NCBI GenBank assembly: GCA_950295325.1
Contig: OX485804.1
Coordinates: 62,276,533 to 62,340,532 of the forward strand
Reading direction: 5' to 3'
DNA: 64,000 nucleotides
DNA from: Polytrichum commune
Lineage: Eukaryota > Streptophyta > Polytrichopsida > Polytrichales > Polytrichaceae
The position numbers were made by a program, and so were the translations under genes. This document shows positions 1 to 64,000 of the stretch, piece by piece; position 1 is the stretch's first letter; the number at the start of each line of letters is the position of its first letter. The notes under the pieces are model-generated. The model had not been told where the DNA came from, searched no databases, and saw nothing but the letters and a program-made list of their open reading frames with translations.

Positions 1-840
1 ATGTTATAGGTGGATGGACTCTACGCATGCCCAAAACCCTATCCACCACATATTCAAGACCGATACTCTATCCATTATGCATATGCCCAAACCGAACGTC
101 CTATCCACCACATAAGCCATAAGCCGACATTATTATGATATACAATAGATGTAGATTTTTCAATTCTTTTAAAAGGTGAGTACTTGGAACCATGCTTTGC
201 ATCACATAGCATACTTTTAATGAGAAGAATATGTGCAAAGACATACTTATGAAGCCATTTAGGACTTCGTTGTTGTATGTTGTTGGTGGGTGTTTGAAAA
301 ATCCTAAGCCTTCAAACATGTTCTCAAAGTTGTGTACAATTATCAATTATATAATCCACACTATATTCATGAATTTTGAAGGGACTATTGTACATTTTTA
401 CTATACAAGTTGAAAAGAATAAGTCCATATACATGTTTCGAAGGGACTGTGACCTTGCATATGTAATAAACATAACAATCCCTTATATGATGTAAACATT
501 TGGTAAGACAATATTTTTTTCTCTAAACCTCTTGTTGTTAACATTATACCATATACATGAATCTTTTTTTATATGATATAAAAATGGTTGAACGTAAGAT
601 ACATTGTAACTTATTAATGGGTTGTAAAAATCGAAGTGTGACATAAAATTAAGGACTCTATAGTTTGCTTACACCTAAAGAATGGTTCATTATTTAGTTC
701 AAACGATTTCCTCATTACCTTGGCACACAAGTCTTATGCAATTGGAAAATTACAAATCCATCATTAGAGTTGTATGCTAACTAAACATGACTTTTGGTTG
801 CACTTTGGTTGGGACTTGGTTGTTCTTTACATCACCTTCT
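1..840. other. AT-rich non-coding stretch
   Basis: I see no gene here. The first ~115 bases contain a short imperfect duplication: the phrase CCTATCCACCACATA occurs near 38 and again near 98, each preceded by a CATGCCCAAA-like run. The short frames on both strands lack codon-like composition or recognisable motifs. Confidence 0.6.
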
Positions 841-1359
841 ATGTTCGTTAAGGTTGCAGTGCTTGCTTTAAAGGTATTGTGGAGGATAAACTATGGAGAA
901 CGTTCTAGATCAATTTATTGATGGTCAAACTCAACTTCGGGTGTCAAGAGGTTCTAAGGGAAGCGACCCTTAAAGCAACATCCCCATGGTTTTTGCTAAT
1001 TTTGGATTCTTGCCATTCTTGAAGAATTTCTAGAGAATTTTCTTTTGTTAGCCAATGTATTGGAAAGGTAGCCATCAAAAAATGTTTTGAAAGGGTTCAA
1101 GCACAATGTAAGGAGCCACCTCCATTGAGGACCTTGGCCTTTCAAATGAGGAGCCAATGTGGGGTTGACTACTTGATGCATAACCACTAGTTTATCCCAA
1201 AAATGAGATTGGTGGATGACAATTTGAACCCTATATTATCTACCTATTATTTTTGGTCATCATCCTTCACTAGATGCAGATCGTTGGTGCCATCTTTTTG
1301 CAAATGTTCTCTTCTCTAGTAGTTCTTTATTATAAACTCGAAGTTTTGGATGCTACACA

Positions 1360-3152
1360 TTGTTCACTAATGTAGTTTCTTTTGATGTTTGTGGTGTATT
1401 CTATAACATTATTGACAAGATTGAAAGGTTCATGTTTGAGTTGCACTTCATACAAGGCGATGTTGTTATTTTTCACAAATTTTCTTGCAATTTAACAATT
1501 TGGGTGGAGGTCCAAGCAATTGAATCTCTATGGACTTCAACCAAGTACGCACTTACGATAGTATGTAGAATGGGTAAAGAAAATGATTGCATGAAATCTG
1601 CATATGGTAGTGGAGATTGTTATGCTTGGGAGGTAGTGGACTTGAAAATATGGACAGAGGATTTCTTTTGTCAAGTTAATGGGTTGTTAGGGGGCAAATC
1701 CTGAGAAGGAGATCATTTCTAAGCATGTGGCTGAAGTTGACATAGAAGAGGTCATTGGAGTGGATTGAAAGAAATTTAGGGCCACAAAGCCCAATCTTCA
1801 TCCTAACACATGTGCAAACATCATTCAATTATATTCCAAGATCTATGGTAGACCATTCGTTACTAACAACAAACTCTACTAATGGGTGATAGAGGGGTAT
1901 ATAGATTAGCATAAAGGTCATCCCGTTAACAAGGCTATTGTAACAATTTGTACTAAAGAAAAACTACGTAGATAAAAAAATAATGAAGTATGGGGAATAA
2001 CCTGCAAAGTTGGTTTTGGAAAATAGATATGTCTTGAAGAGAGGAGGTGATGTGACTAGTGGGAATTTCAATATGATGAAGGCCAAAGGCTTGTTGGCTT
2101 TAGATGGCTCCTTAGGCCAATGTCCATACGAAGTGCCTCAATCTGAGTTGGAAAAGTGAAGAGTTGCATATTGTGCTTGAAGATATATTCAACCAAACAC
2201 ATGGTCGGGTTCAGTATTTAGAATATCAGAAGAAGAATATGCACGAAAACCTCATAGGGTCGAGGTTCAACATGAAAAATAGATTGCAAGTAGCCAAAGA
2301 AGGTCAAGATCACATTGAAAGGTCACAAACCAATTTGCAGGATGTGTTTAAGCGCATTCAAGAACTTCTGGCAAAGGTATGGACTCTATCTCCTCAATTG
2401 ATTTCAATCGTTTCAAGTGTTACATACCTTACACCCAAAAAAAAAATGTTCCACTACGTTCCTGTAATATCTCATGATCTTGTGATAGGCAAGTCATGGA
2501 AGGAAATTTGGACATGTCAATTGCAAGTAACATGGCATCTTTAGAAAAGAAAAAAATTGTCTTAGAGTCCAATCTTTGAATTAAACATGCAACTCATGAG
2601 GACAATCAAGAACGAGTACTTCAAGGTCAAAATCTATTTGAAGATGCAAAATTGGATCTTTGGAAGGTGGAGTTGGATACTAAATATGTTTTGATGGAAA
2701 TACTTGACTTGGAATTAGAATAAAAGGCTCTCCAAGATCAATTAGAAGCCATGAGGAGTGGTGGTAGTCTTCCATTATGGCCCAAGCTAGCATTATATCG
2801 TCCTATGCCTCCAACAAACAATGATTCTTATGTGCTTGTTCTCAAACCTTTTTCATATCGTAAAAGATGGTACATTTGCTTTGATTTTTTAGTTACACAT
2901 TGCAAGCATATGTATCATCTATGGTGCATTGCAAAGCACCTACTCCATGATAATAAATGTAAATTTTGTGGGGAGATGTTTCATCGAGATTGGTGGACTT
3001 CTTTTGGATTCAATGATTGTAATGAGCATATGATAAACTTGGTTGCCAGGCTTGCCATTGATCACAATCATCAAGAGCTCAAGGAGTCTTTTGTGGAGGC
3101 TTGTATAATTCCTATGGCCTCGTGTAATTTACTACACCCACGCCAACACTAA
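1360..3152 (+). pseudogene. Decayed gene with coiled coils and a C-terminal RING-like Cys/His cluster
   Basis: Protein-like sequence runs in shifting frames. An open stretch (1360-1704) is followed by stop-interrupted sequence. A second open piece (2164-2544) is rich in Glu, Gln, Lys and Leu and looks like coiled coil. A third piece keeps one frame from about 2532 to 3152 with only two stops (TGA 2577, TAA 2721); it is again coiled-coil-like and then turns into a Cys/His-rich end. In that end the order is WYICFD, CKHMYHLWC, KCKFC and MFH followed by WW, which resembles a RING or RING-variant zinc finger (about 2870-3000). Coiled coil plus a C-terminal RING suggests an E3-ligase-like or transposon-carried gene. 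The stops and the frame change between 2544 and 2751 make it non-functional as it stands. Weak protein-like sequence may extend upstream to about 840. I do not recognise the family. Confidence 0.55.
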
Positions 3153-5219
3153 TGAATATGAGTGCTACAAGCAAGATTATCTATAGAGTCCTATGCAATT
3201 TATACTTATCGTTTCCACTAATTATGAGCTTACTCTAGTCATTCCTAAATCCCCTCCCTGTCCTTCTTGCTTTCACTAATTACTAACTACTTATTAAGTC
3301 CTCATAGTTCATACCACTCATACTAAGCCCTAGCAAATGACACCCCTTACATTTAATGTTGATAAGTATCTTGGTTTGTGTTTAAGGAACTCATGTTTAC
3401 ATAAAGCGCAAAAAGCCCTTGCCTTAATTGAAGGACATGTATATTGTTTGCTTTTCATTACAAATATTGTACATGTCCATTGGCTCCTTATAAACACTCC
3501 AAATATTGGATGTCTACTTGGTAAGCACTACACACCCATTAAAGGGACTTCCTAAGGGTTCAAAATGCATAGCACTGCTCCATAAGCATTTAGTATTTTA
3601 CTATGGCATGGGTATACCATGTAAGAGGTTGGCCTTTTAATAAGCACTATAATGTACTTGGTACTTAGTAAGCACCATTAAGCACACCAATGTAAGTACC
3701 TTGCTTAGTAAGGACCCAATAGATTATGAACTCAACTCCAAATGACTTATGGATCTACTTACTTTATATTTGTCATTCAACTAACATGGTTTATCCTAGA
3801 ATCCACTCATATCTATAGTTGTTATATTCATGGACAATGTCAACACCGAAACAAACAAAAATGGGCTCATTTGGATCCATCTTCCCACCCAATAAAAGAC
3901 AAAGTGTTGGTGCAACTGCTAGCACAAAATCACCATTGTATTATGAACTAGAATATTATAGGGAATCAATCCCTCTTACTGTGAAGGAATGAATGAAACA
4001 AAATCTTCACTAAAGCCCAAATCAAACCTTGAATGTGAAGCAAACGTTGTCAAAGCTCTTCAACCAACCAATGGCCATGTTCATCATAAGGGCAAGGTAT
4101 CTCATAAGCAACTCTATCGAGTCAAGTTCAAATGAAGTGCTATCCACCTCATGGTAAGATTTTTTTAAAATTTAAAATTTTGCATGTTTATCTTCTCTTT
4201 CAAATTAGTTTATGACAATGCAATGTAACTAATGATTGCCCATACGTGTAGATGACGTAGTGGAACAAATGGAGCATCCTTGCATAGGAATTGAGAACAA
4301 CATAGGTGAGCTCAAATGTGTGTGTGTGTGTTTATTTTATTTTTAAAAATTCTTTGTCCCTCCCTCCCATTTGTCACACAATTGCAAGAATATTCCAGCT
4401 AAGGGTGGAAAAAACTATAATTTTTCCGGCCGATGCATTGGGGGTTTTTTTTTGTTTTGTTTTAATACAAAAACTTGATTTCTGCAAATAAAACCACGGT
4501 TTTATTTCAGCACTCTGCACCGCCATTGACGGAGATTGGACCCTCTACCCTACAATCTCAACTTATTTGCATTAGAACTGAATAAAACTGGATTTTGTTG
4601 AATCTTAAATGACTTGGTTTTTTTTAAAACTATGAAAAACCCAATTATTAAAAACCACGTGGTGCCAACCTTGGTCACACCCAAGTCGATCAAGAACCTC
4701 TCCTTCCTATCCGAAGCAAAGCTCTTGACATCCTTCCCACTCCTCTCTATATATGCTGGCAAAATTCTTGATGGAATGATAGGGCATTCCATTACCTTTA
4801 GCAACCGCTGCAAGCAAAGGTTTGGGGATTGACTTCGACATTCAGGACCTCATATTACTCGTATTGGCTCAGGTGATCGCGGAAATGACAGATGTCCCTC
4901 AAGTGACACTTAAAACACGCTTGTATTGTTTACTACTTATTCAGCCTAGAGAACGTTATGTTGTCCATACTTTGCAAACCTAAGCCACGTATGATTTTTA
5001 TCAAACTATTTACTTGAATTTTCCTAAAAAAGAAATGCAAATTCATGCCAATTTCAAAAAAACGACGGATTTTTAGTTATCCTTTATATTAAGATAATTT
5101 TTTATGCATAAGTGTAGTTAATTTTTTGCTATGACTGAAATAACCAAAATCCAGGGTACAAACTCTCAAGGAAGGCTTTACTAGTGTCTATTACAGGCAT
5201 TTGTCACATTATAGTTCAT
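3153..5219. other. Non-coding stretch, AT-rich
   Basis: No gene is visible. From 3520 to 3715 there are local echoes of TAAGCAC and TTGGTA words, probably an old tandem repeat. A short (GT)n run lies at 4317-4330. Two overlapping short frames on opposite strands at 4550-4832 are mirror shadows with no recognisable motif. Confidence 0.5.
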
Positions 5220-6930
5220 TAATAAGATAATAGGGTTGCTATCTTCACTCTAAAACATCACTCACTCATCTTTTACTCTCCTTTCTCTCAAGGTTTCCTC
5301 TCATTATCTCTCATTCAATAGGGTATGTGTGTCAGTAGTTGTATGTATCCATCTCATCATGAGATTGTAGAACAATAGTCTTTTGAGAACAATAGTCTCT
5401 GAGTATCACAATTGTCTTTGGTAACCATTGGCCAATGCATCTTCAAATCACAACAATTCCTTCATTAATTGGTCAATGTTAATTCCAATACAAGACAAAT
5501 TGTTTATTCCTTAATTCCAAGATTTTATCATTACTCACAACTTATGCAACTAACAACAATTATCAAGGTCAAGCTATAGTCTTGATTGCCCTGCACAACC
5601 TGCAACAACAACAACCAGGGTAACACACAAGACAATAGTTGATCTGGTTAGCTTGCATTTCATACTCAAAGATCAAGCCTCTAGACTATATATCAATATA
5701 AAACTCCTAATTAAGTCTAAGACAAATTATGCCTAAATCTCCTTGATAATCCAAAGTTTATCCTAATTCAAATACACTTAAACAAACTCAATCTTCCCTT
5801 CCCAACACTAATCAATTGTTCAGAACCTTTTCCTCATCACATTAGTTGATAAGGGGTTCTCTCTTTAAATTGACTTGACATATTTTACTTTTACCAACCT
5901 ACAACATTTACTGCAACTATAATCACAACTCGGTTGAACAATTTGCTCTATCGTTTCTCACTACCTCTCTCAAGCTAACAATCATCAATAGTTTCTCTTT
6001 CAGTCCGACACTTGGCCTTCTGGCTTCCTCTCCCTCAATTGTTGCCCCTCACAGGCCTTAACTCCTCTCACCGCTTCCTTGGTCTCTTTGTGCATCTCTC
6101 TCAAGGCTACTCTCGTTGTCGCTCAACAATGCTCTTCATTTAGCATTTATCTCAGCAGACGATTGTTCTATTTCATCACTCTCTATTGCTCGGAATCTCT
6201 CCTCTCTAAGCGTCGACAAATGATAGTTCCACAATATCCCCTTTCTTTGTAGAGGTTGTTACATCCCTCACTACACTAATGGTTTTATCTCTTTGTTTAG
6301 GCTCTCTCTCTCTCTCTTGAAGGGGTTCCTAATCCTTAAAGGATAGTTCCACAAAACTCAAATCTTCTTCCGACACTACTCTTTGACTCCTAAATTCATT
6401 CTTGGATTCCTAATACATTCATGTTCGCTTGACTCTCATTCATTTCTCCATATTCTATTCCTCTTTTTGATTCGTAACCTCTCTCAATATGAGGTCAATC
6501 AATCCTCTCTCAATCTCACATTGCTTTACACATCTTGAACTTACTCAATTCCACTCAAGATTTCGGTCTTACACAATTCCTCTCTCAACTTCAAACTCAA
6601 TCACTTACAATCTCCACAATAGTCAATAATTTCATAATTCACTTCACTCGTCGTCACAGGACAATAATTCGACAACACTCTGTCATTCCATTAACTCAAA
6701 TTTCAAAATAACAATATACTTCAGTAGAATCCAGTGCCCTGCAATCACTGCGGTGATCACTACATTTACTTAATATAGTTTTACTACAAGTAACCTCATG
6801 CACTCCCTGCAACAAGAGAGACAAATCTACTGAGTTCAACAATGCTCTCAAATACTCTACAAGAAAACACATGCATTCCTCTCCAATGCTAGCCCCTTTG
6901 GCTCGGTCGAAGAGGTGATGATAGTTTTTG
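5220..6930. other. G-poor, pyrimidine- and A-rich island
   Basis: For about 1.7 kb the plus strand is very poor in G and rich in C, T and A, with many CTCTC, CAATAGT and ACAACAA words. The skew stops sharply near the GGGCGCC at about 6952. No long frame is open on either strand. Such strand skew is often seen in LTR or internal spacer DNA of old retrotransposons, and a decayed retroelement-like gene follows on the minus strand from 7.1 kb, so this may be part of the same unit. That link is inference. Confidence 0.45.
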
Positions 6931-7604
6931 TAACCAACTATGGGCGCCTAAGTCCATGCTAATAGTTATAACTACCTTCCTAGCCTATAGTTCAATTATT
7001 TCCATCTATTCATATGAAATTTCATCAGAGTTTAACCATCTGCCCATAGTTAAACTATGTGGCCAAAAATTTGGCTCACATTCGCTTAATTCTTTTGCAT
7101 CCTTGCAAAAGCTTCAGCGATAATCTCCAAATGGTAATGAAGTCCAACCCTTAGATATTGGGTCCATGGTAACTACTAAAGGTGGGAATGAACTCCAACC
7201 CTTAGATATTCTCGCACACACCTGGTCATATGACTCCCCCTTCTTTGTTGAAATTACTCGTGAGGGTCCCACATCTCTAAACAACCAGTTAATTGCCTCC
7301 CACGTAGGTATAGGTTTCTCGCTGGGATGGTTAGAACATGACTTCATAGTTACCCAAAAACTTTTGATCTACCAACTGCAGATCCGGCTTGTTCGTCAAA
7401 CACAAGAGTCTAAATGCCTGGTTAGGGCTAGGAAAAAAGAAATGACTTTGAGCAACTAAGTTAAGAGGTGGCTGCACTTGTGCTTTGAACTGCTCCACAT
7501 ACCTCTTTAACCTGTCCATAGTTTGCTCATACTTTAGCAAATATTGACCATGTCCCAAATCTGCTACCTTCATCAAAACTTGCCCCTCTAGGCTAGCATC
7601 CATC

Positions 7605-7608
7605 ACGG
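7605..7608. repeat. Left target-site duplication of the solo LTR
   Basis: ACGG directly before the LTR start, matching 8978-8981. It lies within the coding sequence of the minus-strand pseudogene. Confidence 0.75.
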
Positions 7609-8977
7609 TGTCGTGATGTAAATACGTACACTATATAGATGTGCACGTATTTAATATTGCATTGTGAGCCTTGGTCTTGGAGAAAAATAATAAAGAATAG
7701 AAGTAGATTACTTTTTTATTTACTCATAGTTTATTTTAGCTATCATTACCTAAGGATAGAAGTGGATAGAAGTTGCTTACCTTTATGTTTACTCATAGTT
7801 ACTCTTAGTATCACTATATTCGTTAATTTGGGATTTTTTTGGCATTTTGAGAAGGTTACAAATATAAGAACATGGATAAAATCACATAGATATTGGAGAA
7901 TGTTGTAAGATGCGAATACTTTGAAGCGGGTGTTCATATCAAGAACCCAATTAAGAACTCATATCAAGATGGTTTAGGTAGGACGACCCAAACATTAGAC
8001 CATGTTGTTGTGGTCCATATATTAATTTAAGACAAGAGAAAGTCTCAAATTAACGAATATAGTGATTAGTTACCTTTACCAAATGATAGAAATAGATTAC
8101 TTTTTTATTTACTCATAGTTTATTTTTGTCTTTTAGTTATCTTGAGTTACTTTGGACCAATGGGTGATTAGAAGCCATGTGATGAGGATAAGAGAGAACT
8201 TTGTCTCTCGCATGGATAGGGAGAGGTGGTGAAGGAAAGATGTTATGTGATTATTGTGGGAGAGAAGTTGTTGAGAGAGAGAAGTGGATTCTAAGCTCAC
8301 GGTGTGAGTTGTTTTGAGAAGAATATGAAATAAAATACGAGGGATTTGTGATTCATGAGAGATCTCACTTGTTGTTTTGGAAGTTAGCAATCAAGATTTG
8401 TGCTTGTTTGAGTGGAGGGAAGTCTGTTGGTTCTTAAAAGAAGAGCTGAGACTTCGACCGACCATAGAAGACGGACAGATTAAAGAATTGAAGGCTTCAA
8501 GACTCGAATGTGTGGTTGCTTGTGGCACGTTGTCTTTTTCTTGTGTGTGTGATTCCAAGCCGGTTTTGGAGGCTAGTTGCATTTCATTTCTGCATCGTAA
8601 TTTGTTTCATGTGTGACAACGAAGTGGGATTAATCACCCACAAGGTTGTTTTCTGTCGTTCCCACTGGTGAGGCGCGATTGCTGGTCACCGTGGGTTTGA
8701 AAGTTTAGGAGCCAATCTTTCGGACGTCAGCTCGTGTTCTGACGTCCCGTTTTACCCGTCCGAAGCCCGTGGTTTCTTATCACACTACCTTTACCCTTTA
8801 TCCATATAGAGCCGCAACAGGATAGGTCGACGGGAAAGAGGTTGAAGATTAGAAGAAATTGAAGACTAGAAGACCGGAAGATTCGATTGAAGATCAGAAG
8901 ATTCGACGGGTCCGATAAAATCTAGTTGCAGCCAGAAGCCCAGCGTTTTCCCAAGGCGGAACCCTCTCTACCCGACA
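7609..8977 (+). mobile_element. Solo LTR, 1,369 bp
   Basis: The element begins TGTCG and ends CGACA, a perfect 5-bp terminal inverted repeat of the TG...CA type expected for an LTR. It is flanked by ACGG at 7605-7608 and 8978-8981, a 4-bp target duplication. It contains no coding sequence. A segment with ATAGAAGTAGATTAC and TTTATTTACTCATAGTT occurs near 7696 and again near 8088. A GAAGATTAGAAG-type repeat lies at 8843-8910. The strand given is only the strand on which I read it, because TG...CA ends are symmetric. No second LTR or internal region is visible, so this fits recombination of a full element down to one LTR. Confidence 0.8.
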
Positions 8978-8981
8978 ACGG
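8978..8981. repeat. Right target-site duplication of the solo LTR
   Basis: ACGG directly after the LTR end, matching 7605-7608. Confidence 0.75.
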
Positions 8982-9840
8982 CCTTTGACCTTTGCTCCAT
9001 ATTCGCTTTCCACACCTCTAGGATAGATTTAGGAACAATAGGCAGTGATGTAGCTATAGCCTCGTTGAACTCTTTCATTTTTGGTACCCTAGGAACGAAC
9101 TGGGACGTTTGCTTAGCCACAATGTTCCTCTTCCTTTGTAATTGGAGTTCCATATTATCATAGCACAAGAATACTATGGCTCCAATATCCCCCACTATAG
9201 TCAAAGTCTTCAAAGGGTCTGCCACTAATAATTCTCCCCTGACTATAGTTTCAACTAATAAATTTTCATATCCTTCCTCTGACACTTCATCCCATAAACT
9301 TTGAAAAAGCTCTACCCCTAGTTTCTGACCTATATACAGGTTGTGTGCTATGAACATGATATCTCTTTGATGCTCATAATTATGGTGAAGCTGAGGAAAA
9401 AGTAGTGAAGAGTTTTCTAAAGTTCACAACCCACTCTTGAGTCTTTCTACCCTCTCCCACATAGTGCCCACTCCTTGAGTCACACTCCTTATTGTTTCAC
9501 TCTCTCTTCTCAGGGTAGAATTATGACTCTGCAAATATTGTCAGTCTTGGGATTTTTGAACTATGGTCTTTTCTCTTCTCCCCTCTCTTTTCTTTAACTC
9601 TTTTCTCTCTTTCTCCTAGACTGCCTCTCTGCTAGCATGTTGGGCACTTAGGTCAGATAATTGTTTAGTAAGTTTTTCAGTTTCTTTCCTTTGGTTCTCA
9701 TAAAGTTCACGCTAAAAAATAATCTGATCTAATCTCAACTCATTCATCTCCTCGTGCTTCTTGCATTGACCCTCCAACTTCTCATTAAGCTCCTTCAACG
9801 GTATACTACACACCCCCATATTCTTAAAATCTTAGTCACT

Positions 9841-10592
9841 GAAACAAAAAAAATAGGTTTGTCGAGTTTTCTACTAGTGCTAGTGAAACTAATTTAACAC
9901 ATTGAGAGCGAGCACTTTGATGTGTCAAGGAGGTGCCAACGTGTTTGATCTTTATGCAACCAAGAGGTGAGGGGGTAGGGATCGAGTGACAACAACCTCA
10001 CATTGGAGCTAGGCTACTACTGGATCATGGTTTTGGCAGCCACGATTGGCACACATAGCATCGCAAGGTGGAAGTAGGAAGTGGGAGACAATTCATGCCT
10101 TATGGGTACCTCCCTTGTAGGGTTATAAATCACATGCAATATAATGGTAACTTTATGAGGGCTATGAAGTAATGCTCACATTCATGGCATATTCTATATA
10201 TTTAATGAAAATTCTTGAACCAACCTTTACATTCATAAAAATAATTTCTACTAACCTATATTCATGTTGACAAATTTTTATAGATTTTACTCGGTTGGAT
10301 TTTATTCCACCTTATATATATATATATATATATATTTGCATTTGGTTCTTTATATCTTACAAAAAAGAATGACATGCCTAGGGGTTTAGGGTCTTTAGGC
10401 GGCGGAGAAGGATTCAACCATAGTGCTACACATGGCAAGAGGGAGACGATTTCAATTAGTGTGGGATCGGATTAAGGTTGTTGTCGTGGCCCAGGTTTTC
10501 CGGATTTATCAATTAACTATCTTGTTAGGTTAAATGAGTAGTACGGACGTAGGAAAGTAGGATAGGTAGAGTAAGTGGTAGGCATTATGTAG
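9841..10592. other. Non-coding junction stretch
   Basis: No gene is visible. A (TA)n run lies at 10313-10334. From about 10500 the composition begins to move towards the GC-rich island that follows. Confidence 0.5.
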
Positions 10593-11255
10593 GTTAGTTC
10601 TTCAAGAGGGAGAAGAAAAATAAAAATCCTTAAAGTAGTTAAAAACCCCAAATTAAGTTATGTTAGAAATCCCACTTCGGGTAGTGGAAATGGGGGAAAG
10701 AGGAAAAAGAGGAGACTTCGGCGAGGTGGAGAAAGCGGAGCGCTTGCAAGAGGAAAGCGGCAGACTGAGAGAAGTGGACGTGGTGGAAATTCAAGGTGCC
10801 GCGGTAGGAGGTGGAAACCAACATGTGGAAGAGGTGGACCAAGTGGAAGACATTACGGCGCTCACGGCCCGCCGGTTTCCGCCGCTAAGGTGGTGGTTCC
10901 TGTTGCCACCCCAGTTTCCTCCATGGTTGGGGAGGAAACCCTAGATGGTTGCCACGTGGCCGAGGTAATACCACCGAGCCCTACCATGGCCTTCCAGATG
11001 GTTGCCCGGGATCCGCCGCCGCTTGTACTACTTGCTTCGGGATTTCCGCCGGACAACCAACTGTCCGCACCACTGGCGCCGGACGTTGCGGAGATGGTGG
11101 ACCACGTGGGAGTGATTCCCGGGCCCGATGGACACGAGGTGTCAGTGCCACCACCATGTGCTCCATCTTTGGCAACGGACAGAGTGGACCACCGCGAGGA
11201 GCGGAAGCAGAATAAGAAGGAAGCCAAGTTGAAGAAGCGGAATGATAGGGAGTAG
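10593..11255 (+). CDS. Unrecognised basic/proline-rich open frame in a GC-rich island
   Basis: One frame stays open for 220 codons from just after a TAG (10590-10592) to a TAG at 11253-11255. There is no ATG before 10923, so either translation starts upstream through a splice or frameshift, or this is a fragment. The first half is rich in Arg and Gly (runs such as GKRKKRRLRRGG). The middle is Pro/Val/Ala-rich. The end is strongly charged (HREERKQNKKEAKLKKRNDRE). Such an Arg/Gly-rich stretch can bind nucleic acid and occurs in retroelement gag-like proteins, but no zinc knuckle, protease or polymerase motif is present. GC content is visibly higher than in the flanks, so part of the openness may come from composition. 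I do not recognise the protein. Confidence 0.35.
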   Translation, partial: VSSSRGRRKIKILKVVKNPKLSYVRNPTSGSGNGGKRKKRRLRRGGESGALARGKRQTERSGRGGNSRCRGRRWKPTCGRGGPSGRHYGAHGPPVSAAKVVVPVATPVSSMVGEETLDGCHVAEVIPPSPTMAFQMVARDPPPLVLLASGFPPDNQLSAPLAPDVAEMVDHVGVIPGPDGHEVSVPPPCAPSLATDRVDHREERKQNKKEAKLKKRNDRE

Positions 11256-12940
11256 ATTTTAGTTAGGATTTCATTTTGGATTGTTGTGGGCAAGTAGTTA
11301 GTTGGCCCCGAGTTGTGTGCTTTGTCATTTTTTGTTTGCTTAGGTTCTGACATCTCAATAAGGTGGATTGTCAGGACTGCCACGTGGCCCGCGATTTCCA
11401 ACATGGAAATCATGACATGTGGGTGTTAGTTTGGTTTAAGAGGGAGCAATTTGGTGTTTTCCTCATCATTTTGCAATGTAAGTGTTCTTTTGTTCAATTC
11501 AGACCTTATGCTTTACTCCACCTTCGGTTTGAGTTGAGTCTTAAGTCCATGTGTAATGCAAGTGGTCCATCCTTTCCGTACTTGAGGTTTCCGAGTTTTT
11601 TGCCATTCCTTATCACTGTGTAGGTTAGTTAGGTTAGTATTCCGTGATAGGACAGGGGGTCAGTAATACCCCGAGGTGCGTGTGGTTAAAACGCCTCTGT
11701 GCAAGCAGGTGATGGGCGGAGGAATCTTAAGCACGGAAAGGCGGAAATGATTGGACGAACAAGGGGAAAGAACCCCACCGTGGGGTTGTTGGGCAAGGGG
11801 AGTTCCGCGCACACGGTAGGTTCTTCCCCACTTATTCCGTCCAACTAGGGACCGACAATGAGCAGCAGTGGATAGACTTGTCCAATAGTAGGGGGAGAGT
11901 TTTGGTTTACGCCTTTCGCTTGTTGTGACCTGGAGGTGGATCATACCGATCAGCAGTAACGGACTAGTCTAGAACACTCATACACCTGCCGCGACTGGCG
12001 CTTGGTTCCCACCGCGGATGGTAGGCGTGGTAGTCCCATCCCTATGTTAGCCCCGCCATCACGGAAAACAACATACCCTGGGTCCTATCATGTGTGACCG
12101 GTGGAACAACACAAGCTACCCATTGTGAGGATAGGAGCGCAGATGTTGCGTTTCCACCTTTCTCGAGGGAGGATTCGGTTTCCACGTGTGGTATAGTGGA
12201 AACTGTGCCATCATGGAAAACGGATCAGGCTGGTTTTGTAGACCGAAAACTTCCTCCACCTTTTCCCCCGTCAAAGGGGGTGGCACGTTTCGGATACCTA
12301 AGTGGGACACCTTCCCGAGGGAGGGCGCCCCCATCATAACACCAGTCTAAGGGAGTAGTAGTTAGGAGGAGAAAGTGGAGATAGGGAGACAACCCGGAGA
12401 AACCAACCCAAAGGGCGAGATCCTGATGAACAACTATCAAGTCTCTCTGAGCATTCTAGCTAAAACACTAGAATTATTGTCCTTGTAACACGGTCAAAAA
12501 TCTAGCGGATAGTAGAAATACAAGTTAGATCCGCTACCTCTATCGCGGAAACCTTATCCCGAAAGTCATGACCCATAATAAGGAATCTTAGAATGGAGTG
12601 TATATAGTTGTTATACTATGGATTCGGGACGCTGAGTCTATTGTTGTTACTACTCTAGGGTGGGAGCTTGTCCATACTTTGTGTTGTGTTCCCTACCTTA
12701 GTCCACTACCGGGAAGGCGGAAATTTCCATGCTATAATTTCCGTAATATCCCGGATTTCTTAATCCGATTTGTGTTATCTTAGTTTTTGGTGTTTCTTGT
12801 GTGTGTGTTAGTGAAAGATTTCCTCCCTCTGTGTTGTGAACGACCGTAGGTTCTTCGTGGGAACAAACTTGGCGCGGCTGTGACGTTTTACGCGTTTATC
12901 AGGTTAATTTAATGAATTCGTCACCACCGTGCTACGACAG
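11256..12940. other. GC-rich non-coding part of the island
   Basis: The stretch continues the higher-GC composition, with many CGG, CCGG and GTGGAAA words, and ends at about 12940 where AT-rich DNA resumes. The end carries CTTGGCGCGGCTGTGACG (about 12869-12886), which weakly resembles the primer-binding region that follows the 5' LTR in some plant Gypsy elements. No paired LTR could be recognised, so a decayed LTR retrotransposon is the leading but unproven reading. Confidence 0.4.
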
Positions 12941-13200
12941 TTATTAGGGTAGGGTGGATAAGCTAGGATTGAGCCTAAATTGATGTAAGGCTAGCTAGAC
13001 AGATGGCCCAATCTAGGGTCAAGCTTGGCAACAAGAAGAATATTCGTATCATTATCATTGCGTAAACTAATTTGGAAGAATAAGGTAGATCACCTATTTC
13101 AATGTTCTGAATTTGTGAGTCTGCCAATGGTCTTTAGAAATACATACGATGCCCTAAACTAGTTCCAATTTGCCATAATAAGGTTTAAGCATGCTTATAA

Positions 13201-13710
13201 GGGCACTTCACACACAAGCCAAGAGCCGTGACCATGAGATTGTGAGAGCCAAAAAGAGAGTGTCTAAAGGCCGTCCCAACACACCCCCAAAATCATGTAA
13301 GGTGGTCACGAATCCCCAAGTGTAGTGTGAAGTCATGTGTGACCGGGCCCTCAACCAAAAGCTATTTCAATGAATTTCTATTCATGCAAGTCCGCACACA
13401 TGATAAAAATGAATAAACCAACGGTTGTGAGCGTTTGGAGTGCCATAGTCTCCTAGTTTTGTGTTATGCCTACCTCCAAGAGATGGTTTTTGAAAGTAGT
13501 CCAAGTGACCATGAAACATGATCCATTTGATGCCATGTAGGAATCCATGTAGACTTTACACCCATCTTGCATGCATTCACTTATATACTCCATTGGTCCC
13601 TCAAGCGTAGTGTGAAGTAGCGAACTTGGACCGGCTCCACCTTTTCCACCAATGAGAGTGCTTGAAGTGTACTGGGTCACGGGCTCTCAGTCTCGTGTGT
13701 GAAGTGGCCC
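13201..13710 (-). mobile_element. MITE family A, copy 1 (PIF/Harbinger-like)
   Basis: The 510-bp element has terminal inverted repeats of roughly 35 bp based on GGGCCACTTCACACACGA and a conserved GTGACC/GGTCACG at the inner end. It is flanked by TAA at 13198-13200 and 13711-13713. It is homologous over its whole length to 34919-35422 and 51281-51777 but lies in the opposite orientation. TAA duplication and GGGCC ends fit Tourist-type, non-autonomous PIF/Harbinger elements. The open frames inside are shared by descent and do not look coding. Confidence 0.8.
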
Positions 13711-13713
13711 TAA

Positions 13714-15050
13714 GTTGATTATCACAAGACTCCCATTCGTGTGTTCAGGAGTTGATTATTGGGAGGAGCAATCTCAATGTTGTGGATGGAGAAGGGCCCA
13801 GTTCTTCATGTTGTGTCTTATTAGGCTCCCAATGGGGACGCTTCCTTCCCTTACAATTGATTCATTTCACTTTATAGTACCAGAATCAAATATATAAAAA
13901 AGTTATCGCATATTGTCGAGTCAGGTTTGGGTTGAAGTAATTGAAGTAAGAATAGCCTTACAAATACTCTCAATGTGATGATATATAGTAGTAGCCTCTG
14001 AGACGAGTTTAGATTCCACCCATATAAGGTAGAAATACCATAACCCATGAAAATAAGGTGATTCGCATTGAAGATCTGGTCTGACAATCATGAGATAATT
14101 TTCCAAGATAGACGAGAAGGATTCATGAAGAATGCAAGTTGTTTCATGTTTTTCTGTCCTATACAAAAAATGCTACAATTTTTCAAAGTGGAAAGGTGTC
14201 CAAACCCCTACTCGTTCACTAGATTCTCCCTACATCGAACACGGTAATCCCCATTTCCATACAAAACATCGCCTAAATCGGTTACCTCATGAGTACATTA
14301 ACACTTGACTCCCATTGGTTACATTAAGTGTACACACATTGAAGTTGCCGCTGAATCATGATCGGTTTTAGAAATGGCACTTCACCATTATGACAGCGGT
14401 CTAGTGCACAACTAGAGGTTGGATAGCGGGTTATGGTATTTCTACCTTAGTTTGTTACTCAACCTTCAGTGTTGAACCCAACAACTATGGTAATAACATT
14501 ATCGACGGTGTGATTGCAACCGCATTATGAGGTATGAGTGAGCATGGCCCACACTATATTCATCATTGACCCACGTAAATGATCTTGCGACCACTGGGTG
14601 ACAACTAGAGAAGGTTGCATGATCGGCATGTTGCTACATGAGAAAGTTTATAGAAGCCACTCCCTAATCAACATGGAACACAAACTTTGGATGCCACACT
14701 AAATCGGATCGTAGGGTGTGTAGCCTTCACCGATTGGGCGCATGTCTTTCATTGAGGCCAATGGAAATCGAGTTGGGTGAATCAATAGGTCTAAGTGTGG
14801 ATGACTGAAGCTAACTCCTCGTACTATGGGCGTCGGAGGATGATTTTGGGCCATGGATGTGGATGAGCAAAGTTCCAAAGCTTAAAGAAAGGGGGGGTGT
14901 GTGAGGAGCCCGTATAATAAGTGACGACAAGTGGTGAAGATAGATAAAAGCTAGGAACGCCTCTCACGTTGCCTCATGGCCAAGGCACATTTGTCTTCTC
15001 TAGTCTTTACAAGCTATGTTACTTTGGGGAGGGGGAAACTAGGTGCCCCA
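13714..15050. other. Non-coding stretch
   Basis: No gene is seen. Short frames on both strands at 13715-14166 lack recognisable motifs. The sequence around 14980-15050 leads into a block of fold-back repeats. Confidence 0.5.
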
Positions 15051-15054
15051 TAAA

Positions 15055-15316
15055 ACATGGCTTGGGATTCATGGCGTTTGTGCAAACTCATCCATCGTGG
15101 ATGAAGGGACTCTAGTGCAAAAAAACTCCCCTATGAAGTTGAGAGTCGCTTTATTCTACCTAAACTCCACTTCAGCAGGTTGGATCTTTGATGTCATTTT
15201 CAGAGCCATATGTTCTAAACGTAGTGATTTACAGGGTGTAATATAATTCACTGCATTTTCACCTACACAATCGATGAGTTTATGTAGACGCCACATATCC
15301 CTAGCCATAAAACATG
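15055..15316. mobile_element. Fold-back MITE family G, copy 1
   Basis: The arms at 15057-15099 and about 15266-15316 are inverted copies of each other (CATGGCTTGGGATTCATGGCG and, towards the centre, AAACTCATCCATCGTG). The element is about 260 bp with no coding capacity. The same arm sequence recurs at 15370-15624, 15813-16085, 23650-23905 and 25245-25300. I could not define a target duplication. Confidence 0.6.
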
Positions 15317-15369
15317 GCCGGAGAGTGTACATATGTGATTGTATTTACAACCAAGGAACTGTCTCTCAT

Positions 15370-15624
15370 CCATCAAGAAGGCTAGGGATTCGTGGTGCCT
15401 GCGTAAACGCATCCATTGCGAAGGTGAAATTTTATATAATGACATGTTATTATATATTCTAAGACAATTTGACCACAAAATAGAGTCAGAAATTTGGATT
15501 AGTTTAATGGTGTCAGATTCGAATGAATCAACCCTTGATCTTATAGGGACTTTTGTTTTTTTTTGGAGCCCCTTTATCCATGATTGGATGAGTTTACGTA
15601 CATGTCACAAATCCCAAGCCCATT
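15370..15624. mobile_element. Fold-back MITE family G, copy 2
   Basis: It begins with GGCTAGGGATTCGTGGTGCC and GCATCCATTGCG and ends with the inverted GATGAGTTTACGTACATG and CACAAATCCCAAGCC. The centre is AT-rich. It lies directly after copy 1, so the two form a local cluster. Confidence 0.6.
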
Positions 15625-15812
15625 AGGAAGGTGAAACTAAAAAATAAGACGCTATTGGGTGTAAATTGTTGTGTCAAGATAGTTTGACTCGTAAAGGGCA
15701 TTAGAGACCTCAAATTAATCTGGAGGAGTGAATTTGGAGCAAATAAGCCTTTTTGGCATGTAGAGGAGTTGGTTTACTAGAGCTCTTTCATAGTTGTATG
15801 TTAGAAGGAAAG

Positions 15813-16085
15813 TGGGCGCCCCACACAACATGGCTAGGGAGAGTAAATACATAATCATATTTTCAATGGAGGAAGTGTTTGTAAACTTGTTCAGTGGGAA
15901 GGTGAAAATACAATATTACACTTTAAGGTATGAAGATTTTTATTTCTAGATGGTTAGAGTCTTCAAATTACTCTAGATGAATCCAATTGGAATGAATTAG
16001 CCCTTCGCATATAGAGGAGTTGGTTTTACTAAAGCTCTTTTATCCACGATGGATGAGTTTACATAGATGTCATGACCTGGAAGCC
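15813..16085. mobile_element. Fold-back MITE family G, copy 3 (degenerate)
   Basis: The left arm is worn (ACAACATGGCTAGGGAGAG). The right arm (TCCACGATGGATGAGTTTAC, then ATAGATGTCATGACC) is clear. The interior resembles copies 2 and 4, including GAATGAATTAGCCCTT. Confidence 0.5.
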
Positions 16086-19000
16086 CACAAAAGAAAATTT
16101 TGAGACCATTTGCAATTGAAAACATTGAGAAAGTACTCTCATTTCTTTCACAAGGTTAACTTATGGAGGGGGTTCCGATGTGAGACGAGTTTTCCCCCCT
16201 TCTACATGGGGCCAACTGAAGTGTAACAATAATAATATCACTTTGATCCTTGGTTTAGTTAAGAATGTGAACCATGGGGAGGAAACACTTGCGAATGAAC
16301 TTGAACTGGCATTGTTATGCTTAGTCTTCATAATCTACTTTTGGGAGAGAAACAAAGTGCATGCCCCACATAACACATCGGGGAGATACATGCGTCACCA
16401 TATTTTACAATGAAGCAAAATCTTGAGATGTCATAACATTACTTATTCTATAGCTCTCGTTTTGTGGCCCCTTAAAATATAACAGTGGGATCCTCGAAAA
16501 GCTACATGGGAAGACTCGAATTCAAATTGAACTCCTAGCATCCCACTATTCTACTATGAGGACCCGCATTGTTGAGTAATACCATGGTTATGTGATTGAA
16601 ACCCCCAAAAAACACTCGTTGCTTTTGGTGAGGTTGACTTATATAGGGGGTGGGGGGGGAGGGGGTCCCATTGTGAAACGGGTTATTAGAAGGAGCCACT
16701 AGATGCGGGAAAATAACATTCTCCTATTGGTTCTCAGTTCAAATAACAAAGTGAAGTATGCGGAGGAGGGCACCACTTGCAAGTGAACTTGTCTACTCTA
16801 AGTGATTTTGTCTTTACAAGCTTGCTCAAAAACTCTCTTTTCTCTCTCTCAAATGCTTAATAATTGGCTCTCGCACTGTGTTTGAGGGATTCCAAAATGA
16901 CCTTCAAAAATCCCCAAAACATTCTAATTGGTATGGTTGGTGCCAAGGATACAAAAATCAACATTTTGGTAAGCTTGAAGTTGGCTCAAAATTTCATGTG
17001 TATTTCTCAAGTGTTTTGTAAATAGTGTTGTCAACGCTTTATAAGGCTTTGGAAACTACATAAACAAATGACCAAAATCTTGAAACTTGTATGCTTGATG
17101 TCGAGGATACACGAATCAAGGTTTTTGATCGTTTTTATTTTATTTTGAATTTCGTCATTATTTGGTTTTGGAAATGGACTTAATAAATGACCCAGCCATT
17201 GAAATTTGAATATCAAGATGCCAATTATACTAAATTTGGTACATCTTTATTCTAATACTTTCATATGCTTTCTAGAAGTATGATTATAGGGTTCAATTGG
17301 ACGTTTATACCTGAGGGGTCCACCGTTCACAACATACTCTACAAACCCCCTATATGCAAGGTTCTTTTTCTTTTTCTTTTTTGGGGTAAAATCAAGCAAT
17401 CCAAGTACAATTTCAATGATAAAAATACAAGTGTCAATATGTGTACATAAAAAAAATTACATTCATATATAGTCATCATACATACAAATATACTTTTGAA
17501 TAATAATGAACCCCTATCATATGTATAATGTAAAAACCCAACATTTATTAATAAAGTTCTTGAAGACTTTTTCATCCCTAGGATGTAACTCATAAGCATC
17601 TATTTCTATAATATATGTCATAGAAGCTAACGCAATTATTTTTCTCAAATATACTATCAAATGATATGTAAGATTGTAAGTCCACTTATTGTTAGTTCTT
17701 TTTTGATACCAACATAACACAATCTCCATGTTTAATGGAAGGTCCATCGATTCAATTGGACCCCTATTCTCCACCCAATGATTATCAAATTTTCTACGCA
17801 CCCTTTAGACCCTCCCAACAACCAAACCTTAATTGGAGTTAATATTTTTGGTCTACCACGTTTTTTTTTCTTTTTTCTTTTTTTTCTTTTTTACAATTCT
17901 AGCTTTGGGTGTGTTCAAAGAACACACTCCACAATCACAACTAAGATTTAACATAGTATCATGATTTGCACCAATAAGGAGTTTAGGCTCCATGTATAAT
18001 ATGCCAATCTTAATCCAAGTCAATTGATCTTTAGATAAAGTTGGATTGCCATTCCATTGACTTACATATGTACTTTTGAAAATTCTAGTCTCCCCACCTC
18101 TACATAAGCCATAATCAACTCTACACTAGATTGAGAGAGCATTTCAACATTTTCATGTTCATCAATTAGAACATCCAAGGTATGTCAAAGCTCACTTTGC
18201 AACTCCACACCTTCAAGTAATTCATGTTTAAGATGTGACTACATCAATTCCGTTTATATGACAAAATCCGTGCACATGTTTCAATTGTCTTCTCCAACAC
18301 TACAATTTTCCTTGTGCACTAGAATCATCAATCAATTAGTTATTATAATCACACTCCTCATCCTCCTCTATACTTCCAAATAAATAATCCTCTATAATTG
18401 ACCCTACCATACAAATACGATGTTGTACAATTTTTGGTGATCCTCCACACATTTACATAACTACAAGTCATAATATGTGTAGCATATGTATACTTAGTAC
18501 AAAAAAGTTCAACTTATACCCATTTTGTGCACTCACAAAAGGTATACTCATAGGTGTCATAAAAGGTACACCCCTTGGGGTTAATATGGTGTTTAATTTG
18601 AAATAATATATTCAACACTTCGGCACAGGCTCCCATGTCAAGGGGTTGTGTTTTACGAAGTTGTTAACGAAAGGTAGATTTGGATTCTTGTATGGGAGGC
18701 AACCAATGACAACTATCAGCGAAGGAAGAGATTTTTGCAGGATGAGTACAAAAGTGGTACTTGTAACCCTTAGGATGACCACATGAGAAGTGGTGGTTAG
18801 GATAGTGAAATGGGGGTTTCTTAGGCCACAAATCTTAGAACATATTTAGAAAGTGTAAAAGCGGGTGAGTAGTACAGGGGAGTGGTGGAGTTATGCAGTG
18901 TACAATCTTGCTAGTGAATGCAATAGTGTTGGTATTTGGAATAATAGTATTTAGGAATGTTACATAGTGCCAGAGATACACGGGTAATAGAGAGAATTCT

Positions 19001-20954
19001 AGTTGAGCTCCCAACCTCTTTCAACTACACTATTGCATAAACCCAAATTATGAAAGCAGATGTGTCATGGGGAGGTGGACAATAACAAGATCCAAAGTCT
19101 TTGTAATTTATAATATAGATGTTGACTAAACCCATATCAATCATTGATATTTATGCATCTACATGTGAATTTGTTTTTCAATTTACTATGGTTTTCAAAC
19201 ATCGAATATAATCTCTATATCTATGTGGATTGCACCTTCATCTTTTCATATTTGTTGGAGTTGTAGCACTACTTCATCGCATTTGAGAGAGAAATTTTCA
19301 TATTCAATGTCATCTTGGGATCATCATACAATACTACACCCTCACTTCATAGTGGTGACTCAATGGCAAAGACGATATCCCTCGATGATGATGAAGAAAA
19401 TATTTAGAAGTTTTCACAAGTTGACGGAGTACCTAAGTTCGCTATTTGTTTGATTTGAAGTCATTCAACATGTTCTTTTCCAATAATAAGTGCTAACCAT
19501 TCCGACGTTTCCTTTTTATGAAAATCAAAATGGTCGTGTTCCCTCCCAAATGTATACTTCTCTCATTACATGCAAAGGCGGTCACAAAGGTGGTGGCTGC
19601 AACCTCAACACTATCACATCGCAATAATTTGTCGGGTTCAAATGATCGCATCATGCCATTCATAGATGTCGAGGCAAAGGAGCGTATTGAACATTTTGTG
19701 ACAAAGGGGAGGAGATGAGGAGGAGGAGGTATGGAAGACTATAGGAGTAGCTACAAAGCTTCTATACATGGCTGAATATTGAATATGCTCATTACTTTGT
19801 GGATATTGAAATGAGCAATTTTTGTGTTATACTTCCATCTATGCCCAAAATCTTCAGTTTCTAAATTTTTCACAGTGCCTTCATCAATTCATTTCTCAAA
19901 CCTACGTGAATTCTCGAAATATAGTGTAGAGCACACTCAATACTTGGAACGTGCTTGTATTTTATTCAAAAAAGAAACGTCGAAGTGCAGTGATGTTGAA
20001 TCTAACAACAATATTCTAAATCATTTCCAACCCCATATGCCAAGTGTGCGGTTGTTGATTTGAAGAGTAAAGTAAGGCATTCGTTAGGTTGATTTGTACT
20101 TTGTGTGAACTCCCCACTCGTATTAGTATAAAGAAAGATGTTATTATTTATGCCAAAATACCACGGTTATAGGATACTAAGTGGGTGTATCTCCAAATAT
20201 TTGCATCCCTCACTTCTTACAAGTTACCGCTCATCGCTCATTGCTAACCACTCACATGATATCACTCTCCGCTCGTTTGGGAGAGAGAAGAAAGTGGGTG
20301 GCCCACACCACACAGTTGGGGAGAGTACATATGTTTTCTATAACCTAGGTAAACTCCCGAGACTTTCGCAATTCCAAACATCAAAAAAAGACTCTTGATT
20401 CTTCGGTGAGGTTAACTTAAGGTATGTGGTCCTATTTGTGGGCACTCTAACTTTACATATATTTTTGACTGTCAGATCATCCATGGATTCGTCTCATCTT
20501 GGTTAGTAATTCCGAATCATGAAGATTGTCATTTCAAACCCTAGAGTTGGAGCAAAGATGCAAAACTTATAAGAGTTAAAAGTAGAAGATCTTCATTCTT
20601 TTGAAACAATCATGTAGACCCTCCCATTTGTGTTAGAATATTTAACCATCTAGGATGGTCGATGCACACGTTCTTTTGGCGTATGTTCTTAGCTACAAAC
20701 CTTGCCATATTCCAAATATCGTAAGGTATGTGGACCTTAATGTCGCCACTCTTCTCCGTCAAACACCTATACTTGAGTGGTATATGGCAAGGCTCGTAGT
20801 TAAGAAATGAACACCAGTAAGACACATGACACAACGAGATTGGAATATGTGCTCAAAATGAATACACCATTCTATGAAATTCAATAAATAGCACATTAGG
20901 GAAGGTCTTGGTAACCACTTGCAAAGAACAAGAATATTTACTTTGTCTCCTCAA
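16086..20954. other. Long non-coding stretch with scattered repeat fragments
   Basis: No gene is visible. Fragments around 16120-16700 and 20270-20470 share words such as GTGAGGTTGACTTA and CCCCACA..ACA, so they are old copies of one interspersed repeat. A T/C-only run lies at 17859-17892. Between 16920 and 17230 there is a faint tandem pattern around 'AAGGATACA..AATCAA' and 'GGAATGGACTT' words. Everything else looks like decayed spacer. Confidence 0.45.
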
Positions 20955-21283
20955 AACTACACAAAATATGATATTCAGTGTTTGATTACATTTAGTGTTG
21001 TTACCACCCTACCATGCTCAACACTAATTTTCAATTCCTTGACAATTAGTGTTGAACATAAATGTGCCGCTACCTTCCCTACTGCCACCTCCCTTATTAT
21101 ATCCCTTTTTTTCATATCCTTATTAACACTAAATTCAAACATGTAACTTCCACATATTACCATAATTGATATTTAGTGTTTGAGTTTACATTTAATGTTA
21201 CTTACTCTCATAGGGTTATTGATATTTAGTGTACGCATTCGTATTTAGTGTATCAAACACTAAATATCCTTTTTTGTGTAGTG
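20955..21283 (+). mobile_element. CACTA-like MITE, family H, copy 1
   Basis: The ends are ACTACACAAAATATGATATT and the inverted AAATATCCTTTTTTGTGTAGTG. The element is filled with TTTAGTGTT and AACACTAA subterminal repeats. It is homologous along its full length to 27534-27851 in the opposite orientation. CACTAC termini plus short subterminal repeats are typical of En/Spm (CACTA) derivatives. The 3-bp duplication is not clear at this copy. Confidence 0.65.
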
Positions 21284-22900
21284 CATCTTAATTCCAGTTC
21301 GGAAACTTGAAAGGACAAATCTTTGTGATTCACAAGAGGCAACCGGAGGAGACAATTTCCAAGCAGCCAAAGGTCTCTGGAGTTGGACATAAAGTAACTA
21401 TCGCATACCTTATAAGCTACATATGCTTTTGTCTTATAAGTTACAAGAGGGTGGTTATTTCTCATTTACTAGAAACTCTACATCGTTAATTGAGGCACTT
21501 TTGTGTCTTGCCATAATGCTAACAGGAATTCCTAGCTGCAAGTTGGAGACATAATGGTGAGATGTATATCACAAGGTGGATGGTAGTCAAACCACCACTT
21601 CAAGCTTTGAACATAGATAGTACCATCAAGTTTAGAAGTTCTAAATCACTATCGTTAACAATTGACATGTGATCACAATGCATTGAACGCGTGTTAAAAG
21701 TTTTCTGTTTTGTTTTTGGGCACAAATTGAAGAATCAATTGTAAGAAAGGAACCAAAATACAACCACCTCGGGAGAACCAGCGCAAACCGAGGGGAAATC
21801 AAATGATAATGCCCATTTGGGGTCTAAGCTTTCAAGTGTCCACTAAGTTACTCCAAGTCACAATAAGACCTTTGACCCCCCAAATCGAGTGAATTCGTTC
21901 AAAATGTCTTGGTAGGCAATGTTTGGGACCTTCTCCAAGTTTGAGAGAGTCTGCTTCCACTCGATCCTACCCTAAACTTGCAAGGCGTCCCAAATGGTTG
22001 AGCGAGTTTTCTCAACATGCCATTGCATATTATTAAACACCATATCATTCCGTTGGCGCCACGTAATCCACGGAATACTGCTCCTCAAGAAGAACCAAAT
22101 GCAATTGAACCAACTTGTGTCAAAAGTTATAAGTATTCAAAGTTTAATTGGTTGATGATTCAAAACCATCATAGGAGGTTGACAATGGGTAGTGGACCTT
22201 CATGTAATCAATTTGTCACTTATTAAGCAAGAATTTATAGTGTTGGTTTTGGGTGAGATGTTGATGGTAGCACCATCTACATTACTCGTCAACTACTTTT
22301 CTCTACAAGTTCCAACTAAAAAGGATATAAGGAATTTGGGTATGATATGGTCGCTCTTCTTAACCATACACCTATATCTAAGTGGCATTTATATGACAAG
22401 ACTTATAATTGAAAGCGACCTAAAAAAGAGATGTGCCATTCGGAGTGTGTTTTAATTTATAGACCATGTTTCAAGTTCAATTGAAAGGGCTCATGTGATC
22501 TGATTAAGGATAATTGTAATATATGTTTGTTGATTTATTTTATTTTATACCTTTTGAATGTGAGCTTTGATCTTGACTCTTGAAATGTCAATCCGTGCAT
22601 GCTTCTCTTACTTTGACTAAGCTTACTCGACAATGGACTTGTGGGGGAGTCGGTGGTCATTGGCATTGTGGTTGTGGATCTTGATTCAAAATTAGTTTGT
22701 AGGCAGTGTGGTGTCATTGGATTATGAGTTTGTATTTTGGTGTGTGTCTTCTTGTGGTCTCCCCCCAAACTTGACTTGGGGTAATTGGGTGTATTTGTGG
22801 TGCATTTGACTTCTTCAATGGAATTTGCCATTTAATTTACAAGAAAGAATAAGAAAGACAAACAAAGAAAATGACAATATCCTAGAAGTACAATTGCTCA
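21284..22900. other. Non-coding stretch
   Basis: No gene is seen. An open minus-strand frame at 22535-22831 is Ser/Thr-rich with no motif. Parts of 20660-20830 and 22320-22400 share short words (ACACCTATA.., GTGGTAT/TGGCAT), suggesting remnants of a common repeat. Confidence 0.4.
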
Positions 22901-23099
22901 CTAGATGAGACAAAATTCAATCTAATGAATGGAGGGCGAGGACATAACGTTGACAAGGTTGGTGTAAGTTGTGACCCAGATAGCATGAAGTTGGTATGAA
23001 AGATGTATTTTCTTTGTCCTCTCACTCAACAACGATGGTGCTACACGGTGAACGTCAAATGGAAATTGCTCCCCATTTCGACTAAGCGCAGGCCATGGA

Positions 23100-23480
23100 A
23101 GTGATTCTCCGAATTCAAATTTTATTTTATTAAGAGTTTGCCTAAGGATCGTAGGAGATTTATCAAAATTTGGCTCTTTATTCCTTGGTTCATTTGGAAA
23201 GAGAGAATCAATTTGGTGTTTAGTCAAACGCAATGGACTCCTTAGAAGATTCAAAAATCGTTCCAAAAGGCTTTGGTGGACTACGGTAGGCTCGAGTGGT
23301 CGAAGTTGAGCTGGATTATGCTACAACTCCGGATGTTGCCAAGTAGGATGTCCTTGCCGTTTTTAATACCATGTGGTGTAGTAAGAGTATGATTGGTTGT
23401 AGGAGCAATTCGCCCATCATTTGGATGGACAAAGGCCCGGTTGTGGGTAATGTTTCTTAACCCTTTTGGAGGTAGTTCCA
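23100..23480 (+). pseudogene. LINE reverse-transcriptase C-terminal remnant
   Basis: On the plus strand one frame contains RRRFIKIWLFIPWFIWKERINLVF (shown in part: IPWFIWKERINLVF), then a stop and KALVDYGRLEW. This is the signature found near the C-terminus of plant LINE ORF2 proteins, where a Trp-rich 'W..WKERN..VF' motif is conserved. Several stops and frame changes follow, and no reverse transcriptase core is present, so it is a 5'-truncated, dead copy. The overlapping minus-strand frame is a shadow. Confidence 0.5.
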
Positions 23481-23649
23481 CTCATTTGGTAGTACTTCTT
23501 CTTGACCAAAGGATTTATGAGTTATTCCATAACAAACTAAATTAAATAAAAATCAAAGTCAACACATGACCTTAAACCAACACATTGTGCCACTGTCTTA
23601 CATTTGATGCCTATGTACGTATAGTTGTGATACATAGTGTTGGTTTTAG

Positions 23650-23905
23650 GGGCTAGGATTTGTGATGTCTAGGTAGACTCATCCATTGCAAAGGTGATAC
23701 GTAGTCAACCATCATATAACCTTCCAATCACTATTCTTAGATGATCCTAATATGGAAATAGCATCCACGACCCCAAAATAGTCTAATGGGAAATTATTGG
23801 AATGAATTGACCCTCAACCTCTAGAGGGCTTGTTTTTAACAAAGCCCGTTTAGTGTGTACAATGGACGAGTTTACATAGATGTTACAAAGCCCGGGCTGA
23901 TTTTA
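23650..23905. mobile_element. Fold-back MITE family G, copy 4
   Basis: The left arm is GGATTTGTGATGTCTAGGTAG then ACTCATCCATTGCAAAGGTG. The right arm is the inverse (GACGAGTTTACATAGATGTTACAAAG). The interior shares AATGAATTGACCCTCAACC with copies 2 and 3. Confidence 0.6.
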
Positions 23906-24727
23906 TGTTTAGTGTTGGTTTTGGATATAAAATACATTTCAAAACAAATGTCATGCTATGCTTGTTGTTAAGGTAGACGTCCCTAAATCCAACACAACAA
24001 TAATATGGACACCCATACTTGAGTATATGTATTTGAGCGTGGCTCTAAAAACGGACACCAAAAAAAGAGACATGTTGAAAAGAGATTATGCCCAAAGTAT
24101 GCTAACCATAAGCTCGATAATCAACATGATTGGGAGGGGGGCTGCTACATAACCTCTTAATGAGCAAGACAACATTCACTCTAACAATGAATAAGATATT
24201 CACATGGGCTCCAAATAAATAAAACAAAAACAAAACAACACCAACGTGCTTATACACTGACGTGAATGGGGTGCATGTTCTTCCTCACCTCAACCATGTC
24301 ATACTAAAACTCAAGAGAAGGTTACTTCCTTCCTTCTTGCCTTCGGGAAAGGATAGCTCCCTTGAGTGAGCTCCGAACTTACGATGCAAATGGCTACGGA
24401 CACCAAACTTGGACTTGCTAATCATGTTGCACTAATTGTGCGTTAAGTTACACATCCTGCGAGAGGTGGGTACTCAGTCTGAGTGCAAGAAATATCAGGA
24501 AACATTCCGTGGAATACTATCAGTCCCACAAAACAATGTTACGGATCTAAATAATGTTATGCCGACTCCAGAGAGAAGAAGAGTATTCAAATGTCACATG
24601 TCTCCCTAATGACACCGTGATTCGTCCTGCAAGTCATGTGACCTGACAAGGAGTGTCGATCGAACAAAGGACCACAGACTGCAAGTAAGTAAAGTATATG
24701 TATAAGTTATAAACTGACTTCACGGAG
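23906..24727. other. Non-coding stretch
   Basis: No gene is seen. The segment 24480-24560 (CCGTGGAATACTATCAGTCCCA and neighbours) is a diverged inverted match to 31760-31850, so both are old copies of an unnamed repeat. Confidence 0.4.
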
Positions 24728-24752
24728 CTTCTTCTTCTTCTTCTTCTTCTTC
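24728..24752 (+). repeat. (CTT)n microsatellite
   Basis: Eight consecutive CTT units, preceded by AG and followed by CGCC. Confidence 0.9.
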
Positions 24753-24810
24753 GCCTGGTTACATTGATTATTATTTCACTGTTCGTTACTGCTTTTCGAT
24801 TCACAGTAGA

Positions 24811-24837
24811 AGACAGACAGACAGACAGACAGACAGA
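24811..24837 (+). repeat. (GACA)n microsatellite
   Basis: Six or more GACA units in tandem in an otherwise non-repetitive context. Confidence 0.9.
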
Positions 24838-24989
24838 GCCTGAGGTGTGAGGAAGTAAGTACAATCCTTTTCATAAAGAGTACTCTGGTGGCCAACGTGT
24901 TTACCCTCGATAGTTGGGCACACTGAGGTTCAGGTTCAATCGTACTCCTCAAGTCTCAGTTACTGGCAACCAGTCATGAGTTCGAATCC

Positions 24990-25172
24990 ACATGTGGGGC
25001 TCACGCCCCGCTCACATCGAACTTTCCGTCCGGTTCCAGCCATGAAATTGCTGGGGATTACGTTGAGAAATAGATGTTGGCCCAACCACTTGTCACATTG
25101 TTACAGCCGGAGATGCCGACGGATGGTGTCAGAACAGGTCGGTGTGATCATCCCCTCAACTTACACTTCAAG
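24990..25172 (+). repeat. Interspersed repeat, copy 1 (matches 45946-46128)
   Basis: The block from GGGGCTCACGCCC to GATCATCCCCTCAACTTA matches 45946-46128 in the same orientation, including GTTGAGAAATAGATGTTGGC. Just upstream are GAGTTCGAATCC (24972) and GGTTCAATCG, which resemble pol III B boxes, so the repeat may derive from a tRNA SINE. That origin is a guess. Confidence 0.55.
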
Positions 25173-25618
25173 GCCTGGCATTTTCACAGACCGATTCCAG
25201 TGCATGGTGGGTGGGTGGGTGGATGGATGTGTTGGTTGGAAGATTGTAGGGTTGTCTTGGCGTGTCTATGTAAACTCATCCATCGTGCATGAAGGGGCCC
25301 TGGGAAATACAAATCCTCGATCGAGTTTAACCCCTAGACATGTAGAAGTGAAGTCCCCCCAAAACTGCTTTATATTTATTGTTTTTTTTTCAATTTAACA
25401 TCTTATTGAAGAATAGAAATGTACTTTTTATGGTAGATTAGCCATTGTAGAGTGACAAGCTACACAAAAAGCACACACTTCCGTCCGACATGCATATTCT
25501 CTTCTCCATATGTATTGTGGAGTGCACAAGTTGTTGCGAGAAAACTTAAAAGGCTAAAAAATGGGAGGTCGCTTCGGATCTCGTAGGCCAATGTTCATAA
25601 CACTATTACGCAGTTTGT

Positions 25619-25756
25619 GTTCGATCGTGTGGGCCCTGAGAATATAATCATGGGATGCCCCAACCTAGTGCAAATTTAGACTTAATAATACGAGCCTCTT
25701 TGCACTAGATTGGGACATCCCATGATTATATTCTAAGGACCCACATGCTTGAATGC
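25619..25756 (+). ncRNA. Candidate small-RNA hairpin
   Basis: A left arm (25619-25674) and right arm (25699-25756) are complementary over more than 50 bases with a 24-base loop. The inner 37 or so pairs, including AGAATATAATCATGGGATG, have only a few mismatches. The shape and loop size fit a plant miRNA or siRNA precursor, but a very short palindromic MITE would look the same. No gene overlaps it. Confidence 0.4.
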
Positions 25757-26430
25757 ACTATTAAAGTATGGGCAACCCTTGTAAGTTCAAGTCGATGGGG
25801 TTGGACCGCGTGCCACAGTATAGGAATATATAAATATATAAATATATATATGTTATTATAAGTACATATGGCGAGATTTGCAGCCTGATTGACATGGGGT
25901 CAGAACAAGTGAAACTCTTGCACTCTTTTGTCTCTTTGTAACTGGACCATTACTAGCTAGGCCCGCCGACATTTCTAAGTTTGTTTTAAAAAATATTTTG
26001 GCCCTTGGGTTCACGCATCCGTAGGTGGTAGACGAGTGATGGGTCTTCAACCTTGAGTGATGCATTGACACTCAAAACCGAGTTAGTGACTCACTACATC
26101 AATTTCCACACACAATGCCATGCAAATCAAAATAAGAACATACAAACTTTCACTTATGTAAGTTAACAATCATAGTTTAGTAGATCATTTTTAAAGTCTT
26201 GTGTTTATTGCAAACTTACTCATGAAGAAACAATGATTTGAAGAGAACTATATGCTCTGACTAAGTTTTGTAACCTATGTCTATCTATAGACTGATAATT
26301 TGTCCACCCTTCTCTAGAAACTGAAACAACCTGGATACAATTAGGCATGCTATGATAGAAACTTTGACGTTGCTCAAGGGTTTAGGGTTTAATTTTTGGG
26401 GAATAATTTAATCCTATCATTAATTATAAT
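25757..26430. other. Non-coding stretch
   Basis: No gene is seen. A short (ATATAAAT)n-like run lies at 25826-25850. GGGTTTAGGGTTTAA at 26379-26393 is a telomere-like word pair. Confidence 0.5.
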
Positions 26431-27041
26431 TTTTGGGGAATAATTTTAAAATACCCTATTTTACTTATACTACAATTTTCTCCTTATACCCCAAGTAACC
26501 AATTTTTTCTTTACTATACCCCATTTTTTTTCTTCTCGGAGCCAAATTGTTGTTCATTTTTTTCTTACACCACATTTTTTTGGTTTTGTAAGCAACATCT
26601 TTTTCATGAAGGACATTTCTCTTCTTACAACCATGAATTATGAAGTTTAGCCACAATGCTAAAATCACATGAACTACATCAAAACACGAACTCACAATAA
26701 CTCCACATTGGATACGTTGGTTCAGTAATGTTCAAGCTGGCCAACCTACGAAGTCATCCATCCAAGCTTTTTTAGCAAAGAATTACCTCTTTTCATCGAC
26801 TAGCACATACCCTACCCTGGACCCACTACCCCAGTAATTGTTTCCAAGCTATTTTACATGTCCCGACGAGATAAAAGAGGCCATTATATGTGATGGTATT
26901 TTACATGTAAACATTTATTATTATTTTTAAAACCCCTATATTATATGTACGTTTTTTTTCAAATTTTATCTATAATGAATATATTAAACCCTATTTGTCT
27001 TTTCACATGTTGTTTCTACGATTTTCTCCAGTGACCCCCCC
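26431..27041. mobile_element. Poly-G/C-ended repeat, copy 1
   Basis: About 340 bp (26702-27041) match 30078-30422 closely and in the same orientation. The outer left part is more diverged. The right end is CCAGTGACCCCCC as in copy 2. The left end is worn, so the boundary is approximate. Confidence 0.6.
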
Positions 27042-27533
27042 AAAGCTTTGGTGGAGGTTTTCATAAGAGGCAAAATATAGTAGTTGGGTCATGTGATTGA
27101 TCGTATGACATATGAAGTAAGTATTTTCTTTAAATAAATAAATTTATATGTATAACATATATTGGCTCCATCCTCCAAGAAGAAGAGGGATTGTGCACTA
27201 ATGAAGAGTTCGATTCGGTTCAACGTGCTTATGAGAGTGTTCCCAACAAAGATCCCTCAATGAAACAACATACTCAATGAAAGTCTTGACCACTATGAAA
27301 AGAAAGATAAAGGAGAAAAGCATCCACAAGGTTTGTCTTGTGCAAGCCGGATGTCAAGGCCTCATACTTTACACTTATCTAAGAGCAAAAATGACGAAAA
27401 TATATTGGGTGAGCGTTATGAAGGTTTCGAAAGGTGTTTGGTTTTCACACTCATGTGTGATAGTGGGATGATGGTGCTATGCACCTTTGAGTTACTTTGT
27501 GGCACTCCATCGAACCAAGCATTCCCATACCTA
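27042..27533. other. Non-coding stretch
   Basis: No gene is seen between the poly-C-ended repeat and the CACTA-like MITE. Overlapping short plus-strand frames at 27277-27542 carry no motif. Confidence 0.5.
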
Positions 27534-27851
27534 CTACACTAAACATGATATTTAGTGTTTGATACACTAAATACGAACGCATACACTAAATATCACTAAC
27601 CCTATGAAAGTAAGTAACATTGAATGTAAACTCAAACACTAAATATCAACTATGGTAATATGTGGAAGTTACATGCACAAATTTAGTGTTAGTAAGGATA
27701 CGAAAAAACATTAACAATGATAAAAGGAGAAGGGAGGTGGCGGTAGGGAAGGTGGTGGCGCATTTATATCTAACACTAATTATCAAAGAATTGAAAATTA
27801 GCGTTGAGCAAGATAGGGTGGTAACAACACTAAATATCATATTTAGTGTAG
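27534..27851 (-). mobile_element. CACTA-like MITE, family H, copy 2
   Basis: The termini are CTACACTAAACATGATATTTAGTG and its inverse ATATTTAGTGTAG. CTA flanks both sides (27531-27533 and 27852-27854), a possible 3-bp target duplication as CACTA elements make. It is full-length homologous and inverted relative to 20955-21283. Confidence 0.7.
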
Positions 27852-27944
27852 CTACTAAGCTTAGGTACTCGCAGATTGGTGCTTCTATATAATAGAGCAT
27901 CCAAACATAGATAATAGCTATTTGTGTGCAAGGGCACCAATGCT

Positions 27945-28125
27945 TTTTCTCTCTCTCTCTCTCCTTATCTTTTTGGAACATAGGAGGCATATGGTCACTT
28001 GGTTAGCTTTTCCATCGAGTAGAAAGAATATTTCACGGTCAGGATTCAAACTGCCTACCGCTTCATTTGGTTTTGGGTATCTCTTCACTATCATCCGGTA
28101 GTTTACCCTCATCTCGGACCATCAA
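27945..28125 (-). mobile_element. SINE-like repeat S2, copy 1
   Basis: On the minus strand the order is GATAGTGAAGAGATACCC, then GGCAGTTTGAATCCTGACC (B-box-like), then GTGAAATATTCTTTCTAC, ending in a (GA)n run. It matches 48100-48345 and 48876-49140 for the first ~130 bp, and the 3' part differs. A tRNA-derived SINE head is likely; I could not define target duplications. Confidence 0.45.
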
Positions 28126-28129
28126 TGCT

Positions 28130-29444
28130 CCTTTTTGATGGGTCCGTCTTCATTCCATATGACGGGTTACTCTTTCTTTGCCTTTTGATGTGATGGACAA
28201 CAACAAAAACTACCTTTCAAATGACGGGTTGAGAAAATTTGAATCTTTCACACAAAATTGAAGATCGAATCAAATTCTTTCAAAACTAAATGTAGATAAG
28301 TTTGAACTTCTGGCAATATTTAGTCCAAACTAAGGACTCTCCAATTCCTCATAACTCAAATACTATGCGCCATAACTCCAATCCATTCTTCAACTCTATC
28401 CTGCATAATGATGCTTGCATCAAAGCATCCAAAGTGTCCAACTTCAATGAAACTTGCAAGTGGCTCTTGGTAGCATTTTGTTTTCAAAATCCCCTTTCAC
28501 AAATTGCAATACTTGAGGGAATGACAAGCAATTTTTTTTGCCAAAGTTTCATTTACTGTGACCAATTGGTATACCACTTGTTGATGCCCCCGCAAAATTG
28601 CCATGCCTCGTACAATGATTTGTTTTCACGTTCATGCCTTAAAGTTTCTACAAACTCAAGCAACACATGTCAAGTTTGAAGCATAATTATAAAGAACATA
28701 ACATTTTAGCTAACTGAAAAAAATAATATAGTGGCCTAATGGCTTATATATTACAGGATACAACAATTGTTGCCCATAGTTATGGGATATGGTTGACATG
28801 TAATGCTTGAGGGGACCTTTTGTTTGTTTGTTTGTTTGTTGTTGTTGTTGTTTTAAATTTTCTTTTGACATGCATATTAATTTTAGTCTTTATATGCCTT
28901 TCTTTTGGCTTGTGATAGGTGCAAAAAGAAGCCTTGAGGGGCACCATCTACAAATCTCTTGCCTTGTTATTAGTGAGCCACACTTCACATGCAATTCTAG
29001 GTTAACTTGTCTTGATATCCCCTCCCAAAAGCTTACACATGTTTTCAAGGTGTTGAACTCTAGTTTCCTCCCATGAAGCACATAAAAAGGGGTTCAAGAC
29101 CAAAGAAACTTTGAGATTGAGCGAACATATTGATTGCTCCAACAAAAGTTTGAATCCAAGGAGTTTACACTAGGTTTTGGATTGAAGGTAGGAAAAAATG
29201 AATTGGTGCTAACAAGGCATCACCGCTTTCATGCCAAATCTCCATGGTTTTCTAAACCCAAAAAATACTTTTCCTAGTTTGAGAAACCAATCTTCGAACT
29301 TGGGCCCAATCTTGCGTCCAAACGTAAGGCCAATTAAAGGATGTTTTGGGCCCCAAGTTTCTTGAACCGAGCCCTAATGCAAACCCACCCCGATTTATGC
29401 AATAAATTGTCAACAACCTATAAATGAGGTCCAATATCATCATT
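28130..29444. other. Non-coding stretch
   Basis: No recognisable gene. A plus-strand frame at 28302-28679 (125 codons) has no motif, and its composition does not differ from its surroundings. A (TTTG)n followed by (TTG)n run lies at 28819-28853. Confidence 0.45.
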
Positions 29445-29595
29445 CCCTACGAGCATATGCGTCATGGACAATCAACATGTGTTGGTAGAAACTTGTCCTA
29501 CGCCATTAAATTTTTTGCAAGTCTACCACAAGATATATTTGCATTGTTGTTCCACCAATTTAGGACAATTGCATAGGACTCATATGTTGGTAGTG
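29445..29595. mobile_element. CACTA-like mini-MITE family F, copy 1
   Basis: The left end is CCCTACGAGCATATG and the right end the inverted GGACTCATATGTTGGTAGTG. It is homologous to 32026-32177 and 40935-41090 (shared TAGAAACTTGTC, TTTGCATTG and GACAATTGCATAGGACTCAT). Confidence 0.6.
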
Positions 29596-29955
29596 ATTAC
29601 CACCAGTTTGAGCCTTTTATGATAACATGATTGGTTGTAACGAGGGACGTAGAGAAATGTTATATACATGCTTTGATTTTAGCCACTTGTGAACATATAC
29701 ATTTCTTTACTTCACTCTAATAGTAGGTGCCAACCGGACGGTCTTAGTGGTGGTAAATTGCCCATGGGTTGCACAAAGCACTAAGAGCTAATTCTCAAGG
29801 GGGTCACTCCCTCTTATATTAATGCATACACGCGCACTCATGACTTATTTATCAGGGGGCTATTTACCTTGCAAGAAAAAATTATAAGATATGGTATTTC
29901 TCAAAATAAAGGTAATTGCTTGTATTTTAATACAGCCTATCAATAATTGTAACTT

Positions 29956-30431
29956 GGGGGGGGGGGGGTCACTTAAAAATACCATGTTTTACTTATACTG
30001 CCAAAGAAAATTGGAAAGAAGATTGCAATTCAAACAACGCGCTGAAATTTTCCCTCCTGGCACGTAGGTAGAGAACATTAACACCACATTGGATACATTG
30101 GTTCAATAACGTTCAAGCCAACCAACATGCGAAGTCATCCATCCAAGTTTTTCAACATAAAATTACCTCTTTTCATCCACTAGCACATACCCTACCTAGA
30201 CCTGCTACCCCTAGTAATTGTTTCCATGCTATTTTACATGTACTGACTAGATAAAAGAGGCCATTATATGTGATGGTATTTTACATGTGAACATGTCTCA
30301 TTGTTTTAAAAAAACCCATGTATTATATGTACATTTTTTTTGCAAAACTTATCTACAATGAATATATTAGACCTTATTTTTTATCGCACATTGTTTCTAC
30401 AATTTTCGCCAGTGACCCCCCCCCCCCCCCC
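29956..30431. mobile_element. Poly-G/C-ended repeat, copy 2
   Basis: It starts with 13 G then TCACTTAAAAATACC and ends with CCAGTGA followed by 16 C, so the ends are inverted repeats of the form G(n)TCACT. It contains no coding sequence. The interior matches 26702-27041. No flanking duplication is visible. The superfamily is unknown. Confidence 0.6.
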
Positions 30432-31202
30432 GAGAGTTAGTTTCCATGTAGGCCGCTCGCCCACCAAATTCTAGTGTGAATATATGGCAAATCTGCCCAA
30501 ATGTAGAGGGAATCTGGTGGGGTAGGGTCATTTGTGCCAACTAGCTACTCCCATCTTCTCAAATCCAGGGCCACCTACTAACTTCATCCTCCTACTTAGG
30601 ACGGAGCTCTAGACCATCCTTGGTTCTCTTGAGTCTTCAAGCGAGCTTAATCCTTCAGTGACCAACACTTGTAGGTTATTAAAGAGTCTTTGGTGGGCGC
30701 ATGGAAGTCTAGAAGCCCATGTTCATGGCCCTCCACAGTCTAGTGGACCACCCAAATGTGGTTGGATGGCAGGTCGTCCTTATGAGAATACCTCCAACGC
30801 ACTATTATTTTAGAATCTAGTGGACAAGTGGTCTGCATGGAAACTCACCCTAAGATTCCCCGTGGCTCCTACTCAAAGTTTGGATATCTATTAAGTTATA
30901 CTTTTTTCCTTCTCGGATCATTGCCCAAAGGTCATCCTTTTTCTTTATGCCAATAATATCGTATGCATTCATGGATAGGGCTAAAACTATCTCCCCGTGA
31001 ATCTCTTCACGAATTCGTCTCCGTACAAGCACTCTTTTCCATCTTCATTCATGTTTGTTGGGTGGTGCAGAAGAATATTCTTCTTATGATACAGTGGGAA
31101 AATGGAAACATACATAGTTGCCAAATGAACCTTGCAACTTAACTTACACCAAGCACACTTTTGTAGCAGATGGATGAGGCTGCACACACGCAGAGAGGGA
31201 AT
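30432..31202. other. Stretch with weak protein-like frames
   Basis: On the minus strand two overlapping frames (30850-31032 and 30987-31298) read as somewhat protein-like (for example EIHGEIVLALSMNAYDIIGI), but they belong to different frames, have no recognisable domain, and the second runs into a MITE end. I do not call a gene. Confidence 0.4.
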
Positions 31203-31205
31203 TAA

Positions 31206-31681
31206 GGGCCACTTTACACCTAGAGGCCGTGCCAATTTGTTGGGGAAGAGGATTGAAATCCTCAGTTGTGATTGGTGAAAAGGCTGAAATCGGTCCAAAC
31301 CCTTTTAAACCTAGAGGCCGGGTCGACTTGGTGGTATGAAATTTTTAATCAAAAAATGGATGGTTTGACACGGCCCGAACTCGTTGAATTGGGTGAACCC
31401 AAAATGGAGGGCCAATGTCATATCTTGATTAAAAAGAAAAAAAATTAGCAAACCAGATCCGTTGGATTTTGTGGAAATTTGAATGACCTAATGGTAGATG
31501 ATGCTAGATCCGTTGGATTATGCTAGATTTATTGAATCGGCCTAGCTTCTTGGCCCTAAGGCCTTTACATATGGGAAAATCGGCCCCGTTATAATATTAT
31601 TGTAATGTGTAGTTGAGGTTGGCCTCCAACCCAAAAGGAGCTGAAAGTTCATGCAATCGGCCTCTAGGTGTAAAGCGGCCC
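31206..31681. mobile_element. MITE family D (PIF/Harbinger-like)
   Basis: The termini GGGCCACTTTACACCTAGAGGCCG and the inverted CGGCCTCTAGGTGTAAAGCGGCCC match almost perfectly for about 24 bp. TAA flanks both sides (31203-31205 and 31682-31684). The 476-bp element has no coding capacity. A second, worn copy of the terminal motif lies inside at about 31305-31325, so a related element or an internal duplication is present. Confidence 0.8.
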
Positions 31682-31932
31682 TAAGTCCCTTTGGAGCGCA
31701 CCTTGAACCCACTTTTGGGCAGAGAAGTCTAACCGAGGTTAACTTAGTTTATACATAACATTGTTATGTGGGACTGACAATATTCCACGGACTATTCCTG
31801 GATATTCCCCACATTCAGTTTGACATAACATTGTTATGGATCTGAATAATTTTATGTAAAAACTTCTTATGGAAGAAATCTATGATGAATACATGTATGA
31901 TCTATGTAGCAACAGTGGTGCCTCAAAATTGT

Positions 31933-32430
31933 GGATATTATTTGGTTGGATTTTCATGTTCTCCAACCTCCACATATTATATTCACTTAGTGACACTTGT
32001 GTTGCATTAGCAAATCCACAATGACCATTACAAGCATATGAGTCCTCAACAACCAACCCACATCACTAGAAACTTGTCTTATGTAACTGGAAAATTTGCA
32101 AATCTAGCATAATGATAGATTTGCATTGTTCTTTCATCAATGTGGGACGATTGCGTAGGACTCGTATGCTAGTAGTGGAAGCACAATAAAAATTGGATTA
32201 GAAATTGGACATGCCTTTCATTTAATTATGTTTATAAGAAGTGGATGTTTATTGTTTCCTTAACTTAACACATATATAGGTCCTACCAACTGTGTTCACT
32301 ATTGAGTGTGGAGAAATTAATTAATTTTGAAGATGTAGTCCAATCTTGTCTGTCTTTGTAGTGTTTGTTCTTTGCTCCTCACCTAGTCACACACCAACCA
32401 CATATAGGTGTCCAATCAAGATAAGTAACC
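31933..32430 (+). mobile_element. MITE family I, copy 1 (interrupted by a family F MITE)
   Basis: The element matches 61499-61852 and, inverted, 39853-40224. Left end GGATATTATTTGG, right end TAAGTAACC. Its own length without the 152-bp insertion at 32026-32177 is about 346 bp, close to the other copies. Related ends at 61499 (GGGTGTTATTTGG...) and the inverted right end suggest a Tourist-like element. Confidence 0.6.
32026..32177 (+). mobile_element. CACTA-like mini-MITE family F, copy 2, nested in a family I MITE
   Basis: It begins CATTACAAGCATATGAGTCCT and ends with the inverted AGGACTCGTATGCTAGTAGTG. The flanks are GAC and GAA. The two related empty sites (in 61499-61852 and 39853-40224) read ATGAAA at this point, which fits a 3-bp duplication of GAA with one later change. 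No coding capacity. Confidence 0.75.
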
Positions 32431-33903
32431 GAAGAACATCCAAATACCTCAAATACTTCTTACTGAAGAAAGTCGTGATGAATATGAACAAGGTAGCAAC
32501 CACTTGTAAAGAACATGGCTCTTTCAAAAACTTGGCTTCAACATGGATATTTTTCATGTCGAAATCCACAATCTTCCGGACCACTACTGGAGCCATTTCG
32601 TCATTTGGGCCACTGATAATTTTGTGTTATTAATCTTCTAGATTATAATCACATTATTGTGGGTCATGCAAAAGGTCCGTGAAGATTTTGTTATATTTTT
32701 GGCTACTTATTAGATATAGATTCCATTCAAGCTTACTCATAATATCTGGATCCCATGTACATTAGTGAATGTACAACATGAAGGAACTTATGTTCTCACT
32801 CTGTTTAGTTTAAAGATGTGTTTACAACAATATATTTGCCCTCTTCCAAATACAGGAAATGTGCGTCACACTTTAATATCATAGAGAGATATTGTGTACA
32901 AAACAAGGGCTTCACACCCAAAATTTGCTACCACCTTATAGACATTAAAGGTTGTTGAAGAAGAAACTACTCTCTTCCCGAATAGTACTTGTCAATGATC
33001 ATTTTTTCTTCCTTTTGCCTATGGTCATTGTTGAGTCAAGAGCCACCCCCCCCCCCCCTAATTCATAAGTTCTTCTCTTTAATCACATGACTATAGTCTT
33101 TCCCAGACGACTCTCCCACTCTGGACTATGGTCAATGACTTGAGAAGGGACACTTTCACTTCATTTCCATTAATTAATTACTAATTGCCTATCTTTTCAT
33201 TGTTTCAGAGTTCTTACGCTACTTCCAATCCTAAATTGCCTTAAAATTTTAAAAATGAACTTATTCTATCCAAAAAAGTGTATCACAACCAACCTTGGCA
33301 TATAGAGTGGTTCAAAGCCCTCTTGTTGCACATGTGTGGTGCAATGAGTTGATGGCTAAGATATCTAGGTGGGGGTCATGAGGTCTAGGGTTGAATCCAT
33401 TCACCACCACCCGTGGCCTAACCTTGTAGGTGGCTATACATCTTAGCCAACTTAAGTAAGGAGGGCCAATGTATGTGTTAAATACAAGCTTTAATGGAAT
33501 ACAACTATATAGTTTCTCAACTTCTAAAAAACACCCCTTGGAAATTAACGCACAAAACTTACCATGGACCAAAACATTAGCATGCCAAAACAAAGAATAT
33601 GTTAGTGTTTAAGTAAAATTTGATTTGTGTCAAAAGGGGCATGACCATTAACACATGGCTTGAACAATGCTTTTTGGACCGGCTTAGGAGCCATGGACCG
33701 AAATTGGACACATGTCCAATGGTCCATTTTTGACTCTTTTTGTGTCGAAACAAGCGTTCAAAAGAGCCATATTTTGTACTAACTTAATGAACAATAATGT
33801 CTCAAAATTGTGGGTGTACAACACGAAACCCTTATTTCAATTACAACCTTAATTTTAGACAAGTTGATTTAGTCGCATCAAATTACAACATTGCAGCAAT
33901 GCC
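32431..33903. other. Non-coding stretch with a possible SINE fragment
   Basis: No gene is seen. 13 C in a row lie at 33046-33058. At 33325-33400 a sequence with GATGGCTAAGATATCTAGG and GGGTTGAATCC has the spacing of pol III A and B boxes and may be a SINE head, but no tail or duplication supports it. Confidence 0.4.
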
Positions 33904-33911
33904 TACCAAAC

Positions 33912-34139
33912 AAATGAACGGGGAGACCCGACCGCTAGTTATAGATGAACCAATTGAGTCTGAAAAATAACCGGTTGAAGTTCAAGACTTCAAAAAATGT
34001 ACCGATCGTTTTTTGAGGAATTGATAGAATATACCTCAACTTAATGAAGAAAAACCGAAGGATGTCAACATGTAACCGGTTGGACTTGGAAACACTAGGA
34101 TCTCGACCAGTGATGCTCAAAATCCTCCCCCCAACATTG
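33912..34139 (+). mobile_element. hAT-type MITE, copy 1
   Basis: 228 bp, flanked by a perfect 8-bp duplication TACCAAAC (33904-33911 and 34140-34147). The ends are AAATGAACGGGGAGA and the inverted CCTCCCCCCAACATTG. The interior carries repeated ACCGGTTGA-like words. Homologous to the three other copies. An 8-bp duplication and CAnTG termini fit the hAT superfamily; there is no coding capacity, so it needs a transposase from elsewhere. Confidence 0.85.
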
Positions 34140-34215
34140 TACCAAACATACAATTTCAATCTTTTGTTTCCATACAAACTTTGCAGCTGCAAGACCTAAA
34201 AGGGTAATCTATGAG

Positions 34216-34450
34216 CAATGATCGAGGAGAACCGGCAGCTAGTTACAAATGAACCGGTTGAGTTTGAGAAATAACCGGTCGAAGTTCAAGACTACATGAA
34301 AATTACCCATCATTTTAAAGGTATCTATACAAGAATATACCCCAATTTAATAAAGGAGAACCGGATCCGGAGGATGTCAACATGTAACCAGTTGGACTTG
34401 CAAACACATGAATCTCAACCGATTATGCCCAAAAATCTCCCCATTCACTG
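34216..34450 (+). mobile_element. hAT-type MITE, copy 2
   Basis: 235 bp, flanked by a perfect 8-bp duplication TCTATGAG (34208-34215 and 34451-34458). The ends are CAATGATCGAGGAGA and the inverted TCTCCCCATTCACTG. It lies only 76 bp after copy 1 and in the same orientation. Confidence 0.9.
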
Positions 34451-34458
34451 TCTATGAG

Positions 34459-34918
34459 TTGAATCAGTAGCTAAATGTGGAGTGATCGCCGACAAGATAT
34501 TAAACTCTGCATGGCATGTATGTACCAACACTTAAAAAAACATGAATCATTGATGGGTTTTTGTAATGTGGGATTGACTTCAATCCTCGAATTTAAGCAC
34601 ATAAGTTAATGCTCCACATTTTGACTGAAGTCGGAAGTGCTTTGATATATGCTCGAGTTTTAGGGAACCGCCAACAGATGCTGAATAAATATCTAACATT
34701 TACTACACTGGTTAAAAGCCCGATTGCATGTTACGATTCGGAGTTACGCAGTGCCATAACGTTTGACTTAGGAGTTCAATTTTACTAACGAAAGTTCAAC
34801 AGGTTGTTTGCATATAATAAAACGTTAAGGACTTTGCGTGGTAGAATGTGACAAGGTCATTGATTAGTTGTAGCATTGTGTAACTCCAAGTAGTAACACA
34901 CACTCATTGGGATAATCA
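34459..34918. other. Non-coding stretch
   Basis: No gene or clear repeat is seen between the hAT MITE and the family A MITE. Confidence 0.5.
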
Positions 34919-35422
34919 GGGCCACTTCACACACGAAACTGAGAGCCCGTGACCATTACACTTCAAGCACTCTCATTGGTGGAAAAGGCGGAGCCTGTCC
35001 AAGTTTGCTTTACACTACACTTGAGGGACCAATGGAGTATATAAGTGAATGCAAGGTGGATGTAATGTTGACATGGATTCCTACATGGCATCAAATGGAC
35101 CACGTTTCATGGTCACTTGGATTATTTTTAAAACACCACCTCTTGGAGGTAGGCCTAGCACAGAACTGGGATACCATGGCACTCCGAATACTCACAACTG
35201 TTGGTTTATTCTATTTTATCATGTGTGAGGGCCCGCATGAATAGAAATTCATTGAAATAGCATTTGGTTGAGGGCCCGGTCACATATGAATTCACACTAC
35301 ACTTGAGGGTCCGTGACCACAATACATGATTTCGGAGGTGTTTTGGGACGGCCTTTGGGCACTTTCTTTTGGGCTCTCACAATTTCATGGTCACGGCTCT
35401 TGGGTCGTGTGTGAAGTGGCCC
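34919..35422 (+). mobile_element. MITE family A, copy 2
   Basis: 504 bp, GGGCCACTTCACACACGAAAC to the inverted CGTGTGTGAAGTGGCCC. The flanks are TCA and TGA rather than TAA, so the duplication has mutated or the insertion was atypical. Full-length match to the copies at 13201 (inverted) and 51281 (same orientation). Confidence 0.8.
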
Positions 35423-38400
35423 TGAGTGTAGTAGAGCATCCCATCACAATCAGAATAGAATGTGAACGGAAGGTACCCTAAATTGAAGAATGTTATTGGC
35501 ATAACATAAATCAAACGATATTTACCAAGCTTTTATGAGCCCTCTAAACCTGTGGGGAAGTGTGCACATAAGTTAGACCTAATTCCATGGGGATTCCACA
35601 CTGAGCACTAGATTCGAAGACTGAATTTAGGGTGAAATGAGATGGCCACAAACCCAAATTAGTGTGTCAAGTTTTAATGTCTTGTGGCTTGTCTACCACA
35701 ACTAATGCTTAGGGTTTGTGTGAAATTTGGATGGAGCATTGACCTACCAATCCGCTCAATTAAACCTAGTGTATTGCCCTTCATGCTATGAAAAGAAACC
35801 ATATGATTAGATGCGTCTCTAGTACCTAAACTACAAGACCAAATCATGTGTTCATCATATATTTATATTTGATATTGGAACTGAGTATTGCAATGATGAA
35901 CAATATAGACGCATCACAAACCCTTTATTATTGCCCCGGCGGCCGCTCAGGGGTGGGTATGTATTTATTATAATGAATTATAAGGCATGCTCATTTTCAA
36001 AATAATGGTAGATTGTTGTATGATTGATTTAATGGTATCCTATATTACTTGTATGTAAAGAAATTCCCCAATTCTTCAAAGTCCTTGAAGTGAAGTGTAT
36101 GATTAATTACAAGCCTCAGAAGAAGCACATACAAAACAAGGGAAAACAAGCAAACTATAGGGTTCAAGGTTTATGGTTTGAAATCACTGTCAAGTATGTG
36201 CAAAACAACATAGTAGTATTTTAATAACAACAATAAACTGCATGTACATTTCATGAACAAAACAAAAAAAATAAAAAAAATAGTATTGATTAACACAATT
36301 TAAGGGGTTTAAAAATTATGGCGTAGTTTGAGACCTTGATGTCATGCTTCAAGGCCATCCATATGTCTCTAAAAGTCACAAAGTTCCCACATGCCCTACA
36401 AAAAATGGTCTATATATGATGTATCCACATATATTTAGCAGACACCTACCAAAGCATCTGAAGAAGTCTTGTAGATCGCGCATGTCCTCCACTAAGAGAT
36501 TTTCTATTGCAATCGAAAACGCGGGTCACGTGTAAATTTGAGTGACCAACATTTAATGTCGAGTCGGTGCCGATACATACCATTCAAGGTTTCAAATCTT
36601 TTTGATGCCAACTTAAGATTTAGCTGATTACTCATTCCACATTGATTCAACTCAAGAAATCAAGCCTTGCAACCTTGGTAGGCATCGTTTGATGTTTTAG
36701 TCCGATGTGAGTATGTTGATATGTGAATTTAGAAGTTCGTGGTGACAGCAATTAACGGTTGTTGACAAATTTTCTGGACATAGAAATTAACAAGCACCAT
36801 TGACAACATGACAATCTTATTAATTCCATTGCCTCTAATTTCCATGTGCACTCTACCAGTCAGCTCGATACGTTTCTGCAATTCAATGAGACTTCTAAAA
36901 TTATCACAAAATGCAAGTGTTCAACTTTTTGTGTTGAGCCTGTTGATACATGAACCCTGCTTCAGGACTCAATAACTTTCCACTACCTAATCTTTGCATT
37001 TAGACGTCGATTCATTCAACATTGATTCAACACATATTTCAAACTTTTAAGTATTGCAACAAGAATAGGTTAGAAACAAAATGCTATAACTGCAGCTCTG
37101 TGTTTGGTGGGTATCGATATTTCAATGTTGTAGTTTGATGTGATCGAATCAATGTGAAATCAGTTTGAGGAGACATACATGCTTATTCTTAGGAAAGTTC
37201 GAAATTGATGTGTTCGGAAGCTTGAAACGGACACAAAGAATCTGAGCTGAAACCCACATGAATTTTGTCATTGAACTCAGGTTTATGCTTTGATTTGATG
37301 TAATGTTTATGCTGCCCTTGTCATAAACTACTAGTGTTGTGCATAAAAAGGAAGGGCAACTGACTGAGATAGGTAGTTTAATTTGAGAAATTTCTTTCCA
37401 ACTAAATTTCCTGTTGTGAAAATTGTAAGGGCGTGATAGAAATTATGTTGTTTCTTGACGAGGTACATATATTGACCAACCCTTATAATTTGTTTCAAAA
37501 AGAAGAAGCAGGTTTGGTTACATGTTGAGTTCAAAAGTAGTGTAAGATTTTCTGTGAAGTTTAAGGTGGTTACATTGAGATGAATCGAAGGGAGTATTTG
37601 GCGAATGCACATAATTTGGGTGACGACTTCTAATTGTACATGGAAGAAATCCAAGGCTACATGTATGCTTTAATAAGGTGAACAACGGCCCTACATATTA
37701 TAAAAAATAAAATGGCCCCTTATTTATGTTTGAAGTCTACAAATGGCCACACACACCACAAGCTAATGGGGGAGTTGCTTACGTGTTGAAATTGGCTACA
37801 CCAAAAAAAAATTGCACTAGCCCCTTAAACCTTTGGAGGCTTTCAAGTTCAACTAGTCTGCAAATGTATGAGAGGATCAACATGCACATATCATACATTC
37901 AAAGCACTTAGCAACATCTTAGGCCAACAAGTGTTGCACCAACCCTCTTAAATATCAATGTACACCAAAATTGAACCAGTTTGCACACATAAAAGATGAT
38001 TAGCATTGAAACATTATACACTTGAAGTACCTAATGCATTTGGACTACACCCAAAAAATTTGGACCAACCCACCGACAAGAGAATACACCCATAATGAAC
38101 AATATTGCTTCAAAAGACCACTCTTACAATCACACATAAAAGTACAAATAGGTAGGGAGGGAGGTTGGCACCTTCAAGCACCACTAGTGCGTTCCACTTC
38201 GAAACTTGAAATGGGGTACACACAATTTTTTTTTAAACTCCACTACAATCAAAAGGTGGGGCCATCAATCGCCACTACATGAATAAAGAGGCTACAAGGT
38301 ACATGTTGAGAGAGCAAACAGGGTGGCGACCATAGAGGTGGAGAATGAATGAGGAAGTGGCAACACCACTCACCCCACCCAACTAAACCCTAAGCGACAT

Positions 38401-38734
38401 GAGCCCTTGGATGGGAAGATGGGCTCCATTCACAACTCATAGTGGAGCTCATAGGCTACTCCCAATAATGGAACTTCGAGGTGGGTCCTAATTTTTAGGC
38501 AACTCCACTCCACTCATGTGAAGCTAGTTGGTGCCATCTCTTACCCACAAAGAGATAAGGGTAAAGGTATGGGTAAGGATGTGTGTATAAATCAATTCAC
38601 TTCACTGTAGCAAAGTGACTACTAGTAGCCGGAAACTCATTACTATTGTTTTCATCAAAACTCCATTGCAAATTGAAATTGTAGAAAGGCCTGAGCATAA
38701 GTATTAATATTCTAATAGTTGACCCTCCCTAGAT
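35423..38734. other. Long non-coding stretch
   Basis: No gene is seen in 3.3 kb. The longest frame (37331-37654, minus, 107 codons) lacks motifs. There is no obvious tandem or inverted repeat. It may be the oldest spacer in the window. Confidence 0.5.
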
Positions 38735-39720
38735 ATAGCAAGCACTCTTAGGCATGTGTTAAGACGATCTCTTTCTATTCTAGATTCAAGAATAAAATTC
38801 CGAGGTTCTTGAATACATGCATGAACACCGAACAATCAAGTGGCAAGCTCTTATTAGTTGACAACTCGCTGTTGATGCACAAAAACCTTCTTCCATCTAC
38901 CAAGATTCAATTGAAGAGACCGAACGCCCCCAACAGAGTGGTTCTTTTAGTGTTATTTGAATTACTTGAGAATTATTCCATTTGCATTGGAGCCTAAAGA
39001 GGCAACTAATCCAGAATGTTATGGATCGTTTCAGCAGGTTTTCGGAAGTTGTTCCAAAACTAGACAGTTGCAAACAACACACTTGTAAATCGGCCGTGAC
39101 CAATCTATGATGGGAGCTAGATTAGATTGAACATGTCCAGTCAACAACTAAGCAGAATTCTGAGACCATCTTGTTTGAACTTCGAGGTCAGGATTTCTAC
39201 TCTACCAGTGGATGTACAATAATTTGGAAGAGAATTCGGTACAACTACTACTTTAGGGAGGAGGAGTGCAATTTGTACCTCAAATTGTGTCTGTAAGTGG
39301 TGGGCTGTATTGCCGTCGTACTTTACACAACTCTCCCGAAAAATCAGCAACTCATTCAAGCACAAACTCCCAGAGCCTTGGATCTGTGCTAACTTAATAT
39401 CTGTGGAGTGAACATGGACCGTATCATTTGAATGCACATGCTTAAGTACTAGCCTAATCAGGTTCCAATGCAAACGGAATAATCAGTTAACCTAGAAATG
39501 ATTGTGGACGAGCCTCTTCAATTGAATCTTAGTACATGGAAGAATGCTCTGTTGTGTCCAAAGAAGAAAAACCCAACAATGAGGTGTCAACTATTGATGC
39601 CACTCGACTTTGCTTGACACTCATGCATGCACTCGAACACCTTGATTCTTGAAAACTTAATCTTAAAGCTAGAATAGAAAGAGAATGTCCTTCTACTTAC
39701 TTAAGAATGCTATATGACAC
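38735..39720. mobile_element. Long-TIR element (MULE-like or fold-back)
   Basis: About 240 bp at the left (38735-39000) recurs inverted at the right (39445-39720). Matched words include TCTCTTTCTATTCTAG, AGATTCAATTGAAGAG and TTTGCATTGGA. The ~440-bp centre is unique and non-coding. Long terminal inverted repeats around a non-transposase centre fit a non-autonomous Mutator-like or fold-back element. I could not identify a 9-bp duplication. Confidence 0.6.
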
Positions 39721-39852
39721 AAGCTTTTGAACCTCACAACTTCTAAGATATGGACTTATTCGTGGTAAACGATGTGAATTTACAATGTACACACATGTAG
39801 AAGTGATATAGATAGGATGTATAAGAGCACCACGATATAAGGTTCTGTATGT

Positions 39853-40224
39853 GGGTGTTATTTGATTACTTTTCTATATTGGACACCTTAATTTTTTCGA
39901 TTGGTGTGCGGTTAGGTAAGGAGTAAAGACCGAACACCATAAAAACACATGTTGGAAAGAGATTGGACTACCTCTTCAAATTTTTATCAACTACTTCACA
40001 CTCAATAGTGAAGATAATTGGCAGGACTTATGTATTTGATCAAAAACCAACAAACATCATGCACTTCTAATATGCATAACTAAATCATGGGAGGTCTCAT
40101 TCTCAATTTTCTTTTTGTTGGTATTTCATCATATCTTTGCTAATGCAACACAAATTTGAGGACGTAAATCTAACCAATAATAGATGGAGAACAAGAGAAA
40201 CAAACCGAATGTCACCTGGCACCC
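39853..40224 (-). mobile_element. MITE family I, copy 2 (empty site)
   Basis: Read on the minus strand it matches 31933-32430, including GTGTTGCATTAGCAAA and CACTATTGAGTGTG, but lacks the family F insertion. The ends are GGGTGTTATTTGATTAC and CACCC. Confidence 0.6.
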
Positions 40225-40934
40225 ACATAACTCAAATCATACATTTGAACCTTGTATACTTTTCGGAAAGGGGAGACCACTGCAGGTGAGGTACTTTAAA
40301 TTGAAGTTGTCAGAGTCAAAGCAATCTCGGTAGTGGGATTCCAATTGCAAGGACACAGAGAAAGGTACTGTAGTACTCACTTGATTAAGTTACCTCATGC
40401 AGAAACTTCCTCGTTTATGTCTTGTCGTGTGTCGAAAATATCTGTCCTCGAGGAAGATTCATCTTTCAAGACTGGCTATCGAATGTTGCAGGAATTTGCA
40501 CTTCACAAAAATATCTGAGAGCGGTGTTGCCATGAGTGGACGAAAATGCTTCCTGGGAGCAAAGTTCGTACTTATAAAGTCCTCAAGAAGAATGCTCTGT
40601 GTCGATAAGGGAACATGTCCACAGTACATCTAAGTATGTGAATACAGCTTATGCAGAATTGGGTCCCTGCAGTTAGGGTTTAGGGTTTAAGGTTTAGCTT
40701 GTATTTGTTAGCTAAAAGTCTGATTAGACATGTCTCTGCCTAACCCAAATGTCCTTGTCATCTCTGAACTGGTTCCAGCTAATCACATCATGACATGTGG
40801 CATTGCTCCGTCATCTCCTTTTCTCTGCAATACCTCTGACATGGGTAAGTGAGAGTATGATCCCATTAGCAAAAATGAGGCAGCCATGGACAAAATTCAG
40901 AGCAGCTGCATACTCTTCTTTCAATTGTTCATTT
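40225..40934. other. Non-coding stretch with telomere-like words
   Basis: No gene is seen. TTAGGGTTTAGGGTTT lies at about 40674-40689. This is a short interstitial telobox-type sequence that plants often carry near promoters, but nothing downstream looks like a gene. Confidence 0.5.
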
Positions 40935-41090
40935 CATTACAAGCATATGAATCCTAGGCAATTGACCTACGTCACTGGAAACTTGTCCAATGTAACTGAA
41001 AAATTTGCAAATTCAGCACTGGAATAGATTTGCATTGGTCTTTCATGGATGTGGGATGATTGCATAGGACTCATATGCGCGCTAGTAGTG
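40935..41090. mobile_element. CACTA-like mini-MITE family F, copy 3
   Basis: It begins CATTACAAGCATATGAATCC and ends ATAGGACTCATATGCGCGCTAGTAGTG. It matches copy 2 throughout (GTCACTGGAAACTTGTC, GATTTGCATTG). No clear 3-bp duplication. Confidence 0.65.
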
Positions 41091-41898
41091 ATTGCTTGTC
41101 AACATTGTTCTTCATCAGGATCGACTGGGTAGATTCTGCAAATGTGAGTTATGCCTAAACCTAAGGTTCGTTTTATCAACTTGGCAGATGTTCTGAAGAT
41201 TCGGGGGATTGTGGAAGTGCTAGCGAAGCCGGAGGTGGAGATCTTTACACCAATTACCACGCCATTCTGCCACACAGGGTGACCACTTAATCTGAACATT
41301 ACTTGCATGCAATCATAGATCATAGTGACAAGTCTAAAATCCTTCTGGGATTGTACCGAAGGTTTTGTAAAGGGTTGATGCACCTGACATGGCATAGTAC
41401 ATGCGCCATTTTCAGGCCTCATTTACAAGTGCGGAGAGATATCATGATGTTTACAAGTTTACAATATTTTCTACTAGAGCAACCCATGAAGACCAAAATA
41501 TTGCTAAGCTCCAGACTCACTATTACTCCCCCCATCAGGTCATTCCAGCATAAAACTCTAAGCCTCTTCGACCTCGTTGGTAAGAAAGTTGTGGTCACGA
41601 TATATGTAAAATAAGAACACTGGATCGCAATCCGCTCGTCTTGCAAGCGAAGAAGCTGCAGGTCAGGAATTCAGTAGTGGGATGGAAATAGTTTTTCGAA
41701 CAGCAATTGACGCGTCGTTATCTGCATCATCGCCCCAAGCGCAAAGATGGGTAATTAAGACATGCATCCGAGGGCTATGCATTCCACTCTATGCAAACCA
41801 TATGGGGATGGACACAGCAAAGCCATTCGCATTTTGCACCCTCGCTGTCTCATTCTGATGCCCATCATATGCAATGTCGGTGATTTGGTCCTTTTGAG
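41091..41898. other. Non-coding stretch
   Basis: No gene is recognisable. Frames on both strands at 41099-41646 overlap one another and have no motif. Confidence 0.45.
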
Positions 41899-42038
41899 CT
41901 TCCGAACGAAGGGCCATTTCTGATGTGGCCATTGACAAATCGTCACAAAAAAATGTTGGTCACTCTGGTCATTTTGAGCTTCAGAATGAGTGACCATTTC
42001 TGAATGTCTGGTCATTCTGGTCTCACTTGAACAACATC

Positions 42039-42269
42039 CAATGAGCAGGGAGAACCGGCTGCTAGTTACAGATGAGCCGATTGAGTTTGAGAAATAATCG
42101 GTTGAAGGTCAAGACTTTGGGAAAACTACCGACCATTTTAGAGGAGTTTAGAGAGAACATGCCTCAAATTAATAAAGCAAAAACCGAAAGATGTCAACAT
42201 GTAAGCCGCTTGGACTTGGGAAGCGCTGGGATCTCGACCGATTATGCCCAAAATCCTCCCCGGACACTG
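42039..42269 (+). mobile_element. hAT-type MITE, copy 3, inside the tandem array
   Basis: 231 bp, flanked by a perfect 8-bp duplication ACAACATC (42031-42038 and 42270-42277). The ends are CAATGAGCAGGGAGA and the inverted TCCTCCCCGGACACTG. The array unit continues on both sides. Confidence 0.9.
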
Positions 42270-42729
42270 ACAACATCTGAAGTCATTTATTTCAAGTGAG
42301 CTTCAGAATGAGTGACCATTTCTGGAAAAAGCCAGGCGAAGGCCATTGAGAAATGGTCGCACAAAAATGTTGGTCACTCTAGTCATTTTGAGATCCTGAA
42401 GGAATGACCATTTCTGAATTTATGGTCATTCTTGTCTCACTTGAACATTGACATTTCTGAAGTCACTCATTTCAAGCGAATGAGGGACTATTTCTAAAAG
42501 AGGCCGATAGAGAAGTAGTCAGACAGAAATGTTAAACACTAGATCATTTTGAGGTTCAGAATGAACAACCATTTCTGAATGTTTGGTCATTCTGGTCTCA
42601 CTTAAAGTATCATATATGAAGTCACTCATTTCAAGCGAGCTTGAGAATGAGGGACCGTTTTCTTAAGTGACTATTGAGTAATGGTAACACAAAAATATTG
42701 GTCACTCTGGTCACTTTGAGGTTCAGGAG

Positions 42730-42953
42730 CAGTGTCTGAGAGATTTTTGGGCATAATCGGTCAAATCCTAGTGTTTCCAAGTCCAACCGGATACATGTTG
42801 CGATCTTTCAGGTTTATTTTACTAATTTGGGGCACATTCTATAGATTCCTCTAAAATGATCGGCCATTCTCCTGAAGTCTTGAACTTCAACCGGTTATTT
42901 CTCAAACTCAACTGGTTCACCTGTAACTAGTGGTCGATTCTCCCCGTTCATTG
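42730..42953 (-). mobile_element. hAT-type MITE, copy 4, inside the tandem array, inverted
   Basis: 224 bp, flanked by a perfect 8-bp duplication TTCAGGAG (42722-42729 and 42954-42961). It is in the opposite orientation to the other three copies. The ends are CAGTGTCTGAGAGA and the inverted TCTCCCCGTTCATTG. Confidence 0.9.
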
Positions 42954-43081
42954 TTCAGGAGTGACCGTTTCCAAATGCTTGGTCATTATGGCACCACTTG
43001 AATAAGATGTCTGAAGTGACTCACTTCAAGTGAGCGTCAGAATGATTCAAAAGCTTCATATGTCTATGGTATGGAACAATG

Positions 43082-43133
43082 GTATTGAATGGCTCGAGGA
43101 AGACAAGGTATTGAATGGCTCAAGGACGACAAG
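43082..43133. repeat. Short tandem duplication (~26 bp x 2)
   Basis: GGTATTGAATGGCTCGAGG and then GGTATTGAATGGCTCAAGG, each followed by A-GACAA, lie head to tail, with the start of a third unit (GGTATTGAAG). Confidence 0.7.
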
Positions 43134-43610
43134 GTATTGAAGAACAATATTGTGGTCGATCTTCCATTGGTGATCGATGTTGAATTATTGTCAAATGTGG
43201 AAGCTTGTAAATATGCTGCACCTTGTGAATTCTGGGGACATAAGCATTGATCACTGTATGTTAAAAGATTAGGAGTTGCGGTGGTGATCGTGTTAACCCT
43301 TAACCCCTAAACCCTCAAGCCTTCCACATCCCATTTTCCGGGCATTTCCAGCACTAAGTGCTGAATTCTTTTGTTGTGTAGCAAACTAGAGTTTGTTTTC
43401 TTGAAATCCAACCGTACGGATGTGAACTAGGCTAGCATATATTCTTTCCACGAAAATTTGACATCAATTAGACCACATTTTCTAGGTCAGGATGACATAT
43501 GAACATGCCTTCATCCCGAGGGTAGCTAGAGATATTTATGAATTTTTCGTTTCATAACCGTTTCGGTCATGACACAAACTTTAGAAAGTTGGCAACTTTG
43601 CCATAATATG
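43134..43610. other. Non-coding stretch
   Basis: No gene. TTAACCCTTAACCCCTAAACCCT at about 43295 is a degenerate telomere-like word. Confidence 0.5.
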
Positions 43611-43690
43611 TTATGAAATGAATGAAATGAAATTGATTTCAAAGCCCGGGAAGCCAAAAAAGGCTAATGGGGCTGAAAGTTATGTGAATG
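43611..43690 (-). mobile_element. LINE 3' end, strongly 5'-truncated
   Basis: GAAATTGATTTCAAAG followed by GCCAAAAAAGGCTAATGGG is shared with 57690 and 59097 (and partly 47405). On the minus strand these copies share the 3' end and differ in how far they extend 5', as expected of 5'-truncated LINEs. The TTTCATTTCATTCATTTCAT on the minus strand just beyond may be the simple-repeat tail. Confidence 0.5.
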
Positions 43691-45366
43691 ACAAATGAAC
43701 TATTCCCAAAATTTTGGGTTTTTTGAGCAAATTTAGATGAAGTATATCACCCTCAAAGTTGGAGGGCCACATGAGGTCATTTATGGGAGATTTCCCCTTT
43801 TTCATGGAGCAAGCAATATGTGCACTAATATCAAGTTATGCACAACCTATCACCTTGTCCTAATAGAAAAAACTCCACCCAAATTGGGCATCATATGTGA
43901 TATTGGCTCATGAATTTGGCTCCTCCATTTGTGTAGCTCATGGGACTGCCTCCAAAACAAGCAATGCCAACCCAACCAAAAGCCCTACATGCTTGAAGTA
44001 TGATGTTTTTATATCTTATTTTGGCCCAAATGGCAGTGGGCACCACCCTACACCAGTAGATACGTTCCATCCACGCACATTGCCACCTAGTGGGTCACAA
44101 ACCCCATCAAAATATTAGGTGGTGGCCCATATGTTATATTGTCTTATGTCAAAGGAAAAATAAAAAACATACTCCTAATAGACATTGACACTCAACATAC
44201 AACATATGTATTTGCATCCAAGGGCATCCAAGCTGCATATTTGAAGTTAAATCTTCAATAATATCAAAGCGGGTAGCTTATTCAAATAGTGCACTTGAAA
44301 AAGAAGTAGATTCTAGATAAAGTCACTTTTGACATGTTTAGCTAAAAATGAAAGTATGTAGTTTTCAAGCATGCTTCTATTTGCTTAGAGGGCCCAGTAT
44401 GGACTTCTTAGACGCTTAATTAGGGGTTAAAGATTTTGGTGAACACAGTACCTACCTGGTATAAGCTATGATCAATTCATCCCAACTTAATCCCGCTCGA
44501 CTAATTCGGGGTCTCTAATGCTAAACCCACGTTCGAATCTACTTTACAACAAAAAAAAATTATCTATAAGGGGTTCACCTTCAAATTACATGGCTGCCAT
44601 AAGCACTTTACCCTTGATGCTCATATCTTATTGATCTTCTGGACTGGTCCTTTGGAACACTAAACACTGATTTTCAATTAAGTTAAGTACTCTTGAAACG
44701 TCCTCACTGTTGAATGATAAGCTCTTACCAGTATTCTTTCTTACGACTCACATGTCCACTTTATTAATAATTCACTGCTGTCCAAGTGTGAAGCATTCTC
44801 CTGTTGTTCATGTGTAATAAATTACTTATGACAGTCTTGCAAATGTGCACTTGAAGTTACCATAGCGTGCTTCATGGATAGCTTTCATAAATGGCTGTTC
44901 TTAGAACGTTTGCCACATGGCACTCTCACATTGCTTGGGATCCACTCCACATCCTACGTGGAAGTTATGTATATTTTGGCAGCATTTAAGATGAACCGGC
45001 AAGCATTTTACGGAATTAAGAATTTCAGTGTTATAGGTAAGTAAAGAGTATTCTATGGACTAGATAACCAACTACAGGAGAGTGGATGATGAGCCATGGG
45101 AGCAACGAGTTATCCACCTGGTGGAGTTGGGTAAGAGTCATAGTCAATGAACTCATGGACAAAATTTGAGAATCGTGAATGATATTGCACCTCCCTGGAT
45201 GAAGATTGTGACGAGTTATGACAAGCTTTATGCTCTTGGATGAGCGATTGGTTTATCTGATGTAGAGCTCCGTATGGTAGAACCCCATCCGACATGACAA
45301 GGTATGTTAGGAAATACGTCCAAATGTAACATCTATTGATCAATTTAACATGAACCATATTGGAAG
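43691..45366. other. Non-coding stretch
   Basis: No recognisable gene. At about 44495-44560 CTCGACTAATTCGGGGTCTC then CGTTCGAATCTAC and a run of A resembles a SINE tail but is too worn to call. The minus-strand frame at 45110-45373 has no motif. Confidence 0.45.
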
Positions 45367-45377
45367 TAATCAAACTC

Positions 45378-45755
45378 AGGCACCACAGGCCTTGGCTTGG
45401 TGGTTAGGGCTCATGGCCCCCAATGAGGAGATTGTGGGTTCCATTCCCCATGCCGGCGTGGTGCTCACCACCTTAGTCCACCCAACTATGGTGGGGGGTC
45501 TTGGACCTTGTTGTATGGGTACCTCAAAGCCCTTTGGGGGGATACCATGTCCGGTATCTTCAAGGCACTAGTGACTAGCTAGGAACTAGTATAGTGTGTC
45601 ACTATAGTGCCCATCCTCGAAAGGGGAGAGTAGTATTGTCCCAATGTCCCCTTGTCCGGTGGGCATCGGGTCATTGACATTATGAACGGACACTTTATTC
45701 ACGCCGGCCCCTTGCTAAAAAGGGACCGGAGTTTCTATCTATCTATCTATCTATC
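45378..45755 (+). mobile_element. Intact tRNA-derived SINE (S1)
   Basis: 378 bp, flanked by a perfect 11-bp duplication TAATCAAACTC (45367-45377 and 45756-45766). Near the 5' end are pol III promoter-like boxes: A box TGGCTTGGTGG (45393-45403) and B box GGTTCCATTCC (45437-45447), spaced as in a tRNA gene. The 3' end is (CTAT)n, a simple-repeat tail. There is no coding capacity; a LINE would have supplied the reverse transcriptase. The perfect duplication suggests a fairly young insertion. Confidence 0.9.
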
Positions 45756-45945
45756 TAATCAAACTCTCAATCTATGATAATGAGTCACACATTCTAAAGA
45801 GATGCTTAAAACTTGCACTCATTGTGCGTTTTTTTTAAAAAAAAATTAAAATTAAAAAGAAAGAGCTTAAAACAACAAGTACAAACTTCTCTACTAAGTT
45901 AAGTTAGCGATTCACTTCAATCCATTGGCTTGCCTGACATAATTA

Positions 45946-46128
45946 AGGTGCCCACACCCCACTCATGCCCCAATCACATTAGTCAATGTTTGTATGGTTC
46001 CAACTATTAATTTGTTGGGGATTGTGTTGAGAAATAGATGTTGGCCCACCACTTTTCACACTATCACAACTGGAGATGCCCATGGACAGTGCCAAAAGTG
46101 GCCAGTGTGATAATCCCCTCACTTAACA
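45946..46128 (+). repeat. Interspersed repeat, copy 2 (matches 24990-25172)
   Basis: Shared words in order are GTTGAGAAATAGATGTTGGCCC, ACTTTTCACA and GTGATAATCCCCTCA. The copy lies shortly after the SINE and is in the same orientation as its partner. Confidence 0.6.
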
Positions 46129-46213
46129 TCATTGGAAACCATGCATCCGTTGTCAGCCAATGATTCTAAGAGTCAGTTCGACAATAAAGTCCTTTGCATT
46201 TGAGTTATTTGTA

Positions 46214-46993
46214 ATGTCCCTCAAAGAGGGACGAAACTATGAGTTTCATCCTTCTTTGAGAAAACTTTCTATTAAGGGCTCATTAGAGCTCATCATACAT
46301 TGGAGCCTATTTTGAAAGATAGGTGAAACTTTTAGGACATCTTTTTTCCACCTCTTAAATTTTAAGAAGATTTCATAATCTAAACAAGGAATACACATGG
46401 GACCCTATGTCTTAAATTTCAGATCGACCTATGCAAGGTTAGTATGGCCCACCCATCCTAGTAGGACAAGTTAGAAAATTGTTTTTTAATAGCATGACGC
46501 CACCCTTGTGTATGATAAATTTAAGCATTAAAAAAACTTGAGTAAATTTGTGTTAATCTTCATAAACTTTGGGTTTGGAGTTATCCTAAAATTAAAGCAG
46601 ATGAAATCATGGGTTTAGTCCCAAACCTTGAGTTTGTGAGGATCGACACAAAGTCACCAAAGTTTTTTTTTAGTGCTTAAATCACCATACACAAAGGGGG
46701 TGGTCTCGGTTAGAAAAAAATCCGGCTTTTCTAGGTTGTCCTACTAGGATGGGTGGGCCAAGCTAGCCTTGCATAGGCCACTCCAGAATTTAGGACAATG
46801 TGTCCCATGCGCACACCTTATTTTAGATTTTTTTTTTTTTAAATTCAAATTTTTTGAGGTGGAAAGAAGAGGTCCTAGAAGCTTCATTCAACTCTTGAAA
46901 TAGGCTCCAATACATGACAAGCTAATGATCTCTTAGTAGAAAGTTTTCTCAAAGAAGGATTAAACCACGCCTTTGTCCCCCCTTTGAGGGACT
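46214..46993. mobile_element. Near-perfect palindromic (fold-back) element, ~780 bp
   Basis: The left arm (46214-46560) and right arm (46620-46993) are inverted copies nearly to the centre. The ends are ATGTCCCTCAAAG and the inverted CTTTGAGGGACTT. The inner arms include GGCCCACCCATCCTAGTAGG, exactly inverted at about 46740-46760. The loop is about 60 bases. The flanks TTATTTGTA and TTATGAATA agree at only 6 of 9 positions, so a worn 9-bp (Mutator-like) duplication is possible but unproven. No coding sequence. Confidence 0.75.
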
Positions 46994-47019
46994 TTATGAA
47001 TAACATTGTTAGCTCTGAT

Positions 47020-47296
47020 GGCCGGTTCACATGGTCCCAAGTCATAAGTCCCAAGTATGACATGGGTGCCTACATGGCAACATTTTTTGGAGGTGAGGCT
47101 TATGTTTTGTGTCAAGCAAATACCTAGGCCCAACTCTCAACACAAGCCCCACAAATTGCATAAAATAATCAATATCTAACTATAATGATCATTTAACATA
47201 TTATGAAGGTTTCTTGAGGCTCAAAAGCTTTGCCTCCATGTTGAGACTTGCCAACATGACTAGGACATGGGACTTCGGACCCCATGTGAACTAGCC
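47020..47296. mobile_element. MITE family E
   Basis: The termini GGCCGGTTCACATGGTCCCAAGTC and the inverted GACTTCGGACCCCATGTGAACTAGCC share about 20 of 25 bases. 277 bp, no coding sequence. It starts 27 bp after the fold-back element. Possible relation to the GGGCC-ended MITEs; no duplication was identified. Confidence 0.55.
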
Positions 47297-47404
47297 TTAA
47301 CAATTTGGGTTTGTGGACACATAGATCATACGAGTCTTCTACAAACTGAGGATTATAAGAAAGGCAACTGTTGGAACGCAAAATCTTGAAACCTTATAGG
47401 ATTG

Positions 47405-47590
47405 CGCACAAATGAAATTTGAGAAACCAAAAAGGCTAATGTGACTGAAAATACATCATGATGCTTTCAAACCAGTTAATTCTCCGAAGCGGCGGAGTGC
47501 AGTCGCCTCTGTGAGATGAAGACTAATGTTAACTTGTTGGTCTAGTTGAAAAAAAAAACCTAAGACTCCCTAGAACTACAATTGGCAAAC
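47405..47590 (-). mobile_element. LINE 3' end fragment
   Basis: On the plus strand the order CAAAAAGGCTAATG, TTTCAAACCAGTTAATTC, TGGTCTAGTTG, CTCCCTAGAACTACA matches 57710-57875 and 59115-59290. It is 5'-truncated before the zinc-finger region seen in those two copies. Confidence 0.5.
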
Positions 47591-48099
47591 ATATGTGCAT
47601 ACACATGAGACGGTTTTTCACAATCCATGGGTTTATGTAGAATCCATTTTCTAGGTGTATCAAAATACTGAAGAAATTTTGAATCAAAAACCTTTGAGTG
47701 TGTGTGGGGGGGGGGGGGGGGAGGGGGGTTAGCACTTAATGTTTATGCTATGCTTTCCCAACACATGTAGAATGATAGTGGGAATCGATCTCAATTGTTG
47801 GCTCCTCCTTTTTCCATGCAAAGTCCCCAAGGAGCCGAATTTTGGTTGAAACAAACATGCAAATTTTGGAAATCATTTTAACCACATTTTTGCAATGCAG
47901 ATCGTGGTGTGTTGGCCCTAATTCATATGCTTTTGAAGATTCCATAATTCAAAGTTGGTTTGTGCATGTGTAGGGCCTAGTAGTAAGAGACAACCTCGTT
48001 TTCAAGTGTAAAAAAACGAGGGCTCTAACTTCTTACTCCTTGATTCAACGGTGACAATGTCTGCATTGTAAATACTTAGAAAGAAATAAAAAATTAATA

Positions 48100-48345
48100 A
48101 ATAACCAATTTCGGGCAATCCAACATGAATTTGAGTTCGTTGACCCTACCCTACCCTAAATCCTCTTGGTGCAAGGTGGGGTTTACCACCTACCTTGCGG
48201 TGGGTGAGCTCTAAACTGCCTATCTAGTTAGCTAGTTTTTTCGCATCAAGTAGAGAGAAGATTTCACAGTGCAAATTGTACTGCCAACCACTCCATTTGG
48301 AAATGGGTACCTCTCCACTACCACCTAGTAGTTTAGGGTTGTCTC
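48100..48345 (-). mobile_element. SINE-like repeat S2, copy 2
   Basis: On the minus strand it reads GGTAGTGGAGAGGTACCC then a GTGGTTGGCAG region (B-box position, worn) then TCTTCTCTCTACTTGATG, ACCTTGCACCAAGAGGATT and a TATTTATTAATTTTT-like end. It forms a long inverted repeat with 48876-49140. Confidence 0.5.
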
Positions 48346-48875
48346 GGACCAAATCTTTAGAATTAGAGAGGTAAGAAGAGTAGGTGGAGCTTTTCTCACT
48401 CATCGAGAGGAGTCCAAAAAGGACTCGCTAAAGCTTATAATCTACGCGAAGGGTTTCTATGCCTTCAAGGTATGTGCTTGTATATTATCTTCATAAATTT
48501 CTGTGCATGTGGCTGATTTGGTGTTTCGATGTACTAATTGTCTCATTGGAGCGTTTAACATACAAGCCACTCTTTAATCTTTTTTTACCTTTTTTTTTTT
48601 TTTTCCTCATTGAGCTTGAGAGAACATTCTGGAATCAAGTGCAGACCAAGAGCCGAGTTAAAGTATAAAAAAAGTTGGATGTCCTTGGGGGTGGGGTGGC
48701 AAGAATTTCTATTTTATTGGTGCCTACAAATGCTTGCCCCCTTCTATGGTCTGGCATGTTGTTGGGGTATTTCCATGTGCGGGGGGGATGCATTTGTGCA
48801 ATGTGATTTCTTTTTCTTTTTCTTTTTGTATCACATAATAGGGCTAATCATATTTTTGATCAATTTTCGTGATGA
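48346..48875. other. Spacer between two inverted SINE-like repeats
   Basis: No gene is recognisable. The sequence CCTTCAAGGTATGTGCTTG (48464-48482) looks like a splice donor after coding-like sequence, and T-rich runs follow, so a captured gene fragment is conceivable but unsupported by any domain. Confidence 0.35.
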
Positions 48876-49140
48876 TCTTAAACTGTCGGGTGATAGTGGA
48901 GAGGTACCCATTTCTGAATGTAGTGGTTGGCGGATTGATTTCCGTTGTGAAATCTTCTCTCTCTTGAAGAGAAAAAAGAAAGAAAGAAAGTAATTGGGTA
49001 AATAGGAAGCCAAGAGCCCACCCACCGCAAGGTAGGCAATAAACCCACCTTGCACCAAGAGGATTCCTGAGTAGAGTAGGGCCAACATGCTAAATTCACG
49101 TCGGACTGCCCGGCATTGATTATTTATTTTATCAACTTTT
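48876..49140 (+). mobile_element. SINE-like repeat S2, copy 3
   Basis: It reads GATAGTGGAGAGGTACCC, GTGGTTGGCGGATTGATTTCC, TGAAATCTTCTCTCTC, ACCTTGCACCAAGAGGATTCC and ends in GATTATTTATTTTATC. It is inverted relative to 48100-48345. Confidence 0.5.
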
Positions 49141-50561
49141 AATCTATTTTCCAAAGACTCTTCATTTCGTAGTGAGGGTTTGCATACTTGGACCTTTGCA
49201 TGGTTGAAGGAGCTTTAGTTTCATATTCAAAGTTGGGAGGGGGGGGGGGGGGGGAGAAACTCTCAAGGTGTTGAGACTACTTTATGAGCATGTCCATGCC
49301 CACAAAGTCAAAATCAAAATGTTTCTCACGCTGCCCAATTTAGTCCATGAAAGTTGACTATTTCTTCTTGGATTGGAATTGATTAGCCAAATATTTTTCT
49401 TAAAATTGTCAAAATATAAATTTAACTATTGTACGGTACTACCTGGTTCGGCACAAAATAATATACATGGAAGAAATTTGACATGCTTCATATTGATAGT
49501 GGCCAAGACCCTATTAAATCCTACATGGAAAGTATCTTATTGCAATCAAAGTGTTGAACTAGACATGAGTTTACAATAGTAGCATCAGATTTCGAGGTTA
49601 CATATAAACTTAGACCAACTTGAAAATGAAGTAACACCATATTTCACGCCAATGGCAACATCACAGTCGTCTTTTATTTTTATTTTTTTAGACGAGCTTC
49701 AAAAACATGAAGGAAAAGTGGCTACAACCTTTATTCAGATTTGCTAATCATCTTGTACTAATCGCATGTAACGTATCCTAGGAGAAGTGGACTACACTAT
49801 TTTCTCTAATTAGTGTGAGCCACGGTAATTCCCAATCACCCACACCATTTTTTTTATTATAATTCGAAGTGGCCCACTATAATTTCTAGTGTGAAAAATT
49901 AACGTGGAGCTTTTTGTTTGCGTATTTGGATGAGAATTCAAGGCAAGGCAAGTACTATAAAATTATTAATGTTAACCAAGGAAAGCACTATAAAATCAAT
50001 GTGGGCCACACTAGAATCCAACCCACACAAATTTCCCACTCACAATAATTAGACAAAACAATGTAGTTGGAATTTTTTTATTTAAAATATTTAAAATATT
50101 TATCACTCTTCTATCTTGTGGCGTATATTGAACCCTACAGTGACCCTTGAGTGTCTAAGAGTCCCATATTGGGCCTCTCCAAGCACCAAAAAACATGCAT
50201 TGGAGCTACATACTTCCATGTTTAGCTAATCGTGTGAAAAAATGGCCCTATCTACTTTGTTCTTCTACTGCACATTTCAAATGAGTTGAACACCTTGATG
50301 TTATCAATATTTTAATTTCAGATATGCAACCTAAGTGCCCTTGGGATGCAAATTCATACGTCGTAGTTTGTTCATCAATATCAAGTATGAGTATATTTTG
50401 ATTTTCTCCTTGCACACAACAATGTGTATATTATAAGGATTCACACTCATAAATATGTATAAAACATGATTATGAACTTGGTGAAGCTAATTGAACACAT
50501 GTACATGACCATGGATTGAGACCCCATGTCCTTTAAGGGTTCATCCCTAAGCATCTAAGGG
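49141..50561. other. Non-coding stretch
   Basis: No gene. 16 G lie in a row at 49239-49254. The rest is AT-rich spacer with no clear repeat. Confidence 0.5.
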
Positions 50562-50693
50562 CATGTTTACACCAAAGGCATTCGGCCATGACTCTTAAAT
50601 GACCATGGTACTCCGTTCTTGAATAAGACCATAGAGAAGTCCATGGACTATAGCCCAAAGTATTTTGGAGGGCACAAACCCTTAGTGTAAACC
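50562..50693 (+). mobile_element. MITE family C, copy 1
   Basis: 132 bp with ends GGGCATGTTTACACCAAAGG and the inverted CCTTAGTGTAAACCC. Inverted homologue at 60623-60758. An additional inverted half copy, ending ATGTAAACGTGCCC, lies at about 50862-50949. The left flank is TAA, the right AAA, so a duplication is not certain. Confidence 0.6.
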
Positions 50694-51280
50694 CAAATTC
50701 ATGTTGCAAATTTTGTCAGGCTTACTTTCAAGAGCCATCTTGGAAAAATCCCCCACAATCTTGGCCAACATTATGTGTACTTGTCATGCGGGATTTCATG
50801 TCGGAATTTTCATCCATTGAAGATGTTATGGGTTGTGGTCCAAAACTGCCCTCGTGTAAACCTAAAGTGGGACATGTGATACTTCCAACCATTGAGAATT
50901 CAAGGGATCTCAAGAGCAATGGCCTAATGGCTTTTATGTAAACGTGCCCTATGAGACCCAATATGGGCCTCTCCGAAATACGTATTTGAGCTACATTTCA
51001 TGTTTAGCCAGTCATGTCAAAGTGACCTTATTTAAGATCATTTTACTCTTCAAATGCTTATGTGAACTAGTTAAACACTTTGATGTTATTGAAGATTTAA
51101 GTCCAAATCCGCAACATGAATGCTCTTGGAATGCAAATATATACGTTGTATTTTGATCATCAATGTGTAATATGAGTAAATTTTAATTTTTCTCCTTGAC
51201 ATAAGACAATGTATGTACTGAGATTTCATACACATAAATATTTTAAAATAAGATTTATAAATTCGGAGAAGCCCATATAA
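50694..51280. other. Non-coding stretch with a half copy of MITE C
   Basis: Apart from the inverted half copy of family C (about 50862-50949) nothing is recognisable. The short frames here have no motif. Confidence 0.45.
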
Positions 51281-51777
51281 GGTCTGCTTCACACACGAGA
51301 CTGAGAGTCCATGTTTACACTTCAATCACTCTCATTGGTGGAAAAGGCGGAGGCGGTCCAAGTTCACTTTACACTACACTTGAGGGGCCGACATAGTATG
51401 TGAATGCAAGATGGATGTAAAGTCGGACATGGATTCCTACATGGCATTGAATGGATCATGTTTCGTGGTCACTTGGATTATTTTCAAAAACCATCTCTTG
51501 GAGGTTGGCGTAACACAAAACCGGGAAACCGTGGCACTCCAAATACTCACAATTGTTGATTTATTCTATTTTATTATGTGCGAGGACCCACATGAATAGA
51601 AATTCATTGAAATAGCATTTGGTTGAGGGGCTGGTCACATACGACTTCACACTACACTTGAGGATCCGTGAGCACACTACATGATTTTGGAGGTGTGTTG
51701 GGACGGCCTTTGGACACTTTCTTTTGGGCTCTCACAATCTCGTGGTCACGGCTCTTGGCTCGTGTGTGAAGTGGCCC
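51281..51777 (+). mobile_element. MITE family A, copy 3
   Basis: 497 bp, flanked by TAA (51278-51280 and 51778-51780). The left terminus has mutated (GGTCTGCTTCACACACGAGAC), and the right terminus is intact (CGTGTGTGAAGTGGCCC). Same orientation as copy 2, with which it shares almost the whole interior. Confidence 0.8.
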
Positions 51778-51780
51778 TAA

Positions 51781-52369
51781 AGCCCCCTCCCCACTTGACT
51801 TTAGCTAAGCCTAAAAGTTGGTTCTAAAAACATGACCTTCACACCATCGACATTATCTAGTGCCGAGCCTAGTTGGCAAATGATGTGGCATGGCTTAAAA
51901 GTGGAGGTTTTAAGCCTCAAGCACCGACCCACCCTCCCATCGGTACCTAGACATGAGGCAAGAATGTAGGACCTTTAAAAGTGTCGCCTCCCACCCTTGT
52001 GATTGGTTACTTTTTAGTCTTAGCTATGCGGGTACGAGGAGCTCCATTAACAAAAACCGATGGTAAGATAGATGAGTAGTAAGGCATTTGGGGGCGGGAC
52101 AAAAACTACCCAAAATTTCATTGTTTGGTAGATAAAACAATGAACATGTGTGACAACTACTTAACTAAAACCTACTTGAAAATATTTGGAGTAAGTTCTC
52201 GTAAGTGCATTGGGATAGCCAGATGCCTCCACTATAACCGAGGGAGCTTTACCCGGGTTTGTAGGGAAAAACTTTAGTTATTTGGTAAAGCCAGGTGGGG
52301 ATGGGGCATAAGTTGTGTATAATGTGGCAATATACGACCCCTTGTCCTTTCCGGGTTAAAGTCCATACC
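51781..52369. other. Non-coding stretch
   Basis: No gene. At 52200-52280 the phrase GATGCCTCCACTATAACCGAG resembles GATTTATGGTAG-flanked sequence at about 57000-57060 (ATGCCTCCGCTGATT, AAACCGAGGAGTT), probably an old shared repeat. Confidence 0.45.
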
Positions 52370-52740
52370 CATACGTGCCCGGACAATTTGAGAATTTGAG
52401 GGATCCCCACCTCATGTTGCTGCCCGCCCCAGAAATAAAAGTTCTTGGCGCTGCCCGGATGACGTGGAGAACCTGGGTGGCTGGCGGACCATGGCCGCGC
52501 CATGTTTTCTTATTAAAAGTTACTTACCAATTTTACCCGCGCTTTGGCCGGCTATGGCCAACCCCTCTCTCTTCTGGCCCTTCTCGTCTCGTGTCGTCTC
52601 GTCTCTCCTTTTCAAGCTTCCCATTCCACCATCTCCTCCACACATCTATGTGTGTGTCTCTCTCTCCCCGGCGCATCACGGTGATTAAGGCGCCCGCCAT
52701 CTTCCACGGCCGTGGCGACACCACTGTGGAGCTGCTCATC
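52370..52740 (+). promoter_or_regulatory. CpG- and pyrimidine-rich zone upstream of the DC1 gene
   Basis: The composition switches from AT-rich spacer to CpG- and CT-rich sequence (TCTCGTCTCGTGTCGTCTCG and CTCTCTCTCCCCGG runs). CT-rich patches are common around plant transcription start sites, so this may be the promoter or first untranslated exon of the DC1 gene 1.1 kb downstream. No TATA box is convincing. This is an inference from composition and position only. Confidence 0.35.
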
Positions 52741-53660
52741 GTTTATTTCACATTTTCCATCCCCTATAACTCCCGTGGCAGTAGGTGGAGTGAAGGTTGG
52801 TGCAAGGATTGGTCTCCATGCTAGAATTGCTTTCTTGCGTCACTAAGTCGAGGTGTAAGTAGTGGAATGGATCCAGGGTTATTACAGGCACTATAATTTG
52901 TCTTCCGTGGATTCGAGGTGTAGCCTTGCTCTCTTAGCTTCTCATTCCACCATCTCCACACAGACACCCATCAACTCCTTCAAGGCTTCCAACCATGTTT
53001 TGACAGCTGTGGCAACCCCGCAGTCGAGGTGCTCGTCTTTTGTTTCACATGTGCAGTATGAGTTGGTGGATGGATCGGTTGTCGGCTAGGATTGCTTTGT
53101 TCCGGCGCTAGGTTATGGTGGGATTGGATCCAGGATTAAAGGCTCTTGGAAATTTTATCAAGTGAATTCAAGTTTTCGCCAACCCTTCCCTCTTCTGCTT
53201 CGGGGCTTCTCATGTCATTATCTCCACACAGATACCGCCCTCCATCCGTGGCAACCACACTGTTGAGGCGCTCATCTTGTGTTTCACATCTTTCCAAACA
53301 CTGTAGCGTGGATGGCAGCATGAGGAGTGCAAGTTGATGCATGGATCGATCTACAGCTGGGATTGCTTTCTTTCGTCGCTAGGTTACGGTGAGAGTGGAT
53401 CCAGGATTAAAGGCTGTTCAAATCCTACTATGTGAATTCAAGGTTTGGCTAAACCCTTCTTTCTCCACACACATACCACCTTCCAGCCGTGTCAAACACA
53501 CTGATGGGGTGCTCATCTTTTGTTTCACATCTTTCCAATCTCTGTAGCATGCATGTGGAGTGCAAGTTGGTGTATGGATCGGTTTACATGCTAGGATTGC
53601 TTCCTTTTTGTCGCTAGGTTATGGTGGAAGTAGTGTGAGTCGATCGAGGATTAATTTTCC
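52616..53660 (+). repeat. Four degenerate tandem repeats upstream of the DC1 gene
   Basis: Four blocks of about 240-270 bp share the same order of words: TCCACACA, a CCGTGGCAACCACACTG-like segment, GTTTCACAT(CTTTCC), a GTTGGTG.ATGGATCGGT segment, and TAGGATTGCTT...TCGCTAGGTTA...GGATCCAGG. The word GGATTGCTT (or AGAATTGCTT) recurs near 52821, 53088, 53358 and 53595. Stops occur in all frames, so the array is not coding. It may lie in the 5' UTR, a leader intron or the promoter. Confidence 0.7.
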
Positions 53661-53852
53661 TACGTGACTTCAAGGTTTAACCTTAGTTTCTTGGCTCAGA
53701 AGCATCTGCTCCAGTGGTGGGACTAGAGGAGTTAAACGAGGAGGGTGGGGATTGGGAAACGGTGCAAAGCTAGAAAGAGCAGGGTGGAGGAGATTGAAGC
53801 TTTGGATCTTTGCAAGGGGAGGGGTATCTGATTAAGGCAGACGGTCGGGGGA

Positions 53853-54941
53853 ATGGAGGGCGGCAGCAGCAGTAGTTCGGGAGAAGCACAGATCAAAAGT
53901 TTTAGACCTATCGATATGCCATCCACATCCAGAGCACACTATGAGGAATCTCCACCAACTCCGAAGGAACATTTTCACAGGAGTGACAGTGTGCCTAGGC
54001 TGGAGGATTTGATAGCCGGGGACTCGAGGCTTGAGGAGCTGTATAATGGTGATCCAGCCCCTTCGAAGCAGACCATACATGAAGAAGATGACGATGACGA
54101 TGACGATGAGAACATGCGTCATGGCGATGATTTCAATTCACAGGTTAGGTGCTGCCCTCAAGGGCATAGCCTTGGGTTTTTGGCTGAGCCTCCATACTTA
54201 CAGGGGGCATTTGTCTGCGATAAATGTAGAAAGGGTACTTCAGGTCCAGTTTACCATTGCCAGCTCTGTGAGTTTGATATTTGTTCAAGTTGTGCATCCA
54301 CATCGTCATCTACATCAACATCACATTCCCTCCCTGTGATTGATTCTACATCTACACCATGGCCGAGTGATGTGCAAGAGACATCAGAGAGGTGTCCACC
54401 ACTTCTCAATTGTGGGGATGTTTCCCATTCTTTAGAACTGTTGCCACGTCCCCCATACCCTGGAGGAACGTACACATGTGATTTATGCTTGAAGGAGGGG
54501 GAAGGGCAACATTACCATTGCACGTCATGTCGGACTTTTGACCTTCACCCGGCCTGTGCAAGGATTACAACAGAGATCAAATCGTTTGCCCATCCCCATG
54601 GATTGGTCTTACAACCCCCTTATAGCCGCGGTGCAAATGCTATGTGTGATGGATGCCTGGAGGGTTTGGGTAGCTCACAATGGGTGTATAGGTGTAGTGT
54701 AGGGTGTGACTTTGACCTTCATGCTCTGTGTTCCAAATTGGCTCAGAAAATTCGTCATCCTATCCATCCAGAACATGAACTTATTCTGCATGACCACTCG
54801 GTTCCGGAACCATACACGAATGTCGCGTGTGACGGATGTGATTACAGTATAGACCCGAGAGAACTCGTGTATCACTGTGATGACTGCGGGTTTGATCTCC
54901 ATCCATCGTGTGCCATAGGTCGGGGCATCTTGAGGAGCTGA
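53853..54941 (+). CDS. DC1 (C1-like zinc finger) domain protein, four modules, 362 aa
   Basis: The ATG at 53853 is the first after an in-frame TGA at 53829, and the frame then stays open for 362 codons to TGA 54939-54941 without an intron. The N-terminal ~95 residues are Ser-rich and end in an acidic tract (D79-D85). Four C1-like modules follow, each with the order His, Cys-x2-Cys, Cys-x(2-3)-Cys, His-x2-Cys: H105/C122/C125/C136/C139/C147 with Cys144 where His is usual; H192/C209/C212/C223/C226/H232/C235; H249/C265/C268/C281/C285/H290/C293; H308/C326/C329/C342/C345/H350/C353. The repeated FDLHPxC and PPY signatures are typical of plant DC1 (CHP-rich) proteins, which bind zinc and are often linked to stress, hormone and developmental responses; the exact role here is unknown. 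No signal peptide or membrane segment is visible. The protein ends only nine residues after the last ligand. This is the best-supported gene in the window. Confidence 0.95.
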   Translation: MEGGSSSSSGEAQIKSFRPIDMPSTSRAHYEESPPTPKEHFHRSDSVPRLEDLIAGDSRLEELYNGDPAPSKQTIHEEDDDDDDDENMRHGDDFNSQVRCCPQGHSLGFLAEPPYLQGAFVCDKCRKGTSGPVYHCQLCEFDICSSCASTSSSTSTSHSLPVIDSTSTPWPSDVQETSERCPPLLNCGDVSHSLELLPRPPYPGGTYTCDLCLKEGEGQHYHCTSCRTFDLHPACARITTEIKSFAHPHGLVLQPPYSRGANAMCDGCLEGLGSSQWVYRCSVGCDFDLHALCSKLAQKIRHPIHPEHELILHDHSVPEPYTNVACDGCDYSIDPRELVYHCDDCGFDLHPSCAIGRGILRS

Positions 54942-55288
54942 ATAGTGAGAAGATGGATGTACGTCCCATTTAGATGGATGTGCAGACATAGAGCCTTGCA
55001 GCAGATGATGTTTCTGGAACGTAGTGTGTGTGTGGATATGGACGTACTTTTATTTCATCCTGGAAGAGTCGCGGATGGGATGCAGGCTTCCCCTTTCTAT
55101 ACATATAATAAAGTGATGATACCTCAATGCACCCAAATGGCTATAATCAGGTGGATGTTTTATTCCTAGATGGGTCAGCTGGGGTCGATTATCTCATCGA
55201 ACATATGATCATCAAAGTTGTTTAATGAGGACAGGCTGTATGGACAGCGTGAGCCACATTAGTGATCGGCACTGCTCAGTTTGTCCAG

Positions 55289-55648
55289 GTATGATGCTAA
55301 ATCAAGCCAGGATTTTTGATGTAATTAAATGTTTTCAATAAAACTGCGTCAAGTTTTTCGGTTCACAGTCTGCAGTTGCATCCTCCCATGTTTGTCTTTC
55401 AAAAACTAAATCTGTTCAAGGATTTTTTGATCATTCGCATAACTCAGTATGCAAGTGGATTTTATCTCCTAGTAGGAGAGCCGGGTTTTAGATCCATGTA
55501 GCCTGTATAACTAGGATCGCCGTCTGTTAATGTTCCAGTATTAAACTCTGTTGCACAGATCGAAATAGCGTTGAGTTTATTGACCTGTTATTCTGGTCAG
55601 TCTTGCATCATGCATCTACAGTCTGCTGACTTGTTTGTGGAATTGCAG
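55289..55648 (+). other. Candidate 3'-UTR intron of the DC1 transcript
   Basis: TTTGTCCAG|GTATGATG gives a good donor after 55288, and TTTGTGGAATTGCAG|GATTC gives a good acceptor at 55648. A further donor-like AGAAG|GTATC lies at 55735. No coding sequence lies between the DC1 stop and this point, so the exons would be untranslated. This is a prediction from splice-site words only and competes with the poly(A) signal at 55337, which lies inside the intron. Confidence 0.3.
55337..55342 (+). terminator. Candidate poly(A) signal after the DC1 gene
   Basis: AATAAA in TTTTCAATAAAACTGCG, about 395 bases after the stop codon. An earlier AATAAA-type signal is present near 55106. Either could end the transcript. 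Confidence 0.4.
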
Positions 55649-56248
55649 GATTCAACAGAACAGACTTCCATTGATAACTTTATGGTTCATTTGCTTGATG
55701 GAACTTGAAACAAGCGGGGTAGGTGCAAGCAGAAGGTATCAGCATTTTTTCTTGTTTGAAATCATGCTCACGTCATTGATGTTGACAAAACTGGTATGTC
55801 GTAAATACTATGTAGTTTGTTCCTCTGTAATCCGCATGATGCCGTTCTAGTTGTATTACTGGCTGTGTGCAAAGCTGGTGGTAGAGTTCTGAGGACTTCT
55901 TGATATCAGGGTTCAAAATTTTCAGGCCTTAAAATTATCTGTAAATTCAATTGCAGAATTGTCAAGTTCTTCCATCTGCTATAACATACTCTGTTCAGGT
56001 TACTTGTGCCCAAGGAGAGTTGTGCCTTGTTTCACGACATCACATTCCCTAAAGTAGCTTCTGTTTCATTCTGAAACAGTTTTTGTCGAATCTTGAGTAA
56101 GATCATGTCAATATGACACATTTTTGAACCTGAATGCTGTATTGATTTGTTCAATAGAGTGTGTGGATATGCTCTATGAGTAATTTCTGGGTTTCCTTGT
56201 TCAATGCTGTAAACTTATCTCATTTTGGTCGATGGTTGTTGGTGGCAG

Positions 56249-56350
56249 CACATTGCCGATGTGGCTGGAAATGAGGAGATTGTCATGCCTGTGCCTGCCT
56301 TCGTTGCCATCAATGGTGGATCTTGTGGTGGAAAGAAGCTTGCCATGCAG
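56249..56350 (+). pseudogene. Single enolase exon (fragment)
   Basis: The frame reads [18 protein letters not shown], then [15 protein letters not shown]. This matches the segment of plant enolase (2-phosphoglycerate hydratase of glycolysis) normally containing PVPAFNVINGGSHAGN..LAMQ. The fragment is preceded by GTTGTTGGTGGCAG (acceptor-like) and followed directly by GTGTGT (donor), so it looks like one exon with its splice borders. The His of the conserved SHAG motif, which lies at the active site of enolases, is Cys here, and FNV is changed. No other enolase exon is visible within several kb on either side, so it is a captured or translocated gene fragment. Confidence 0.7.
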
Positions 56351-57689
56351 GTGTGTTACGATTGTAACCTACCTCCACGAGGTGCCGAGTGCTGGGGATA
56401 TTTTGTCAAGCACATGCCACATAGAATGTTTTGCAGTGTCATCAAATCACCAAAAAGTGTCTTGATTTAGACCTCCTTTGGAAAGGGAAACTGCACACAT
56501 AAGTAGCTAGCCCAAGCTCTTACCTTCTATCAGGAGTGGGTAGTTCTGGTGGTGAAAGACATACATCAATCATTTTACCTTGATACAGGATTTCTTTGTA
56601 TCGGTAAGGGAAGTAATGACCTTGTGGTCCCCTGTAGAGCTTGTGAACGTCCCTCTAGCAGCCTTCAACCAAACTCTGGCATGAAATATTGAACAAGTTT
56701 TGTAATGGAGCAGTGTCCAGTAGGTGGGTATAGTTGTGGTGGGTGTTGTAGGAATTTATGATTCTGGTAACATCATTCTTTCAAGGAAGTCATGAAGATT
56801 GGAACTGATCCTCCATGCCCACCTGTTTGAATACTTTGCATGAGTTTGTTTTGGTGGGCACTCTACTGCTTAATGTCATTCTGGTTGTGCAGTATGATAT
56901 GTCATTGTGAGATGTTGTAAATTTTTCAAAGTTTCAAGAATTCAGTATTAACGTGGACCACACTATTTGAGATATTCAGTGTAGTAATCACTGCCCAAAT
57001 GCCTCCGCTGATTTATGGTAGGAGCACCTTAAACCGAGGAGTTAAGGTATTTGGAATACATTTGATAGCCGTATAAATCAAAAAATGTATTCCCATGTAG
57101 GGAAAAGAGACATGTGTATTGCGATATTTTATTCCGCCCCCCCTTTCGAACCCCTACAACTTTGAAATAAATACAAATTTTTGAAGTGAGAACTGGTGTT
57201 GGCACCCAAAATCGTTAAGGGTTTTGATATTCACACAATTTTTAAAATCAATAAGATTTCGGCGGTGGTGTTGGGTGATGTCTTGTTTTCAGGTGTTTCT
57301 ACTTCAATGCAGCTCTTAAGACCAAATGAGTGTGAAGTCAGTATATAGAAACCAAGGGTTAGATTCCAAGGTAAGAGTTCAAGAGTTAACTTTGGCTCCT
57401 ACTCCTGCATACAATCACTATTGTTTACTTCGAAGCAAAGATATGTTTAATTGACAATTTTTATAAAATTTCACCTTGCGTGGTAGTCTGATCTTTAAGA
57501 TTATCAAATACTTTTCCATAAGACAGTACACTGAATATTTATATTTAGTGACACTTTGACACTGTTGTGTCTTTTTTACTATTGATGTAATTTCTCCGAA
57601 GTAAAGTTAGTGTTCTATAATGTCCAAAACCAATTTGACATTTGTTGGTAAAATGTGAGATATCCAGTAAATAGATATAGCATTTAAAT
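56351..57689. other. Non-coding stretch after the enolase fragment
   Basis: No gene. Sequence quality shifts from gene-like to AT-rich spacer by about 57000. The phrase near 57000-57060 resembles 52200-52280. Confidence 0.45.
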
Positions 57690-58110
57690 GTTATGAAATT
57701 GATTTAAGAGTCCAGGAAGCCAAAAAGGCTCATGGGCTGAAAGTACACTAGGATGGTTTCAAACCAACGAATTCTCTAGAGTGGAGTCCAATAGCCTCCG
57801 TTAAATAGAGTCTAATATCCACTTGATGGTCTAATTAAAAGAAAGACTTGAGGTTCCCTAGAACTACATTCTCAAATAGTGATGGAAACTTGACTCTAAT
57901 GGGATTATATAGGGGACACTCTAACACGAAATGTGTCTCATTTTCAACTACATAATAAGAGACTAAATTCCATTGTAATAGGAGACAATAGAATTACACA
58001 TTAGGATTCTTGAGATTTTTTGATGCACTCAAATACATATTTCAAATGTCATGTCTTGCAATTAGCACAAAGATGTTTTGTACAAGTTTTTGTCAATAGC
58101 TAAGGAACAA
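57690..58110 (-). pseudogene. 5'-truncated LINE 3' end with zinc-finger remnant
   Basis: On the minus strand one frame gives NETHFVLECPLYNPIRVKFPSLF (in part HFVLECPLYNPIRVKFP), the HFL..C..Y..IR..F signature of the zf-RVT region at the C-terminus of plant LINE ORF2. Upstream is LCANCKT, which may supply the other Cys ligands, though with stops. The 3' end is shared with 59097-59405 and with two shorter fragments. Confidence 0.6.
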
Positions 58111-59095
58111 TATAGCTTGTGGGGAAGAGAAATGTCATTAAAATAATGCCAATGAAGAATTTTGAAGCAACAACCAACAAGTGTCATAATTGATGAGAAT
58201 GAAGTGAACATAGGTCAAAAGGTCAAAATCTATGAGTTAGCAACAATCATGGTTTCAAATCAAAGTTGAAAGATCTTTGAATAAGTGAACCTCCGTGTTA
58301 CAACAAAATGCTTGACAAGAATATTAAAGCCCCAAGGAGAAAGATGAAACCTCCATAAGGGCTTCAAATGAGGTAGCAACAATCATGGACTCAAACCAAG
58401 TTAGGAAGAGGAAATATCCTCACTACAAGTGTTATTGTTAGACCCCCAAGACACTACAATGTGGTGCAACATCTACCACAAAACCACTTTATCAACTTAA
58501 ACCAAAAAACAAAATTTGTTACAATGTCTATATGCAAGCCTCACACCACTAAGCTAACATCAAAACACCAATGCAATGTGACATATTGGGCACTACATTA
58601 TACTTGAGCAAAAGGTTGATCTTGCTTGAGGAACATTCATGTCAATACCCTGGGCTTTCATTGGGCTTCCTTGGTGCTTGATGTTGCCTAGATCTAGTTT
58701 CAAGATTTTTTATCTCATTTCAAGTTTCTAGATTTTAATTTTTTTTAATTTAAAAGATGTTACTTAGTACATGTATGCATGACAGCATGGATGTGAATGT
58801 TCAAACATATTGTGCCAAAAGTGCAACCTTATTTAAGACATGCTCTTGTCTCAAAATATGACCATGTTCATGTTCAAGAGGTCCAATGTGTTGCTATTAT
58901 TTAGCTCACAGGCCATGGGGCACATGACATGGGACACATGTTGCGGGCAAGGTTGAGAGTGTTTGACATGATAACCTCCCATGGCCCATGTTGGAGGTGG
59001 TTGACTTGGCTAGCTGGCATATTTAATTCATTCCATAAGTTACTCATCTTCACAAGAGATAAGCTTGGAAGATCATTTAAACGTTGAAAGGGCCA
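58111..59095. other. Non-coding stretch between two LINE ends
   Basis: No gene. The word ACCAAGTTAGGAAG and CTTCAAATGAGGTAGCAACAATCATGG (58367-58388) echo GAGTTAGCAACAATCATGG (58235-58253), a short internal repeat. Confidence 0.45.
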
Positions 59096-59405
59096 ATGAC
59101 ATGAAATTGATTTCAAAGTTCAAGAAACAAAAAGGCTAATGGGATTGAAAGTACATCAAGAAGGTTTCAAACCACCTAGTTCCCTAGAGGGGCAAAATGC
59201 AGTAGCCTCCTTGAGATAGAGGCTAATGTCGACTTGATGGTCCAATTGAAAGAAAGAAAGAAAAAGACTTGAGGCTCCCTAAAAGTGCATTATCAAATAG
59301 TGGTGGAAATTTATCTCTAACATGGTTATATAGAGGGCATTCCAACATGAAATGTACCTCGTTTCCAATTGTATTGTAAGAGGGAACAACAATGACTTTA
59401 AACAA
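59096..59405 (-). pseudogene. 5'-truncated LINE 3' end with zinc-finger remnant, second copy
   Basis: The minus-strand frame at 59405-59223 reads GNEVHFMLECPLYNHVRDKFPPLF (in part HFMLECPLYNHVRDKFP). It is the same family as 57690-58110 and in the same orientation, 1.4 kb away. No reverse transcriptase core is present. Confidence 0.6.
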
Positions 59406-60622
59406 GAAGATCCAAGCTAAATATTTGTTTTCGTTTTTTTCACTTAGCGTTTGGTTTCAGGCTTAGGAATGTGTTTTTTTCTAGTGCCATCATGGAGTGC
59501 TTATGGATGATGAGGGGGTTCATGTTCCATCCTAAGTTTCTAAGGTTGGTTATAAGAGCGGTTATATTTTGTGCATTTTATTTATCAACGGTTGTTAGAG
59601 GGAATTTGTCATGGCAAAAAATAATTTCTATGATTTGGAGGGTGTTATCACATGTCGGGGTTATTGGGGGTTGGTTTTCATTTGGAGGGGGGGGGGGGGG
59701 CGAGTATGCATAAGATGTTTGGTCTTAGTGTAGCATGACATGTGCATGGAGTGGTGTTGCATGAACATGTTAGTAGCCAATCTGAAGTGTGATGTCTTGT
59801 GGTTTGTTGTCAAGAAGTCTAACATTTGTGAGTGTGAGGAATCTTGTGTGCATTGTTTTATTGTGGTGTGCGGGTGATTTGGTGGAGTTTTTTGTTGCAC
59901 CTTGCTAATATGAGTCCTTTGAAGTATTCATTGGTGCATTTTAATAGGAGGGAAGCTAAGACATGAGTGATGAATGGCAAGCGTTGAGCAACAACATGAA
60001 TGAGTAGTGAGCAGTAAATTTACTAAACTCCAATTAAGATTTAGTAAATGAAAACAATTTTAGAGCACATATGCTAATTTTTGCATTCCTTCAACTATGT
60101 TCTTACCATCTCAGAGCACTAACACTTCATATCAACAATAATGAAGAGGGCCTATAACCATGGATTTTTGAAAAATCATTAGTCCATTGCTGCTTTTTAT
60201 TATAACAATTCGCACCAAGACATGTCACTCATTGAAATTCTCAAATATACAGCTAAACACACCACCGTAGACATTACTCACCCTGCAACGCTAGCAAGTT
60301 CACGTGAACATATGACCTTGTTGTAGGTGTACATTGGAGCATGAATGAACTTGTCATTGTCGAAATCAACTTTGCACAAAATGGTTTAAACATTTTATAG
60401 AGATGTTTGCGGTAGACTCATCTCCCTTTCTTTCCCAAAGCATGAGAGGACATTTTTGTGAAGTCAGGGAGCCAACGGGGTGGTGTGCACTGTGTGTATT
60501 CAGGGGGTGATGTTGGATTTATTTAGGGTAATTCCATCGGTTGGCAATTGATCAGCAACATTCATTGCCCAACATTCTAATGTGTGCTTGGTAGGCCTAA
60601 CAAAATTTGCGGTATGAATCCG
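59406..60622. other. Non-coding stretch
   Basis: No gene. 14 G in a row lie at 59687-59700. The plus-strand frame at 59471-59713 runs into this G tract and has no motif. Confidence 0.5.
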
Positions 60623-60758
60623 GGTTTACACTAAGGGTTTGTGCCCTCCAAAATACTTTGGGGTATAGTCCATGGACTTCTCCGTGCTCTCATCCAATAA
60701 GCAGGGTACCATGGTCATTCAAGAGCCATGGCCTAATGCATATGGTGTAAACATGCCT
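60623..60758 (-). mobile_element. MITE family C, copy 2
   Basis: Inverted homologue of 50562-50693. It begins GGGTTTACACTAAGGG and ends GGTGTAAACATGCC, followed by TTA. The interior shares TCCAAAATACTTTGG and GTCCATGGACTTCTC. Confidence 0.6.
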
Positions 60759-61498
60759 TAAGTTTTAAACGCATTTGTCAGCGTGGCACAAAGTATTTGT
60801 AGTTCTCTCCACTACTTAAATTTTTTTAGTGCACTATCAAAAACATTGTAGTTTTGAAGCAATGCCAAAACCGGTGGCTCCTTTTTCATCATATTTTGAA
60901 ATTTGGGTGTTGGCACTCTTCAACATAACATATTTAACAGTCGTTGCAAGTTGGGGGGGAGGGGAGAACATGAATAAGCCAAATAATATTATGAATTATA
61001 ATATGCTTATCCTCTCTTATTAGCATATTCAACCTAATAAACTCATTGAAGCATCCTCTCTAATATTATTGGAATGAAGTGGTTGACAACGTTGAATAAT
61101 GCTATGAAGTAAAACCCAAAAGCTTTGACATGTGACCCCTTTTCTCCATGTTTCTTCAGGTCAAGTCCACAATGTGGGCTTGGTAGCTTTTTGACAAACC
61201 CACTTGCATATCTCCCGAAACACATCTATATTGAGAGAGAGAGAGAGAGAGAGATGTTTGGAATTTGGAGCTTTCATAAAAATCGCGACCTTATTTGTGA
61301 ACCCGGAATGGGTTTGCATAACATGGCCTTTGGCTACCAAAACAAACAAGGGGATGACAACTATCTTTGAAAATAACTTCCCCATAGAGTCTAAACCAAT
61401 ATTGTGAGGGGGCATATGTGTTAAACCCCGACACCATCAGTTAGTGTATGGGTATGAATTATCCAAACCCGAGCGATACCACAATCTTTAAGCTACGT
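60759..61498. other. Non-coding stretch
   Basis: No gene. A (GA)n run lies at 61235-61255. The small overlapping frames around it on both strands are artefacts of that repeat. Confidence 0.5.
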
Positions 61499-61852
61499 GG
61501 GTGTTATTTGGTTCATTTCTCATGTTCTCCAACTTCTACCAATTAGATTTACACTACATAATTTGTGTTGCATTAGCAAATCTACAATGAAACATGTGCG
61601 AAAATTGGATTGAAAATCATACATGCCTTGATTTAGTTATTGTTATCCGAACATGCATGTTAGTGCATTTTTTAGTTTGATACAAAGGCCCTCCCAAATG
61701 CGTTCATTGTTTTAGTGTAGAGCATTTATTGGTATTTGAATATGCAATCCAATTTGTTTTAAATATCTATTATATTTTCTCTTTGATCCTCACCAAACCA
61801 TGCACCAATCGAATGTAAGGGTCATGTTAAGAAAATGAGCCACTTAATACCC
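61499..61852 (+). mobile_element. MITE family I, copy 3 (empty site)
   Basis: The ends are GGGTGTTATTTGGTTCATTTC and the inverted GAAAATGAGCCACTTAATACCC, partial inverted repeats of about 25 bases. 354 bp. It matches 31933-32430 but without the family F insertion. Confidence 0.6.
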
Positions 61853-62250
61853 ATTTACCTTAACCCTTAAAAGCCCTGGGGGTCTTAGCTTGAATCAAAA
61901 ATTGTATTATAAAGTATGAATTAGAAACTTTATTATGTGTTCACATATAAGAGAAACCCTTAGAGGTTTAATTTAAATGACATTTGTGCAATTGGAATAT
62001 GGATCTTTATCCTTGGTCTCCATCGAATCATTTTACAAGCATTTTCCTTGAGGAAATAATAAGAACTTGAGGGTTAATATCAGTGTCGATACCCACTTGG
62101 TATTTGTGCATACACCATTTATGAAACTTCACTATACCGCCCTATATTATACCCTTAGGCAATTCTAGAACGTCCTTGATGCCGTGATGTGTCGGGCCCC
62201 TTTTTGTTCAATACCCATACTCGTTGGCACATGAAGAAGAAATAGAAGAA
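61853..62250. other. Non-coding stretch
   Basis: No gene or clear repeat up to the family B MITE pair. Confidence 0.5.
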
Positions 62251-62253
62251 TAA

Positions 62254-63192
62254 GGGTTGGCTTACACCATGGACCAGGATGTCATCCGGGGCATCAGAAG
62301 AACGTTGATTGGTCGTTGAACTCATCCCAAGACCACTTCAATCTACAACAAGAAAAAAATGGTAAAGTGACCATGAAGGTCGAGGTCCCCAAAAGACATA
62401 ATTTTAAGGCCTAATTAATACATTGGCATGGTCCAACGGGTTTTGCGGTGAGAGAGGCAAGAGAGGTGGTATGGTACGAAAAGGCAAGGGCCCGTGGTAA
62501 GGAAATGCCATTATGATATATATTTTTAATGATATATTTTTGGGGGCTTTATATACAACTTTTCTGACTAGGTAAGGCTCACAAGGCACATTTTTCAACA
62601 TCTATGTGATGTAATGAATCTTGAGAAGCAAGTCCGCCCTCTATGTGCCTTGATTGTATCATAGCCCATGAGACATACCATTTCTTCCATGCCATACCCC
62701 TTAAACTGGCTCCCACATGTTTCACCAAACAATGTGGGACATCTAGAACTCAATCTGAGTACACATGGTGAAGCGGGCTGCAAATAATGCTCAATGTACA
62801 ACACAAGGTACAAGTCACATGAAAATAGCATTGAACACGTACAAATAAAATCGCTCATTTTTTTTGGTAAGAATTGTTGTGAGAAGATTTGCAAGCCACA
62901 TCTTCGACACATTCGACAAGAAGTGAAGCCCAAGAGAAGACAAGAGAATGTGTCAAACTTGAATTTTTTTTCTTTCCAAAAATGCCCTATTTGGGCATAT
63001 ATTTAAAAAAATCAACACATTCACTTTTTGGTGCATGGTCATTCTTGTTGGTCCACATTCAGTTTACACCTAGTGAGGGACCCAAAGGCTTTATAAATTG
63101 TTTTTTTAAGAAGTCGGACCATGAAGTCGGACCATGGAAAAGGGCCATCTTCCATGATCCGACTTCATGGTCCATGATGTGAACCGGCCCTA
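62254..63192 (+). mobile_element. MITE family B, copy 1 (with ~390-bp extra segment)
   Basis: 939 bp, flanked by TAA (62251-62253 and 63193-63195). The ends are GGGTTGGCTTACACCATGGAC and the inverted TCCATGATGTGAACCGGCCC. Outside about 62545-62932 it matches copy 2 at 63228-63770 throughout. The extra segment on the minus strand contains TGTCCCACATTGTTTGG, a start typical of plant LTRs, so a later insertion is likely. Confidence 0.8.
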
Positions 63193-63227
63193 AGTTAAGC
63201 GCACAATTGCGGTCCAACAACCTAAGG

Positions 63228-63770
63228 GGTTGTTACACCATAGACCATGAAGTCGTCCCAAAGCCCTGTAAGATATGTGATTGGTTGTTGAACTCGTCCC
63301 AGGACCACTTCGGTTTACACCAAGGAACGAAGGTCAAAGCAACCATAGAGTTTGAGGTCCCCAAAAGACATATTTCAAGGCATGCATCATCCACTAACAT
63401 GGTCCAACGGGTTTTTGCAGTGAGAGAGGCAAAAGAGGTGGTATAGTCGAAAAAGGCAAGGGCCCATGGCACATAATGTTGTGACAATAAAATTTCAATG
63501 AAACTCTTTTTGGGGAAGAGAAGATGAAGACAAGAGAATGATCAAACTTGGATTTATTTCTTTTCACTACTGCCCTTTTTGAACTTACATTGAAAAAATA
63601 ATCAACACATCCACTTTTTGGGTGCACGGTCATTCCTCTTGGTCCACATTCGATTTCCACCTAGTGCGGGACCCCGAAGGCTTTGTGAATGGGTTTTGTT
63701 AAGAAATGGGACCATGGGAAAAGGCCATCGTGCATGGTCCGACTTCACGGTCCCATGGTGGAAGTGGCCC
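63228..63770 (+). mobile_element. MITE family B, copy 2
   Basis: 543 bp, flanked by TAA (63225-63227 and 63771-63773). The ends are GGGGTTGTTACACCATAGACC and the inverted GGTCCCATGGTGGAAGTGGCCC, with GAAGTCG at the inner end of both. It lies 35 bp after copy 1, head to tail. Confidence 0.85.
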
Positions 63771-63856
63771 TAAGAAGTGCGGGCGAAGGAGAGGGTGGAT
63801 GTGAGGAATATGAGGAGTAGCCTTTGGGGCAGATGGGAAGCTAAGTTATATATGTT

Positions 63857-63874
63857 GGGGGGGGGGGGGGGGGG
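63857..63874 (+). repeat. Poly-G tract, 18 bases
   Basis: The longest of seven G or C homopolymers of 13 bases or more in this window; the others are at 29956, 30416, 33046, 47706, 49239 and 59687. Confidence 0.9.
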
Positions 63875-64000
63875 CAGGCATTCATGAGAAGGGTGGGGTC
63901 AGCCCTGATGAGACTTGGGGAGTGGGTGGGGGTGGGGTTGAGTCACCATGGGAAGTGGAGACCAGATGCCTGGTAGGTTGGTTGGTTGGTAGGTAAGTAA
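63875..64000. other. G-rich end of the window
   Basis: G-rich spacer with GGGTGGGGGTGGGG and a final (GGTT)n-like run (63975-63993). No gene. Confidence 0.6.

Follow-up and report, generated by a model that had tools for sequence, protein, structure and literature searches.

An abundant family of short hAT-type repeats, very probably mobilised by larger DUF4371-bearing elements with the same ends

Repeat copies in the window

The window, i.e. the entire stretch of 64,000 nucleotides that was analysed, contains four copies of a short repeat, two of which lie in a diverged tandem array. The features are as follows.

33912..34139, plus strand: MITE copy 1, 228 bp, 89% identity to the 37-copy consensus over consensus positions 2-218
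33904..33911 (left) and 34140-34147 (right): copy 1 duplication TACCAAAC, exact, longest repeat 8 bp
34216..34450, plus strand: MITE copy 2, 235 bp, 86% identity to the consensus, full length
34208..34215 (left) and 34451-34458 (right): copy 2 duplication TCTATGAG, exact, 8 bp
41873..43045, plus strand: diverged tandem array, host of copies 3 and 4 and source of empty sites, found by self-comparison and junction-spanning alignments
42039..42269, plus strand: MITE copy 3, 231 bp, 87% identity to the consensus, full length
42031..42038 (left) and 42270-42277 (right): copy 3 duplication ACAACATC, exact, 8 bp
42730..42953, minus strand (inverted): MITE copy 4, 224 bp, 87% identity to the consensus, full length
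42722..42729 (left) and 42954-42961 (right): copy 4 duplication TTCAGGAG, exact, 8 bp

The four repeats are real and confirm the observation of a preliminary description of this DNA, whose coordinates and lengths (228, 235, 231 and 224 bp) were exact. The 8-bp duplications it had reported, different at each copy, were likewise recovered at all four, and the longest exact direct repeat at each end pair is 8 bp. Its end formula applies more loosely: CNNTGNNCGGGGAGA fits six of the eight window ends with at most one mismatch, whereas the remaining two, at the right of copy 1 and at the left of copy 4 (in window orientation), are more decayed. A search with the consensus matched exactly these four copies (E<=1e-3), and no fifth copy was found in the window at that threshold. 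Of 43 sequences, 37 entered the consensus; L009 and L030 lacked an end pair, while L022, L035, L037 and L038 were omitted as truncated or misfitted.

Copy number and boundaries in the genome

The genome comprises 407.8 Mb in 64 contigs, of which seven of 42-78 Mb make up nearly all. The whole-genome search proposed in the preliminary description was carried out with an internal 24-mer and gave 8,384 matches with at most three mismatches (4,148 forward, 4,236 reverse) against none for the reversed control. The resulting figure of about 8,400 copies is a rough one, as a 24-base probe may miss old copies and includes truncated ones; it corresponds to about one MITE every 49 kb and, with 226 bp per copy, to roughly 1.9 Mb. 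Fitted copies are 224-236 bp long and have inverted ends, and they are too short to encode a transposase, which together with the copy number are the traits of a MITE. The consensus ends, C(A/T)ATGATCGGGGAGA and CAGTGATCGGGGAGA, form short terminal inverted repeats as expected of a hAT element. Such repeats usually start with CA in hAT elements; one side of the commonest exact-ended subfamily starts with CT.

This subfamily was located by its exact ends, the 15-base CTATGATCGGGGAGA and the 12-base TCTCCCCGATCA at a distance of 190-220 bp, which occur together at 185 places in the genome (control 0). The first 40 among the 100 matches listed, selected by their ends alone, were examined for duplications. 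A perfect 8-bp duplication was present in 25 of the 40, one with a single mismatch in eight and one with two to four mismatches in seven, so that 33 of 40 have at most one mismatch. When the flanks of the 40 copies were re-paired at random 1000 times, a perfect duplication never arose. A genome search with copy 1 gave 5,596 first-look candidates, 40 of which were scored. Among 39 similarity matches, 15 have a perfect duplication and 23 at most one mismatch, and the other 16 either exceed one mismatch or, in two cases, could not be fitted. The duplication was part of the score by which the ends of the similarity matches were picked, which introduces a slight bias towards duplications that the exact-ended set does not have; the same rule misfitted copy 4, whose ends were set by hand.

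Across 72 copies (nine of 41 fitted rows were left out of this profile) the majority base has a share of 0.68-1.00 at the 15 positions within either end and of 0.26-0.57 at the 15 positions beyond it. The highest outside values, 0.56 and 0.57, belong to target position 2 and the next, 0.49, to target position 7. Conservation thus drops exactly at the ends given in the preliminary description, which had regarded its boundaries as exact and had named two observations that would speak against its reading. Conservation extending beyond the ends was not seen. Copies without an 8-bp duplication were seen as single cases only (seven of 40 exact-ended copies, 16 of 39 similarity matches), and decayed or unfitted duplications are expected of old copies.

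Insertion into a tandem array

Copies 1 and 2 are separated by only 76 bp and copies 3 and 4 lie within a tandem array, which might suggest that the copies arose as parts of a tandem or segmental duplication instead of by separate insertions. The pieces of the array are 71-88% identical in self-comparison, except for one exact piece of 28 bp. For an empty-site test, each copy and one of its duplications were removed, and the joined flanks were aligned to the other array units. The closed site of copy 3 aligns across the junction with the sister units starting at 42383, 42544 and 42959 (98 of 117 columns for the unit at 42544), and that of copy 4 with the units starting at 41918, 42345 and 42507 (94 of 120 columns for the unit at 41918). 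These empty sites are not base-perfect: both of the alignments quoted have a 3-base gap near the junction, and gaps are longer with other units. The alignment of the joined flanks across the junctions indicates that copies 3 and 4 were inserted into older DNA. An origin by duplication has practically no probability, since the duplication differs at every window copy, copies 3 and 4 are oppositely oriented and the sister units lack the inserts; thousands of dispersed copies in the genome argue against it as well.

Larger elements with the same ends

A scan of the 3' flanks of hAT transposases led to a DUF4371 transposase with the MITE end downstream. The larger elements with these ends, here termed partners, are 3.7-6.6 kb long and have MITE-like terminal repeats, 8-bp duplications and a transposase of DUF4371 + hATC architecture. 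Six copies with both ends were found.

C6:756853-763440: 6,588 bp, perfect duplication TCTCATAT on both sides
C2:64034834: 5,388 bp, duplication TTTTGGTA
C3:50893532: 3,731 bp, duplication GCTCCCAT
C6:26595358: 4,615 bp, duplication CCTCTCCC
C4:34627163: 4,481 bp, duplication with one mismatch
C7:30289654: 5,167 bp, no duplication

Four of the six thus have perfect duplications, one has a duplication with one mismatch and one, L106, has none. Three further copies (L112, L113, L117) comprise the 5' end and the transposase; their matching 3' end was not found in the stretch read. C6:756853-763440 is 81% identical to the MITE consensus over its first 63 bp and 90% over its last 21 bp. L116 starts with CAATGATCGGGGAGA, and its last 15 bases are one base off the MITE consensus.

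The partner C6:756853 encodes a 527-aa frame with a zinc finger (zf-C17orf113, 32.9 bits) and DUF4371 (34.1 bits), and a 126-aa stretch in another frame gives a weak match to the hAT dimerisation region (PF05699; 20.3 bits, just below the Pfam cut-off of 21.4). The interval between the frames is about as long as the corresponding coding stretch of L096, a relative without MITE ends, so a disturbed frame appears more likely than an intron. In L096 the dimerisation region is over the cut-off (26.1 bits), while DUF4371, read only from within the domain, scores 27.8 bits and lies below its cut-off of 32.1. Hence the DUF4371 + hATC architecture of the Tip group is found in both proteins with one of the two domains under the cut-off in each. 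No meaningful match to the transposase core was found in the Protein Data Bank (best E 0.68).

Stops, shifts or missing pieces disturb the transposase frame in all nine end-bearing copies read, among which no undisturbed frame was found; present activity of the partner family is therefore probably low or gone. The larger hAT element with the same ends, for which the preliminary description had suggested a search, exists in the genome, with an apparently broken gene in each copy read.

The association of ends and transposase was also followed from the ends. The 5' 201 bp of the partner gave 41 matches including the query, 15 of which (14 elements) have a same-strand transposase fragment 1.5-17.9 kb downstream; no such fragment lies within 20 kb of the 41 matches on the opposite side or strand. 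Random placement gave a mean of 0.11 and a maximum of 2 in 2000 trials.

The MITEs might instead have been spread mainly by another, end-tolerant hAT family, and the DUF4371 elements might merely have the same ends. Many other hAT transposases are indeed present, as 150 of 150 scored dimerisation-domain candidates (out of 1,060 first-look candidates) were over the cut-off. Furthermore, MITE positions 1-63 and 206-226 alone match the partner, and the interior (positions 64-205) has no match to the six partner copies compared (E<=0.01), so that there is no support for an origin by internal deletion of these six. However, the 3' flanks of 40 dimerisation-domain matches yielded only six weak end-like matches with at most three mismatches, and a consensus search of these flanks detected a real MITE copy in L063 alone, where it is inserted downstream and does not mark a partner. 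Nor is the hAT family that accounts for most of these flanks a partner, since its 3' end is ...GGGCTCTG or near to it, without the MITE end, at the four loci printed. Among the further flanks L083-L094 a look-alike with two mismatches occurs in seven of 12, L093 and L083-L088; in the latter six this sequence, TGTCCCCCAACATAA, was rejected as an element end because the homology between copies continues past it. Among 15 DUF4371 matches, two (L095, L106) are accompanied by a correctly oriented MITE end at a distance of up to about 3 kb, and end-like matches on the wrong strand occur at L099 and L104. The MITE end is absent from relatives of about 60% identity with long open frames, e.g. L096 and L101. 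The shared boxes described below, in addition to the ends, point to one transposase, and we regard mobilisation mainly by another family as unlikely. The partner searches were scored in part (150 of 1,060, 40 of 1,095 and 119 of 700 candidates), and further families with ends of this kind may have been overlooked in these lists.

At L056 the end-like match marks the 5' end of an element of 820 bp. Elements of about this length that start with CTATGATCGGGGAGAACCG constitute a second non-autonomous family, with perfect 8-bp duplications in two of the three copies read (CTTGGCAT, AGCATAAC) and none in the third.

Taken together, the four repeats are very probably non-autonomous hAT MITEs mobilised by the transposase of the DUF4371 partner family. 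The assignment as hAT-type MITE made in the preliminary description is borne out by the 8-bp duplications, the sharp boundaries, the high copy number and, above all, the same-ended elements with a hAT transposase, whose dimerisation region PF05699 is over the cut-off in the relative L096 and just under it in the C6 partner. From the directly observed ends, boundaries, duplications, empty sites, copy number and same-ended partners with a transposase gene we infer that the partner transposase moved the MITEs. The partner family of 3.7-6.6 kb would provide a transposase with zinc finger, DUF4371 and hAT dimerisation region, and the MITEs themselves consist of ends and a cluster of subterminal boxes alone. 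This transposase would recognise the terminal repeat C(A/T)ATGATCGGGGAGA and presumably also the AACCGG/AACCGGTT boxes; the MITE would be excised and inserted at a cut staggered by 8 bp, which gives rise to the 8-bp duplication. The MITE family is an additional member of the familiar hAT mobile DNA for which the partner family has been identified. A link to full-size elements is often missing for MITEs; here a very abundant family is tied to full-size elements in the same genome.

Subterminal boxes

The ACCGGTTGA-rich interior, which the preliminary description did not recognise, resolves into a cluster of AACCGG/AACCGGTT boxes common to the partner ends. In the consensus AACCGG is located at position 15 and AACCGGTT at positions 37, 58 and 162, accompanied by further ACCGA sites. 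The count of AACCGG/CCGGTT in the MITE consensus, in which the palindrome AACCGGTT is scored twice, is 7 versus 0.17 expected and was reached in 0 of 300 shuffles. The two 300-bp ends of C6:756853 hold five boxes each (0.41 and 0.27 expected), and its 4.8-kb middle holds one (0.58 expected). L114 is likewise enriched in boxes at both ends, and L111, L115 and L116 at their 3' ends; the middles show no enrichment. At the 5' ends of L115 and L116 the boxes are weak (one each versus 0.40 and 0.20 expected). By analogy with the subterminal repeats of Hermes, the boxes are probably transposase-binding sites, and the common AACCGGTT boxes make a specific, testable prediction of such binding. A foldback hairpin or structured RNA was rejected for copy 2, the sole copy folded, which folds no better than its shuffles (z 0.33).

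Divergence of the copies

The window copies differ from the 37-copy consensus by 11.1-12.1% (copy 1 by 11.9%), and the 40 exact-ended copies differ from their own consensus by 6.1% (non-CpG 5.6%, CpG 11.5%). In the duplications of the latter, 27 of 320 positions are mismatched (8.4%), or 14 of 288 (4.9%) without the four copies that have at least three mismatches. Halved, because both sides of a duplication change, this amounts to about 2.4-4.2% per side, which is below the divergence within the elements. Some of the divergence between copies therefore seems to predate their insertion, stemming from distinct source copies; alternatively, decay is faster in the interior. The preliminary description had taken the four perfect duplications as a sign of recent or well-preserved insertions. 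The duplications themselves agree with this (0 of 32 positions mismatched, upper 95% bound 8.9%), whereas the distance of the copies from the consensus does not. Four perfect duplications out of four are unremarkable given 25 of 40 in the exact-ended set.

Target sites

In the 60 duplications that have no more than one mismatch, position 2 is T in 30 and position 7 is A in 30 (background 0.287, P=7.7e-7), and both occur together in 14 versus 5.0 expected. Among 30 mirrored counts in the flanks the maximum is 45, versus 60 (of 120) for the target positions. The MITE duplications thus display the Ac-type preference nTnnnnAn. The Buster rule is nnnTAnnn, and TA at positions 4-5 was found in only two of the 60 duplications.

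An 8-bp duplication alone does not prove membership in the hAT superfamily. The P and Merlin superfamilies, which also produce 8-bp duplications, could be considered, as could a Mutator-like element whose duplication is irregular. Such an origin is highly improbable, as the partner encodes DUF4371 and its relatives the hAT dimerisation region, which argues strongly against P, Merlin and Mutator-like elements alike. The Ac-type T2/A7 bias and the longest exact repeat of 8 bp at the window copies also argue against such an origin.

Within the hAT superfamily, the targets of Hermes have been reported to follow nTnnnnAn (PMC10368747), and for hobo the same pattern has been described as the mark of an Ac-family element (PMC8961557). 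The target preference of BuT2/Tip is stated as not investigated in a paper of 2014 (PMC3942097); the MITEs would offer a large natural set of insertion sites for this hAT branch. In the literature on target preference across hAT groups we found no treatment of Tip target sites, although one may exist in print. Tentatively, the DUF4371-bearing (Tip-like) branch may follow the Ac target rule nTnnnnAn (here nTYnnRAn), with its zinc finger binding the palindromic AACCGGTT boxes as a pair. If so, thousands of MITEs would represent a large set of target sites for this branch, and the Ac rule might be ancestral and the Buster rule derived.

Comparison with known hAT systems

The subterminal repeats of Ac are AAACGG and the ends of Tip100 are CAGGGGCGG...; the latter differ from the CAATGATCGGGGAGA of the present family. 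Tip100 of morning glory, named in PMC3942097, is a plant hAT element in the group of BuT2. Hermes resembles the present family in having many short boxes beside its ends, and its subterminal repeats are bound by zinc-finger BED domains, two of them cooperatively on a quasi-palindrome (PMC10368747). The present box AACCGG/AACCGGTT, a putative binding site, differs from those of Hermes and Ac.

Searches of the literature on DUF4371/hAT MITEs and on plant hAT MITEs with Tip100 gave BuT2 as the one relevant system among the papers listed. A text search for the end and box sequences was unspecific, with nothing relevant by title among the papers listed, and the family may thus have been published.

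BuT2 belongs to the third hAT group, named Tip, and its transposase contains DUF4371 and hATC (PMC3942097). As far as described there, BuT2 and its MITEs in Drosophila share with the present family the 8-bp duplications and short terminal repeats, and BuT2 shares with the partner the DUF4371 + hATC transposase and the existence of short relatives with the end regions of the full element. Judging from the sequence, the host kingdoms differ, and the likeness of the transposases is one of architecture. The BuT2 MITEs amount to 24 copies in D. willistoni (PMC3942097) compared with about 8,400 in the present genome.

Surroundings of the window-type MITE copies

Both the third and the fourth copy of the non-autonomous hAT-type MITE (42039-42269 and 42730-42953) lie inside a diverged tandem array, which is absent from the Tandem Repeats Finder output for the window.

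Window 41873-43045: tandem array of diverged units, about 165-180 bp in length (GTCACTCTGGTCATTTTGAG...)

Window 53853-54941: 362-aa open frame; domain matches: C1_2 (four stretches), ZZ finger (one)

Judged from its sequence, the product of this open frame is predicted to be a DC1-type protein.

Related elements in the genome

A degraded relative of the partner elements, i.e. the hAT elements of 3.7-6.6 kb that share the MITE ends, lies some 46 kb away from the end of the window, and a hAT dimerisation domain adjoins it.

G000:C2:62386935-62391844: degraded partner-type element, 5' end and DUF4371-type fragments

The 5' end of the MITE was also observed in a second non-autonomous family of ~820 bp, represented by the following copies.

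L080 102-923
L082 101-919
L081 101-922

Of 845 first-look candidates 40 copies were scored; apart from the query itself, which is one of them, these share 91-97% identity with the query. This family is probably younger than the window-type MITEs.

Other hAT families

Loci L083-L088 represent a hAT family distinct from the partner, with frames of at most 1,084 aa. Downstream of their dimerisation region GAACCGGA and TGTCCCCCAACATAA were detected, in one copy with one base changed per part. Since longer homology encloses both parts, they were rejected as the element end.

Much of the 40 stretches fetched 3' of hAT dimerisation-domain matches and scanned for the MITE end is occupied by one further hAT family (L051, L056, L063, L071), whose terminus, ...GGGCTCTG or a near variant, is unlike the MITE end.
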